Source: an uncultured Bacteroidales bacterium
Lineage (GTDB): Bacteria; Bacteroidota; Bacteroidia; Bacteroidales; Paludibacteraceae
Reading direction: 5' to 3'
Assembly: GCA_900319005.1 (NCBI GenBank)
Contig: ONMV01000017.1
Coordinates: 1-52,235, forward strand
DNA: 52,235 nt
Part shown: one piece after another, positions 1 to 52,235 of the stretch
Numbering within the stretch: the stretch's first letter is position 1
Layout: each line of letters starts with the position of its first letter
The notes under the pieces: generated by a model
Databases searched by the model: none
What the model saw: the letters and a program-made list of their open reading frames with translations, nothing else
Told to the model about the DNA's origin: nothing
Translations under genes and position numbers: made by a program

Positions 1-36
1 GTAATTTTGCAGCAAATTTTCATAACACTCACACCG

Positions 37-862
37 ATGAAAGAAATTTTCAACGAAATCACTCATTTGGAGCCATTAGACATTTTTTATGTAGGCGACC
101 GTCACAAGACTTACTTTGAGTACCCGGCGCACTGCCATGAGGTGTTTGAACTGAATTTCGTAGAGAATGCCGCCGGTGTGGTACGCACCATAGGTGACAG
201 TCACGAGCAGATCGGAGATTTGGATCTGGTGCTTATCACCGGCAGTAAGTTGGTGCACATTTGGGAGCAGGGCACATGCCCGGAGCAGGACATACATGAA
301 ATCACGATCCACATAGACCCGGATATCTTTCAGGGCGCCTTAATGGACAAACGCGCGTTAGCGTCCATCCGGCGTATGATAGAGCGCGCCCAAAGAGGGC
401 TTGCCTTTCCGGAACCCGCCATCCGTTTATTGCGCGAGGATATTATCAATTTGGCTCAAAGCAATGACAGTTTTGCCTCTGTCATCCGGCTGTTCAATCT
501 GCTGTACCGCTTGTCATTAGTGGAAGATGCACACGAACTATCCTCCTCCTCTTTTGTAGATGCCAAAGAAGAGAATGAGGACGAACGGGTAAGGCAGGTA
601 AAAGAGTTTATCGCAAAAAATTACATGAACGATATAGGGTTGAAAGAAATGGCAGATTTGGCATGCATGGCACCGGAATCTTTCTCGCGTTTCTTCCGAA
701 ACAAGACACCGGTTGGGTATAGCAGCACGGTTGTTACTGACGACACAGCACCCTGTTTCCGAGATTGGTTTCTCATGCGGTTTCAACACACTCAGCCATT
801 TTAACCGTCTCTTCCGGGAGTCCAAAGGCTGTACTCCCTCCGAGTTCCGCGAACGATTTTAA
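37..862 (+). pseudogene. AraC-family regulator, frameshifted by an internal deletion
   Basis: The intact N-terminal part is a cupin-like sensing domain that begins at the ATG at 37 (MKEIFNEI); an earlier TTG at 7 is also open. It is followed by the first helix-turn-helix of an AraC domain, ending at FFRNKT near 715. The reading frame then leaves the family and stops at 804. The rest of the AraC domain continues in the next frame (RLGIAARLLLTTQHPVSEIG, then a typical second helix-turn-helix ending SEFRERF) to a TAA at 860-862. About 10 residues between NKT and RLGIAARLL, normally the loop GxTFxxYLxxI, are missing, so this looks like a deletion of some 30 bases plus a frameshift and not a simple one-base slip. 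It lies next to the fructan locus and on the opposite strand, but its target is unknown. An assembly error is possible. Confidence 0.75.
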
Positions 863-1323
863 ACACGCACCTCTTGGTATCAAAAAATTCGGATAGTATC
901 CGATACTATGAAAGAAAGATAGCAAGGGTATAGTAAGGGTATACGATTAGCGCGAGGTTGACCGGCTTTGGTTACACCCGCATTTAGCGTGTGTCGGGCA
1001 GACCTTCAGCGTTTGTGTCCTTGTGCAAAAACATGATACTAAGACGAAGGGCGACACTCGGTAACAAACGTCCTCACGTGGAGAGAGGACGGCGTTGTGG
1101 TAATCTGCTTACGCTGTATGCTTTTATCGGCTTTCTTTTATTATCGCGCATCAATGACGCGATGCATAACGATATTTGAAAGACGGTGCAAAGGTACTGC
1201 TTTTTGGGGGAATAATTGTGCGGGTTTTCCGCACTTTTATCGTCGGCGGGCTAAAATATCGCGTACTTGTCCTGCAGAGAGTTTGGTCATAATGATTTAA
1301 TTTTGGGATAAGTTATTAAACAT
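863..1323 (-). ncRNA. Gene-free stretch; candidate minus-strand structured RNA
   Basis: No convincing protein is coded here on either strand. On the minus strand a -7 box TACCTTTG lies at 1196-1189, so a transcript would start near 1182 and run left. It would contain several hairpins (GTCCTC/GAGGAC around 1069-1089; ACACCCGC/GCGTGTGT around 975-992) and would end at the inverted repeat ATAGTATC-C-GATACTAT (893-909), which is followed on that strand by a run of six T. The matching -33 box is poor. A small RNA of about 300 nt is an inference; decayed sequence is the main alternative. Confidence 0.25.
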
Positions 1324-1350
1324 AAAAAAAGGCTCACTACGGAGTGAGCC
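1324..1350 (-). terminator. Intrinsic terminator of the fructokinase operon
   Basis: The stem GGCTCACT/AGTGAGCC (1331-1338 with 1343-1350, four-base loop) is followed on the minus strand by seven T. It lies 24 bases beyond the fructokinase stop and closes the fructan operon. Confidence 0.85.
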
Positions 1351-1373
1351 TGAATGGGTTGCGGGGTATGGGG

Positions 1374-2291
1374 TTATGCCTTGAGTTCCGCAGGGAGGAG
1401 AGGCATGGCGCCATGCTGGGTGCAGACGTAGGCAGAGACGGCTACGGCTTTCTCATGCGCCTCGCGGATGGTCTTGCCGAGGAGGAGCTGGGCTACGAAA
1501 GTAGCAGTGAAGCTATCTCCGGCACCGACGGTGTCAGCCACCTGCACTTTGGGCGTAGCGACATAGCTCTCTTTGGAATCCGTGAAGACATAAGAGCCGA
1601 TGGCACCACAGGTGAGGATGAGCATATCCAGCTCGTAACGCGCAATGAGTTCGCGGCAGATACGGCGGGTTTTCTCAGGGTCCTCGGCGATGAGTTTGCC
1701 GGGAACGGTAGGTTCGCCAAGGAGCATGGTAGCCACAACATCCAGTTCCTCATCGTTGATCTTGAAGATATTCGCCCGTTGGAGCGATTCGGCGATGACC
1801 TCCGCCGTGTACCAAGACTGACGGAGGTTGATGTCAAAGACCTTGAGTGCATCCTCCGGCATAGCGTCAAGAATCGCTTGGATGGTCTCCCGGCTGGTTT
1901 GTGAACGCTGCGCGAGCGAACCAAAACACGCCGCCTGCGCCTGATGCGCGACCTCTAACATGTTGTTGGTGAGGGGGATGTTATCCCACGCTACGCCGAG
2001 ACATATCTCGTATTGCGGCACGCCTTTCTCATCGAGCGTGACCTTGACCGTGCCGGTAGGCTGATCGACAGTTGAAAGTTGAAAGTTGAAAGTTGAAAGG
2101 GAGTCCCGGATGGCGGTAAACTTATCTACTATCTCGTCACCAAGTTCGTCTGCGCCGATCGCGGAGATAGCACATCCGTTGAGTCCGAATTGGGAGACAT
2201 GATAAGCGAAGTTTGCGGGCGCGCCACCGAGTTTGCGTCCTTCCGGGAGGCAGTCAAAGAGCGCCTCGCCGATACCGATAACGTATTTCAT
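1374..2291 (-). CDS. Fructokinase, PfkB family
   Basis: This 305-residue cytoplasmic sugar kinase would phosphorylate fructose released from fructan. The N-terminal GIGEALFDCLP and LGGAPANFAYH segments bind sugar, and the PfkB signature DTVGAGDSFTATF near residue 250 carries the catalytic Asp and the anion hole. The length is normal. It is the last gene of the operon, behind an MFS permease and a GH32 gene, which is the order of the Bacteroides fructan locus. Odd point: bases 2070-2099 are four copies of a 7-8 base phrase (GTTGAAA) that stays in frame and codes LSTFNFQLSTV, an insertion in a loop between two conserved strands. The same phrase type fills spacers elsewhere in the window. A closely related sugar kinase specificity cannot be excluded, but the context favours fructose. 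Confidence 0.88.
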   Translation of the reverse strand: MKYVIGIGEALFDCLPEGRKLGGAPANFAYHVSQFGLNGCAISAIGADELGDEIVDKFTAIRDSLSTFNFQLSTVDQPTGTVKVTLDEKGVPQYEICLGVAWDNIPLTNNMLEVAHQAQAACFGSLAQRSQTSRETIQAILDAMPEDALKVFDINLRQSWYTAEVIAESLQRANIFKINDEELDVVATMLLGEPTVPGKLIAEDPEKTRRICRELIARYELDMLILTCGAIGSYVFTDSKESYVATPKVQVADTVGAGDSFTATFVAQLLLGKTIREAHEKAVAVSAYVCTQHGAMPLLPAELKA

Positions 2292-2455
2292 AGGTGTTAA
2301 AATTTATTTACGATTTAGATATTTACGATGTACGATTGATTTACGATTGTCCGCTTCGCGGTTTATTTACGATTTACGCGGTTTGAGACCTTCGTCCTTT
2401 ATCACCTTCGTCCATCCTTCGTACATCGTACCTTTTTCCTTCGTACTTTGCCAAT
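2292..2455. repeat. Spacer filled with short phrase repeats
   Basis: About 70 bases of repeated TTTACGATT-like words (2305-2378), interrupted by the small palindrome CCGCTTCGCGG, are followed by repeated CTTCGT words (2394-2445). There is no gene and no clear promoter; the flanking genes point the same way. Confidence 0.7.
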
Positions 2456-3616
2456 TTACTTTTTCATTCTCAAAGCGAAGAACGTCAGATAGGCGGCACC
2501 GACAGCCATGACGAGGACTGCGCCGAGAGAGCCCATGATATCGGACATAACGCCCATACAAAGCGGGAAGACAGTACCTCCAAAAAGACCCATGATCATC
2601 AGACCGGAGATCTCGTTTTTGTGCTCGGGGTCATGGTTGAGCGCCTGGGCAAAACAGATGGAGAAGATATTCGAGTTACCGAATCCGACGAGGGCGATAC
2701 CGGTATAGAGGGCTGCCTGCGAAGAGCTAACGGCGAGCAGTATCATCGACGCGATGATCATGCATACGGAGATCGCAAAGAACACTTTCTCCGGGATGAG
2801 CCGCAGGATTGCGGAGCCGGAGAGACAACCGATAGTACGGAAGATGAAGTAGAGCGAGGTGGCAAATCCGGCAGCCGCCAAGTCCATGCCCAGCCGCTCC
2901 ATGAGGATCTTCGGCGCCGTAGTGTTGGTACCTACATCGATACCCACATGGCACATGATACCTAAGAAACAGAGGAGGATAAACGGATTAGCAAGGAGCT
3001 TGAAACACTGCGCGAAAGACGAACCTTTCGCTACCGGTTCCTCATGGATAGAGGTGAACGCCAGCGCGAGGATAGCGACGATACCAATTACCGCATAGAT
3101 TGGGAAGAGCACTTTCCATCCCAAGCCCATATTCGGAATAGCCGCCGTAGCACCCCACATCGCGATATACGGCGCGAGGAAAGAGGCGATCGCCTTGACG
3201 AACTGACCAAAGGTCAGCGTCGAGGAGAGGTTGCCCGTTACGATGTTCGATACTAGCGGATTAAGCGAGGTCTGCATGAGGGCGTTACCGATACCGAGGA
3301 GCGAGAAGGCGCATAGCATCAGCGCATAACTCTCTCCGCAAAGGGGCAGGACGAGCGACAGCACCGTCACGATGATGGACAGCAGCACCGTTTTCTTGCG
3401 GCCGATCTTATTCATCAGCATACCCGTCGGCACGGAGAAGATGAGGAACCAGAAGAAGACGAGCGAAGGCATGATGTTCGCTTGCGCATGCGTCAGACCG
3501 AGGTCCTGTTGCACATAGTTAGAAGCGATACCCACAAGGTCCACAAAGCCCATGGTGAAGAAACAGAGCATCACCGACAGAAGGGCAAATTTAGAAGTTT
3601 TTTGCGTATTAGACAT
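2456..3616 (-). CDS. MFS sugar permease (fructose importer)
   Basis: This 386-residue inner-membrane protein has about twelve hydrophobic segments. It carries the major-facilitator loop motif MNKIGRKKTVLL after the second segment (around residues 67-80). Overall it resembles the FHS sugar:proton symporters of Bacteroidota, including the monosaccharide importer of the fructan locus. It would bring fructose across the inner membrane for the fructokinase encoded directly downstream. It lies 33 bases downstream of the GH32 gene; the spacer is made of ACGAATTAACG-type phrases and has no promoter, which suggests a common transcript. Length and topology look complete. Substrate is inferred from context. 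Confidence 0.82.
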   Translation of the reverse strand: MSNTQKTSKFALLSVMLCFFTMGFVDLVGIASNYVQQDLGLTHAQANIMPSLVFFWFLIFSVPTGMLMNKIGRKKTVLLSIIVTVLSLVLPLCGESYALMLCAFSLLGIGNALMQTSLNPLVSNIVTGNLSSTLTFGQFVKAIASFLAPYIAMWGATAAIPNMGLGWKVLFPIYAVIGIVAILALAFTSIHEEPVAKGSSFAQCFKLLANPFILLCFLGIMCHVGIDVGTNTTAPKILMERLGMDLAAAGFATSLYFIFRTIGCLSGSAILRLIPEKVFFAISVCMIIASMILLAVSSSQAALYTGIALVGFGNSNIFSICFAQALNHDPEHKNEISGLMIMGLFGGTVFPLCMGVMSDIMGSLGAVLVMAVGAAYLTFFALRMKK

Positions 3617-3649
3617 ATTATAACGAATTAACGATTAACGAATGAATGT

Positions 3650-5049
3650 TTAACGGATAGTATATATCTTCGCTTCGCCGCCCTGTACATCCAGATGGTT
3701 GTATGGTTCGGAAGGGAAGACGAGGTTGGTCATCGACCAAGCACCTTCGGCATCAAACGCCTCAATCGAACAATGGTCGATAAAGAGGAGGACTTTGTAT
3801 GTATCACGTTTGACGAAGAGCGGCGCTACCGTGCGTGCTGCAAAATCATGGGAGAAAGAGCAATCGCCCGAAGCAGTACGATCCATGGAGAAGGTACGTC
3901 GGTGCACATCCAGGTTCATGACCACTTTCTCCCCTTTGTCGTTGGAGAGAGTGATGAGCGCATCCTGCTTGCCGTCCAGCTCCAGTTCGACGATACCGGC
4001 ATCCGGCAGGTATCTGGTCTCCTCGCCACGAAGCGCCAGAGACTCCGGAGAAGGTACAGAACCCAGACGATACTCGCCTTCGTCATCCGTAAAGAGGAAG
4101 AGATCGCGGGCGATAGTATTCTGCGAACGGAAAGCGACGGTAGGAACGACTTCTGCGTACTGCCAGTTAGACATCCATCCCATGGCTACCAAACGGCCAT
4201 CAGGGGAGTTATGGAAAGTGAAAGTGGAGTAATTGTCCTTGCCGTAGTCGAGCCAATTCATTTGTCCATTTTCACATTTACCATTTTCACATTTAAACTC
4301 CTTGCCGTCCCAGTCGCCTATGAAATACTGGGTAGCCGAGCCGCCAAACGGTCCACCGGGGTTGATGGAAACGAGGAGGACGTATTTGTCATTTGACATT
4401 TGACATTTGACATTTGACATTTTCAACAGTTCCGGGCATTCCCAAACACCACCATGAGCGCCTACTCCTTTGCCAAAGGACGAGAGATACGTCCACTCCT
4501 TGAGGTTCGGCGAAGCATAGAAACGGATCTCCTGCTGGCAAGCGAGCGTCATCAGCCAATGGTCACCATCCCAAGTCACTTTCGGATCACGAAAGTCGGC
4601 GATATCACCCATCAGAACGGGGTTGCCTTCGTACTTGGTAAAGGTATAGCCGCCGTCGGTGCTATACGCGATAGACTGGTGCTGCCCGATGACTTCCGAC
4701 TGCGTATAGATCGCTACGATAGCGTTCTCTCCGAAACCGGCGGTGTTGTTCCTATCTATGACTGCCGAGCCGGAGAAGATCGTCATGTCAGAAGGTCGGT
4801 TGAAGTGGCATGTCCCCAGTGCATCGGTCCCCAGGTAGTACCAAAGGGATTGTGCTGGTAGTAGAGTTGCCATACGCCGTTCGCCTCGTCGTAGAACATA
4901 CCATTGGGGTCGTTCATCCAGTTCGCCTGCGGCGTGTGGTGATAGACCGAACGGAAAGGTTCGTCGGTGGGATGGGTTGACGGCTTCCCGGCACAACCCG
5001 CCAACAGCACCGTCGCCGACAGCCATCCAAAAAGAAGGTGTTTTGTCAT
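3650..5049 (-). pseudogene. GH32 fructan hydrolase lipoprotein, frameshifted by a deletion
   Basis: The gene starts at 5049 with a lipoprotein signal (MTKHLLFGWLSATVLLAGC). The nucleophile motif WMNDPNG and the segment HATSTDLLT follow, and this frame then stops near 4783. GH32 continues in another frame with IFSGSAVID, the RDP motif (FRDPKVTW), the acid/base motif ECPELL and the C-terminal beta-sandwich, ending at 3650. The WExLPxALxPD stretch normally found between DLLT and IFSG, about 13 residues, is absent, so a small deletion with a frame change is the simplest reading. Two in-frame phrase insertions are also present: 4258-4297 codes FKCENGKCENGQMN, and 4386-4424 codes MSNVKCQMSNDK. If intact it would be an exo-acting beta-fructosidase of the inulinase/levanase family. 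Confidence 0.8.
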
Positions 5050-5079
5050 AGAATGTATTTTTATTAGTTTGTTAGTCAG

Positions 5080-5104
5080 TATAGGCGGGTTTCAGCCGCC
5101 TATA
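5080..5104. other. Inverted repeat ahead of the GH32 gene
   Basis: A perfect 9-bp stem TATAGGCGG/CCGCCTATA with a seven-base loop lies between the stop of the secreted-protein gene and the GH32 start. No T run follows it on either strand, so it is more likely an RNA-processing hairpin or a REP-like palindrome than a terminator. Confidence 0.5.
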
Positions 5105-5141
5105 CCGTCGCGGGGATTAGAGTTCTTAGCCCTAGGCACGA

Positions 5142-5932
5142 TTATAATTGCGCACCCAGCGCGTTGTATTTCACACCATTTTTGATGATCACGAGTTGTC
5201 CGTTCTCGAAGAACTTAACAGCCTTGCTCTCCATAACGGTGTTGTCGATAGCGGTAGTGAAATCGCCGACAAGCACGATGTCGGTTACGTTGAATGGAAT
5301 ACCTGCCTCTTTGTTGAACTGAATCATCCACTTGGAAGCGTTAGCCAATTTGGTACGCAACTCATCAGTCAGAGGCAGTTCCATGTAGCCCTCACCTGCT
5401 GTCATGGCCTCCTGGTTGGCTACATTCTCGCCACCTTGATCGTTGCTTTGCTCCAATCGACACCGGCATAGCCGTTGTAGTAGAGTTCGAGCGTGGTCCA
5501 GCTGTCCGCCCAGAAGAAACCGGTCCAAACAGTAAAACCTTCCTTGAGGATTTTGCTCTCATCAAGAAGTTCTACCTTCGTGCAAGTGAAGTTAGCGCCG
5601 ATGATTTCGAGGCCATAGGCTTTGAGGCTATCCACTGCAGTTTGGGTAAGGTACTGCTTGAAATCGCCGTCACCATCGATCCACGCAGCCTCACGGCTAC
5701 CTGCCAGGTGGTCAAAATGCTCGTTCATCACTTTGAACTCAATACCGTCAGTAGCACCGGTGAAGTGCACTTTGAGTAAGTTTCCGGGTTGAGCCGCTGC
5801 GAACTGATCGGCTGCAATCTGCAGACCACCACCTTCACCAAACGAAACATGTTTTGAACCGGTCCAAAGATCCATTGCGGATGCAGTGATGCTCATAGCA
5901 GCTACTGCAATAAAGAGAAAAATTTTTTTCAT
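5142..5932 (-). pseudogene. Secreted protein related to its 653-residue neighbour, frameshifted
   Basis: The N-terminal part (stop at 5420) has a signal peptide MKKIFLFIAVAAMSITASA and one copy of the module seen twice in the gene at 6199-8160, with shared phrases such as KVMNEHFDHLAGSRE and WADxW. After VDWSKAT the frame is lost. The module resumes in another frame at NDQGGEN and continues with EAMTAGEGYMELPLTD to the C-terminal tail KFFENGQLVIIKNGVKYNAL. Alignment with the neighbour shows that about 20 residues (the RFYHQANRSDFVLNV region) are missing around 5430-5456. The module resembles a carbohydrate-binding beta-sandwich, but I do not recognise a named family. It was probably exported and may have bound fructan at the cell surface. 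Confidence 0.7.
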
Positions 5933-5975
5933 AATGTTTATTTATAAAAGTTTAAAAATTATAAGCAGTGTTTCG

Positions 5976-6005
5976 GCTCTGCAGGGCACACTTGCTCTGC
6001 AGAGC
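5976..6005. other. Inverted repeat in the spacer after the small peptide gene
   Basis: A perfect 9-bp stem GCTCTGCAG/CTGCAGAGC with a 12-base loop lies between the small peptide gene and the next gene of the operon. There is no T tail, so its role may be transcript processing or stability. Confidence 0.45.
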
Positions 6006-6029
6006 GCAAAACGCTATACTTGATTTATG

Positions 6030-6173
6030 TTAATCTCCATCCGTGATAGAGGAGCCGGATGTAGATCCGCCTACGCCAATCGTGTTTGCCGTCTCACCAC
6101 TACTTGCACAAAGTGCTACTAAGTGATTTACCTGCTCCGTTTCCATTTGAGGAACGATATAATTCTTTCTCAT
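6030..6173 (-). CDS. Small peptide with MxKxYIxPxxE leader
   Basis: This is a 47-residue open frame: MRKNYIVPQMETEQVNH, then a Cys-containing hydrophobic bit (LVALCASSG) and a Gly/Ser-rich tail ending in DGD. It has no signal peptide. Two further genes in this window (23703-23834 and 25238-25405) share the same start (K-x-Y-I-x-P-x-T/M-E), similar length and Gly/Ser/Asp-rich ends. Each lies directly downstream of a secreted-protein gene on the same strand, and here that is the 653-residue protein. Short proteins of this look are common in Bacteroidales, and I know of no established function. A secreted or modified peptide is possible. Confidence 0.6.
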   Translation of the reverse strand: MRKNYIVPQMETEQVNHLVALCASSGETANTIGVGGSTSGSSITDGD

Positions 6174-6198
6174 AGTTGTATCATTTAGTTGTTATACA

Positions 6199-8160
6199 TT
6201 ATTTGACGGGCGCGCCCATGGCGTTAAAGAATTGACCATCACGAAGAATCAATAGCTGACCATTGCGAATCAGTTTGGTACATTGTACGTTGCCCTCTTG
6301 TACATTCTCTACGCCTGTTGCTTGGTTATAGGTAGCAATTACACGACGTTTAGCACCCTGCGCCGGAGTTATAGTAGAAATAGCACTCATGTCAATATAG
6401 GCACGGTTCGGAGCAATAGATACGGCGCTATTCACCAAGTAGAGCTGGTTATTTTTCAGCACATAGGCATTCTCCGGAACATTCATAGCCGATTCGCCGA
6501 GGTTACCGACGAGACCGTTAGCCTCTTGTACGTCAGCGCGTGCACCGGTCATGGTGACGGTGAGTTGGTCAGCCGAAGCCTGGAAGATATAGGGTTTGCC
6601 GGCCTCCATAGAAGCCACCTCTTCGATGATGATACCCTCGGAAGCGTTGCCGCCTACGATACGGTACATCGTGGCGCCCTCTATCGTAGCCGCAGCACGG
6701 CTAAGACAGATCGTACCATAGTTGCCGTTGGTCACCGTGCGGGTGTACGGCTCCTCCATAACGAGCACGATATCGGTTACGTTGAAGGCTGCCCCACTCT
6801 CTTTGTTGAACTGAACCAAGAGATGCTCCGAAGCAGCAATCTTCTCGCGCATGTAATCCGTCAGCGGCAGTTCCATATAACCCTCACCTGCAGTCATGGC
6901 GTTGATATTGGCGATCTCTACACCGCCGTCGCCATCCCAATTATCACGTACATTGAGCACGAAATCCGAGCGGTTAGCCTGGTGATAGAAACGGATTGCC
7001 TTGACATCATTGAAATCCACATAACGATAGCCGTTCCAATAGAGGTACATCGTGTTCCAATCGTCTGCCCAGAAATAACCGGTCCATACATTAACCCCTT
7101 CCGGCAGGGAAGCCTTGCCGTCCACTAACTCGACGCGCAACGCATTGAATCCATTACCGCCTATTTCCAAACCATATGCCTTCAGTTCCTCCACAGCTTT
7201 CGGGGTCAGGAAATGCTCAAAACGGCCGTTTCCATTCAACTTAGCTTGCTCACGGCTACCTGCAAGGTGGTCAAAATGCTCGTTCATCACTTTCAGTTCA
7301 ATCTCTTTCTCAGCATCGGTAGCATATTTAACGATGAGCTTCTGACCTGCCGTTGCGGTTGCAAAGAGCGCCTTATCCAATGTAATCACCGAACTCTCGC
7401 CATAATCTACATGCTGATTGCCTTTCCAGAGATAGGGTTTCTCCACGAGTGCAATCTCCGTTACGTTAAACGGAGCTTTGTCATCGCCTTTATAGAACTG
7501 CACGATAAGCTCATTGTCAATAGAAGCCAAGAGGGCACGTCTTTCGTCGGTCAAGGGCAACTCTACATAACCGTCTCCGGCAGTCATATCGCCAATACCG
7601 CCGATTTGGTCACCTTCATTCCAAGATTTCTTGAAGTTCAATACAAAATCCGAGCGTCCTGCCTCGTGATATACACGGATAGCTGAATAGTCGCTCCAAT
7701 CCACTACCGATGCGATAGCCGGATAGAAGAGCATCTCTCCCCATCCGTCAACCCAGTAGAGACCTCTCCACATGGTAGTCATGCCTTCGCGACCTTCTAC
7801 TTCGTTCAGTTCCACTTTCGTTACCGTGAAATGATTGCCGACGATCTCCAGACCGTGCGCTTTAATGGCATCTATAGCGCCCGGAGTGAGGTATAGTTCG
7901 TAAGCAGCCTCGCCACTGATCCACGCATTCTTACGCGAACCGGCAATGTTGACACCATTTGCCTTGAATTCGATACCATCCGAGGCATCAGTAAAGAACA
8001 CTTTCAGCGCATTACCGGGCTGAGCGCCCGCAAAAGTAGTGGCATCCAAATTCAGGGCAGAACCCCACGTAACGGCTTGGCTACCCGTCCAGATTTCCGT
8101 TGCCTTCGCGTTGAACAAGAACGCCAAGGCGAATAGCATCAATAAAGAGATTTTTCTCAT
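6199..8160 (-). CDS. Secreted protein with two beta-sandwich-like repeats
   Basis: This 653-residue exported protein has a signal peptide (residues 1-20, ending FNAKA). Two similar modules of about 210 residues follow, each with a WTGSQ/WKGNQ start, an LAGSR or IAGSR motif, a YGLEI/HGLEI motif, a W-x-D-x-W motif and MTAGxGYxELPLTD. A third, different all-beta segment runs from about residue 455 (GNYGTICLSRAA) to 610. The protein ends with KLIRNGQLLILRDGQFFNA, a tail shared with other secreted proteins here. It sits between a GH32 gene and a second copy of the module, so surface binding of fructan is a reasonable guess. The family is not recognised by name, and no catalytic motif is visible. 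Confidence 0.72.
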   Translation of the reverse strand: MRKISLLMLFALAFLFNAKATEIWTGSQAVTWGSALNLDATTFAGAQPGNALKVFFTDASDGIEFKANGVNIAGSRKNAWISGEAAYELYLTPGAIDAIKAHGLEIVGNHFTVTKVELNEVEGREGMTTMWRGLYWVDGWGEMLFYPAIASVVDWSDYSAIRVYHEAGRSDFVLNFKKSWNEGDQIGGIGDMTAGDGYVELPLTDERRALLASIDNELIVQFYKGDDKAPFNVTEIALVEKPYLWKGNQHVDYGESSVITLDKALFATATAGQKLIVKYATDAEKEIELKVMNEHFDHLAGSREQAKLNGNGRFEHFLTPKAVEELKAYGLEIGGNGFNALRVELVDGKASLPEGVNVWTGYFWADDWNTMYLYWNGYRYVDFNDVKAIRFYHQANRSDFVLNVRDNWDGDGGVEIANINAMTAGEGYMELPLTDYMREKIAASEHLLVQFNKESGAAFNVTDIVLVMEEPYTRTVTNGNYGTICLSRAAATIEGATMYRIVGGNASEGIIIEEVASMEAGKPYIFQASADQLTVTMTGARADVQEANGLVGNLGESAMNVPENAYVLKNNQLYLVNSAVSIAPNRAYIDMSAISTITPAQGAKRRVIATYNQATGVENVQEGNVQCTKLIRNGQLLILRDGQFFNAMGAPVK

Positions 8161-8180
8161 AATGATTAAAGATTAAGTGG

Positions 8181-9809
8181 TTAGTATTGTTTAACTTGGA
8201 TATCTTTGACGGTCATTGCGCCTTCGTAGCAGTTGACGGACCAGCAGTTGCGCTGGATGCCATAGATACGCTGGGTATAAGTGAGCACGTCGTTGATATA
8301 CATTACAAGCACGGAGTTGTCGGTATAGATGTTGATATTATACGTTCTGTCCGCAGGAATTGGGAAAGGATAGCTGCCGCCACCTTTGAGTTCCCATTTG
8401 CCCTGCTCCTCTTCGAAACGGATATAGTTATTATTGCCGTCGGGGCAGACCATGATGCTGTAGTATTTCTCGTAGGTCTTGTCGCCGTCTTTGCGGTCGC
8501 CGCGAACGAAGGAGATACCGAATCGGTCCGCTTTGTCGGAGGTGGTGACGGTCATAGATATATGGTTGTGGTAGCCGAGGGTGTTGAACATGACGGAACT
8601 ATAAGCCTTCATGGAGTAAACATCGTCCGCAATGGTGAGATTACCCTCTTCCTCACCCCATTTCTTCACGGGTTTGAGAGTAGCCGTTTGGTTGTATTTG
8701 GTACGGATAGCAGGCACCTCTGCGGTATAGAGCGTACCGTCCTCGCGCTGCATGAGACGATGCACAACCATGGTACCTCCCCACTTAGGCTCGGCATCCG
8801 GACTGATATCTGTATTGTCCTTACCGCGGCGCTCGGGGCACCATCCCCATATATAGCGGTCAGTACCGTCGGAGGCAGTATTTCCGGCATAGAAAGCACG
8901 GCTATCCAACGCACCCTCTTTGCTGTCCGGCCAATGGGGAGCAGTAGCGGATTTGAGTTCACTGATCGTACGTCCTTTGAGATAGTGCACACGGCGCTCA
9001 AAGGCACTCATATCGCTATAGGTCAGATACCACCAGTCACCCATCTTGAACACATTGGGACATTCGAGGAAACGATCCCAAACCATCTTGGCGAAGACAC
9101 CTTTGTGTTCCCAGGTCTGCAGGTCGGTAGAGACGAACTCGGCAAAGCAGCCGTCTTTATCTTCGGCACGCGAACCCGCAGGCATCGGTTTGGTGGCGAC
9201 GATCATATGATAGCCGTCCTCCATCTTCCAGATATACGGATCGCGGAAATTGAGCGTGCTATATCCGTAGTCACCTCCACGCAGACGGAAAAGTTGGTCC
9301 TTGGTCCATGTCTTAAAGTCCGGAGAAGTGGCACGCATGACGACCTGTCGGTCCTCATCGGCAGCGGGTTTGTACCGCTCGCCGGTGTAGTAGATATAGT
9401 ACAATTGCTGCTCCTCGTCATAGACGATGCAGCCTGTACCGAGGGCGGCGTCCTGCTCTCCTGCCAAACCGGTAGGCAGCACTTCGCCCATCGGGGTATA
9501 GGTCGCACAATCAGTAGTACGGATGCCCCACAAGGGGTGGAAAGTCTCCTCCATGTTCTTCTCGAAATTATGGAGGTAGAGGATCTTATAGTCCTTAGCC
9601 ACCGGATCGAAGAAGGGCAACGGGTCACCTACCGAGCCGACAGAGGGTTTATAGTATGTCGTGGTAGTGACTTCATCCGAAGCATTAAAATAGGCGGTTG
9701 TGTTCTCCCAGTCCTTCTGCTCCTGCGGGATATTCTCCTGGCATGCTGTAAACAATGTACAAAGGGACAATGTACAAAGTACAAGGGCTATTTTATTTAT
9801 TACTTTCAT
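8181..9809 (-). CDS. GH32-like fructan hydrolase lipoprotein (DUF4975-type tail)
   Basis: This 542-residue lipoprotein has the signal MKVINKIALVLCTLSLCTLFTAC. The catalytic beta-propeller shows VGDPLPFFD (the likely nucleophile Asp in a non-canonical NDPNG position), NFRDPYIW (the RDP transition-state residue) and FLECPNVF (the acid/base Glu). A beta-sandwich follows from about residue 370 to the end. This divergent GH32 type is known in Bacteroidota fructan loci and is usually surface exposed, where it makes oligosaccharides for the SusCD pair. The gene is whole and lies 6 bases from the DUF4960 gene. Odd point: the hydrophobic core of the signal peptide (VLCTLSLCTLF) is coded by repeated GTACAAAG words at 9748-9790, the same phrase type found in spacers. 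Confidence 0.8.
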   Translation of the reverse strand: MKVINKIALVLCTLSLCTLFTACQENIPQEQKDWENTTAYFNASDEVTTTTYYKPSVGSVGDPLPFFDPVAKDYKILYLHNFEKNMEETFHPLWGIRTTDCATYTPMGEVLPTGLAGEQDAALGTGCIVYDEEQQLYYIYYTGERYKPAADEDRQVVMRATSPDFKTWTKDQLFRLRGGDYGYSTLNFRDPYIWKMEDGYHMIVATKPMPAGSRAEDKDGCFAEFVSTDLQTWEHKGVFAKMVWDRFLECPNVFKMGDWWYLTYSDMSAFERRVHYLKGRTISELKSATAPHWPDSKEGALDSRAFYAGNTASDGTDRYIWGWCPERRGKDNTDISPDAEPKWGGTMVVHRLMQREDGTLYTAEVPAIRTKYNQTATLKPVKKWGEEEGNLTIADDVYSMKAYSSVMFNTLGYHNHISMTVTTSDKADRFGISFVRGDRKDGDKTYEKYYSIMVCPDGNNNYIRFEEEQGKWELKGGGSYPFPIPADRTYNINIYTDNSVLVMYINDVLTYTQRIYGIQRNCWSVNCYEGAMTVKDIQVKQY

Positions 9810-9815
9810 ATTAGG

Positions 9816-11192
9816 TTATTGTTTGAGATAGTTAAACGCATTTTCGGTTATCTTCTCCACGTTGTGGTGGTAGTAGTCCTTGCCCTCGTCGGAGGTGGTG
9901 TACCAGTCGTAGCAACCGGATCCGATACATATGATAGCACCGTGGTCCGCAGTCCGTTTGAACTCCCATGCCACAACTGCGTCCGTTCCGCCGGCGATGT
10001 CATAGGCACCGGTCTTCTGGCGGAAGACCTCACAGTCGTCATATCCGCCCCAGTCGGTACCGATATGGTACTGCGCAGTCGAGTTGGTGATCTTGTATCC
10101 CTCGTCGCAGGTATAGACATGATCGAGCGCAGTCGGGTTCATGGTCAGGTTCTGCCACAGGGCGTGGTCGGTGTGTCCGGTGATAGCGAACTCCCACGGA
10201 TTTCCTACGCGCTCGGCTTCCGCCTCTTTGCCGCCCCATGCATTGTTCGGGAAGCACTCGGCTTCGCCCAAGAAGAAGGGCAGATTGACTGCATAACGTG
10301 TGAGCAGGAACGAACCGCCTGCCTGATAGAAGGATTTGAGTTTGTCCAGCGCCAGCGGATCCATCACTTCGGGTGTTGCCTGAACGAAACGCTCTTTGCC
10401 CTCCAAGCCGCCGTCCACATGGAAATGCCACCAGATGACCTTGCAGTCGGTGAGCACCACGCGGTTGGAAGCCAAGTCGGTGAACGACGCATAATCGGAG
10501 TTCTCCACGTTAGCCAGCATCCAGTTGACCGCCTCCTGTTCCTCGGGATTGAGTTGGGCTATCGTCTGAGCCAGACCGAGGTAGAGGACAACGGGGTTGC
10601 CTTTCTCCTTGACAGTAACGGTATACGTGGTCGAAGCGGTGTTATACGCAACGGTGAACTCAACCGGATTAGTAAAGTCGCACGGCACTCCGGCACGCGG
10701 AGTGAGGGTTGCGCCATCGGTCGTCTTGATATTCGGGATCATGGTTTTGATATCCGTTCCGATAGGTACAGAGACGGAGATGGTTTTCGCTGTCTGGTCG
10801 ATGATACCAATGTAGGTGTCGTTGAGGGCGAAAGAGAGGATGCGCGCCTCGTCATGCTTGACCGACACTTTGTAGTCCTGGAACACATTGCCGTTCTCCA
10901 CGCGAATAGCGACCGGAGTGGTCATATTGACCTGATCGCCCACCTTATGGTTCGCCGTAGCTCCGGGCGAAAGGGTCAGACGGGTGATCGTCATGAGTTG
11001 GTCGTCATGGTTCTCCGGCACGCCGACCACCACGGTACGGGCAGCGTGATCCACCACACCGGCATAGGTGTCTAACATGAGGCTGTCGATCTTGCAATCA
11101 CCGTTGACGGCAAAAGAGTTGTCCCACTTGTTGCAACTGACTGCCGCTACCAAACATAGGCAGATAGTTGCTATTTTATATATTGTCTTCAT
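9816..11192 (-). CDS. Fructan-locus surface lipoprotein, DUF5018/DUF4960 type
   Basis: This 458-residue lipoprotein has the signal MKTIYKIATICLCLVAAVSC. Two immunoglobulin-like repeats occupy roughly residues 25-200 (SFALNDTYIGIIDQTAKTIS and its earlier parallel DSLMLDTYAGVVDHAARTVV). An alpha/beta domain resembling DUF4960 follows (LYLGLAQTIAQLNPEEQEAV, then GGSFLLTRYAVNLP and HGAIICIGSGCYDW). It occupies the SusE/F position, directly after SusD. In the Bacteroides fructan locus the protein at this place helps hold the polysaccharide on the cell surface. The glutamine-amidotransferase-like fold of the C-terminal part is known for the family, and I see no reason to assume catalysis. It is intact. 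Confidence 0.78.
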   Translation of the reverse strand: MKTIYKIATICLCLVAAVSCNKWDNSFAVNGDCKIDSLMLDTYAGVVDHAARTVVVGVPENHDDQLMTITRLTLSPGATANHKVGDQVNMTTPVAIRVENGNVFQDYKVSVKHDEARILSFALNDTYIGIIDQTAKTISVSVPIGTDIKTMIPNIKTTDGATLTPRAGVPCDFTNPVEFTVAYNTASTTYTVTVKEKGNPVVLYLGLAQTIAQLNPEEQEAVNWMLANVENSDYASFTDLASNRVVLTDCKVIWWHFHVDGGLEGKERFVQATPEVMDPLALDKLKSFYQAGGSFLLTRYAVNLPFFLGEAECFPNNAWGGKEAEAERVGNPWEFAITGHTDHALWQNLTMNPTALDHVYTCDEGYKITNSTAQYHIGTDWGGYDDCEVFRQKTGAYDIAGGTDAVVAWEFKRTADHGAIICIGSGCYDWYTTSDEGKDYYHHNVEKITENAFNYLKQ

Positions 11193-11244
11193 AATAATTC
11201 CAATCTAAATGATTAAATGGTAAATGAACAAATGGTAAATGTTT

Positions 11245-12923
11245 TTACCATCCTCCTATGTTTTGTTGATAATGTCCATTGGAAGCAGCCACCTGTTCAT
11301 GCGGGATAGGCAGATACTCGTTCTTATTGGCGGTAAACTTAGCCGTTGTGTAGATACGGCAGTCGTTGGCCTCCTCGAGATAATAGCGGTTGATCACCTG
11401 TTCCGCTTCACCCCAGCGTACGAGGTCGAAGAAACGCTCGGACTCCATGGCGAGTTCCAGACGGCGCTCCATCTTCACCTTGGCGAGTGCGTCGGAGTTG
11501 TCGGTATAGGGTTTGATGCAAGCATAGCGGTACTGCGCGCAGCGCGGTTGCGGATCTGGTTAACGATAGCGATCGCTTCCGCATCACGACCCAGCTGCGC
11601 CAAAGCCTCGGCACGCATCAGCAGCACATCGGCATAACGAACCACAATACGGTTCATCGGGCTTCCGAACCACAGGGCGGAACGGATAAGATAACCGCCG
11701 TCGGGATCCACGTTATGTTTCAGCGTCACGTAGTAACCATAGAGACCGTTGGAGCGGCTCCAGTTCTGGGTGCGTTTCATCATATAGTCCGGATTGAACT
11801 CATACGGGAAATCGGGGATACCTACCGTCAGCCACAGACGCGGATCAGCGGTCTCGGTCTTGGCGTCGAAATCCTTCTGGTTGAACGACTCGATATAAGG
11901 CAGACCGTTGGCATCCGTACGGAAGGCGTTGACGAGGTTCTGGCTCGGTTTGTAGAAGTCGCAACCGCCCTCGATACGGGAGGGTACCATCAAGCCGTAC
12001 GACCAGTTGCAGTTACCGAGGTTGGTACCGTCGTTGGTGGAATACTGCATAGCCCAGAGACTCTCTTTGCCGTTCTCGTACTGCGGCTCGGGACGGAAGT
12101 TGTTATGAAAATCGTCTTCCAGTCCGTAGCCGCCCGCCGTATAGATGGATTCATCGGTATAGGTGAGCACTTTCTCCAGATCGTCATTGTCGATTCCGGT
12201 CACGGCATGCGAAGCAGGATCGTCCTGACGGTAAGCCTTGTAGAGATACACCTTCGCCAGCAATGCAGCTGCTGACGCCTGAGTCGGACGGCCTTTGTCC
12301 GCCTGGGTAGCAGGTAATACGCTGTACGCATATTCAAGATCATCGGCAATAAGTTGCCATCCTTCGTCGTTGGTATACTTGGTGTTGCTCAACTCGTTGT
12401 AGTCCGCCTGCTTCATATTCGGATCCACCACGAACGGAATGTTCTTATAGAGGCGTTTGAGCAGGAAATGGCCGTAGGCACGCAGGAATTTCATCTCGCC
12501 TAAGCGTTGCGCCTTGAGTTCATACGTGTCCGGCATGGCGTTGAGGGCGTCGATAGCCGCATTGACACGGCTCAGACAGTTATAGAGACGCACCCACATG
12601 TCGTTGATATTCCAGTTGGTGGTCATGATACCCTGGCTGATCTCCAGCTGGTGGAAGACATCGCCGTCGTTCTCGGTACTACCGCCCTTGTAGGCGTCGT
12701 CCGAACGGACATCATAGTTCCACATAGAGAAGGACGAGTTGACATCCTCCGCAGAGATGAACACTGCATATGCGGAGATCACCACGTTGTCAATATACTG
12801 CGGGTCGTTCACCTGATCCTCGCTCAGGATACCTTGGGGAACATCCTGATTGAGGAAGTTGTCGCAAGATGTACAAAGTAACAATGTACAAAGTACAAAG
12901 GCTATTTTATTGATTGTTTTCAT
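11245..12923 (-). pseudogene. susD: SusD-family nutrient-binding lipoprotein, broken near the C-terminus
   Basis: From 12923 the frame codes a lipoprotein signal (ending LLLCTSC) and a complete SusD N-terminal and TPR region (FLRAYGHFLLKRLYKNIPF), up to IVNQIRNRAARSTAMLAS. It then runs off-frame and stops at 11475. The C-terminal SusD piece resumes in another frame as IKPYTDNSDALAKV, followed by KMERRLELAMESERFFDLVRW and the typical end NGHYQQNIGGW at 11245. Other SusD proteins have about a dozen more residues between STAML and the KPYTD-like strand, so a short deletion near 11500-11530 with a frame change is likely. SusD caps the SusC channel and binds oligosaccharide. As written the cap would lack its last 100 residues. 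The signal region again contains GTACAAAG phrases (12866-12900). Confidence 0.85.
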
Positions 12924-12924
12924 A

Positions 12925-12981
12925 ACTTTCTACTTTAAACTTTTACACTTCATTAAACTTTCAACTTTAAACTTTCAACTT
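12925..12981. repeat. ACTTTAAACTTTCAACTTT phrase repeats between susC and susD
   Basis: The spacer between susC and susD is almost entirely made of ACTTTAAACTTTCAACTTT-like words. It has no promoter-like motif, consistent with cotranscription. Confidence 0.65.
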
Positions 12982-15900
12982 AGAAAGTTACTTTCGTTCC
13001 TAATGTTACGGTCAGCGGGATAGGATAGCCGAAGGTCGGGTTCTCGGGATCCACACCGGTGAACTTAGCCGAGTGGATGGTGAACACATTCTGAGCGGAG
13101 ACGAACCAGCGCCAGTTCTGCATCAGCATCTTGTCGCAGGCTTTCTTGGGCAGATTGTATCCCAACTGGATGTTGCGCAGTTTGAGGAACGAACCGTCCT
13201 CTACGAAATACGTGCTGACACGGTCCTCGTTATTATTATCGCTGTTCGAGAGTGCAGGGATGTCGCTGTTGGGATTAGAGAGCGACCAGGCGTTTAACAC
13301 GCGCGTACCTTTATTTAAGAAAGGAACATTGATTGCCGACAAGAAATCGGTCTGCTCCTTGTAATCCTTGGTAATTACCTGCGCGCCGCCTACTCCTTGG
13401 AAGAATACGGTGAGATCGAAGCCCTTGTACTCGAAATAGAAGTTCGCACCGAAGGCTACAGCAGGGATCGGCGAATAGATCCAAGTCTGGTCTTTCTCGT
13501 TCACTACGCCGTCCTCATTGATGTCGCGGTAGCGGATACGACCCAGACCGGCTCCCTCCTGGATAGCGTGGTTGTCAATATCGTCTTGGCTCTTGAAGAG
13601 ACCGTCGGCGATATAACCTACCTGCGAACCTATCGCGTGTCCCACTACGGACTCTACGCCGTTACCGCCGAAACGGCCGCTGGCGGCTACTGTCTCAGGC
13701 ATATCAATCACGGTATTTTTATAGTGCGAGAGGTTGGCGGAGATGTCGTATTTGAATCCGCCTTTGGTTTGGTTGCGGTAGCCTAACTGCAACTCGATAC
13801 CCATATTGTCCACTGCACCGGCGTTCACCCATTGGGTACCGCCCTCCCCCATAGCACCGATACCTACCATCTCCACGAGAATGTCGCGGGTCTGCTTGTA
13901 GTACCAGTCGAATGTACCATAGAGGGTCTGCTTGAAGAAGGCGAAATCCAAACCTACGTTGGTCTGAGAGGTTGTCTCCCATTTGATATCGTCGTTGCCT
14001 ACTTGGATACGGCGGAAGCCGGACGGCAGAATATGACCGCCGTTGGTGCCGGCGATGTCATAGGAGGTACCGTAACTCTGACCGCCGTTCTCAGTCACAC
14101 CGTAGTTGGACTCATAGATGGTATAACGGGCTGTAGAGGATATATCCTGGTTACCGGTCTGACCCCACGAAGCACGCAGTTTCAGATCGTCCAACCACGA
14201 ATTGGCTCCTGCCATGAACTTCTCCTGGCTGATACGCCAACCGGCGGAAACAGAGGGGAAGAAAGCAAAGCGGTTGTTTTTACCGAAACGGCTTGAACCA
14301 TCATAGCGCATCGTCAGAGATACGAGGTAGCGGTTGTCGTAACTATAGTTTGCCTTCCCAAAGAAGGAGATCAGCGAATAGCTGCCTGCGCCGCCGTATG
14401 ACTGCGCTTTGCCGGTTCCGGCGGAAGGCCACATATAAGTCGGGCTGAGGATGATAAAATCCTCCTTGTAGGCGGAGCCCCAGTCGCTGATCTCGCGGTT
14501 GAGCTCGGTACCTAAGAGGAAGTCCGCACGGTGTTTGCCGATCTCAAGGTTATAAGTGATGATAGCGTTCCACATCCATTTGAGCCAGTGCTCCTGCTTG
14601 TACTCCATGGCGTTCTTGTCATTGGCTACCACGCCTTCCGCAATAGGATAAGTGAAGAAGCGCTGTTTCTTCTGGGCGTAGTCAATACCCGCAGTAGTGC
14701 GGATATTCAGGCCCTTGTAGGGGTTGATATTGATAAACGCATTACCGAAGATACGCCAATACGTATAGCGGTTGTTCTTATTGTGTTCCAGAATAGACAC
14801 CGGATTCTCATATTTCGGGAAAAGGCTGGCGGAAGGAGCTTGTGCCAGCGTTTCGCCGTCTGCCTTATATACCGGCAGCAAGGGGTTATATTGCAACGCA
14901 CTCTGGATATAACCGCCCGGGGCGGCTACCTCGGAGGTGCGGTTCAGCGTGAAGTTCTCGCCAATCGTCACATAGTCCTTGAGAATCTTATAGTCGCTAT
15001 TGATACGCGCCGAGAAACGGTCGAAATCCGTAGTCTTGATGATACCCTCGTTCTTGTAATAGCCTAATGAGAAGAAGCAGCCGCCTTTCTGGTTTCCGTT
15101 CGAGACAGCCACATTATAATTTTGTATCACGCCCGGGCGCGTTACCTCGGAGAACCAGTCGGTGTTACTTGCCGGAGTGGTACCTGCATCGTCAAGATAC
15201 TTATTGAGCATGACACTGTTTAATACCGGCTGTCCTTGTGCATTATAGCCCCAATCGTAGCGATAGTATGGATTGAAATTTGGATCTTGTTGACCGTCAT
15301 TGATATATGCTTGCCAAAGAGCACGGCCGTATTGCTCTGAATTGAGCACCTTTATGCGGTTGACATACGACTGAACGGCTACGCTTGCATCCAGATCCAC
15401 GCGGATCTTACCCTCGGCGCCTTTCTTGGTGGTGATCACGATCACACCGTTGGCGGCACGGCTTCCGTAGATAGAAGCCGAAGCGGCATCCTTCAGCACC
15501 TGGATAGACTCGATGTCATTCGGGTTGAGCTCATGCATACCCGAAGTGGTAGGCACTCCGTCAATGATGTACAACGGCGCATTGGACGAGTTGAGAGAAC
15601 CCACACCGCGGATCTGTACACCTGCCGAACCCGAAGGATTACCGTCGGCGGAGATGTTCAATCCCGGCACCTTACCCTGCAGGGCTTTCATCGGGTTGTT
15701 CTCCTGCTGCTTTTCCAGATCCTTGGCGGAGATAGCAGTTACAGCACCCGTCAAGTCCGCTTTGCGCTGGGCCGTATAACCCGTTACCACCACTTCGTCC
15801 AGTACCTCGCTGTCTTCCGACAGCTTGATACTCATGCCGGCTTTCGGATACAACTGTTGGGATTTATAGCCCACATAAGAGATTACAACCATGGCGTCAT

Positions 15901-16099
15901 TTGCCACAGAGAGCGTAAAATTACCATCGAAATCGGTAATTGTTCCGTTTGTAGTACCTTCCTCCAGCACGGAAGCTCCGATGATCGGCTCACCTGTTGC
16001 TGCATCCACCACAACACCCGTCGCCGTCACTTGCGCTTGAGCGAATGCCGTGAAGCATAGCATCCAAAGAAAGGCTAAAATTACACTTTTTGAATTCAT
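12980..16099 (-). CDS. susC: SusC-family TonB-dependent fructan transporter
   Basis: This 1,039-residue outer-membrane protein has a signal peptide (to about residue 22, FAQAQ). A carboxypeptidase-regulatory-like domain follows (TGVVVDAATGEPIIGASVLE), then the TonB-box-like LDEVVVTGY, the plug domain with IRGVGSLNSSNAPLYIIDGV and SIYGSRAANGVIVITTKKG, and a long beta-barrel ending TLGTKVTF. The length is normal. With SusD it forms the outer-membrane pump that imports fructo-oligosaccharides. It starts the operon. A Bacteroidota promoter (-33 TTTGCGCA at 16192-16185, -7 TACTTTTG at 16168-16161) lies 60-95 bases upstream, with a 13-bp inverted repeat just beyond it. The fructan substrate is inferred from the GH32 genes and fructokinase. 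Confidence 0.93.
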   Translation of the reverse strand: MNSKSVILAFLWMLCFTAFAQAQVTATGVVVDAATGEPIIGASVLEEGTTNGTITDFDGNFTLSVANDAMVVISYVGYKSQQLYPKAGMSIKLSEDSEVLDEVVVTGYTAQRKADLTGAVTAISAKDLEKQQENNPMKALQGKVPGLNISADGNPSGSAGVQIRGVGSLNSSNAPLYIIDGVPTTSGMHELNPNDIESIQVLKDAASASIYGSRAANGVIVITTKKGAEGKIRVDLDASVAVQSYVNRIKVLNSEQYGRALWQAYINDGQQDPNFNPYYRYDWGYNAQGQPVLNSVMLNKYLDDAGTTPASNTDWFSEVTRPGVIQNYNVAVSNGNQKGGCFFSLGYYKNEGIIKTTDFDRFSARINSDYKILKDYVTIGENFTLNRTSEVAAPGGYIQSALQYNPLLPVYKADGETLAQAPSASLFPKYENPVSILEHNKNNRYTYWRIFGNAFININPYKGLNIRTTAGIDYAQKKQRFFTYPIAEGVVANDKNAMEYKQEHWLKWMWNAIITYNLEIGKHRADFLLGTELNREISDWGSAYKEDFIILSPTYMWPSAGTGKAQSYGGAGSYSLISFFGKANYSYDNRYLVSLTMRYDGSSRFGKNNRFAFFPSVSAGWRISQEKFMAGANSWLDDLKLRASWGQTGNQDISSTARYTIYESNYGVTENGGQSYGTSYDIAGTNGGHILPSGFRRIQVGNDDIKWETTSQTNVGLDFAFFKQTLYGTFDWYYKQTRDILVEMVGIGAMGEGGTQWVNAGAVDNMGIELQLGYRNQTKGGFKYDISANLSHYKNTVIDMPETVAASGRFGGNGVESVVGHAIGSQVGYIADGLFKSQDDIDNHAIQEGAGLGRIRYRDINEDGVVNEKDQTWIYSPIPAVAFGANFYFEYKGFDLTVFFQGVGGAQVITKDYKEQTDFLSAINVPFLNKGTRVLNAWSLSNPNSDIPALSNSDNNNEDRVSTYFVEDGSFLKLRNIQLGYNLPKKACDKMLMQNWRWFVSAQNVFTIHSAKFTGVDPENPTFGYPIPLTVTLGTKVTF

Positions 16100-16160
16100 G
16101 ATATGTTAAAATTTAAATAAAAAGTCAAGCAGCGAAACCGAGTCAAACTCAATTCCGCTG

Positions 16161-16192
16161 CAAAAGTACATCTAATTATACACATGCGCAAA
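16161..16192 (-). promoter_or_regulatory. susC operon promoter
   Basis: On the minus strand the -33 element TTTGCGCATGTG begins at 16192 and the -7 element TACTTTTG at 16168, 24 bases apart, as in nine other promoters of this window. Transcription would start near 16154. Confidence 0.7.
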
Positions 16193-16199
16193 TACTAAT

Positions 16200-16254
16200 G
16201 TTGCAAAATATGCCACTGATGTTTCAATGCAACAAATGGATCATATTTTGCAAC
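16200..16254. promoter_or_regulatory. Inverted repeat, likely operator of the susC promoter
   Basis: The 13-base word GTTGCAAAATATG (16200-16212) is repeated exactly in inverted orientation (CATATTTTGCAAC, 16242-16254) with 29 bases between. It lies immediately upstream of the -33 box of the susC promoter and next to the gene for the AraC-type regulator. This is the expected place for an activator that binds as a dimer. Confidence 0.6.
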
Positions 16255-16281
16255 AAAAATGGTATTTATAAATGTTTCATT

Positions 16282-17724
16282 TTAGCGCACACTGGGCAGG
16301 TGCCCGAAGTATTCCTTATAACATTTGGTGAAATAGCCTGAGCTGGAGAAGCATAGTTCTAAGGCTACTTGCTGGATAGTCATATCGGTCGTATGTAGCA
16401 GTTGGTCCGCACGGATGAGGCGGCGCTCCCGGATATAATCAAGCGGGCCTTTTCCAGTGACGGTCTTGACACGGCGGAAGAGCTGAGTACGGCTCAACTG
16501 GAGCATCGACCCCAGATACTCCACGCTCAGGTTCTGATCCGTCAGATGATCATCCACCGCCTGTTTCAGCCGATCAGCAAACGCCACGTCCCGATGGCTG
16601 AGCTGGATTGCCTCCTGCATGTCCTCCAGTTGGGGAATAATATCGTGCTTGATCTCCGTCTGGATCTTACGCTGCTTGATGAAGACATAGGCTAATGTGA
16701 TGACGAACAGGATAAAGAAAAACACCACAAAGAGAATCAGTATAAATCGGTCGAAGCGTAACTGTCTCCATTTGCTTTCCGATTGCATCTGTACGATATG
16801 CAGGGTCTCCAGATCACGCGTGATAGCCTCGACCTGCTTGAGCATGAGGTATGCAGCTGTGATATCCACCAGCGCCGTCTCCAGCACCGTATCGCGCACG
16901 TACGATTCCTTATGGATTATACGCGCGGCAGCATCGATCACCATATCGCCACGGGAGGAATACGTAGCGGAGCACTCGATCTTGCCATCTACGATAGCCT
17001 GCAATCCCGGACGAATACCGTCCACACCCATGATAGGAATATATCGTTGAGACTTGAGATGGGAGGTTTGATAGTAGGCCACAGCCTCGGCAGCCCCGAT
17101 AGCCATAAGGTCGTTATGCGCCACGATGACATCCGGAAGAGGGTGAGTCTCCAAGTACTCGGAGACGACCTCATGAGCGTTCTCCTTGTACCAGCTGCCC
17201 ATCACACTCTGCATCTCAACCTTAGCCGCTAACCCTTCTTCTTTCGCTTCCTCGATACCCTCCATCATTCCTTTATGGCGAAGCGTAGCAGGCGTCGAGC
17301 CCGGCAATCCGGCAACCTCCAGTACGACGAACGGCTTCCCTTTCGCCTTTGATCCTTTGTCACTCGCTTTTCCTATCACCCATTGCGCCATCAGTCGGCC
17401 GACTTTGTAGTTGTCGCCACCGATGAAAGCAGTCCACTCGTCTCCGGGAACACGGCGGTCGGCAACAATTACCGGGATGCCTGCCCGATAAGCTCTCGTC
17501 ACAGCGGGTTGTACCTGCTTCGCCTCATTGGGACTGACAATCAGCAGATCTACGCGCTCCTTGATAAAACTATCAATCTGGGCACACTGCAACTCATTGC
17601 TACCGTAGGCAATACGGCGCGAGAGAGACATGTCCGGATGGAGCAGCAACTCCCGCTCCATCTCATAGTTCATCTTCTGCCGCCACGCATCGTCCAGACA
17701 CTGGCTTACGCCGATGCGGTACTC
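16282..17724 (-). pseudogene. Membrane regulator: sugar-binding domain + transmembrane segment + AraC domain, start lost
   Basis: The largest open frame starts at the Met at 17673. Homology continues 17 residues upstream in the same frame (EYRIGVSQCLDDAWRQK, to 17724), where a TGA precedes it, so the signal peptide and true start are missing. The ATG at 17728-17726, just behind the promoter, is in another frame, again suggesting a small deletion. Order: a LacI-type periplasmic sugar-binding domain (VDLLIVSPNEA, IPVIVADRR, FIGGDNYKVGR, LPGSTPA, VIVAHNDLMAIGA), a transmembrane helix near residues 307-331, a coiled linker and an AraC domain (last 100 residues). The fructose sensor of the Bacteroides fructan locus has the same sensor domain but also histidine kinase and receiver domains, which are absent here. 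It probably controls the susC promoter. Confidence 0.7.
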
Positions 17725-17747
17725 TCATAATGCAACATTTTTCGCCG

Positions 17748-17779
17748 CAAAGGTACGACTTTTTTTGCACATGTGCAAG
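17748..17779 (-). promoter_or_regulatory. Promoter of the membrane regulator
   Basis: On the minus strand CTTGCACATGTG begins at 17779 and TACCTTTG at 17755, a spacing of 24. The predicted start site near 17741 is only about 13 bases from the ATG at 17728. Confidence 0.7.
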
Positions 17780-17789
17780 AAAAAAAATT

Positions 17790-17878
17790 AAAAATTAAAA
17801 ATTATTGACGATTTGACGATTGACGATGTACGATTTATTGACGATTGAACAGAATTGACGATTGAACAGAATTGACGA
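17790..17878. repeat. TTGACGATT phrase repeats
   Basis: About 85 bases made of AAAAATTAAAAATT and TTGACGATTGAACAGAA-like words fill the spacer between the regulator promoter and the transporter gene. I see no gene in it. Confidence 0.65.
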
Positions 17879-19467
17879 TTACTCGTTCTTGCGATAGGTA
17901 GTGACGGCGCAGAGGGACATAGCCGAACCAAGGAGAGAGAGGGCAATGAGATGCGGATAGATCTCACGGAAACCTCCTCCGCGGATATAGACCGTGCGGA
18001 TAGCGTCAATGAAATAGTGCATCGGGTTGATATACGTCGTCGCGTACGCCCACGCAGGCATGGAGCGGACAGGGGTGAAGAGCCCGCTGAGGAGCATCAG
18101 GAAGACGATAAAGAACCACATGACAAAGACAGCCTGCTGCATATTACTGCTGAAATTAGAGATGGTCAGTCCGAACGAAGAGACGAAAAGCGCCAAGAGC
18201 ATTGCCAAGAGATAAATCCAAGCGACCGAGCCGACCGACGAGAGTCCGTAAAGCACTTTGGCAAGCAGCAGACAGATGGTAGCCACAAAGAAAGCGATGA
18301 GCCAATACGGGATGAGTTTGGCGAGGATGAAAGCCCCTTTGCTGACAGGAGTGACGTTGATCTGCTCAATCGTTCCGGCTTCTTTCTCACCCACGATATT
18401 AAGGGTCGGCAAAAAGCCCGTCATAAGCATCATCACCAACGCCAAGAGGGCAGGCACCATGTAGAGTTTATAGTCCTGATGCTTATTATAGAGGACGAGT
18501 GTAGAGGCTTTCTGTTGGAGGGAAGGCAGCGGGTTCGCAGGATCCTCGGAGACAATCGAAGTGAGATAGGCGTTTCCCATCGCGCCCTTGGTACCGTTGA
18601 CGGCATTGGCGGCAATAAAGAGCTGCGGATGTTCGCCCCGAGGAAACCGAAGATCTCCCCTCTGCGTACCGAGAAAGAGATGTCATCCACGGCATGAAAA
18701 GCACCGAACGCCTTGACCAGATGCTCCACTTCGATGACGTTCTCCTCGCTCTTCTGACGGGAAGTCAGAGGGGACAGTCCTGCAGGATTGAAGATATCGG
18801 CGAAGGTAGTTAGTATCTCGTCCGGCGTACCGATACCGCGTATCTCGCCATGATCGAGGAAAGCGACCCTTTCGCAGCAACGCACCTCGTCCAGATAGGG
18901 CGTAGAGGCGATGATGGTCAGTCCTCTCTCCCGCAGCGAAGCGAGCATCTCCCACAGCTCCTTGCGGCTGACGGGATCGACACCGGTGGTGGGTTCATCG
19001 AGGACGAGCACGCTGGGCTGATGGATCAGGGCACAAGAGAGTGCTAATTTCTGCTTCATACCGCCGGAGAGCGCTCCGGCACGACGATCCTTGAACCGCT
19101 CTATCTGCGAGTAGATAGCCCGAACGGACTCGTAGCCCTCCTCGACCGTGGTGCCAAAGAGCGTAGCGAAGAAACGCAGGTTCTCCTCCACCGTTAGATC
19201 CTGATAGAGCGAGAAGCGTCCGGGCATATAGCCCACCCGGCTACGGATCGCATTCATCTGACGTACGGTATCGAAGCCGTCCACCGTAGCGGTGCCGCCG
19301 TCCGGTCTGAGCAACGTGCAGAGGATACGGAAGAGGGTCGTCTTACCTGCCCCGTCCGGACCGATCAGACCGAAGATCTCCCCCTTCTCCACCTCGAAGC
19401 TGACGTCCTTCAACGCCTCCACAGCTCCGTAACGTTTGCTAAGATGATGTACCTCTATCGCTTTCAT
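17879..19467 (-). pseudogene. ABC-2 drug-export ATPase and permease, fused and truncated by a deletion
   Basis: From 19467 the frame codes one complete ABC ATPase (Walker A GPDGAGKTT, signature LSGGMKQK, Walker B VLVLDEP) and the start of a second ATPase domain up to GEIFGFLGAN, right before its Walker A. The sequence then jumps, in another frame, to the second half of an ABC-2 permease (QLFIAANAVNGTKGAMGNAY, five hydrophobic segments, end VTTYRKNE at 17879). The rest of the second ATPase domain and the permease N-terminus, at least 350 residues, are missing at about 18640-18655. The normal arrangement is a two-domain ATPase followed by one or two permeases working with a membrane-fusion protein and TolC. 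As written this exporter cannot work. Confidence 0.8.
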
Positions 19468-19784
19468 CAGAACTTCACTTCTCCGTACATTCCTATTTTT
19501 ATCATGCCGTCATTGACGACGCTTATCTTCACCGCATAGACCTGACGCGTAGCACGAGCCTGCTCCAACTGCAAGGAGAGCGCTACCGTGTCGATAAGCC
19601 CCAATGCCGTACCGGCACTCACTTCCTCTCCTTCGCTCAACGCGAAAGACAAGAGCCTGCCGTTCTGTTCGGCGGAAACGGTCACTTCGGTCGCTTCAAA
19701 CGTACCGGTAGCATCGAAATCAGTGTTTCGGGACGAGCAACCGGCTAACATGGCTGCCGTCATAAGAATCATTATTTTTTTCAT
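19467..19784 (-). pseudogene. Membrane-fusion (HlyD-like) lipoprotein with large in-frame deletion
   Basis: This is only 105 residues, where the family has about 300. The N-terminal half is normal: lipoprotein signal ending LAGC, the first biotinyl-like strand pair (VSAEQNGRLLSFALSEGEEV) and the start of the helical hairpin (LQLEQARATR). It then joins directly to the C-terminal strand VYAVKISVVNDGMIKIGMYG, so the coiled-coil hairpin, second lipoyl half and beta-barrel are gone, without loss of frame. It sits between TolC and the ABC gene and overlaps the ABC start (ATG at 19467). It would link the inner-membrane exporter to TolC if whole. Confidence 0.75.
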
Positions 19785-19793
19785 AGGACGATA

Positions 19794-21062
19794 TTAATTA
19801 TTCGTGGTGAAACGTTGGTCATATTGGTTTTTGAGCAGTTCTATCTCGTGGATAGAGAGCTGTACGCGTGCGGCAGCTTCGCTGTTGATCTCCTTAAGGA
19901 GGTCATTGACGCTGATGATGCCGTTCTTCATCTTCGACTCCGCTGCCTGCCTAATGGCGGTACGGAGGGTGATGATCTGCTCGTCATCGCGCATGAGTTG
20001 GTGGTACTGCTCCGTCTGCTCGTCCTGACGAGTCCGCTCCAGACGGGTGTTGAAGAGGAAGAGCTCACGGTTCGTCTCCGCCATCTCGCGCTGCACTTGG
20101 ATCTTCTCACGGTCGTTACGACGGGTATAGAAAGGACTCAGACTCCATGTCAGACGTGCTCCCACGATCCCATTGAGCGTACCGTTACGGTGCATCATAT
20201 CATGGAAGAGGTTATACCCGGGATAGCCGTAGAAGCCGGATGCAAAAACCGACAGTCTCGGCGTGAGGGCACTGTTGAGCGCACGCTCTTGGGCATTAGC
20301 CAGACGCAATTGCGCCTCTACCAGTTTGAGTTCGGGACGGTTGAGTTCCTCACTGAGACTACTCCACTCCTCGGGCTTCACCGGCTTGGTCACTTCCATG
20401 CCACAGAAGAGGCTTAACATCCGCTGCAAGACCCGCTGTTGAGAGGTAAGCGTAGTCTGTTGACGGTGAGCATCCAAGACCTCCGCCCGGATCGTCTGCA
20501 CTTCGCTCTCCGAGGCGGTACCGCGATTATAGAGCGAGGTGACGGTCTTCTCATTCTCCTGCAAGAGGAACGTCCGTTCGCTGTTCAGACGCAGTTGCTC
20601 TTCCACTAACAGAAGGGAGAAAAACAGTTCGTTCACCCGTTGGCGAACCTGATAGAGGGTCACTTCGGTCTGGGCGGCTTGCACCTCCCCTTCGGCACGG
20701 GTCACACGCTGACGGCTGTGCATCACACCCCCGTCATAGACCGGTTGGTTCAGATCCAAGCCCACACGGTACTGCAACCGGTCCAGACCTTTCATGTCCA
20801 GCCCTGCCTGTTGATACATCGCCTGTATCTGTTCGGGCCAAGAGGTGACGTCGCTCTGATAACTCACCTGCGCATTGACCGACAACTGCGGCAACCAGCC
20901 GCGTTGGATAGAAGAGAGTGTCAAGTCCGTCGTACGAGCCACTAAGTCATACTGACGGATAAGCGGATAATTGCGCTCGGCAGCCGTTTGGCACTCCTCC
21001 AAACTCTGCCCCGCTGCCCATATCGGCAGCCACGCGAATAGGATAAAAAATCGTTTCATCAT
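19794..21062 (-). CDS. TolC-family outer-membrane efflux protein
   Basis: This outer-membrane channel of about 422 residues has the signal peptide MMKRFFILFAWLPIWAAGQ and two OEP repeats with long coiled helices (SLEECQTAAERNYPLIRQYD in the first; ELNRPELKLVEAQLRLANAQ in the second). The start was placed at the ATG pair at 21062-21057, because an earlier in-frame ATG at 21113 would lie upstream of the promoter (-7 TACTTTTG at 21092-21085). It is the first gene of the exporter operon and looks complete, unlike the two genes after it. It might still pair with other pumps. Confidence 0.85.
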   Translation of the reverse strand: MMKRFFILFAWLPIWAAGQSLEECQTAAERNYPLIRQYDLVARTTDLTLSSIQRGWLPQLSVNAQVSYQSDVTSWPEQIQAMYQQAGLDMKGLDRLQYRVGLDLNQPVYDGGVMHSRQRVTRAEGEVQAAQTEVTLYQVRQRVNELFFSLLLVEEQLRLNSERTFLLQENEKTVTSLYNRGTASESEVQTIRAEVLDAHRQQTTLTSQQRVLQRMLSLFCGMEVTKPVKPEEWSSLSEELNRPELKLVEAQLRLANAQERALNSALTPRLSVFASGFYGYPGYNLFHDMMHRNGTLNGIVGARLTWSLSPFYTRRNDREKIQVQREMAETNRELFLFNTRLERTRQDEQTEQYHQLMRDDEQIITLRTAIRQAAESKMKNGIISVNDLLKEINSEAAARVQLSIHEIELLKNQYDQRFTTNN

Positions 21063-21167
21063 CTTGTGATTTTGAATTTCGGTGCAAAAGTACTGCTTTT
21101 TTTTTATATACACACTACCCTTTTGCGTGCAAAAATGTCCTTTTTGTACGATTTATTCATAAAAAGG

Positions 21168-21199
21168 CTTGTATATGTCAAAAAATTGTACTATTTTTG
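21168..21199 (+). promoter_or_regulatory. Promoter of the AraC gene at 21222
   Basis: CTTGTATATGTC (from 21168) and TATTTTTG (21192-21199) are 24 bases apart, the spacing shared by the other promoters here. The start codon lies 22 bases after the -7 box. Confidence 0.65.
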
Positions 21200-21221
21200 C
21201 ACAAAATTTCGTTTTTAGAAT

Positions 21222-22124
21222 ATGGCTACACGACCTCAATTATTCGATTTCTCTCTTTTGAGCACCATCTCCGAACCGCACAAGGCAGCCATGCGGGAGT
21301 ACTTTTTTCTCAATCGCGAAATGGGTATGGTACGGAGCGGTATCAAGGTTTTTCGGAGGCTCGCCTCTCATCTCTCGACGCCTTTCATCATCGACGACCA
21401 CCGTTTCGGCATAGTCACACAAGGTGAAGCTACCGTTACCATCAACCTGCAGGAGAAAACGCTCTGTGCCGGAATGATGGCGTTTCTTGCACCCGGTTCG
21501 ATCATCACCGATATTCATTTCTCGCCGGATTTTGATGTGAGAGGTCTGGCGCTATTCGCCTCCTATCCGATGCCTTTTCCTGCCGACCGATTGCCCGGTA
21601 TTTTCAATGGCGAGGTACGCGATTTCCAATGTCCGGCCGATGAGCAACAACTGGACATCACCCATCGGTTGATGGATCTGATTTGGCTGATGGTGACATC
21701 ATCAGACAGCCCCGACCGCGCCACTCTCAATAGTCTCATAGCGGCGCTGATGAACCATTATGACAGCGTCTATCACGCCTGTGAGCGCATTCCTTCTTAT
21801 TCGCGTGAACAGACTATCTACGACCGTTTCATCTACCTCGTCAGCCGCTATGCGAAACAGGAACACCATCTCGCGTTTTATGCCGATAAAATGTGCCTCA
21901 CGGAGCGGTATCTCGGCTCGGTCGTAAGGCAGGTCAGCGGATTGACCGCCAAACAATGGATTGACAAGAGCCTCATAGCCTGCCTGCAAGCCGAACTGCG
22001 ACATTCTGACAAGACCTTGGCGCAGCTGGCAGACGAGATGAATTTTCCGAACACCTCCTTCCTCTGCAAGTATTTCAAACGCCTCACCACACTCAGTCCC
22101 TTAGCCTATAGGAATGGTCGTTAG
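21222..22124 (+). CDS. AraC-family transcriptional regulator
   Basis: This 300-residue cytoplasmic regulator has an N-terminal cupin-like sensor (IIDDHRFGIVTQGEATVTIN, about residues 50-120) and a C-terminal AraC DNA-binding domain. Helix-turn-helix motifs are near LAFYADKMCLTERYLGSVVR and LAQLADEMNFPNTSFLCKYF. It is complete and is transcribed away from the TolC/ABC operon, whose promoter it may control; the common intergenic region (21093-21221) supports this. The ligand is unknown. Confidence 0.85.
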   Translation: MATRPQLFDFSLLSTISEPHKAAMREYFFLNREMGMVRSGIKVFRRLASHLSTPFIIDDHRFGIVTQGEATVTINLQEKTLCAGMMAFLAPGSIITDIHFSPDFDVRGLALFASYPMPFPADRLPGIFNGEVRDFQCPADEQQLDITHRLMDLIWLMVTSSDSPDRATLNSLIAALMNHYDSVYHACERIPSYSREQTIYDRFIYLVSRYAKQEHHLAFYADKMCLTERYLGSVVRQVSGLTAKQWIDKSLIACLQAELRHSDKTLAQLADEMNFPNTSFLCKYFKRLTTLSPLAYRNGR

Positions 22125-22130
22125 ACGAAA

Positions 22131-22151
22131 GAAGCCGCTAAAGGCGGCTTC
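22131..22151. terminator. Strong hairpin after the AraC gene
   Basis: An 8-bp GC-rich stem GAAGCCGC/GCGGCTTC with a five-base loop sits 7 bases after the AraC stop. It is followed by TTCG without a long T run, so it is a probable terminator or 3-prime stabiliser. Confidence 0.65.
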
Positions 22152-22162
22152 TTCGTGAGGTC

Positions 22163-23394
22163 TTATGGGTGTTTTCTCCATAAATTCTGTCTTTGGTTTA
22201 TTTTCCTTTGCTAGAGTTTGATGAGCCCTAACTGAAGTTAGGGCAACTTAACGAAGAGGGATGATTCTTCGTTCTGTTCGCGGGAGTTTAGTTCCGCGTT
22301 TCCTTCTGCGTTTCCCGCTGCGTTCCGTGTTCCGTTAGGGTGATGCTGGCTATGTCCGCGGCGTAGCTGTTCATGTCGAGGCATTGCGAGCGCGTGATAC
22401 GCGCTGCTGACGTTTCTTGGCTATAGTCCGCGTACGGTGCTAAGACCAACATAAAGCCGTCCGTACAGCCGGTTAGATCTCTGCCGGAGGGATAGATAAA
22501 TTTCCCGTCTAATCCGCGGTTGACGATATGTATCATCCGCAGTCTCTCCTTATAAGCGGCTTCATAGACCGCTTTCTCCGCAGGAGAGATGAACGGCGAT
22601 ACCAGAACAGCTCCGCGGCGGGCTTCCTTGAGGTACATCTCCACTTCGGCTTGTATCTGCTCTTCCGTCAGATTACGATGGCAACGCACTTGGAGTCTTT
22701 CAGGGTACTTCACCATGAACGTATTCCCCACCGCAGTATAGGGATGTCCCTGCTTGCCTGCCTTGAAGTCATAGATCTTCCGCAACCTGTCAGGATAATG
22801 AACCTTGAGCCATAACCGCCGAGGGTTATCATCCAGATAGTTTATCCATGCCTCTTTCTGCCCTTTATGGAAGAGTATCTTATCATTAAACCCTGCTGAG
22901 AAGAGGGAGTCTTTCTCCGTGTTTTCCCTCCAATACGCGTGTGTGCAATCGCTCTTCCAAGTTGCGATGAGTCTGCCTAGTGACCATCCTTTCGGCAGCG
23001 GGTCTCTGACATAGAGCATCCCGTGAAAATGATCCGGCATAATCTTATAATGGAGAACCTGAACGCGGCTACCTGTTTTCTTGGTTGTCTCTGCCGCCAT
23101 TGTTCGAAAAGCTTGCGCCACGTATAGACCCAATGGAGTCGGTTCTATGTCCGCCTCTTCAGGAGAGCCGCCCACCAGCGTGCCTAAGAGGCGCTTGCGC
23201 TCCATGGTAGTCACCGTGATCAGGTAGATGCAAGCAGAAGCGTAGTCATGTCCCTCTTTCCGCTGTAATCTATTATGGTTTATGGGTGTTTTCTCCATAA
23301 ATTCTGTCTTTGGTTTATTTTCTTTTGATAGAGTTTGATGAGCCCTAACTGAAGTTAGGGCAACTTAACGAAGAGGGATGATTCTTCGTTCTGT
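22163..23394. mobile_element. RAYT-type transposase module between 115-bp direct repeats
   Basis: Two direct repeats, 22163-22277 and 23280-23394, are identical at 113 of 115 bases as far as I can align them. Each contains a perfect palindrome GCCCTAACT-GA-AGTTAGGGC (22225-22244; 23342-23361), the shape of a REP sequence. The right copy also contains the start codon and first residues of the transposase, so the left copy carries an orphan duplicate of that start. The module could be a transposase with its target REPs or the remains of a tandem duplication. Confidence 0.65.
22288..23298 (-). CDS. IS200-like / REP-associated tyrosine transposase
   Basis: This 336-residue Y1 transposase has the HUH metal motif PDHFHGML near residue 110 and the helix with the likely catalytic Tyr in WINYLDDNPRRLWLK, about residue 175. 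The N-terminus ACIYLITVTTMERKRLLG matches the family. It is longer than most RAYT proteins, with an extra C-terminal region (residues about 230-336) that I cannot assign. It lacks a partner tnpB. Such proteins cut and move single-stranded REP hairpins, and hairpins are present in both flanks. The stop codon lies inside a second hairpin, CGCGGGAGTTTAGTTCCGCG (22279-22298), which closely resembles one in the hairpin arrays at 49.2 and 51.7 kb. Confidence 0.82.
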   Translation of the reverse strand: MEKTPINHNRLQRKEGHDYASACIYLITVTTMERKRLLGTLVGGSPEEADIEPTPLGLYVAQAFRTMAAETTKKTGSRVQVLHYKIMPDHFHGMLYVRDPLPKGWSLGRLIATWKSDCTHAYWRENTEKDSLFSAGFNDKILFHKGQKEAWINYLDDNPRRLWLKVHYPDRLRKIYDFKAGKQGHPYTAVGNTFMVKYPERLQVRCHRNLTEEQIQAEVEMYLKEARRGAVLVSPFISPAEKAVYEAAYKERLRMIHIVNRGLDGKFIYPSGRDLTGCTDGFMLVLAPYADYSQETSAARITRSQCLDMNSYAADIASITLTEHGTQRETQKETRN

Positions 23395-23413
23395 CGGGAG
23401 GACGTTTCGGGCG

Positions 23414-23445
23414 CAAAGTTACTACAAAAAAATGACATATGCAAA
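23414..23445 (-). promoter_or_regulatory. Promoter of the transposase gene
   Basis: TTTGCATATGTC begins at 23445 and TAACTTTG at 23421 on the minus strand, 24 bases apart. The transcript leader then passes through the REP hairpin before the start codon at 23298, which could allow self-control of translation. Confidence 0.65.
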
Positions 23446-23474
23446 GATTTTGTGTAAAAAAATCGACGATTCCT

Positions 23475-23702
23475 AAAAAAGAGACGGCTCACGATGTTTG
23501 TGAACCGCCACTTGCGATACAATTAGCCTAAAGGCTCCAAGCATGATGACACGGGTGGGTTGGGAGATTGCAAAATCCTGAGCCAAATGCCTGCATATTC
23601 AAACGGCGCCCCTCTTTTCAAAAGAGGGACGCCTTGAAAAAATCTTTTCCTTAATTCCTTATGCTTTTACATAAGGTTGGTATGCATTTATAACGGTGTT
23701 GT
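23475..23702 (-). terminator. Gene-free 3-prime region with hairpins and a terminator
   Basis: Downstream of the small peptide gene on the minus strand come a hairpin CCTTATG/CATAAGG (about 23660-23680), a long one GGCGTCCCTCTTTT/GAAAAGAGGGGCGCC (about 23610-23640), and finally CGGTTCAC/GTGAGCCG (23507-23485), followed by six T within 10 bases (23480-23475). The last is a good intrinsic terminator for the secreted-protein operon. No protein is coded. The roughly 100 bases between the two hairpin groups could be an RNA of their own, but nothing identifies it. Confidence 0.55.
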
Positions 23703-23834
23703 TTAATCAATCGCTTCTCCGTTATCTACTGTAGCAGCACCGGAACCGGTAAGAATGCCGATAGATTGCATAATTCCATCCGAAGCCAAGTTGATCATCT
23801 CCGTATTAGGAGCAATATAATTTTTCTTTGTCAT
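23703..23834 (-). CDS. Small peptide with MxxKNYIxPNTE leader
   Basis: This 43-residue open frame reads MTKKNYIAPNTEMINLASDG, then MQSIGILTGSGAATV and an acidic end. It shares KxYIxPNTE and the MQS motif with the 55-residue gene at 25238-25405, and the leader with the gene at 6030-6173. It lies directly downstream of the 450-residue secreted protein (18 bases) on the same strand. There is no signal peptide. The repeated pairing of a secreted protein and a small peptide argues that it is a real gene. Function unknown. Confidence 0.6.
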   Translation of the reverse strand: MTKKNYIAPNTEMINLASDGIMQSIGILTGSGAATVDNGEAID

Positions 23835-23851
23835 AATTGTGTCCTCCTAAA

Positions 23852-25204
23852 TTATTTAACGATTTGACCTTGGAGGTTGTAAACCTCATTACCGCGGCGG
23901 ATGAGTACCTGTCCGTTCTCGACGAATTTCTCAGCCTTGACAGCCTCTGTCTCAACGTTCTCCACGTCTTGTGTTCCGTTGAAGCGCATCGAGATGCGTG
24001 CAGGCGCGTTGTTCTGGCCTGCTTCCGGCAGTTGAATGTATGCCTTGTTAGCCGCCAAAGCGTTGGTTCCTACGTACTCCAAGAAAGCGTTGCCCTTGAG
24101 GACATAGACGTTCTTCATAGAGGTAGTATATGTAGCAGTAGCCTTGAGCGCATTGCCTCCGATAGCATCAACGCTTCCGCCATAGATAGCGAAGTTGTAC
24201 GGAGTGCCAGCTACACCAGCAACGATGACGCCGGTATTAGCCGGAACATAGCCGCCCATGATCTGATTGAGAACCAGTTCCTCACCGGAGATAGTACCCG
24301 TATAAGCGGTAGCACCGTCAGGGATTACTGTAGCCTCAGCAGCCGAGAAAGTAGCATATCCCGCTGCATTCGGAGTAACGGTATAGCCGGTAACCGGAGC
24401 TGCAGGGAATGTGATGGTGAGGTTATCCGTTAAGTCGTACCAAGTGAAGGTATAGGTACCGGCTACATCTGCGTACAGCAGCAATGCGCTGTGCCAACCG
24501 TCAACGGGGAGGTTGTGCGAATTGTTAGTACGGTTGAACTCAGAACCATCAGCAGCGATAATAGCAGGAGTGTAGCCCTCTTCCAGCTGGAAATGATACC
24601 AAGTATCAGCTGCCAAATCCAAATTGAGGCTGAAGTTTGTTCCATTATCCGTAAAGTTACTGGTGTAAGTCCAAGCGTTGCCCGGATCAGCGAAGTCACC
24701 GTTCATGATAACATAAGCCGGAGCTTCATAGTTGATTACAAAACGATCGGCAATCGCTACACGTCCTACTTGGGCTGCTTCTACGCTGAACGGATAAGAC
24801 TCACCTTGTACGATCGGTGTTGATGTTTTAGTAACACGGTCGTACAGAGTCAAGTCACGTCCGGAAACCAATTCAAATGAAATGGTATAGTTCTGATCAA
24901 TATTGTTCGTATTGAAGCAAAGTACCAAACCATCCAGGTTGTTTGTAGCGATATTTGCGCACTCTTGTGTACCTACGTAAGCGTAGAAAAGTACACTATT
25001 GTCATTGGATTGCTCCATCATACACTCCGAGTCATAACCGCTCTCATATGCGGGAGTACGGTCGGAATTCTCGGTTAATTTGATTGTACTGGTAGAATAT
25101 GTCGGGTTACTTCCGGCAAGTTTCATCCGTACATAGGCTGTTTCTGCTGCCATACCTGACAATGCAAATGTTACAGCCAAAAGAGAACTAAATAACTTTT
25201 TCAT
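23852..25204 (-). CDS. Secreted protein with shared C-terminal tail
   Basis: This 450-residue protein has a clear signal peptide (MKKLFSSLLAVTFALSGMAA). Its N-terminal domain (SGYDSECMMEQSNDNSVLFY to about residue 155) resembles the region near residue 830 of its 950-residue neighbour: both have an acidic GYD start, NIATNNLDG or NVATNDLEG, then YTISF or YTMSF. A middle domain of about 90 residues follows (ADTWYHFQLEEGYTPAIIAA), then a beta-rich segment beginning GYTVTPNAAGYATFSAAEAT. The end EKFVENGQVLIRRGNEVYNL matches the tails of the secreted proteins at 5.1 and 6.2 kb. Exported; role unknown. It belongs to a two-protein, two-peptide operon. Confidence 0.7.
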   Translation of the reverse strand: MKKLFSSLLAVTFALSGMAAETAYVRMKLAGSNPTYSTSTIKLTENSDRTPAYESGYDSECMMEQSNDNSVLFYAYVGTQECANIATNNLDGLVLCFNTNNIDQNYTISFELVSGRDLTLYDRVTKTSTPIVQGESYPFSVEAAQVGRVAIADRFVINYEAPAYVIMNGDFADPGNAWTYTSNFTDNGTNFSLNLDLAADTWYHFQLEEGYTPAIIAADGSEFNRTNNSHNLPVDGWHSALLLYADVAGTYTFTWYDLTDNLTITFPAAPVTGYTVTPNAAGYATFSAAEATVIPDGATAYTGTISGEELVLNQIMGGYVPANTGVIVAGVAGTPYNFAIYGGSVDAIGGNALKATATYTTSMKNVYVLKGNAFLEYVGTNALAANKAYIQLPEAGQNNAPARISMRFNGTQDVENVETEAVKAEKFVENGQVLIRRGNEVYNLQGQIVK

Positions 25205-25237
25205 TGTATTAAAAATAAACTATATTTAACAATTTGG

Positions 25238-25405
25238 TTAGAATACTCTTCCCGGTGCGTTCTTGGGATCTCCTCCTCCGGTACCCGGAGTCGGATCGGA
25301 ACCTCCTATTCCAGACCCATTACCATCCGAAGGAGTATATGACTGCATCATTCGTGCACTCATTATAATAAAGCTCTCAGTATTCGGTGTAATATACGTC
25401 TTCAT
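25238..25405 (-). CDS. Small peptide with MKTYITPNTE leader and Gly/Pro-rich end
   Basis: This is a 55-residue frame with start ATG at 25405: MKTYITPNTESFIIMSARMM, QSYTPSDGN, and a tail rich in Gly, Ser, Asp and Pro. A start further upstream (25456) is open but would add an unrelated stretch. It sits between the 950- and 450-residue secreted-protein genes, all on one strand. The leader is like those of the small genes at 6030 and 23703. The tail composition resembles a flexible or processed peptide. No modifying enzyme is encoded nearby. Confidence 0.6.
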   Translation of the reverse strand: MKTYITPNTESFIIMSARMMQSYTPSDGNGSGIGGSDPTPGTGGGDPKNAPGRVF

Positions 25406-25462
25406 TGTTTTATTAGTTTTGGGGATGCCTCCCCGAAGGGAAGCATCCGAAAACAATTCATT

Positions 25463-28315
25463 TTATTTTACGATCTTAACACCGTTTACTACATATACAC
25501 CGGCAGGAACAGCCTCGAAGTCCTCACCGAGGTATTGACCGGTAAGAGTGTAGATACCCTTAGCGTTTGCTTTTACTTCAGTGTTCTCAATAGCGGTCGG
25601 CATCTTAGCAGCAGCAACGATCTCGAAACGACCCTCTACGGTGCTGTTCGGTTGAGCAGCGAACTCATAGGTAGCGCCTTCCTCGATAGCGATTACGTTG
25701 CCGGTCGCGTTATCGCGAATAGCATACTCCTCGCCCTCTACAATCGGGAACGACATTGTGTAAGCAATCTCGTCGTTGGTTTGGAGTGTAAGGGTCTTAC
25801 CTTCCAAATCGTTGGTAGCTACGTTAGCAAGGTCCTGTCCTTCCAAAGAAGAATACAAGTTGATAGTGTTCTCATTCATGTACACGAGAGCGTCATATCC
25901 CTTCTCGAAGTCATCCGAACGATCTGCATTCTCAACAAAACTCATCTGGCTGTTCTGACCGTTTGCAGCGGTGATCATTACGCGTACGAAAGGATCAGCA
26001 TTAGCGGCAGCTCTCTTAGGAGCCGGAGCGGGAACGTTGCCATAACGCGGGTTATTCCAAATAGAGTTCTCATAGTTCAAGAGCGTAGAAACACCCTCTC
26101 CTGTGTTGATTTGACGGAGAATGAAGGTCTGCATCGGAGCAATTTCTTTCTCCCAAGCCTCATAGTGACTCGGATTCTCTTCAAGATCTTTCAACGATAC
26201 AGGCTGATATCCCTGTCCGTTATTTTTCCACATATAAACGGTACCATCAATATTCTCATTACCCATTAATTGGTCAACGAGTGTGAGAACAGAAATGTAT
26301 CCGGTGTAACTGTTACCAAAGAAGTTGAAACCACGTGCATTGAACTGCAGGTTGATGTTCTGGTTACCTGCCAATTGACCCTTGAAAGAGTAAACGATTT
26401 CCTCATCCTCGCTTGCAACCAAGTGCTCCGGAGAGAGCGTATAACCTTGGAACGGAACCATAGCCATAGAAGTAGGCAGCTCTGCCCATGCACCTTTACC
26501 ACCCTCAGCGCTATAATCCCAGCCGTACAACCAAGTTCCGTAGTCCGGAGCTTTCGACCAAGCTTCTGCCATGACAACAGGAGCTGCGAAACGATGCCAG
26601 TAATAAGTCTTACCGGCAGACTCGTTCTTGTAACCTTTACCCTTAACCGTCATCTTAACCGTCAGGTTCGGAGTAGTATTAACAATAACTTCCGGTGAGA
26701 GCAGGAACGAAGCCGAACCATTCTCATTGGACTCGATAACGATGCTTCCTGTATTCTCAGAAGTTACACCACCTTCGCCTACAACAAGCGTAGAACCGGC
26801 TGCTACATCAAGTGTTGCGCCATCGGTAACGTCCAAACCGTTTGTTACCTCCAACTTTTTACCTTCCGGCAAAGTAAGAGTTGCGTTATTCGAAACCTCT
26901 ACGTAGTTGGCAACCGTAGAAGCTTGTTCTACAGTCTCGTTTGCGCTAATAAGGAACTCGGTGTTCTCATTCTGACCTGCGCCTTGACCTTCTACGTTGT
27001 CATTGATGCTATTAGAAGTAGTGATTTTCTTACGTACACGGTAGAGCGTAGTCTGCAATCCACCTTGCTGAGTCTCAATCTCTTTTACCTCATAGCCATC
27101 GGGGATGCGAACTGAATCCTCGTTAAGTGCCAACTTTGCCTCGTCCTCACCTTCATATTCGTGCATAGTATATTTGACCTTTTCAGGATTGTATGCATAT
27201 GTTCCTCCTGTTACATTGATGTGAAGTTTAGCAGTGTTTCCTCCGAATACGTAATTTTCATCCTTCACAAGAATTGTATCTTTAGTATCACTGTTTATTA
27301 CAGTGCCGTTTTCATATACATTGTATTTAAAATCACCCTGTGCGCTCAGTTTTTGTACGTCATATGCATCTTTAGCAGCATAGTAGAGATCCCATCCTGC
27401 GCTTACACATTGACCCATAACATACGAGTTATCTCCATTAATGTTGAGTGTCACATCGTTTGCACGACGGCCAATTGGAGCCCATGGAGAAAGCGTAATT
27501 AATGTAGAACGGGCTGATTTCAAAGCTCGCGCATCAACACCACAATTATTCAATGTGATAGTAATACCATCATCCTCTAACGCAAACACACCAAAACTAT
27601 TCCATGCTCCTGAATATCCGTTAGGACAATTGAAATTACTATTAGTCGCAGTTACGACAGCTCCTCTGGAGCCAGCTGAACCGTCAGGACTTTTAAAGTA
27701 GATGCCACAATAACCCGAGATTGTAGAATTATCAATATTCATTATAAACGGATTAAAGGTTAAAATAGGATAAGAGCCATTACCATTAATTGTAGAATTG
27801 GTAATTGTTATCAAAGGCTTATTGGTATGACTACGTCCTATAGTTAGAGTTCCATTTTGCCCCGACAAATAACAATTGGTCAAAGTTAAAGCCGTAATAG
27901 GTTGAGCAGTAGTACCACGACATTCCAACGCACGTCCCATTGATTTGTTATTGATAATGGCAAGGTTCTGAATTGTCACAGCAACAGCTTGCGTACCTGC
28001 TTGGTTGATACCTAAAGTTACATATGTTCCATTAGAACGTTTTCCAGAGCCAGTAAGAGAATAGTTATTACCCTCAATGGTAATAGATTTTCTAATACAG
28101 AGGGTACCATACCCAGTGGCTTCAGTAATAGTTTTACCTTGCTTGTTAGATGGGAATGTAATGTCATTTTGGAATGAAATTACATCTCCATCCTGTAAAC
28201 TAGGAGAATAAATGGCATCAAACAAATCCTGCCAAGAGGAGACAGGCCACGTTGCCGCAAACGCCATGACACAACTAAAGAACGCCATGAGCGGAATTAG
28301 AAAAAATCTTTTCAT
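25463..28315 (-). CDS. Large secreted beta-helix-like protein
   Basis: This 950-residue exported protein has the signal peptide MKRFFLIPLMAFFSCVMAFA. Residues about 25-330 are a right-handed beta-helix-like repeat region rich in ITITNSTING-type strands, as in pectate-lyase-like or adhesin folds. A short segment around 470-540 has NATLTLPEGKKLEVTNGLDV-type repeats, and a large beta-rich part follows (YYWHRFAAPVVMAEAWSKAP). The domain at about 830-910 is shared with the 450-residue neighbour. The end GVYVVNGVKIVK is close to the terminal sorting regions common in Bacteroidota secreted proteins. A surface adhesin or polysaccharide-binding role is plausible. It is the first gene of its operon, behind a leader of about 445 bases. 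Confidence 0.72.
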   Translation of the reverse strand: MKRFFLIPLMAFFSCVMAFAATWPVSSWQDLFDAIYSPSLQDGDVISFQNDITFPSNKQGKTITEATGYGTLCIRKSITIEGNNYSLTGSGKRSNGTYVTLGINQAGTQAVAVTIQNLAIINNKSMGRALECRGTTAQPITALTLTNCYLSGQNGTLTIGRSHTNKPLITITNSTINGNGSYPILTFNPFIMNIDNSTISGYCGIYFKSPDGSAGSRGAVVTATNSNFNCPNGYSGAWNSFGVFALEDDGITITLNNCGVDARALKSARSTLITLSPWAPIGRRANDVTLNINGDNSYVMGQCVSAGWDLYYAAKDAYDVQKLSAQGDFKYNVYENGTVINSDTKDTILVKDENYVFGGNTAKLHINVTGGTYAYNPEKVKYTMHEYEGEDEAKLALNEDSVRIPDGYEVKEIETQQGGLQTTLYRVRKKITTSNSINDNVEGQGAGQNENTEFLISANETVEQASTVANYVEVSNNATLTLPEGKKLEVTNGLDVTDGATLDVAAGSTLVVGEGGVTSENTGSIVIESNENGSASFLLSPEVIVNTTPNLTVKMTVKGKGYKNESAGKTYYWHRFAAPVVMAEAWSKAPDYGTWLYGWDYSAEGGKGAWAELPTSMAMVPFQGYTLSPEHLVASEDEEIVYSFKGQLAGNQNINLQFNARGFNFFGNSYTGYISVLTLVDQLMGNENIDGTVYMWKNNGQGYQPVSLKDLEENPSHYEAWEKEIAPMQTFILRQINTGEGVSTLLNYENSIWNNPRYGNVPAPAPKRAAANADPFVRVMITAANGQNSQMSFVENADRSDDFEKGYDALVYMNENTINLYSSLEGQDLANVATNDLEGKTLTLQTNDEIAYTMSFPIVEGEEYAIRDNATGNVIAIEEGATYEFAAQPNSTVEGRFEIVAAAKMPTAIENTEVKANAKGIYTLTGQYLGEDFEAVPAGVYVVNGVKIVK

Positions 28316-28424
28316 AAGTTTTTTTGTTTTAGTTAATACTTGAGGGTTGCCCCTCGTTAAATATAAATTGGTTTTATTGCTTTATCTATGTATCTGGTCT
28401 ACTAGTCATATAGGCGATCATAGA

Positions 28425-28523
28425 CGACGAAAAAGCGGTAAACCGTTTTTATTGGATTACCGCTTTGTATGTGTCAAAAACAGTCCAAAATGATTCCAAA
28501 AATCATTATAACGGTAATCCAAT
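28425..28523 (-). promoter_or_regulatory. Terminator/antiterminator pair in the leader of the secreted-protein operon
   Basis: On the minus strand the arms AAAGCGGTAA (28466-28457) and TTACCGCTTT (28441-28432), followed by T, form an intrinsic terminator; the T run totals five. Just upstream, ATTGGATTACCG (28523-28512) is perfectly complementary over 12 bases to CGGTAATCCAAT (28462-28451), which overlaps the first terminator arm by six bases. The two structures exclude each other. A smaller hairpin AATGATT/AATCATT (28489-28507) lies inside the antiterminator loop. This is the layout of an attenuator or riboswitch. Confidence 0.6.
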
Positions 28524-28526
28524 ATG

Positions 28527-28766
28527 TCAAAGATCAAATCGTTTATCTCGTGGCGGCATAGGTGTTCTGCCACTCAAACAACTCTATATATTCAATATAA
28601 TAAGGATCATGCGTACACACATGTACGCACGCAAAAAGGACAGCGCTCACAAAACGTGAGCACCGCCCTTAGCGTTGCTTTTATTACCCTTCAACTCTAC
28701 ATTATGAAGAATGAACATCAATTTATTTTCGGACATTCTCATTTACACAATATGCAATTTCGGCGA
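28527..28766 (-). other. Upstream part of the long leader RNA, no gene seen
   Basis: About 240 bases lie between the promoter and the attenuator. They contain a hairpin GCTCAC-AAAAC-GTGAGC (about 28644-28660), a GTACACACATGTACGC palindrome and a TGGCGGCATAGGTGTTCTGCCA stem (about 28550-28572). A sensing domain could sit here. No protein of convincing quality is coded on either strand. Confidence 0.4.
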
Positions 28767-28798
28767 CAAAATTACTACAAATTTTTGACATGTGCAAG
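28767..28798 (-). promoter_or_regulatory. Promoter of the secreted-protein operon
   Basis: CTTGCACATGTC begins at 28798 and TAATTTTG at 28774 on the minus strand, 24 bases apart. The predicted start is near 28760. Confidence 0.65.
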
Positions 28799-28909
28799 AA
28801 AATTCAAAAAAAAATAATTTTTAAAGCGATTTTGCACTTTTTTTTATGTATTTTTTTCTTATATCAAAGACCACGAGGGAAAGTTCAGTTTAAAAAAAGT
28901 TCGGAATTA

Positions 28910-28941
28910 TTTGCATATATCGAAAAAAAGCAGTACCTTTG
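28910..28941 (+). promoter_or_regulatory. mfd promoter
   Basis: TTTGCATATATC at 28910-28921 and TACCTTTG at 28934-28941 match the promoter type of this genome exactly, 31 bases before the mfd start codon. Confidence 0.75.
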
Positions 28942-28971
28942 CATGCTTTTTGACGTTGATCTATCTCGCAA

Positions 28972-31900
28972 ATGCAAATCATAGATTTGAATACACTATT
29001 TGGCGAACACCCGCAGATAAAGGCTATCAGCGCAAGGTTCATGTCAAAAGGGGACAAACATGTCCTCGTTAGCGGTTTGCATGCGAGCGCCCGTTCGATG
29101 GTGTTAAAGAAGATCGGAGCCCCTCTCTTTGTGATCCTTGACAACGCAGAGTCAGCGCAGTATATGTACTCGGATTTGAAGAGCCTGACTCCGCCCTCCG
29201 CTGAGGGGAAGGGGGAAGTATTTTTCTTCCCTGCCGCCCAGAAACGCCGTGCGGTGGACGAAGCGGCGATGATTCAGCGGACGGAAACGCTCAGTGCGTT
29301 GAACGAAGCCCACCCCAACAAAGGCGGGGGACTAATCATCGTCACTTATCCGGAAGCGATCATAGAGAGTGTGCCGGCGAAGGAAGAGCTATCCGCTATC
29401 AGCTTTCAGCTGTCCGTTGGTCAGGAGATACAGATTTCAGCGGTCAGTCATCAGCTTTCAGAATTAGGGTTTGAGCACGTGGATTTTGTGTTCCAGCCCG
29501 GTCAGTATGCCGTGCGCGGTTCGATCGTAGATATCTACAGTTACAGTCACGACAACCCCTACCGTTTGGATTTCTTCGGCGACGAGATCGATTCCATACG
29601 CGAATTTGATATAGAAGACCAGCTGTCGAAAAACAAGGTCGAGAAAGCAGAAATCGTAGGAGCCAAGAGTCAAGAGTCAGGAGTCAAGAGTTATATACTC
29701 GACTATCTATCAGAGGAGACGGTATGGGTGAGCAACGATTGGTCAATCGTTCAATTTAAGATTGAAGATTTAAGATTGAAGATTGAAGATCGCAAGACCA
29801 TCGAAATCGCGGAGAAGAGCACCTTTGCGACGCATAGCAAGATTGCTTTCGAGACGATACCGCAACCGGTATTCCATAAGCAATTCGATATCCTGACGGA
29901 CGACCTGAAACGACATATCGAGGACGGATATAAAGTATATATCCTCGCTGAGCAGCAAAAGCAGCTTGATAGACTCGAAGCGATCTTCGAGTCATTAGTA
30001 GAAAGTACAAAGACAAAAGACCGTCCTTTGGACTCAAAGAATCTTTCTACTTTGAACGACAGTGGTCTTTCTACTTTGAGCGGCGAAGCCGCGGTCTCTT
30101 TCATCGGCATCAACGCGACCTTGCATGAGGGATTTATAGATAAAGAATTGAAAATCTGTTGCTATACGGATCATCAGATCTTCGAGCGTTTCCACCGCGT
30201 GACGATGACAAGCGAGAACGCCCGGAGAGGCAAGGCGATCATCACCCTGCGCGAGATCAACCAGTTGCAGATAGGCGATTATGTGGTACATAGCGACCAC
30301 GGTATCGCCAAGTTCGGCGGTTTGGTGACCACGCCGGTGAACGGCAAACCGCAGGAGATGATCAAACTGAACTACCGCGACGGGGCGAATGTGTTTGTGA
30401 GCATCCATAACCTGCATCGTATCAGCAAGTACAAAGGTCGTGAGGGATCGGAGCCGACGATAGCACGATTAGGAAGCGGTGCATGGGAGCGGCTCAAAGA
30501 GCGCACGAAAGACAAGATAAAGGATATAGCGCGTGACTTGATCCGTCTCTACGCAACCCGCAAGCAGCAGAAAGGTTTCGCTTATTCGCCCGACGGATAC
30601 ATGCAGCATGAGTTGGAGGCTTCGTTTCTATACGAAGACACGCCCGACCAAGCGAAAGCGACCGCGGATGTCAAACGCGATTTAGAGAGTCCTATGCCGA
30701 TGGACCGACTGGTCTGCGGCGATGTGGGATTCGGTAAAACCGAAGTAGCGATGCGTGCGGCATTCAAAGTAGCGACGGACGGCAAACAAGTAGCGGTATT
30801 AGTGCCGACAACCGTTTTGGCATTGCAGCACTATAACACCTTCTGCGAGCGGATGAAGAACCTGCCGGTTCGGATTGAGTACCTGAGCCGGTTGAAGAGC
30901 GCCAAAGAGATCAAAGAGTTACTGGCAGAATTGGAAGCCGGCAAGATAGATATCCTCATCGGAACGCATAAGCTCATCGGAAAAGGCGTCAAATGGCACG
31001 ACCTGGGTTTGCTCATCATTGACGAGGAGCAGAAATTCGGCGTAGCCGCCAAAGAGAAACTGAAGAGTCTCCGGACGAACATTGATGTACTGACACTGAC
31101 GGCGACCCCTATCCCGAGAACATTGCAGTTCTCGCTACTTGGAGCCCGCGACTTGAGCGTAATGACCACCCCGCCTCCCAACCGCTATCCGGTTCAGACG
31201 GAGTTGATCACTACCGAAGATGAGGATCTCATCAAAGAGGCGATTGACTTGGAGATGGGACGTAACGGACAGATCTTCATCGTCAACAACCGCATTGAGA
31301 TGCTTCCGCGCATTGAGCGCAAGATACAAAAACTCTGCCCCGAAGCACGTATCATCACGGCACATGGACAATTACCCGCAGGCGAGATGGAAGAACGACT
31401 CGAAGCGTTCATTAACTACGACTACGACATCCTCCTCTCGACTACCATCATCGAGTCGGGTGTAGATATCCCGAACGTGAACACGATATTGATCTTCAGC
31501 GCCGACAAATACGGGTTGGCAGACCTGCATCAGTTACGAGGCCGTGTGGGACGATCGAATCGCAAGGCGTACTGTTATCTGGTAGCACCGGAGAGAGAAC
31601 TGCTGACCGATGAAGCGCGGCGAAGACTGGAGGCGCTGAGTACCTTTGCGGAATTAGGCGCAGGATTCAGCCTCGCCATGCAGGATCTGGACATCCGCGG
31701 AGCAGGCAACATGCTCGGTTCCGAGCAATCGGGATTTATCGCAGACTTAGGTTACGAGACCTATCAGCGGATCCTCAACGAAGCCGTCGAGGAACTCCGC
31801 GAGGAAGAAGGGTTGGGAAATGATGAAATGAGCGCGACTACGTCGCTCAATGATGGAATGATGGGCGCGCAGCGCCTTTGGTGCACCGACAGCCAGTTGG

Positions 31901-32370
31901 AGACGGACTTGCCCATCAGTTTTCCGACCGATTATATCGAGAATATATCCGAGCGCATCACGTTATACAGAGAACTGGACAACTTACGCAGCGAGGACCA
32001 ACTGCTCGATTTCCGCAAACGACTCATTGACCGTTTCGGTGTACTGCCCGAACCGGCAGAAGAGTTACTGAGCGTAGTGCGGCTGAGATGGATATGTTGC
32101 CGGCTGGGAATAGAGAAAATACTGCTCAAAGGAGAACGGCTGACCATGTATCTGGTACAACACAAAGACGCTTATTGGCAATCCGAACAGTTCGGCAACA
32201 TCGTACAATACGCAGCATCCCGTCCGGAACGATGTCTGCTGCACGAAGAGAAAGACAAAAAAGGTATCCCGACCGGACGACGCATGGTAACCATCACCAA
32301 CGTCAAGACAATCGCAGGAGCGATAAACCTTTTAAGCAAAATTGAAAATGACCCAATGACCAGATTGTAA
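28972..32370 (+). CDS. mfd: Transcription-repair coupling factor
   Basis: This 1,132-residue cytoplasmic DNA translocase removes stalled RNA polymerase and recruits UvrA. The N-terminal UvrB-like part is followed by the polymerase-interacting domain (QIGDYVVHSDHGIAKFGG near 430) and then the RecG-like helicase (Walker A GDVGFGKTEV, DEEQ box LIIDEEQKFGV, TATPIPRTLQ, motif VI QLRGRVGRS) and the C-terminal D7 domain. Five in-frame insertions are made of short phrases or palindromes: around 29390-29463 (LSAISFQLSVGQ, SAVSHQLSEL), 29661-29692 (KSQESGVKS), 29751-29790 (FKIEDLRLKIEDRK), 29998-30094 (LSTLNDSGLSTLSGEAA) and 31816-31880 (MSATTSLNDGMMGAQRL). All lie between conserved blocks, so function is probably kept. 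kdsB follows after 8 bases. Confidence 0.96.
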   Translation: MQIIDLNTLFGEHPQIKAISARFMSKGDKHVLVSGLHASARSMVLKKIGAPLFVILDNAESAQYMYSDLKSLTPPSAEGKGEVFFFPAAQKRRAVDEAAMIQRTETLSALNEAHPNKGGGLIIVTYPEAIIESVPAKEELSAISFQLSVGQEIQISAVSHQLSELGFEHVDFVFQPGQYAVRGSIVDIYSYSHDNPYRLDFFGDEIDSIREFDIEDQLSKNKVEKAEIVGAKSQESGVKSYILDYLSEETVWVSNDWSIVQFKIEDLRLKIEDRKTIEIAEKSTFATHSKIAFETIPQPVFHKQFDILTDDLKRHIEDGYKVYILAEQQKQLDRLEAIFESLVESTKTKDRPLDSKNLSTLNDSGLSTLSGEAAVSFIGINATLHEGFIDKELKICCYTDHQIFERFHRVTMTSENARRGKAIITLREINQLQIGDYVVHSDHGIAKFGGLVTTPVNGKPQEMIKLNYRDGANVFVSIHNLHRISKYKGREGSEPTIARLGSGAWERLKERTKDKIKDIARDLIRLYATRKQQKGFAYSPDGYMQHELEASFLYEDTPDQAKATADVKRDLESPMPMDRLVCGDVGFGKTEVAMRAAFKVATDGKQVAVLVPTTVLALQHYNTFCERMKNLPVRIEYLSRLKSAKEIKELLAELEAGKIDILIGTHKLIGKGVKWHDLGLLIIDEEQKFGVAAKEKLKSLRTNIDVLTLTATPIPRTLQFSLLGARDLSVMTTPPPNRYPVQTELITTEDEDLIKEAIDLEMGRNGQIFIVNNRIEMLPRIERKIQKLCPEARIITAHGQLPAGEMEERLEAFINYDYDILLSTTIIESGVDIPNVNTILIFSADKYGLADLHQLRGRVGRSNRKAYCYLVAPERELLTDEARRRLEALSTFAELGAGFSLAMQDLDIRGAGNMLGSEQSGFIADLGYETYQRILNEAVEELREEEGLGNDEMSATTSLNDGMMGAQRLWCTDSQLETDLPISFPTDYIENISERITLYRELDNLRSEDQLLDFRKRLIDRFGVLPEPAEELLSVVRLRWICCRLGIEKILLKGERLTMYLVQHKDAYWQSEQFGNIVQYAASRPERCLLHEEKDKKGIPTGRRMVTITNVKTIAGAINLLSKIENDPMTRL

Positions 32371-32378
32371 ATAGATTT

Positions 32379-33122
32379 ATGAAATTTATTGGTATCATAC
32401 CGGCACGCTATGGTTCAACCCGTTTTCCGGGCAAGCCCTTAGCAGACATATGCGGCAAGACCGTCATCCGGCGTGTTTATGAGCAAGCCTCCATGGCTCT
32501 CGACACCGTGGTAGTAGCTACCGACGATGACCGCATCTACGATGCAGTGGAGATTTTCCACGGTAAGGTGGTCATGACGAGTCCTAACCATACCTGCGGT
32601 ACCGAACGCTGTCTGGAGGCCTATAATGCAATCACTACCCCTATATGGAGGGAGCAGAACGGGACAGACACCGTCATCATTAATATTCAAGGCGACGAAC
32701 CCTTCATCCAGCCGGAACAGATAGAAGCACTCATGGCATGTTTTAACCGTCCGGATACAGACATAGCCACTCTTGTACAACCGTTCGCGGAGGATAAAGA
32801 CGCCATCGAGAATCCCAACTCGCCCAAAGTGAATTGGGACACAGAGACCCAAGAAGCGAAGCTATTCTCCCGCAAAGTGATCGCTGCTTCCGACGGCAAG
32901 TATTACAAACACATCGGTATATACGCTTACCGCGCAGATGTCCTGAGCAAAATAACCACCTTACCGCAGAGCCCGCTGGAGAAAGCCGAGCGCTTGGAAC
33001 AACTCCGATGGCTCGAGAACGGATACAAGATCCGTGTGGGTGTGACCTCACAATCCACCATTGGTATCGATACGCCCGAAGACCTCGAGAAAGCCATCGA
33101 ATGGTACAGATATAATGGATAA
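32379..33122 (+). CDS. kdsB: 3-deoxy-manno-octulosonate cytidylyltransferase
   Basis: This 247-residue cytoplasmic enzyme activates KDO with CTP to CMP-KDO for lipopolysaccharide core synthesis. The N-terminal nucleotide-binding motif IIPARYGSTRFPGKPLADI, the VVVATDDDRI strand, NIQGDEPF (metal and substrate binding) and the ending LEKAIEWYR are typical. The length is normal and the start is the ATG 8 bases after mfd. The stop is followed at once by five copies of the phrase TTGAAAA (33121-33160). Confidence 0.95.
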   Translation: MKFIGIIPARYGSTRFPGKPLADICGKTVIRRVYEQASMALDTVVVATDDDRIYDAVEIFHGKVVMTSPNHTCGTERCLEAYNAITTPIWREQNGTDTVIINIQGDEPFIQPEQIEALMACFNRPDTDIATLVQPFAEDKDAIENPNSPKVNWDTETQEAKLFSRKVIAASDGKYYKHIGIYAYRADVLSKITTLPQSPLEKAERLEQLRWLENGYKIRVGVTSQSTIGIDTPEDLEKAIEWYRYNG

Positions 33123-33162
33123 TTGAAAATTGAAAATTGAAAATTGAAAATTGAAAATCATA
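33121..33162. repeat. AATTGAAAATTGAAA phrase array
   Basis: About five perfect tandem copies of ATTGAAA with one extra A fill the spacer between kdsB and deoD. The same phrase appears at the end of the N-acetyltransferase gene near 39.79 kb. Confidence 0.75.
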
Positions 33163-33186
33163 TTAACCTTTAAAAACACATAATTT

Positions 33187-33900
33187 ATGGCAAAAGGAAA
33201 TTGTCCTACTCCGCACAATGGTGCGCAGTATGGAGAAATTGCAAAAACAGTGATTATGGCAGGTGATCCGCTCCGCGCAAAACTGATGGCAGAGCGTTAT
33301 TTAGAGAACCCGCGTTTGGTGAATCAAGTACGTAATATGTTCGCATACACCGGTACGTACAAAGGAAAAGAAGTAACCGTAATGGGTCATGGTATGGGTA
33401 TTCCGTCCATCGGCATCTATACATACGAGTTATTCAATTTCTACGACGTAGAGACCATCATCCGCGTAGGTTCATGCGGTGCACGTCAGAACTATGTACA
33501 GCTCGGCGACATCGTCATCGCGCTCGGTAGTTGCACCGAGAGTAACTATGCCGATCAGTTTGACCTGCAAGGCAATTTTGCTCCGATAGCAGACTTCTAT
33601 CTCGCCCGCAAAGCAGTAGAAGCATGTGAGAAATTCGGATACCGTCATCACATCGGAAACGTCTATTCGGCTGATGTCTTCTACAGCGAAGACTCGCGTA
33701 AGGCGAACTGGACGAAGATGGGTGTACTGGCAGATGAGATGGAAGCACCGGCATTGTACCTCAACGCAGCACGCGCAGGCAAGAAAGCCCTCGTCATCTG
33801 TACGGTCAGCGATCATATCCTGACGGGCGAAGCAACTACCGCTGAACAACGCCAGAACTCGTTCACCAACATGATGGACGTAGCATTTGATATAATTTAA
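33187..33900 (+). CDS. deoD: Purine-nucleoside phosphorylase, DeoD type
   Basis: This 237-residue cytoplasmic enzyme splits purine nucleosides with phosphate for salvage. The N-terminus has the His-containing TPHNGAQYGEIAKTVIMAGD motif, then RVGSCGARQNYVQLGDIVIA (phosphate-binding and family signature), the purine-pocket segment ADEMEAPALYL and the catalytic SDHILTGE region (Asp). Length and motifs fit the hexameric bacterial DeoD family; AP in place of the usual AA after MEA is a minor change. It is followed 11 bases later by yidC. Confidence 0.93.
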   Translation: MAKGNCPTPHNGAQYGEIAKTVIMAGDPLRAKLMAERYLENPRLVNQVRNMFAYTGTYKGKEVTVMGHGMGIPSIGIYTYELFNFYDVETIIRVGSCGARQNYVQLGDIVIALGSCTESNYADQFDLQGNFAPIADFYLARKAVEACEKFGYRHHIGNVYSADVFYSEDSRKANWTKMGVLADEMEAPALYLNAARAGKKALVICTVSDHILTGEATTAEQRQNSFTNMMDVAFDII

Positions 33901-33911
33901 ACAATTAATAA

Positions 33912-35771
33912 ATGGATAAAAACACTTGGGTCGGCTTCCTTCTAATAGCCGCAATCATCGTCGGGTTCACCATGCTCAATCGTCCGTCGAAAGAGCAACT
34001 GGCTGAACGGCAACGTGTACAAGATTCAATCAACCTCGCGCGCATGACGCAACTCGAGGCACAGCGTATCTCGGATTCCATCCAAATGACGCTCGAGGCT
34101 GCCGAAGAGTCCATCGCAGTGGAGCGCGAAGAGACGAAACCGGAAGAAGAATGGGTAACGTTAGAGAACGCACATCTCCGTTTGACATTGTCGTCGTACG
34201 GCGGTGTCATCCAACGGGCAGAGTTGCCGGAGTATCACGCTTCGGGCGACACCATAAATCCGCTATGCCTGTTCCGTGCGAACGAGGCTTCGTTCGGCTT
34301 CACGCTCATCACCATCAACAACCGTATTCTGCAGACCTCGAATCTGTACTTTACGCCGGTTGAGAGCAAAGAGCCCAATAAAGCGATTCTCCGTCTGCCT
34401 ACATCGGACGAGAACGCATGGTTGGATTTCGTATATGAGTTGAGCGACTCGTACATGGTACATCTGTCACTTGTGCCGCATAACATGCAGAATGTATTGG
34501 CACAGAACATGAACTCACTGGAGCTTCAATGGCGCCAATTGATTCCGCAGCAGGAACAGGGACGTAAGTTCGAAGAGCGTTATGCTCAGCTGCAATACAT
34601 GCTTTCCGGTGGAGAGATGGAGAAACTGAGCGAGAGCAAAGACGATGATGCCAAAGAGTCCGCACGCGTGCGCTGGATCGGATATAAAGACCAGTTCTTC
34701 TCTACCGTCCTGATCGCCGACGATGCGTTCAGTTCGTCGCAGTTCAGTTCTCGTGTGCAGAACCGCTACTCGGGCTACATCAAAGAATACGCAACCCATA
34801 CCTCCGTTCCGTTCGATATAACAGGAAAGACGATTACCGGTATGCGTTGGTATATGGGTCCGAACCATTACCACACGCTCAAGGCGTATGACGATGGTGT
34901 GGCAAAAGAAGACCGTCTCTATCTGAACAAACTCGTTCCATTAGGATGGAAGATCGTCAGCTGGATCAATACGGCTTTAGTGATTCCGATGTTCGATCTG
35001 TTTACCTCATGGGGGCTGCATATCGGTATCGTGATCCTGCTCATGACGTTGGTAATCAAACTGATTATCCTGCCGTTCGTGTTCGTCAGCTATAAATCGA
35101 GCGCCAAGATGCGTGTACTCAAACCACAGATTGACGAGATCAATGCGAAATATCCGGCGGACAAGATGCAAGAGCGTCAGGCTGCAACCATGCAGCTCTA
35201 TCAGCAAGCAGGTGTCAGCCCGATGAGCGGCTGTCTGCCGATGTTGTTCCAATTCCCGGTATTGATGGCTATGTTCTGGTTCCTGCCTACGGCTATCGAG
35301 CTCCGCGGCAAATCCCTATGGTGGGCGGAAGATCTCTCGACTTACGATGCTGTTTTCCATTGGGGTTTCAATATTCCTTTGCTCGGAGACCATCTGTCTC
35401 TGTTCTGCCTCTTGATGACCATCTGTAATATCGGTTACACCTATATCACCATGCAGTCACAAGCAACAGACCCGAACATGAAGTTCATGAAATACATGAT
35501 GTACGCCATGCCACTCATGTTCCTCTTTATCTTCAATGACTACGCAGCCGGTTTGAGTTATTACTACCTCCTTTCACTGTTCATCACCATCCTGCAGACG
35601 ATGATCTTCCGCTGGTCGTTAGACGACGAGAAGATGCTCAAAGAGATGGAAGAGAACAAAAAGAAACGAGCCGGTAAACCCAAAACCGGATTTATGGCTC
35701 GCTTAGAGCAGATGCAACGTGAGCAACAACGTATGGCTCGCGAGAATGCGAAAGCTAATATGCGCCGATAA
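33912..35771 (+). CDS. yidC: Membrane protein insertase YidC
   Basis: This 619-residue inner-membrane insertase has an N-terminal transmembrane helix, a periplasmic beta-super-sandwich (about residues 80-340) and five C-terminal transmembrane helices. The cytoplasmic hairpin SYKSSAKMRVLKPQIDEINA carries the family Lys/Arg cluster, and LPMLFQFPVLMAMFWFL and YAMPLMFLFIFNDYAAGLSY are the conserved membrane segments. A Lys-rich tail ends the protein. It helps insert and fold membrane proteins, alone or with SecYEG. Complete. Confidence 0.96.
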   Translation: MDKNTWVGFLLIAAIIVGFTMLNRPSKEQLAERQRVQDSINLARMTQLEAQRISDSIQMTLEAAEESIAVEREETKPEEEWVTLENAHLRLTLSSYGGVIQRAELPEYHASGDTINPLCLFRANEASFGFTLITINNRILQTSNLYFTPVESKEPNKAILRLPTSDENAWLDFVYELSDSYMVHLSLVPHNMQNVLAQNMNSLELQWRQLIPQQEQGRKFEERYAQLQYMLSGGEMEKLSESKDDDAKESARVRWIGYKDQFFSTVLIADDAFSSSQFSSRVQNRYSGYIKEYATHTSVPFDITGKTITGMRWYMGPNHYHTLKAYDDGVAKEDRLYLNKLVPLGWKIVSWINTALVIPMFDLFTSWGLHIGIVILLMTLVIKLIILPFVFVSYKSSAKMRVLKPQIDEINAKYPADKMQERQAATMQLYQQAGVSPMSGCLPMLFQFPVLMAMFWFLPTAIELRGKSLWWAEDLSTYDAVFHWGFNIPLLGDHLSLFCLLMTICNIGYTYITMQSQATDPNMKFMKYMMYAMPLMFLFIFNDYAAGLSYYYLLSLFITILQTMIFRWSLDDEKMLKEMEENKKKRAGKPKTGFMARLEQMQREQQRMARENAKANMRR

Positions 35772-35786
35772 AAAAACACGGGGCGG

Positions 35787-36275
35787 TTATGCCGCCTCGT
35801 GTGCTTGAACCTTCATCAACTCTCTTCCTACAAGTGCCTCACCGGCAGGAGAAAGAGTAACTCCGTCGCTCTCAAGCAGCTCGTCATAGTTCTGACTCGC
35901 CAGCATCGGACTCGTGATATCAATAATATGCACGCATTGCTGAGCAGCCAAACGGAACAACAAGAGATTATACAGCGCATGTATATTACGCAGACGCTCG
36001 GTCTTACCCCCTAACCAGTATAGCAGGTTTTTACGCTCCTGCATACTCATGCCACGGGTAATGTACGCGAAATAACGGTTCTCATCTATAATAGGAAGGC
36101 TAACCAAAACAGGTTCATATCCCTGCGCACGCGTTTGAGCAATCTTATTAATATATAGAGCCTTGTACGCTACCAAATCGATATTGGACTCATGACGACC
36201 ACTGGGATTTGCAGCAATTGCTTTCCAATCAAATTGTAAACCACTCTCGGGTTGAATAATAAAAGTCTTGTCCAT
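35787..36275 (-). CDS. SGNH-hydrolase-like protein, short and possibly incomplete
   Basis: At 162 residues it is short, since SGNH proteins usually have over 200. The C-terminal part LLESDGVTLSPAGEALVGRE resembles the final SGNH motif DGxHLSxxG, but with Thr in place of the catalytic His. The middle (AQGYEPVLVSLPII) resembles a beta-strand of the fold. The GDS motif with the nucleophile Ser is not visible, so a deletion after GRHESN or a non-catalytic variant is possible. Its promoter (36333-36302, minus strand) is of the common type. Function unknown. Confidence 0.45.
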   Translation of the reverse strand: MDKTFIIQPESGLQFDWKAIAANPSGRHESNIDLVAYKALYINKIAQTRAQGYEPVLVSLPIIDENRYFAYITRGMSMQERKNLLYWLGGKTERLRNIHALYNLLLFRLAAQQCVHIIDITSPMLASQNYDELLESDGVTLSPAGEALVGRELMKVQAHEAA

Positions 36276-36301
36276 AAAAGTAAGTATTTAAAATTTCGAT
36301 G

Positions 36302-36333
36302 CAAAATTACTGCTTTTCGGTCACGCATGCAAC
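36302..36333 (-). promoter_or_regulatory. Promoter of the SGNH-like gene
   Basis: GTTGCATGCGTG begins at 36333 and TAATTTTG at 36309 on the minus strand, a spacing of 24. Confidence 0.55.
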
Positions 36334-36432
36334 AAATTGTGATAAGTGACGAAAAATTGTGACCAAAACAGGCAAAATAAGGACAAAATTGCAAATATAG
36401 TGACGAAATATTTCACATTGAGATTTTGTCAC
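36320..36432. promoter_or_regulatory. Cluster of GTGAC words upstream of the LytTR gene
   Basis: GTGAC occurs at 36346, 36359 and 36400, and in inverted form (GTCAC) at 36320 and 36428, between the two divergent genes. The first two direct copies start 13 bases apart. This may be the binding site of the LytTR regulator encoded next to it, and would be its own operator. Confidence 0.4.
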
Positions 36433-36453
36433 ACCAAAATAGGAGACTAAAAC

Positions 36454-37245
36454 ATGATCAAAATTCCTGCTTCTTTTCATTCGGTTACAGCAACGATCCT
36501 GCATATTATAGGCATTCCTGTCTTCTTTATCGGATTTGTACTGATATACGAGAGTCAATGGATGTTGCGGTACACAGATATAGGTCCGGGCAGTACGATT
36601 AACACACTCCTGCTTGCCTCCATTCTGATTGGAGTGGAGACGATCTCGCGAATTACGATGCTGTTTATAGATCAGAGAAATCGTATGAATTGGTGGCAAT
36701 ACACCTTCTGGACATTAGGAGAGATATTTGTCTTCTCTTGCTTTGCAGCCCTGTACATGGCACTCCTGTATGGTGATTTAGGGTATTTCCCCGCCTTAGG
36801 AGAATGTCTGCGGATGTCGTTCGCTACGATCAGTTATCCGTACATCAATTTCGCTTTACTCATCGCTGTCATCAAACCCGACGAAGACAAAGTGGCAGAA
36901 GAAGATCTGGTGCGTTTTGCAGACAGCACAGGACGCCTCAAACTGGTAATTGCCCATGATGTGATTCTCTATATCGAAGCGCAGGAAAACTATGTATCCG
37001 TACATTATATGGAAGGCACAACGCATAAAGAGTACTCGTTGCGTCAATCAATGCGGGGAATAGAAGACCTGATGGATAAACACGGTATCATCCGTTGTCA
37101 GCGTTCATATTTCGTCAATCCGCGTCACGTCAAAGTGCTCAGACGCGACAAAGAAGGCATGATTCAAGCAGAACTGGATGTACTCAACAGCAAACCGGTT
37201 CCGGTATCTCCGAAATACTACGAGCAACTGAGTAAAATGCTCTAA
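36454..37245 (+). CDS. Membrane-bound LytTR-family regulator
   Basis: This 263-residue protein has four predicted transmembrane helices in the first 140 residues (ILHIIGIPVFFIGFVLIYES, INTLLLASILIGVETISRIT and two more) and a LytTR DNA-binding domain from about residue 160 (DVILYIEAQENYVSVHYMEG, LRQSMRGIEDLM, IRCQRSYFVNPRHVKVLRRD). There is no receiver domain, so it would sense through its membrane part. Divergent from the SGNH-like gene. The spacer contains several GTGAC words. Confidence 0.85.
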   Translation: MIKIPASFHSVTATILHIIGIPVFFIGFVLIYESQWMLRYTDIGPGSTINTLLLASILIGVETISRITMLFIDQRNRMNWWQYTFWTLGEIFVFSCFAALYMALLYGDLGYFPALGECLRMSFATISYPYINFALLIAVIKPDEDKVAEEDLVRFADSTGRLKLVIAHDVILYIEAQENYVSVHYMEGTTHKEYSLRQSMRGIEDLMDKHGIIRCQRSYFVNPRHVKVLRRDKEGMIQAELDVLNSKPVPVSPKYYEQLSKML

Positions 37246-37283
37246 AGAGTGAAAGAATTAAAGAGTTAACGAGTTAAAGAATT
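37246..37283. repeat. AAAGAATTAAAGAGTTAACGAGTT phrase tract
   Basis: The short spacer after the LytTR gene is built from GAGTTAAAGAATT words. The tract runs into the rlmN gene and codes its last residues (NSLTR). Confidence 0.6.
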
Positions 37284-38291
37284 GACGAGCATACCACACG
37301 CGGCAAGAATATCTTCGCCGCGTGATTTGCGTATAGTGGTGGTGATACCATTATCAGTGAGATAATCGCGGAACCATTCCATCTGTTTCTCATCGGAAGC
37401 AGGGAAACCTCTATCCACACCTTCATGGAAACGAATAAGATTAATACGGCAAGGAAGCCCCCTCAGTAATCGCAGCAACTCTTTGGCATGACGCGGGGTA
37501 TCATTCTGTTCTGCCCAGCAGATATATTCAAAACTGACGCGCCGTTGATGTGACCAATCGTATTGCTTGAGGAGAGCAACTATATCGGTAATGGACATCA
37601 TTTTCTCAGCCGGCATGATCTCCTTGCGCTCTACGGAAAAAGGGTTATGCATCGATACCGCTAAATGGCACTCGCTCTCCTCCAGGAAACGCTTCATCGC
37701 CGGAATGCCGACCGTCGAGACTGTAATACGTTTGGGCGACCAAGCACAACCATAATCAGCCGTCATGATCTCCAATGCCCGAAGGACATTATCCAAGTTA
37801 TCCATCGGTTCGCCTTCGCCCATGAAGACAAGATTACTGAGGGCAGACAGCTGATGGCTGACTGCAATATTATCTATCTCAAAGACCTGATTGAGGATGT
37901 CGGCAGCAGAGAGATGCCCGTGAAACCCGAGCGTACCGGTCATACAGAACCGGCACCCCATCTTACACCCCGCCTGCGAAGATACGCAGAGCGTAGCGCG
38001 GTCGTCTTCAGGTATATAAACAGACTCAATAAACTGATTGCCGACCTCAAACAAGGACTTCCGCGTTCCGTCCACGCTGACCGCCTCGCGTACGGGCGCG
38101 CGTCTTCCTATTATATATCGCGCGCTAAGGGCTTCGCGACCTTTGAGGGATATATTCGTCATCTGGCTAAACGAACTCACCCGCTTGACATAAAGCCACT
38201 CCGCCAGTTGTTTACCGGCGAACTTCTGCAAGCCTACGCTCATTGCAGCCTCTTGCAGCTCAGCTAATGTCTTACCTAACAGCGCCTCCAA
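37266..38291 (-). CDS. rlmN: 23S rRNA / tRNA adenine-C2 methyltransferase
   Basis: This 341-residue radical SAM enzyme methylates A2503 of 23S rRNA and A37 of some tRNAs. It has the cluster motif CKMGCRFC near residue 105-115, VFMGEGEPMDN, SAVSMHNPF-like segment HLAVSMHNPFS, and a C-terminal Cys in ILAACGML that is the methyl-carrying residue. Around 37838-37870 a phrase coding IAVSHQLSAL is inserted just before SNLVFMGEGEP; the same peptide motif (SAVSHQLS) occurs in Mfd. Its last residues are coded by an AATTCTTTAACTCG phrase. Enzyme motifs are intact. Confidence 0.94.
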   Translation of the reverse strand: MEALLGKTLAELQEAAMSVGLQKFAGKQLAEWLYVKRVSSFSQMTNISLKGREALSARYIIGRRAPVREAVSVDGTRKSLFEVGNQFIESVYIPEDDRATLCVSSQAGCKMGCRFCMTGTLGFHGHLSAADILNQVFEIDNIAVSHQLSALSNLVFMGEGEPMDNLDNVLRALEIMTADYGCAWSPKRITVSTVGIPAMKRFLEESECHLAVSMHNPFSVERKEIMPAEKMMSITDIVALLKQYDWSHQRRVSFEYICWAEQNDTPRHAKELLRLLRGLPCRINLIRFHEGVDRGFPASDEKQMEWFRDYLTDNGITTTIRKSRGEDILAACGMLVNSLTR

Positions 38292-38324
38292 TTCGTAATT
38301 CGTAATTCGTAATTTTTAATTCAC
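38290..38324. repeat. AATTCGTAATTCGTAATT phrase tract
   Basis: Four tandem AATTCGT units fill the spacer between mscS and rlmN, partly overlapping the end of mscS. Confidence 0.65.
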
Positions 38325-39323
38325 CATCGTTACATCTACATGCGGATAAGCGAAGGTGAAGCCCTGTGGGGGCAGTTCGGTATAGAACCTCTCCTGGAGC
38401 GCAAAAAACACATCCCAATAATCGTCCGCCCTTACCCACGCGCGCACCACAAAAGTAATATCGTTCTCATTCAGGCTCTTGAGTGCCACGAAAGGCGCCG
38501 GGATGGAGTCCATCCGGTAATTGACGGTCGAGAGCTGATAAGCGGATATATTCAGCTCCTCGTAGAGTTGCTTCATATCTGTATCTGCCTGCAGAACCCG
38601 TGGTTCAGAATTGATGATTGCGAAGATTGCCTCCTTGCATTTCGCGGCATCTACGCCGTACGAGACGCTCACATTCCACTCTACACGCCTTAGCGGACGA
38701 CCGTTATAGTTATTGATCACGCCGTTGGAGAGTGCACCATTCGGTAGAATCACCACGCGGTTATCTACCGTCAATATCTTCGTCGCCGTGATATTCACCT
38801 CAATCACCTTTCCGGAAGTACCTTGTGTTTCAATGAAATCTCCGGCTTTGAAAGGCTTGAAGGCGAGCAGCATAATACCTCCGGCGAAGTTCTGGACGGT
38901 TCCCGAGAGTGCCATACCGATGGCCATACCTCCGGCAGCCAAGAGAGCTGCCAGCGATGTGGTATTCACGCCTAAGGTACTAACTGTAATAACCACCAGA
39001 AGGACAGTCATGGAGATGGAGACGAACGAGGAGACGAATGAAGCGATTGTCGGTTCGGTCTTTCTACGCGCAAACACCCGATTGAGGATATTCTTCACCC
39101 ACCGGATGAGTAAAATTCCAATAACGAAGAGCAGAAGAGCTGCCAAGACCTTGATTCCAAACTGCAGCATCGACTCGCCAACCGCTTGCCAGAACGTGTG
39201 CGGATCATTCTTCGCGGTCTCAATCATCATCCGCGCGCTGGCACGGATGGAGTCCTTTTTGGCTTCTATCTGTTCAGGAGTCGGAGCTGCTACCTGAAGA
39301 AAAATAAACAAGAGCGGATTCAT
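38316..39323 (-). CDS. mscS: Small-conductance mechanosensitive channel (MscS family)
   Basis: This 335-residue inner-membrane protein is a MscS-type channel. It has transmembrane helices near 60-85 and 110-135, then the pore helix GGMAIGMALSGTVQNFAGGI followed by MLLAFKPFKAGDFIE (signature), and the cytoplasmic beta and cage domain with NYNGRPLRRVEWNVSVSYG. It opens to release solutes under osmotic down-shock. The N-terminus has a short hydrophobic stretch (MNPLLFIFLQVAA) that may act as a signal. Length is in the usual range. Confidence 0.9.
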   Translation of the reverse strand: MNPLLFIFLQVAAPTPEQIEAKKDSIRASARMMIETAKNDPHTFWQAVGESMLQFGIKVLAALLLFVIGILLIRWVKNILNRVFARRKTEPTIASFVSSFVSISMTVLLVVITVSTLGVNTTSLAALLAAGGMAIGMALSGTVQNFAGGIMLLAFKPFKAGDFIETQGTSGKVIEVNITATKILTVDNRVVILPNGALSNGVINNYNGRPLRRVEWNVSVSYGVDAAKCKEAIFAIINSEPRVLQADTDMKQLYEELNISAYQLSTVNYRMDSIPAPFVALKSLNENDITFVVRAWVRADDYWDVFFALQERFYTELPPQGFTFAYPHVDVTMVN

Positions 39324-39325
39324 AC

Positions 39326-39778
39326 TTATCGTATTCTGTCTGCAGCGCGTACAAGCGCTTCATCCTTGAGGATGCGACGCGTAGCCATTAGGGTTAATAC
39401 CATGCAAATCAATGGGAACGAAGCATATGGCAGAATATGCCATTCTACGTTCATACTCATCTTTGCTAACCAAATATACAATGCCAATACTCCGTAATAA
39501 CCAAGACAGAGCATCACCAGGAATATATTCAGCCGAGCCTGCAAGATTCGTTTTTTATAGAGGAAGATATCCACAAATGCCAAAAAAGGGATGAGTATCG
39601 TCGTCAGGAGGAGTCCCCATACACCTTGTAGCGGTGCACCGCCTAAGGCACCCAATTCCCATACTTGCAGCATTTCCGCCTCTTCGGGCGTTACTAATTG
39701 CACTACCGGAAGCCAGATCAGGGCGATGCCTAAAGCCACAACAGCCAATAAATAAAGTGTCTGAATTCGTTGTATCAT
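39326..39778 (-). CDS. DUF4293-type membrane protein
   Basis: This 150-residue protein has four transmembrane helices (LYLLAVVALGIALIWLPVV, LLTTILIPFLAFVDIFLYK, MLCLGYYGVLALYIWLA, ASFPLICMVLTLMATRR). It starts MIQRIQTLYLLAV, typical for DUF4293, a family limited to Bacteroidota and without a known function. It lies three bases from mscS and shares its transcript. Confidence 0.75.
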   Translation of the reverse strand: MIQRIQTLYLLAVVALGIALIWLPVVQLVTPEEAEMLQVWELGALGGAPLQGVWGLLLTTILIPFLAFVDIFLYKKRILQARLNIFLVMLCLGYYGVLALYIWLAKMSMNVEWHILPYASFPLICMVLTLMATRRILKDEALVRAADRIR

Positions 39779-39812
39779 CTTTCAATTTTCAATTTTCAAT
39801 TTTCAACTTTCA
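39779..39812. repeat. TTTCAATTTTCAATTTTCAA phrase tract
   Basis: Four tandem TTTCAAT-type units lie between DUF4293 and the acetyltransferase. The tract codes the last residues (KVEN) and the stop of the acetyltransferase, so its translation ends inside the repeat. Confidence 0.65.
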
Positions 39813-40323
39813 TCGCTTCCTCAAGTGAAGCGCATTTATCACCATGCGCGTTGACCCAGCCGATTTGCCGGGCGGGGTTACCGACCATGAGCGCATAAGC
39901 CGGCACATCCTTGGTCACCACCGACCCAGCCCCAATAAGACAATACTTACCCAAACGATGCCCGCACACGATGGTAGCATTAGCCCCGACCGACGCGCCA
40001 CGTTCGATAATCGTCTCGCGGTACTCATCCTTGCGACTTACCGCCGCACGGGGATTGATAACGTTGGTGAACACCATTGAGGGACCGAGGAACACATCGT
40101 CCTCGCATTTCACTCCCGTATAAACGGATACATTATTCTGTATCTTGCAGTTCCTGCCGAGCACTACTTCCGGCGAGATGACGACGTTCTGACCGATATT
40201 ACAGTCCTCGCCAATCGTACAACCGCGCATTATATGGCTAAAATGCCATATCTTCGTGCCTTTTCCTATCTGACACCCCTCGTCCACATAAGACGATTCA
40301 TGCACAAAATAATCTTTTTCCAT
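39796..40323 (-). CDS. Left-handed beta-helix sugar N-acetyltransferase
   Basis: This 175-residue hexapeptide-repeat acetyltransferase acts in the cytoplasm. It has many IGxxx/VGxxx turns (CQIGKGTKIWHFSHIMRGCTIGEDCNIGQNV; shown as separate turns GKGTKIWHFSHI and CTIGEDCNIGQN) and the ending AYALMVGNPARQIGWV. It closely resembles WbpD/WlbB enzymes that acetylate UDP-2-acetamido-3-amino-glucuronate for surface polysaccharide. Its stop lies within a phrase repeat. It overlaps rseP by one base. Confidence 0.82.
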   Translation of the reverse strand: MEKDYFVHESSYVDEGCQIGKGTKIWHFSHIMRGCTIGEDCNIGQNVVISPEVVLGRNCKIQNNVSVYTGVKCEDDVFLGPSMVFTNVINPRAAVSRKDEYRETIIERGASVGANATIVCGHRLGKYCLIGAGSVVTKDVPAYALMVGNPARQIGWVNAHGDKCASLEEAMKVEN

Positions 40324-41747
40324 TAGAAGAATATTCTCAATAAATCATTACCATTAGCAAGCACCAACAGCGCAATCAAAATCCAAAATCCTACTTCGTT
40401 GGCTTTCTCCAAGAATGTATCACTCGGCTTGCGGCGCGTGATCATCTCTACCAAGATAAAGAGAATGTATCCGCCGTCAAGCGCCGGAATAGGAAGGAAA
40501 TTCATGAAAGCGAGGATGATATTCAAAAATGCCGTCATGTTCCAGAATGCGTACCAACTCCAAGCGGAGGGGAAGAGACTTCCGATAGCATAAAAACCGC
40601 CAACTGATTGTGCACCTTCTTTGGTGAAAACCAAGCGGAACTGTTTCACATAGTTCACAAGAACACCCCATCCTTGACGAATACCTGCCGGCACAGCTTG
40701 CAGGAAGGTATAGGACGTATGTTCATACTCAAACGAGATCAGAGATTGCACACCTAATAGACACTCATCGCCTATAAAAGCCTTGGTGGACAGAAGTGCT
40801 CCTTGGCGGTAAAAATCAATCGTCACTGAATCGCAAGGATGCTTGCGCAGCTCTTCCACCATCATCGTGTTACATGGCGTAGCCACACCGTCTATCGCCA
40901 CGATACTATCTCCCGCACGCAGACCGGCATAATCTGCGGCAAAACCCGGAAGCACCGTATCAATCACACAAGGGATCCACGGTTCCATCAACCGATACCG
41001 TTTGGGTGTATAACTGCCATCCGCACGTTTCTTCTCTCGCTCCGTACGGTCATACGCATTCTGGAAAGCCAAATAACGCGTTCCAAAATCCTCCGACATC
41101 GTCAGGGCTACCGTATCAGCTCCGCGAAGCACTACCACCTCGCGCTGACCTTCGATAATAAGTTTCTGCAGCACATCCTCCATTACATCCGGCTCTTCAC
41201 CATTGATGGTCAAGATTTTATCTTGCTGTTCAAAACCTTCATCTACCAATATCTGCGAGTAATAAAAACCGTCAGTGATGTTGCGTAACGGTAATTTCTC
41301 CGACCCATAATGCCACATCAGAATGACGAAGATCGTCAATGCACCGATCATGTTAACGAGAATACCTCCCATAATGATCAGTAAGCGTTGCCAAGCCGGC
41401 TTGGAGCGAAACTCCCATTCCTGCGGTTCTGCCTCCAGATCATCCGTCGTGTGGGTCTCGTCCACCATGCCGGAGATAGCACAGTATCCGCCAAACGGCA
41501 ACCATCCTATACCCCACTCTGTCGCTTCGGGATGAGACGCCCATTCTTCGTCTTCGTTCGGAGCAAAAAACTTAACATGCCATTTGCCTTCGAATTTCTT
41601 AAAACGAACCAGACTCATCTTCGGGTTAAAGAACATATAGAATTTCTCCACCCGCACACCAAAAAGTCGCGCGAAGAAGAAATGACCGAACTCATGAATC
41701 AGCACTAAAAAACTAAGCGCTAAAATTAATTGAATTGCTTGTATCAC
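40323..41747 (-). CDS. rseP: Site-2 protease RseP (membrane metalloprotease)
   Basis: This intramembrane zinc protease of 474 residues starts at the GTG at 41747 (VIQAIQLILALSFLV). An ATG further upstream in the same frame lies inside dxr. The zinc motif LIHEFGHFFFARL is near residue 20, two PDZ-type regions lie in the middle (GFAADYAGLRAGDSIVAIDG), and the second active-site motif ILAFMNFLPIPALDGGYILF comes near residue 415. It cleaves anti-sigma factors and leftover signal peptides. It follows dxr by 19 bases, an order common in bacteria. Confidence 0.92.
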   Translation of the reverse strand: MIQAIQLILALSFLVLIHEFGHFFFARLFGVRVEKFYMFFNPKMSLVRFKKFEGKWHVKFFAPNEDEEWASHPEATEWGIGWLPFGGYCAISGMVDETHTTDDLEAEPQEWEFRSKPAWQRLLIIMGGILVNMIGALTIFVILMWHYGSEKLPLRNITDGFYYSQILVDEGFEQQDKILTINGEEPDVMEDVLQKLIIEGQREVVVLRGADTVALTMSEDFGTRYLAFQNAYDRTEREKKRADGSYTPKRYRLMEPWIPCVIDTVLPGFAADYAGLRAGDSIVAIDGVATPCNTMMVEELRKHPCDSVTIDFYRQGALLSTKAFIGDECLLGVQSLISFEYEHTSYTFLQAVPAGIRQGWGVLVNYVKQFRLVFTKEGAQSVGGFYAIGSLFPSAWSWYAFWNMTAFLNIILAFMNFLPIPALDGGYILFILVEMITRRKPSDTFLEKANEVGFWILIALLVLANGNDLLRIFF

Positions 41748-41766
41748 AGAATTTAAAAATTTAAAA

Positions 41767-42924
41767 TTACAAATATTGCTCCGCAATCCGGCGAGCCGCA
41801 GCATCAGTAGCAACGTAGTCTTCGTAAGTCGGCTTGGCAATGAAAGCGGCTTTGACCATTGTCTCAGCGATGATGTCGCTCATCTGCAGGAAGCCGCAGC
41901 GACCTTCGCGAAACGCCAAGTTAACCACTTCGTTGGCAGCATTGAGCACGCATGGGATATTCCCCCCACGCCTCATCGCTTCGTACGCCAAACCTAAGTT
42001 CGGGAACCGCTTCATATCCGGTTCTTCAAAAGTCAATGAGCCTAATGTAAACAAGTCTGCCCGTGGAAAATCGCTCTTCAGACGCTCCGGAAAAGAAAGT
42101 GCGTACTGGATGGGCAGACGCATATCCGGCGCTCCGAGTTGCGCTTTGATGGCGCCATCGGTGAACTGAACCGCTGAATGGACGATACTCTGAGGATGAA
42201 CGAGCACTTGGATCTTCTCTACCGGCACACCGAACAGCCATTTGGCCTCGATCACCTCAAATCCTTTGTTCATCATACTCGCCGAGTCAATCGTTATTTT
42301 CGCGCCCATATCCCAATTCGGGTGTTTAAGAGCATCAGATGCCGTAACCGTGCGCATCTGGTCGAGGCTGTAAGTACGGAATGGACCTCCACTCGCTGTC
42401 AGGAGTATTTTCTCTATCTCGCTGCGGTCTTCTCCTACCAGCGATTGGAAGATTGCACTATGCTCACTATCCACCGGCAAGATCGGTGCGTGGTATTGTT
42501 GCGCCAACTCGCAGATGATTTCTCCGGCTACAACCAGCGTCTCTTTGTTGGCAAGCGCTATCGTCTTTCCGGCTTTGATAGCTTCGATTGTCGGACGTAA
42601 ACCTGCGTACCCCACCATGGAAGCCACCACGATATCTATAGACGGCATCGTCACCATCTCAGCGATAGAATCTGCTCCAACCCAAATCTTGCCCTCGAAA
42701 CCGATAGCCGACAGCTGACGGCTGAGCTCATCATACAGACTCTCATCGGCAATGCAGACCACCTCGGGTTTGAACTCGAGCGCTTGCGCCACTAATTTAT
42801 CCACACTCCGATTAGCGCACAACGCATACACACTGTATCTCTCCGGATACGTTCGTACCACATCCAGCGTCTGGGTTCCTATACTACCCGTCGAACCTAA
42901 TATGCAAAGATTCTTAATTTTCAC
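41767..42924 (-). CDS. dxr: 1-deoxy-D-xylulose 5-phosphate reductoisomerase
   Basis: This 385-residue cytoplasmic enzyme makes 2-C-methyl-D-erythritol 4-phosphate in the non-mevalonate isoprenoid pathway. It has the NADPH-binding GSTGSIGTQTLDVVR, the ALANKETLVVAGE motif, catalytic and metal residues in PVDSEHSAIFQ, the TASGGPFR loop, IDSASMMNKGFEVIEA, and the VHPQSIVHS segment. Around 42701-42726 a phrase coding SRQLSAIGFEG is inserted or has replaced the local sequence; similar QLSAI words occur in Mfd and RlmN. Complete. Confidence 0.95.
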   Translation of the reverse strand: MKIKNLCILGSTGSIGTQTLDVVRTYPERYSVYALCANRSVDKLVAQALEFKPEVVCIADESLYDELSRQLSAIGFEGKIWVGADSIAEMVTMPSIDIVVASMVGYAGLRPTIEAIKAGKTIALANKETLVVAGEIICELAQQYHAPILPVDSEHSAIFQSLVGEDRSEIEKILLTASGGPFRTYSLDQMRTVTASDALKHPNWDMGAKITIDSASMMNKGFEVIEAKWLFGVPVEKIQVLVHPQSIVHSAVQFTDGAIKAQLGAPDMRLPIQYALSFPERLKSDFPRADLFTLGSLTFEEPDMKRFPNLGLAYEAMRRGGNIPCVLNAANEVVNLAFREGRCGFLQMSDIIAETMVKAAFIAKPTYEDYVATDAAARRIAEQYL

Positions 42925-42957
42925 CTATAACCAATAACCTATAACCAATAACCATTA
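42923..42957. repeat. ACCTATAACCAATAACC phrase tract
   Basis: Four tandem words of the ACCTATA/ACCAATA type fill the spacer between the M23-like gene and dxr. Confidence 0.65.
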
Positions 42958-43767
42958 CCATACTATCACTTCTTCCGGATTAATGAACGTACCGGATTCC
43001 CATATCTCCAACTCCAAGTCCTTGCTTCCATCCATCATTCCGATAGCTTCTCCGGCTTCCACCTGAGTCCCCGGTGTCTTCAGTGTTTTGCTCACATGCC
43101 GATAGACACTCATCAGCGACGCATGTTGTACCACTATTGTGAACGTATTATCTTCCGCACGCTCTTCCATGATGATGTGTCCTCGCGCAATAGATAGCAC
43201 GTTCTCATTCTTTGCTGTACGAACCACCACAGCATACTGCTCTTTCTCCGGCGAAGCCGATTGCATAATAGCCCCGCGAACCGGACGACAAAACTGCGAG
43301 ACCGTACGCGAACCGGTATTATCATACAGCATCAGACGATCCCGCTCTTTCTGCTCGTATTGCTCTTTGAACAACTCTGTCACATCATTGCGTTGCTGTT
43401 CCTGAATCTGAGCACGCTCCACACGCTGCAAACTGTCCAGACTCTGCACACTATCCGTCTCTATGTCGCCCGCTGTCAACTGCTTGATGACGTCCAAGTA
43501 CTGACGTTGAACAGACAGATCCGCCTGCAACGAGTCCACACGCGCAGATTCGTATATCAACTGTTCACGCAGACTCGCGCTATATCCGGGTAAGATGTTC
43601 CGAACCGGCGTATAGACAATCAGCACAGACAACAGCACTATCAACAGCAGAAAAGACAGTGTGATCATAGTGATGGCGCCCAACAAACTCACACGGAAGT
43701 GAAACACCTCGCGCAGCGTCAGGTCATCCAGCATCGCCAACCGATATTTATTTCTCTTACTTGCCAA
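42955..43767 (-). CDS. Membrane-anchored LytM/M23-like protein, catalytically degenerate
   Basis: This 270-residue protein has one transmembrane helix (LGAITMITLSFLLLIVLLSVLIV, around 30-52), a coiled region (VDSLQADLSVQRQYLDVIKQ to about 150) and a C-terminal LytM fold. The zinc-ligand pattern HxxxD and HxH is absent: the first His/Asp region reads EQYAVVVRTAKNENV, and the last HLHFE has become DLELEIWE. Only VVQHASLMSVYRHVS recalls the family. Degenerate LytM proteins usually activate amidases at the division site. It lies near dxr and rseP on the same strand. Confidence 0.8.
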   Translation of the reverse strand: MASKRNKYRLAMLDDLTLREVFHFRVSLLGAITMITLSFLLLIVLLSVLIVYTPVRNILPGYSASLREQLIYESARVDSLQADLSVQRQYLDVIKQLTAGDIETDSVQSLDSLQRVERAQIQEQQRNDVTELFKEQYEQKERDRLMLYDNTGSRTVSQFCRPVRGAIMQSASPEKEQYAVVVRTAKNENVLSIARGHIIMEERAEDNTFTIVVQHASLMSVYRHVSKTLKTPGTQVEAGEAIGMMDGSKDLELEIWESGTFINPEEVIVW

Positions 43768-43866
43768 TTCTCAATTATCAAAATTTTCGCTTGTCGAAAA
43801 TAATCGTTCGAGCAAAGCGAGATAAGAATTCTCAATTATCAATTCTCAATTCTCAATTCTCAATTC
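43766..43866. repeat. TTCTCAATTATCAATTCTCAA phrase tract with small palindromes
   Basis: The spacer before the M23-like gene contains CAATTCTCAATTATC words at both ends. Between them are two small palindromes (TTTTCGCTTGTCGAAAA and a CGTTCGAGCAAAGCGAG word). The final copies end in the fumarase stop region. Confidence 0.65.
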
Positions 43867-45500
43867 AGAATAGTGCATCCCTCGCACGGCTTCAACTGTT
43901 TGAAGAAATCATTTCCCTTATCATCAACGAGGATGAATGCCGGGAAGTTCTCCACCTCGATTTTCCAAATCGCCTCCATGCCGAGTTCGGGGTACTCCAC
44001 GCACTCGATGGATTTGATATTGTTCTGTGCCAGGATAGCTGCAGGACCACCGATTGAACCGAGATAGAAACCGCCGTGTTTCTGACATGCGTTGGTCACG
44101 TCAATCGAGCGGTTACCCTTTGCGAGCATGATCAGCGAACCGCCGTTCTCCTGGAACTCATCTACATACGGATCCATACGACCTGCCGTCGTCGGACCCA
44201 TCGAGCCGCAAGCCATGCCTGCAGGAGTCTTCGCCGGACCGGCATAGTAGATCGGGTGGTTCTTGAGGTACTCCGGCATCGGTTCGCCTGCATCCAGTCG
44301 CGCTTTAATCTTCGCATGTGCGATGTCACGACCAACGATGATGGTGCCGTTCAGGCTCAGACGCGTACCGATCGGGTATTTCGTCAGAATAGCACATACA
44401 TCTTTCATCGGCTGATTGAGGTCGATACGTACGGCATCGCCTTCACCTGCTTGACGCAGCTCCTCGGGGATGAGAGAAGCGGGGTTGTTATCCAACTTCT
44501 CAATCCATATACCGTCTTTGTTGATCTTACATTTGATGTTTCGGTCAGCCGAGCAGCTTACGCCCAGACCAATCGGGCAGCTCGCACCGTGACGAGGCAG
44601 ACGAACGACACGTACGTCGTGCGCCATGTACTTACCGCCGAATTGTGCACCCAGACCGATCTTGTACGCCTCCTGCAGGAGTTGCTTCTCCAACTCCACA
44701 TCGCGGAAAGCACGACCTGTCTCATCGCCCGTCGTCGGCAGCGAGTCGTAATAATGGGTCGAAGCGAGCTTCACGGTCAGCAGATTCTTCTCGGCACTCG
44801 TTCCGCCGATGACGATAGCAATATGGTAAGGCGGACAAGCTGCCGTTCCGAGGCTCTTCATCTTCTCCACAAGGAAAGGAATGAGCGTACCGGGGTTCTG
44901 GATACGCGCCTTGGTCTCCTGATAGAGATAGGTCTTGTTCGCACTACCGCCACCCTTGGTCACGCAAAGGAAACGGTACTCGTTGCCCTCGGTAGCCTCC
45001 AAGTCAATCTGAGCAGGGAGGTTACATTTGGTGTTCACCTCGTCGTACATATTCAGCGGCGCGTTCTGCGAATAGCGCAGATTGCACTCCGTATAGGTGT
45101 TATACACACCGCGGCTCAACGCCTCCTCATCGCAGAAGCCTGTCCATACTTCCTGTCCTTTTTCTCCGTGAATAATTGCCGTACCGGTATCTTGGCAGAG
45201 GGGTAATTGACCTTTGCATGCCACTTCAGCATTGCGCAGAAAAGTCAAAGCTACATATTTATCGTTTGCCGAAGCCTCCGGGTCACGCAATATCTTTGCC
45301 ACCTGCTCATTATGCGAGCGACGGAGCATAAAACTCACGTCATGGAAAGCTTGCTGGGCCATCAGCGTCAATCCCTCCGGCTGCACTTTTAATATCTCGT
45401 GTCCTTCAAACTCGCCGACCGACACATAGTCCTTTGTCAGCAGATAATACTCCGTCTCGTCCTTGCCGAGTTGAAACATCGGCGCATACTTAAATTCCAT
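43860..45500 (-). CDS. Class I fumarate hydratase (fumarase)
   Basis: This cytoplasmic 4Fe-4S fumarase has 546 residues from the ATG at 45500 ([10 protein letters not shown]); an ATG 34 codons upstream is open but lies on the upstream side of the promoter. It interconverts fumarate and malate. Conserved parts include ICxGQ-like [19 protein letters not shown] (first cluster Cys), [48 protein letters not shown] and the C-terminal half with [20 protein letters not shown]. Length matches the two-domain form. It has its own promoter. Confidence 0.93.
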
Positions 45501-45541
45501 ATTCTTTTCAAAGATTAAACCATTTAACTTAAATTGGGCTG

Positions 45542-45573
45542 CAAAGATACAACATTTTTTGCATATATGCAAG
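45542..45573 (-). promoter_or_regulatory. Fumarase promoter
   Basis: On the minus strand CTTGCATATATGC begins at 45573 and TATCTTTG at 45549, 24 bases apart. Confidence 0.7.
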
Positions 45574-45588
45574 ATTTTCGCCAAAAAA

Positions 45589-45620
45589 TTTGCACATGTC
45601 AAAAAAATACTGTACTTTTG
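45589..45620 (+). promoter_or_regulatory. DUF2147 promoter
   Basis: TTTGCACATGTC at 45589-45600 and TACTTTTG at 45613-45620, again 24 bases apart. It is divergent from the fumarase promoter, with the two -33 boxes separated by 15 bases. Confidence 0.7.
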
Positions 45621-45639
45621 TGGTCAAATTTGCAAATAT

Positions 45640-46089
45640 ATGACACATATGAAACACAGATTGATGGGATTATCCCTTTTGATGATGCTGAGCCTCTCGG
45701 TCTTCGGACAAGTCAGCTCCATGCTCGGAGAATGGATCACAGTTGATGACAAAACCGGAGAAAAACGTTCCGTTGTAACGCTCTATCAAGGCAAAGACGG
45801 ACTCTATTACGGAGCGCTTTCACAGTTGCTCATCGGGGACCGAAACGCCATTTGCACACTCTGCCCCAATGAGGACAAAAACAAACCCGTGGAAGGACTT
45901 GTTATCATTCGCGCCATGAAGTATAACGAGAAAGACAACCAACTGCAAGAAGGCAGAGTATTGGATCCCGAATCGGGCAACTTCTATTATGGTAAGATTT
46001 ACCTGAAAGACGGCAAACTGATTCTCCGCGGATCGATTGACAAACGCGGTTTCATAGGTCGCAACCAAACTTGGATTCGTAAAAAATAG
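45640..46089 (+). CDS. DUF2147-family secreted protein
   Basis: This 149-residue protein, from the ATG at 45640, has a signal peptide MTHMKHRLMGLSLLMMLSL. It is followed by a lipocalin-like beta-barrel domain with LGEWITVDDKTGEKRSVVTL and GKIYLKDGKLILRGSIDKRG, the core of DUF2147. Function unknown. It has its own promoter 20 bases upstream, and it may share a transcript with the DUF389 gene that follows 17 bases later. Confidence 0.8.
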   Translation: MTHMKHRLMGLSLLMMLSLSVFGQVSSMLGEWITVDDKTGEKRSVVTLYQGKDGLYYGALSQLLIGDRNAICTLCPNEDKNKPVEGLVIIRAMKYNEKDNQLQEGRVLDPESGNFYYGKIYLKDGKLILRGSIDKRGFIGRNQTWIRKK

Positions 46090-46106
46090 ACTGCTATATA
46101 CCTCCC

Positions 46107-47420
46107 ATGACGTACGCTCAATTCATGCAACGTGCGAAGCATTTTCTTCGCAAGCAACTGAGTCTGACGCACTATATCGACGTGCAGGCGGCAGAAACGA
46201 ACATCCGGCAGAATATACCTTTCCGCGGACCAAATATCTACATCTTGTTCGTAGCGATTATCATCGCTTCGGTGGGTCTGAACGTAAACTCTATACCGGT
46301 TATCATCGGCGCGATGTTAATCTCTCCGCTGATGAGCCCGATCATCGGTTTTGGGATGGGGTTGGGAACCAACGATACACAATTGATCATCAAATCGCTC
46401 AAACACCTCAGCATCATGTTTGTGGTCAGTTTGGTTGCCTCTACCCTCTATTTCATGGTGACACCGCTGGAGATGGACAACCCGACCGAACTGTTAGCAC
46501 GTACGAACCCTTCCGTTTATGACGTGCTCATTGCTTTCTTTGGAGGTATCGCCGGTATATTGGAACTATCCCGCAAGGAGAAAGGAACGGTGATGTCCGG
46601 AGTAGCGATTGCAACCGCACTAATGCCGCCTTTGTGCACGGTTGGGTACGGTATCGCCAATTGGAATTGGCACTATGCCGGAGGGGCTTTGTATTTGTTC
46701 TTCATCAACTGCATCTTCATCGCCTTAGCTACTTTCCTTGCCGTTAAATATCTGCATTTCCCCTCCAAGATAGAGAAGAAATCCTATAAGAGTCTGATCA
46801 CCTATGGTGTGCTCATTTTAGTCGTTCTTATTCCCAGTTTCTTCAGCGCTTATAGCATCGTGCTGGAGAACCAGTTCGCTAATGCTGCACGCCATTTCGT
46901 CAAAGAAGACCAATCCATCGGAGGCACTTATATCTATGATTACACCACCGATGTGACGGTCAGACCCTATACGCTCACCCTCCGTCTCGCCGGGGAGCAA
47001 CTCAGCAACGACAATCGCGCACAACTATACGCCGACGCCGGGAAACACGGCATCTCACATACACAAATCCGCATTGTAGAGGACGCTACAATCGAGATCC
47101 GACGCCTCAACGAGACCGAGGTCATGAAAGATTGGCTGGCTTCCACCGAGGAAAAACTAAAGGAGCGGGACGACTCCATCCGAGTACTCAATGCGCAGAT
47201 TGAACGCTTCAAAGCCCAACAACTGCCTGTGGAGCAAATCTGTTCCGAAGTGAAAGCCCAGTGGCCCCAGATAACAGATGTCACGCTGGCGAGCAACGAG
47301 AAACAGATTGTGATCATTGTTCATGCCAAACCCGTTCTCAAGATAGACGACCAACAGCGAATCAAACACTGGCTCTCCGTGCGTCTGCAAAATGAGAACG
47401 TACTGGTTGTTGCACAATAA
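46107..47420 (+). CDS. DUF389 membrane protein (TIGR00341-type)
   Basis: This 437-residue inner-membrane protein has about six hydrophobic helices. It includes the family core VAIIIASVGLNVNSIPVIIG, AMLISPLMSPIIGFGMGL and GVAIATALMPPLCTVGYG, and a soluble C-terminal part from about residue 250 with a coiled stretch (EKLKERDDSIRVLNAQIERF). Members are proposed transporters or stress proteins without a firm assignment. It lies between DUF2147 and DUF3667. Confidence 0.85.
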   Translation: MTYAQFMQRAKHFLRKQLSLTHYIDVQAAETNIRQNIPFRGPNIYILFVAIIIASVGLNVNSIPVIIGAMLISPLMSPIIGFGMGLGTNDTQLIIKSLKHLSIMFVVSLVASTLYFMVTPLEMDNPTELLARTNPSVYDVLIAFFGGIAGILELSRKEKGTVMSGVAIATALMPPLCTVGYGIANWNWHYAGGALYLFFINCIFIALATFLAVKYLHFPSKIEKKSYKSLITYGVLILVVLIPSFFSAYSIVLENQFANAARHFVKEDQSIGGTYIYDYTTDVTVRPYTLTLRLAGEQLSNDNRAQLYADAGKHGISHTQIRIVEDATIEIRRLNETEVMKDWLASTEEKLKERDDSIRVLNAQIERFKAQQLPVEQICSEVKAQWPQITDVTLASNEKQIVIIVHAKPVLKIDDQQRIKHWLSVRLQNENVLVVAQ

Positions 47421-47425
47421 ACAAT

Positions 47426-48235
47426 ATGAATCTTTGCAAGAATATCAAACAAGGCATTTCCTCCTATTGGCGCTCTTTTAGAGCCTGGCAGGAACATCCT
47501 GTTTCATACAGGATGGACGAGAATGAACATGTCTGTAATAACTGCGGGCACACTTTTCGTGGCAATTATTGTCCGGTGTGCTCGCAATCCGCTCGTCACG
47601 GTCGCATCTCATGGACAGCTATTTGGCAGGGCATAGCGCAGTTATGGGGTATCGAATCGCGGTCAGCCGTTTATACGTTGTGGCAGTTGTTCTTGCGTCC
47701 CGGCTATCTGGTACGCGACTACATCAGCGGCAAACGGCAAGTCAGTTATCCTCCGGTGAAGCTGCTCTTCATCTTGGCGGCTGTTGTCACGCTCGCTCGG
47801 TATTTTTTTCCTGTTCCGACTGCTGAACCTTCCCATCTTGGTTTCAAGTATCTGGATTGGGCTTCCGATTGGCTCAGCAATCATGAAAACATTAGTGAAT
47901 TACTCACTGGTTGTGTGTTCGTTTTACCAACATGGTTCCTCTTCCGCAAAGCACCGAACTATCCGAATCACACCATCCCGGAAGGCTTCTATTTGCAGGT
48001 GTATTTAGCGATACTCTCGTTTATCTTTTACTCCATATTCTTCGGACACAACGGCATTGCCTTGACGCTTACTTTATGCTATTATTTCATGGCATACAAG
48101 CAACTTTTCGGTTTCAGTTTTTGGGGTACGTTATGGCGATTGACAATATGTGTTGTGCTGGGGTTCACGGCTATGCTCCTAATTGCCATGTGCTTTTTAA
48201 TACCGATGTTTTTGCAAAGCGGAAAGACAATTTGA
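47426..48235 (+). CDS. DUF3667 zinc-ribbon membrane protein
   Basis: This 269-residue protein has an N-terminal zinc ribbon with CNNCGHTFRGNYCPVCSQSA (two CxxC pairs), a soluble helix, and four or five transmembrane helices in the C-terminal two thirds (PPVKLLFILAAVVTLARYFF, LLTGCVFVLPTWFLFR, LAILSFIFYSIFFGHNGIAL, WRLTICVVLGFTAMLLIAMC). This layout is typical of Bacteroidota DUF3667 proteins of unknown role. It starts 5 bases after DUF389. Confidence 0.82.
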   Translation: MNLCKNIKQGISSYWRSFRAWQEHPVSYRMDENEHVCNNCGHTFRGNYCPVCSQSARHGRISWTAIWQGIAQLWGIESRSAVYTLWQLFLRPGYLVRDYISGKRQVSYPPVKLLFILAAVVTLARYFFPVPTAEPSHLGFKYLDWASDWLSNHENISELLTGCVFVLPTWFLFRKAPNYPNHTIPEGFYLQVYLAILSFIFYSIFFGHNGIALTLTLCYYFMAYKQLFGFSFWGTLWRLTICVVLGFTAMLLIAMCFLIPMFLQSGKTI

Positions 48236-48256
48236 TATATTACAGAAGAAGTTAAA

Positions 48257-49101
48257 ATGAACTCTATAAAAATAACAAAGTCATTCTCCTTACCGGCGCG
48301 AGTAGCGGTATCGGTTATGACACCGCGGTTGCGTTGGCGCAACAGGGACACAAAGTGTATGCGGCAGCGCGGCGTGTAGAGCGCATGGAGCCTCTTCGTC
48401 AGTACGGCATCGTGCCTCTGAAGATGGACGTGACCGATGAAGCATCGATGCAGGAGGGCGTGAAGACGCTTCTGGATGCCGAAGGACGCATCGATGTGCT
48501 TATCAATAACGCCGGCTATGGTTATTTTGGGGCAGTAGAGAATGTGCCAATGAATGATGCCCGTAATCAGTTAGAAGTCAATGTGTTTGGCCTCGCTCGC
48601 CTTTGCCAGTTAGTGCTGCCAACGATGCGTGCCCAGCATAGCGGACGTATCATCAATACGGCTTCGGTGGCAGGCAAGGCGGTCTTCTATTACGGCGGTT
48701 GGTATCATGTGTCCAAGTATGCCGTGGAGTCGCTTAGTGATGCGATGCGCATGGAACTCAAGCCGTTTGGCATCGATGTGGTCATCATCGAACCGGGTGC
48801 TATCAAAACCAATTGGGGTATCATTGCCGCCGATCACCTCATTGAGTCCTCGAAAGGAACGGCTTATGAACAGACAGGAACGATGATGGCGAACAACCTG
48901 CGGAACATGTATCTTTCCAATACTATTTCCGATCCGGCTGTGGTACGCAAAGCGATTGTTCGTGCGGTCAATGCACGCCGTCCTTGTACCCGTTACCGTA
49001 TAGGTCGGATGGCGAACGCGATTGTCTTCTTCCATTGGCTGCTTCCCACACGCTGGTGGGATGCCTTCCTTCGCCTCATGGGAAAACGTAAATTGATGTA
49101 A
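48257..49101 (+). pseudogene. Short-chain dehydrogenase, N-terminus frameshifted at a run of A
   Basis: The Rossmann-fold protein has the NAD(P) motif VILLTGASSGIGYDTA, the NNAGYGYFG motif and the catalytic Ser/Tyr/Lys set in INTASVAGKAVFYYGGWYHVSKYA. A strong ATG lies at 48257 (MNSIK), but the run of five A at about 48270 puts it one base out of frame with TGASSGIG. One more A would give MNSIKNNKVILLTG. No other in-frame ATG or plausible start precedes the Rossmann motif, and a TTG at 48334 would omit it. This is a sequencing error, a phase-variable tract or an inactivated gene. The substrate is unknown. Confidence 0.75.
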
Positions 49102-49211
49102 ATCCCCGAGCAGTTACTTCTTAAAACTTGCTGGTAATTTTAGCGTCTATGCGTCGCGTATCCATGCGCGCCTTGGATTCTGTCCTTTTCTTCCATTCCG
49201 CGGGATGCCAT
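49102..49211. other. Spacer before the hairpin array, no gene seen
   Basis: About 110 bases contain palindrome-like words (GCGTCGCGTATCCATGCGCG, ATTCCGCGGGAT) of the type that continues in the array. No coding frame is supported here. Confidence 0.4.
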
Positions 49212-49464
49212 CTGGCTTTTTCTTCGTCTCGTTCGCGGTACTTTAGTGCCGCGTTTTTCTTCGTCTATTTCGTCGGATAACATCCGACACCTTCGTGATC
49301 ACCTAATCACGTGAGCACGTGGTAACGATTTCTTTCTTCTTTTTCCCTGCATTTGATGCCGGCTGTTTCTCGCGTCCCTGCATCGTGCATTGATGCGCGA
49401 TTTGTATTACGTCTCTGACATGGAACAAAGCTCCGCTTTTTCTATGTCCATTGTGTCGGATGTT
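49212..49464. repeat. Hairpin array, left copy
   Basis: A series of short hairpins is joined by pyrimidine-rich links such as TTTTTCTTCGTC. In order they are CGCGGTACTTTAGTGCCGCG (49234-49253, followed by T5), GTCGGAT-AAC-ATCCGAC (49272-49288), CGTGAT-CACCTA-ATCACG (49294-49311), CACGTGAGCACGTG (49308-49321), a degenerate GCATTTGATGC, GCATC-GTGCATT-GATGC (49380-49396) and GTCGGAT-GTT-ATCCGAC (49455-49471). The last is the reverse complement of the second. The right copy follows almost exactly the same order. Confidence 0.85.
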
Positions 49465-49518
49465 ATCCGACGATTTTTACAGAAAATCCCATTTTCATTA
49501 CTTTTCTATCCCACAAAA

Positions 49519-49550
49519 TTTGCATATATCAAAAAAAATGCGTACCTTTG
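49519..49550 (+). promoter_or_regulatory. Cassette promoter
   Basis: TTTGCATATATC at 49519-49530 and TACCTTTG at 49543-49550, 24 bases apart. Transcription would start near 49557 and read through the structured leader towards the two genes. Confidence 0.7.
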
Positions 49551-49556
49551 CAACCG

Positions 49557-49760
49557 AATTTGCAAAAACGATAGAACATCCATGAGTAGTCTCATAACTC
49601 TATCCGACTCAAATTGAGGGGACCATGCCGAGTATTGAAGAAATCGAAAACGAGTTGAACAATACAAAATAATACACGTCCCTCTCCGAGACGTCAACCT
49701 ATATAAAATAAATAATCTATCGGCCAATCTTGACCGATTAAAAATAAAAACCAAAACACC
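49557..49760 (+). ncRNA. Structured leader region with two tiny open frames
   Basis: Just after the promoter a nested hairpin GATAGA/TCTATC encloses ATGAG/CTCAT (49570-49604). An 11-codon frame (49582-49617) overlaps it and a 15-codon frame MPSIEEIENELNNTK follows (49625-49672). Further hairpins are ACGTC/GACGT (49676-49694) and ATCGG/CCGAT (49719-49738). The short frames have no known match; they may be leader peptides or chance. Confidence 0.35.
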
Positions 49761-49820
49761 GCCTATGGCATAAAACAACAGACAAACAACATACATAAAT
49801 ACAGCGTAATAAGCCGATAC

Positions 49821-49959
49821 TTGGTTCCCTTGAAACCTGAACAACTTCAAGAAATCATTAATTACTCAAGCCACGGTTTATGCACGCTCACGTATCAGCG
49901 TGAGTTTTCCGTGCATAGATTTGAGTAATTAAGGTAAGTTCAGGACCTCAAGGAACCAA
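49821..49959 (+). ncRNA. Rod-shaped inverted repeat upstream of the two cassette genes
   Basis: Nested perfect pairings form a long rod: TTGGTTCC(C)TTGA (49821-49833) with TCAAGGAACCAA (49948-49959); CCTGAAC (49836-49842) with GTTCAGG (49938-49944); TTAATTACTCAA (49858-49869) with TTGAGTAATTAA (49921-49932); TATGCACG (49879-49886) with CGTGCATA (49910-49917); CTCACG (49887-49892) with CGTGAG (49899-49904) around a TATCAG loop. Some 42 of 139 positions on each side pair. Candidates are a 6S-like regulatory RNA, a cassette RNA or a DNA recombination site. Confidence 0.55.
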
Positions 49960-49972
49960 ATCGAAGCGAACG

Positions 49973-49995
49973 AAAGCGCACGCTTTTATTGTTTT
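49973..49995 (+). terminator. Weak terminator after the rod
   Basis: The short stem AAAGC/GCTTT (49973-49977 with 49982-49986) is followed by TTATTGTTTT, 32 bases before the first cassette gene. It could end an RNA that begins upstream. Confidence 0.35.
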
Positions 49996-50026
49996 AGTCA
50001 AGTAATACAAATAAATACCTTAAAAT

Positions 50027-50542
50027 ATGTCCACTTCTAATCTATTTTATTCTATTCGTCTTTTATCGGAAACTAAACATTATTCCGATGTAGTACAAGA
50101 AATACTATCCATAGTACTTCAAAAATATAGTGTAAGCACAATTTTGTTTTTAGATTATATAGATGCTCATGGTATCCAATTGAAGGATATAAAAGGGCAA
50201 ACGATGGATGTAATTTTAGATTATGCAGAGCTTATACTGGAAGATGACTACTTGTCCGATATAGAGATCCAAAATATTCGTATTTTAAGGAATTTCTTCT
50301 GCATAGAGGATGGTGAGTTCTTAGAATATGGTAAACGCGAACGAGTAGAATCTATACTTGTTGAACAATTGGAAAAACTATATGCAGATAATAAAATCGA
50401 CAAAGACGAAATGCTACACAAGAGTGAATTGCAGGGATTATTTGGTCTCGGTTATGATGATTACCAAGAAATCGTTAACAAAGTTGCAATAGAAGCATAT
50501 TCGCGAGGAGCAGATATTAGAGATTTGGATACATATTTATAG
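50027..50542 (+). CDS. Unrecognised helical protein (TerB-like halves)
   Basis: This 171-residue soluble protein is rich in Leu, Glu, Asp and Lys, with no signal or membrane segment. The segments DDYLSDIEIQNIRILRNFFC and LYADNKIDKDEMLHKSELQG, the latter followed by LFGLGYDDYQEIV, look like two helical halves with acidic turns, as in TerB-type proteins; this is a weak resemblance. It is A/T-rich and is followed 6 bases later by the DUF4236 gene, so the two form one operon. Function unknown; the cassette setting and structured RNA suggest a mobile or defence-related role, but nothing shows this directly. Confidence 0.65.
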   Translation: MSTSNLFYSIRLLSETKHYSDVVQEILSIVLQKYSVSTILFLDYIDAHGIQLKDIKGQTMDVILDYAELILEDDYLSDIEIQNIRILRNFFCIEDGEFLEYGKRERVESILVEQLEKLYADNKIDKDEMLHKSELQGLFGLGYDDYQEIVNKVAIEAYSRGADIRDLDTYL

Positions 50543-50548
50543 AAAATT

Positions 50549-51640
50549 ATGGCGTGGATTTTTCGCAAAAGAAAAAAGTTATTACCGGGTGTCCATTTGA
50601 ACTATGGATCAAGTGGACTCAGTCTTAATGTGGGAGTTCCTGGCGCAAGCGTAACGTTAGGAAAAGATGGCGTTTATGCTAATACTGGATTACCTGGAAC
50701 AGGTATTCGCAATAGACAAAAGGTTGCAACGACAGAACCCCAATGCTCTGAAAATATTCAAATAACAGAAAAAGATATTAAACGTGCAGGATGTTTACGA
50801 AACTTATTATACTATTTCTGTTATCTTTTCAGCTATGCTATTATAATAACACTTTGGCTCGTAACGGGTTACACATATTCTTCTGAGAATTATTACTATT
50901 TAATACCTGCAGCCTTTGAATTGTTTTTCATTATAAATACCATGCGTTTGCATTTATATCATCATCGAAGTAACGTGTCATCTTCTCTTATATTCCCTAT
51001 TGTTTTATCGATATTATTCATGTCTTTATTTTCTTTATCGGCTACTATAATATATTTTTTTGAGAATGAACCGGTTGTTTGGTCGTGTTTGGTTATGCTG
51101 GATATGATATTGGCTTATAATCTATATGTCTGTTTTAAATACAGGGTAAAAAGAGAACATAGAGAGCAAAAAATTACTGAAGTTGTTCATGCAGCAAACA
51201 ATACATCATACACAGCAAGTGCGTTTTCGAAATCATGCTTAGATACCTCAACTGTTAATAGACCTATAATTACTCAAAATTTTGCGGGTTCGAAAAGCAG
51301 CACTTCAGTAAGTCGTTCTCTTTATGTACCCAATATTGATTATACGCAAGAAGGTGTTTTGTTCTTTACTCAAAGTCGTGTGCGAAAAGAGTTGACGCGA
51401 ATATACTCTTCAGAATTTATTGATGTATGCGCTTATGTCATTAGTGTCGAAAAATGCGTCTTATCGGACATTCAAGCAGAATTAGGTCTTTCATATCAAA
51501 AAGTACTAGAAGCAGTTAAACTTTTAGAGAAAACGCATATTATTAAAACAGAAGGTACTCGACGCAAAGTTATGATTACAGATGAAACAACTGCAATTAG
51601 ACTTTTATTACGTTACGCGAGTGAAAACTATTACGAATAA
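50549..51640 (+). CDS. DUF4236 protein with membrane helices and C-terminal winged helix
   Basis: This 363-residue protein has three parts. Residues 1-60 are a clear DUF4236 domain (IFRKRKKLLPGVHLNYGSSG, LSLNVGVPGASVTLGKDGVY, ANTGLPGTGIRNR). Four transmembrane helices follow between about 90 and 205 (LLYYFCYLFSYAIIITLWLV, NYYYLIPAAFELFFIINTMR, SLIFPIVLSILFMSLFSLSA, VVWSCLVMLDMILAYNLYVC). The C-terminal 95 residues (VRKELTRIYSSEFIDVCAYV, CVLSDIQAELGLSYQKVLEA, LLEKTHIIKTEGTRRKVMIT) form a winged-helix domain similar to the FtsK gamma type. The combination suggests a membrane protein that touches DNA or acts in response to it. Function unknown. Confidence 0.7.
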   Translation: MAWIFRKRKKLLPGVHLNYGSSGLSLNVGVPGASVTLGKDGVYANTGLPGTGIRNRQKVATTEPQCSENIQITEKDIKRAGCLRNLLYYFCYLFSYAIIITLWLVTGYTYSSENYYYLIPAAFELFFIINTMRLHLYHHRSNVSSSLIFPIVLSILFMSLFSLSATIIYFFENEPVVWSCLVMLDMILAYNLYVCFKYRVKREHREQKITEVVHAANNTSYTASAFSKSCLDTSTVNRPIITQNFAGSKSSTSVSRSLYVPNIDYTQEGVLFFTQSRVRKELTRIYSSEFIDVCAYVISVEKCVLSDIQAELGLSYQKVLEAVKLLEKTHIIKTEGTRRKVMITDETTAIRLLLRYASENYYE

Positions 51641-51710
51641 TTATTTTATTCTATCGATAACCCGATAACTCGATCTCTCGGAACTCCAGTCTGCTCCACC
51701 ACAGAGCAGG
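51641..51710. other. Short spacer before the right array
   Basis: This short stretch ends with GCTCCACCACAGAGCAGGCTGGC, which reads as a hairpin-like continuation of the array. No gene is supported. Confidence 0.3.
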
Positions 51711-51960
51711 CTGGCTTTTTCTTCGTCTCGTTCGCGGTACTTTAGTGCCGCGTTTTTCTTCGTTCCTTTCGTCGGATAACATCCGACACCTTCGTGATCA
51801 CCTAATCACGTGAGCACGTGGTAACGATTTCTTTCTTCTTTTCCCCGGCATCTGATGCCGGCTGTTTCTCGCGTTCCTGCATCGTGCATTGATGCGCGAT
51901 TTGTATTACGTCTCTGACACGGAACAAAGCTCCGTTTTTTCTTCCGTTACGTCGGATGTT
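51711..51960. repeat. Hairpin array, right copy
   Basis: This copy matches the left one in order and nearly in sequence, with a few differences. Here the GCATC hairpin is perfect (CCGGCATC-T-GATGCCGG, 51845-51861), while the left copy has lost it, and the last hairpin (GTCGGATGTTCTCTGAC) is damaged. The reciprocal differences show two independently evolving copies. Confidence 0.85.
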
Positions 51961-52054
51961 CTCTGACTCGACGAGGTCGGGCTTTGCAGGGGTTCACAAG
52001 TTCCGCATTAGTACCTAATACCGTAGCCCTTCCAATCCCTAACGCGGGAAAAGC
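51961..52054. other. Spacer between array and the HxlR gene
   Basis: Further palindrome-like words follow the array: CTCGACGAG (about 51967) and ATTAG-TAC-CTAAT (about 52007-52019). No coding frame or clear terminator is visible. Confidence 0.35.
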
Positions 52055-52235
52055 TTACACCTCGAACTGCTGACGATGCTTCATGATCGTCGGCAGGTTC
52101 TTGGATGCCCATTCAGTCAATTCTTGCACGATGGGTACCAGTTCCTTGCCCATCGGCGAGAGGCTGTACTCCACGCGAGGAGGAATCTCCGGATAAACTT
52201 TGCGGACGATGAGGTCATCCGCTTCGAGCGTGCGC
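52055..52235 (-). CDS. HxlR-family transcriptional regulator, C-terminal part (cut by window end)
   Basis: Only the last 60 residues are present. They read RTLEADDLIVRKVYPEIPPR, VEYSLSPMGKELVPIVQELT and EWASKNLPTIMKHRQQFEV, the typical wing and C-terminal helix of HxlR winged-helix regulators. The N-terminal half lies outside the window. Its partner gene is also outside. Confidence 0.85.
   Translation of the reverse strand, partial: RTLEADDLIVRKVYPEIPPRVEYSLSPMGKELVPIVQELTEWASKNLPTIMKHRQQFEV

Follow-up and report, generated by a model that had tools for sequence, protein, structure and literature searches.

Among the described systems closest to the locus reported here are REP/BIME elements with their RAYT proteins and integron cassettes with their attC sites; integrons favour toxin-type cargo. 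The locus is an inserted block from an uncultured gut Bacteroidales bacterium and lies near the end of the window, by which we mean the whole 52,235-nt stretch of DNA analysed. Its two arrays resemble REP/BIME elements in being dispersed short GC-rich hairpins, and the genome has RAYT genes, one of them ending in an array-type hairpin; the arrays are, however, ordered mosaics with T-rich CTTCGTTC spacers, and RAYT action on them is hypothetical. The likeness to integrons lies in a variable, toxin-rich slot beside an imperfect palindrome, here called the rod; unlike attC sites, rods are single and dispersed and carry RNA-type G-U pairs.

The inserted block and its frame

Alignment with contig C82 of a close relative, G022, revealed an exact empty site: window positions 49100-49174 match it at 100% (75/75) and 52028-52235 at 97%, and the two segments directly abut. 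The 2.85-kb block (positions 49175-52027, no strand assigned), comprising both hairpin arrays and two AT-rich genes, is absent there. CCTT flanks it at 49171-49174 and again at 52028-52031, and the empty junction of G022 reads CCTTCCTT. The first-pass annotation had proposed a mobile or exchangeable unit, and the empty site, the rarity of the two genes in relatives, and the other gene pairs found in the same frame within this genome all support an inserted, exchangeable unit that one species has and another lacks; it was probably gained in this genome rather than lost in G022. The annotation's two-gene AT-rich cassette likewise held, with ORFs of 171 and 363 amino acids and a cargo GC content of 0.335 vs 0.494 for window positions 1-49100. 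A family scan of the two cargo genes found no transposase family, and the block is probably not a composite transposon.

All features below lie on the + strand. The left (49212-49475) and right (51711-51967) hairpin arrays were delimited by direct-repeat comparison and hairpin count. Close to the predicted two direct copies of ~250 bp, positions 49212-49443 and 51711-51942 share 232 nt at 96% identity, or 264 nt at 93% when extended. Perfect hairpins (stem of at least 6) number three and four in the two arrays vs 0.31 and 0.26 in dinucleotide shuffles, but they are not peculiar to the arrays, because 325-bp tiles of the remaining window reach as many as five (mean 0.77). A search of related genomes, which the annotation had suggested, located array pieces in 30 of 101 (own counted) and scattered across the own genome; the arrays are thus dispersed hairpin mosaics. 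Array-flanked genes, sought through direct repeats of at least 40 nt, were absent from all five stretches checked (L077-L081, out of nine fetched with array pieces), and the spacer motif gave two matches around 80 rods. The array-flanked cassette was accordingly rejected as a genus-wide design. The annotation had also suggested looking for an empty site with one array; an empty site does exist, but sequence comparison with G022 found no array in it.

The frame that is shared between loci consists instead of leader, rod, and terminator. A motif TTTG-N20-TACCTTTG at 49519-49550, read from the sequence and confirmed by script, resembles a Bacteroidetes-type promoter; similar pieces precede the accessory gene at C35 and G033 and the leader at C14. 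Between promoter and leader is a slot, occupied here by what remains of a DUF1016/YhcG gene, namely a stretch of its 3' end (49625-49672); the blastn alignment with G016 begins at 49638, within the 3' coding end of the G016 YhcG gene, and the portion upstream of 49638 presumably belongs to the remnant too. A leader module common to other loci follows (49677-49801; 91% identical to positions 39925-40049 of contig C14 of the same genome), and then the rod. The intrinsic terminator (51686-51720, a hairpin read from the sequence) lies within a repeat, 51645-51727, that has four strong copies in the genome, each after a rod and two cargo genes.

Four places in this genome have the frame around differing pairs of cargo genes, three of them cleanly. 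The window copy has the DUF1016 remnant in its slot, a cargo of 171 and 363 amino acids, and a rod scoring 218 bits; the C35 copy has RhuM in the slot, a cargo of 121 and 374 amino acids, and a 207-bit rod; and the C14 copy has an empty slot with a 178-amino-acid gene before the promoter, a cargo of 182 and 547 amino acids, and an 81-bit rod. The fourth, C26, is looser: an AbiEii gene precedes the promoter, the cargo encodes 635 and 283 amino acids, the rod is degenerate (26 bits) and lies 469 nt from the cargo, and a promoter interrupts the gene order. C15, C14, and G033 have array-type hairpins after the terminator; in C26 and G016 these are short, and C35 has none.

According to the ORF list, family scan, homologue search, and structure model, the first cargo gene (50027-50542) encodes a helical 171-amino-acid protein without a family. 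It occurs in 4 of 101 genomes (own counted), and its homologues in G003, G007, and G041 stand before ion-channel-type genes; the structure model is good (pLDDT 84.8) and matched no PDB entry at E 0.001 or better. The second (50549-51640; ORF list and family scan) encodes a 363-amino-acid DUF4236-transmembrane-FtsK_gamma-like protein, described earlier as DUF4236-membrane-winged-helix. Its DUF4236 part is secure (E 3.8e-19), but the FtsK_gamma match is weak here (E 0.089), and two relatives give strong ones (E 3.7e-22 and 2.9e-19); relatives also have an extra AAA ATPase domain. Parts of this protein are found in 7 of 101 genomes (own counted), so both genes are rare among relatives. Its structure model is poor (pLDDT 49.6). 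PADLOC yielded only weak defence-system matches for the window genes (best E 0.0041), too weak to assign a system.

A conserved rod RNA and its neighbours

The rod (49796-49994), delimited by fold, covariance model, and covariation, bears out the rod-shaped structure that the first-pass annotation had listed along with a promoter, with a fold z of -8.23. Within the genus, 163 of 178 genomes carry it, with up to 12 copies per genome. Across the order, a search that scored few candidates per genome, and whose covariance-model E-values are rough, detected it in 42 of 393 sampled genomes, representing 28 of 206 genera. Pairs changed on both sides number 15, 26, and 37 of 51 in three successive alignments, the 37 in 23 divergent copies. 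Alignment A1 held 18 loci from the best matches plus own copies, A2 held 88 rows including eight antisense shadows of the palindrome, which were kept in the 26/51-pair covariation test, and A8 was fitted to the covariance model. For the 23 divergent copies, the covariation score is 0.555 vs 0.195 shuffled and at most 0.093 slid, and 0/500 shuffles reach it; the covariation of the 26/51-pair alignment is also reached by 0/500. The rod is thus a structured RNA, with compensatory changes beyond the controls, although covariation does not support its closing A/U helix (197/500 shuffles reach its score). After removal of the eight shadows, the 80 sense copies contained 363 G-U cells vs 33 A-C, and it is therefore the sense RNA that is under selection. 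A CGC/CGT-type end followed by a T-run is found in 79/80 genus copies and 21/21 divergent copies.

Rfam 15 gave only a sub-threshold S15 match inside the 363-amino-acid gene in window positions 45000-52235, leaving the rod unmatched, and no rod match at 31 further rod loci (20 at E 3, 11 at E 0.1). None of the literature titles surveyed described the rod RNA or these operons. Virus-borne rods were also considered and, as far as the exact core pattern tells, rejected, with 0 in IMG/VR.

At 64 of 68 loci, the 300 nt behind the rod contain the start of a same-strand ORF of at least 100 amino acids, compared with 18/74 on the divergent side and 21/41 at a background place; for ten more rods, the sequence stretch stops no more than 192 nt away. 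The rod thus lies in sense orientation with a gene starting just behind it, as expected of a cis-regulatory leader, a role that is doubtful at 15 of 70 loci because a promoter-like motif sits within 200 nt behind the rod. Rods precede unrelated genes. Judged by a crude custom script, a signal-peptide rule was positive for 37/48 genes downstream, 16/52 controls, and 4/52 upstream, and most genes directly behind the rod appear to be secreted.

The slot before the rod often holds toxin-, antirepressor-, or nuclease-type genes. Among the Pfam matches listed for 52 clusters of slot genes, at least 22 member matches are of these types (nine families with two members each, plus ORF6N, PIN_12, AlbA_2, and HepT), the unnamed members being assumed to represent 22 different clusters; four more families are zeta, NTP_transf, AbiEii, and DUF2442. 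In the control (52 of 110 control ORFs; three of the first 55 were skipped and the remainder unused), such a family was seen in at least 1/52 among the matches listed (YhcG/DUF1016). Homologues of 32 slot genes judged to be toxin- or defence-like were found in 38/66 slot ORFs, 7/198 other ORFs within 3.5 kb upstream, 1/16 ORFs overlapping the rod, and 0/298 ORFs elsewhere, counts that show concentration rather than an independent rate because the query set was drawn from the slot. At the sufB locus the slot content differs between species: L155 and L175 have an empty slot of 49 nt, and the slot is occupied in L166, L165, L167, L187, L206, L191, and L202. Rods of the 70 pairs that have only the downstream gene in common are on average 82.0% identical; the mean is 81.1% for the eight pairs with only the upstream gene in common and 77.1% for the 1449 pairs with neither; rods at least 92% alike make up 10/70 and 1/8 of the first two classes. 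Rod identity therefore does not separate travel with the downstream gene from travel with the upstream one.

Explanations for block and rod

Frame copies with other cargo, the conservation and covariation of the rod, the gene just downstream, and the variable slot are direct observations. We read the block as an inserted rod-led operon of a multi-locus family, with a cis-acting, cotranscribed rod and exchange of genes on both sides, and put the chances of this at about even. The operon would run from promoter through accessory-gene slot (here the DUF1016 remnant), leader, rod, and two cargo genes to the terminator and, often, a hairpin array. The rod, most likely a cis-acting leader RNA, would be transcribed together with the cargo and act on it in cis. 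It may perhaps be a conditional attenuator, a role suggested by the U-run at its 3' end and the A-rich sequence at its 5' end; transcription would then stop at the rod and read through under some signal. The leader, terminator, and array sequences, being repeated, might serve as substrates for homologous recombination and so allow exchange on both sides.

Movement could instead lie with the arrays. If a circle bearing one array and the genes had joined a resident array by plain homologous recombination, two direct copies would result, and the 96% identical copies flanking DNA of foreign composition, together with the dispersed array pieces, fit such an event. We nevertheless think it rather unlikely: the G022 site has no resident array, and the array pair looks older than the insertion because divergence between the arrays is 4%, as against a left flank identical between species (75/75). 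A little less likely still, judging from sequence features, the hairpins may be REP-like and be moved in trans, with the gene pair between them, by a Y1 (RAYT) protein. A family search found two Y1_Tnp genes in the genome, and a third RAYT-like gene, at window positions 22288-23298, is 42% identical to one of them and falls below the Pfam cut-off. It hints at such a link by ending in an array-type unit, CGCGGnAnTTTAGTnCCGCG, that occurs elsewhere in the window only in the two arrays; it is also flanked by 115-bp direct repeats, and the RAYT gene on C34 is accompanied by other palindromes, both adjacent and internal. The empty site lacking an array copy and the five array loci lacking array-flanked genes argue against this, and RAYTs are not known to transport genes.

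Two further explanations concern the rod itself, and we regard both as improbable. Rods could be attC-like folded DNA sites with slot genes as cassettes inserted beside them, as their structurally conserved imperfect palindrome and toxin-rich slot would suggest, along with one pair of loci (L211/L218) that share the upstream gene and differ downstream while their rods are 92.5% alike; the G-U excess on one strand points to RNA, however, and rods occur singly with conserved loops. The many copies per genome upstream of unrelated genes would equally suit a noncoding, MITE-like mobile element inserting upstream of genes, but a gene begins just behind nearly every rod, and a functionless parasite would not keep compensatory changes and conservation across families.

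The slot before the rod offers a fixed landmark for finding exchangeable toxin- or defence-like genes. More tentatively, the rod may act as an RNA regulator throughout the Bacteroidales, with two coupled roles: gating downstream genes, mostly for surface proteins, and marking an upstream exchange slot for toxin-, antirepressor-, or defence-like genes. A single RNA would then define expression sites for exchangeable genes as a family spanning the genus. A long structured RNA with such very strong covariation, in 28/206 sampled genera and without an Rfam 15 family, would be a new class of gut-Bacteroidales regulator.

Comparison with radical SAM operons and leader RNAs

His-Xaa-Ser (Hxs) radical SAM operons with a K channel and an AAA ATPase hold relatives of the window genes or their domains (G007, with G055 and G021 assigned by likeness), but the window pair has no channel, AAA domain, nuclease, or Hxs genes. 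DUF805b RNA (Rfam RF02914, of the cis-regulatory type) adjoins the rod on its 3' side in several leaders, following it at 4 of the 20 genus loci scanned and also at L268 of another genus; it differs from the rod in length (35 positions), sequence, and fold. Leader attenuators and riboswitches resemble the rod as structured RNAs upstream of start codons with a U-run at the end, whereas the rod has no ligand or proven switch, is long, and stands before very different genes.

The block and its empty site

The block at 49175-52027 holds two hairpin arrays (49212-49475 and 51711-51967), which the first-pass annotation had read as ~250-bp direct copies bounding a two-gene cassette. The copies are real (232 nt at 96% identity, or 264 nt at 93% if extended), and the contents are as claimed: a promoter-like motif, a rod-shaped hairpin (the rod, 49796-49994; folding z of -8.23) in the 5' leader (whose shared module is 49677-49801), a 171-aa gene (50027-50542), and a DUF4236-type gene (50549-51640). 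The composition of these two cargo genes also differs from that of their neighbors, with a GC content of 0.335 vs 0.494 over window 1-49100.

The reading of the block as exchangeable was supported by an exact empty site in the relative G022. The short-chain dehydrogenase and HxlR-type regulator (family name by likeness) beside the block are common to G022, at 98.8% and 98.3% identity; between these genes, G022 aligns to window 49100-49174 with 100% identity and to 52028-52235 with 97%. The two matches directly adjoin, and 49175-52027 is thus the unit of difference; CCTT is present at both block junctions, and CCTTCCTT at the G022 empty junction. Among 15 other genus loci with the dehydrogenase (L106-L120, compared over the 281 to about 1500 nt that follow that gene), only that of G022 has the regulator adjoining, so the block is judged a presence/absence difference with respect to G022 whose direction, gain or loss, is not polarized. 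The arrays differ by 4%, whereas the left flank is identical at 75/75 positions between the two species; the array pair is therefore probably older than the present insertion.

The part not supported is that of the arrays as a gene-flanking frame elsewhere. The arrays are built as mosaics in which T-rich spacers separate short hairpins, and their pieces are scattered through the window's own genome and present in 30 of 101 genomes, own included. Five of nine fetched stretches with array pieces were searched for direct repeats of at least 40 nt, and in none were other genes array-flanked; one had two promoter-like repeats and one a tandem repeat. As the spacer motif was found only twice around 80 rods, array and rod are, by this measure, separate things in the genus.

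A RAYT protein had been proposed as one possible enzyme acting on the arrays in trans. Y1_Tnp genes occur on contigs C30 and C34 of the same genome, and a third RAYT-like gene (window 22288-23298, minus strand) is 42% identical to the C30 gene over 291 columns, with no match above the Pfam cut-off in a Pfam scan. An array-type hairpin unit overlaps the 3' end of this gene, and elsewhere in the window occurs only in the two arrays, which keeps the RAYT alive as a candidate. The gene lies between two 115-bp direct repeats (22163-23394) that are 98% identical and include its start codon region. Other palindromes were noted: CTCGGCAT..ATGCCGAG-type ones adjoin the C34 RAYT gene and occur within its coding sequence (L246), and a ATCGYGCATNNATGCRCGAT-type one lies within two ORFs of contig C25 (L082, positions 4953 and 8458), RsmH- and MurE-like by likeness, encoding in frame the similar peptides DRALMHDAK and DRAFMHDAK. 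Inverted copies of a TTGAAAA-type repeat lie 6.6 kb apart in the window (33118-33156 and 39775-39812).

The rod as an RNA family

The exact rod core was found in 92 stretches; the 80 named records listed are all Bacteroidales or Paludibacteraceae, including three from one Bacteroidia-titled MAG, and many have a ruminant source by title. A covariance model detected the rod in 163 of 178 genus genomes (63 of the 68 good ones), with as many as 12 copies in one genome. Among genomes sampled from the order, it was present in 42 of 393 (28 of 206 genera). An alignment of 18 copies predicted 51 pairs, 15 of them with changes on both sides; over 88 rows, of which 8 are antisense shadows, pairing holds in 97.2% of cells, with a covariation of 0.293 vs 0.107 when shuffled. 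A divergent set combined three own copies with 20 taken from 15 genomes beyond the genus and was aligned by fitting to the model. Here 37 of 51 pairs changed on both sides, and covariation was 0.555, a value that none of 500 shuffles reached; the shuffles gave 0.195, and sliding gave 0.093 at most. The 80 sense rows hold 363 G-U cells and 33 A-C cells, from which we take selection to act on the sense RNA.

Rfam 15 gave no match over the rod in the window or 31 further rod loci, but placed the cis-regulatory DUF805b RNA 3' of it at 4 of 20 loci and at L268 (another genus), with a sub-threshold match at L269. By eye, leaders of L153-L232 carry repeated small modules before the rod (CACCGACAGCGTAAAAAAGCGGTG, a pseudoknot-like CGTC..GACGTTAAA..GGAGGACAT, and a variable GGCGCAAGCGTGCGCC hairpin), which at L163 and L179 stand behind tRNA-like sequence.

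Of the 80 genus copies of the rod, 79 finish with a CGC/CGT-type end and a T-run, as do all 21 divergent ones; the rod 5' end can pair with this T-run, which suggests that the rod may be an oversized attenuator. The attenuation step is one that we infer, since covariation gives the closing helix no support and a promoter-like motif lies within 200 nt behind the rod at 15 of 70 loci.

Genes on either side of the rod

Behind the rod, a same-strand ORF of at least 100 aa starts within 300 nt at 64 of 68 loci (18/74 on the divergent side and 21/41 at a background place), and the chosen downstream ORF starts within 120 nt at 61 of 70. By a crude scripted rule, signal-peptide-like starts occur in 37 of 48 downstream clusters, vs 16 of 52 control and 4 of 52 upstream ones; BspA-type leucine-rich repeats and FG-GAP are among the downstream families. 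On the upstream side, an ORF of at least 70 aa on the rod's strand ends within 350 nt at 63 of 80 loci; at 10 the ORF is on the opposite strand, and 7 have none. Among the matches listed, and taking each listed member match as a separate cluster, at least 22 of 52 upstream clusters are of toxin, antirepressor, or nuclease type (PIN, HEPN, HepT, Fic, ParE, KilA-N, RhuM, ORF6N, YhcG, AlbA_2, DUF3990, DUF4160), with four more from a second listing, vs 1 of 52 control clusters among the matches listed; the remaining upstream genes include ordinary sufB-like, ftsK-like, and tRNA synthetase genes.

L155 and L175 have an empty slot upstream of the rod at the sufB locus, and seven other loci carry differing genes there (L212, whose sufB lies 2 kb off and whose downstream gene differs, was set aside); the rod is kept at this locus while the slot content varies. 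L211 and L218 share a KilA-N gene and have rods 92.5% identical, yet their downstream genes differ. Mean rod identity is 82.0% where only the downstream gene is common (70 pairs), 81.1% where only the upstream gene is (8 pairs), and 77.1% where neither is (1449 pairs); over all pairs, the rod is no more closely tied to one of its sides than to the other. Gene content thus varies both before and behind the rod.

Window leader and rod recur in G016 (49638-49992, 86%), G033 (49667-49992, 87%), and own contig C35 (49740-50017, 86%), and the terminator region (~51650-51723) recurs behind their operons at 85%, 76%, and 85%, respectively. The own genome has four strong and two weak terminator copies, and each of the four strong ones is preceded by a rod and two cargo genes. 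The slot between promoter and leader holds a DUF1016 remnant in the window (171- and 363-aa cargo; rod 218 bits) and a RhuM gene in C35 (121-aa protein and 374-aa PKD protein, each with a lipoprotein-like start; 207 bits). It holds nothing in C14, where a 178-aa gene precedes the promoter (182 and 547 aa; 81 bits), and short reading frames in C26, where an AbiEii gene does (635 and 283 aa; 26 bits). Only three of the four frames are clean, because the C26 rod is degenerate and lies 469 nt from its cargo. The C35-type cargo is also found in G016 and G033, there downstream of genes for YhcG/DUF1016 and AlbA_2 (the latter named from the identical sequence in L228). Array-type hairpins come after the terminator copy at C14 and in G033; at C26 and in G016 they do so briefly, and C35 has none there.

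The cargo proteins and their relatives

The 171-aa protein is predicted to be helical (pLDDT 84.8), and its model had no PDB match at E 0.001. Its relatives in G003 and G007 are encoded upstream of an ion-channel gene and a long FtsK_gamma/AAA protein; in G041 the genes that follow are named by likeness, and the contig ends within the long one. G007 continues with genes for an endonuclease, HxsA (below cut-off), HxsD, HxsB, and HxsC, an arrangement that G055 and G021 resemble by likeness only. This G007 operon (L073 7106-15001, contig C31) joins a K-channel-type gene, a DUF4236-FtsK_gamma-AAA protein, a DNA/RNA non-specific endonuclease, and the His-Xaa-Ser radical SAM genes, and L075 and L076 hold a similar operon by likeness; PADLOC returned partial-domain matches only, e.g., IetA and pVip, on operons of this type. 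Compared with these relatives, the window DUF4236-type protein (363 aa) is without the AAA domain but has kept the DUF4236, membrane, and winged-helix parts.
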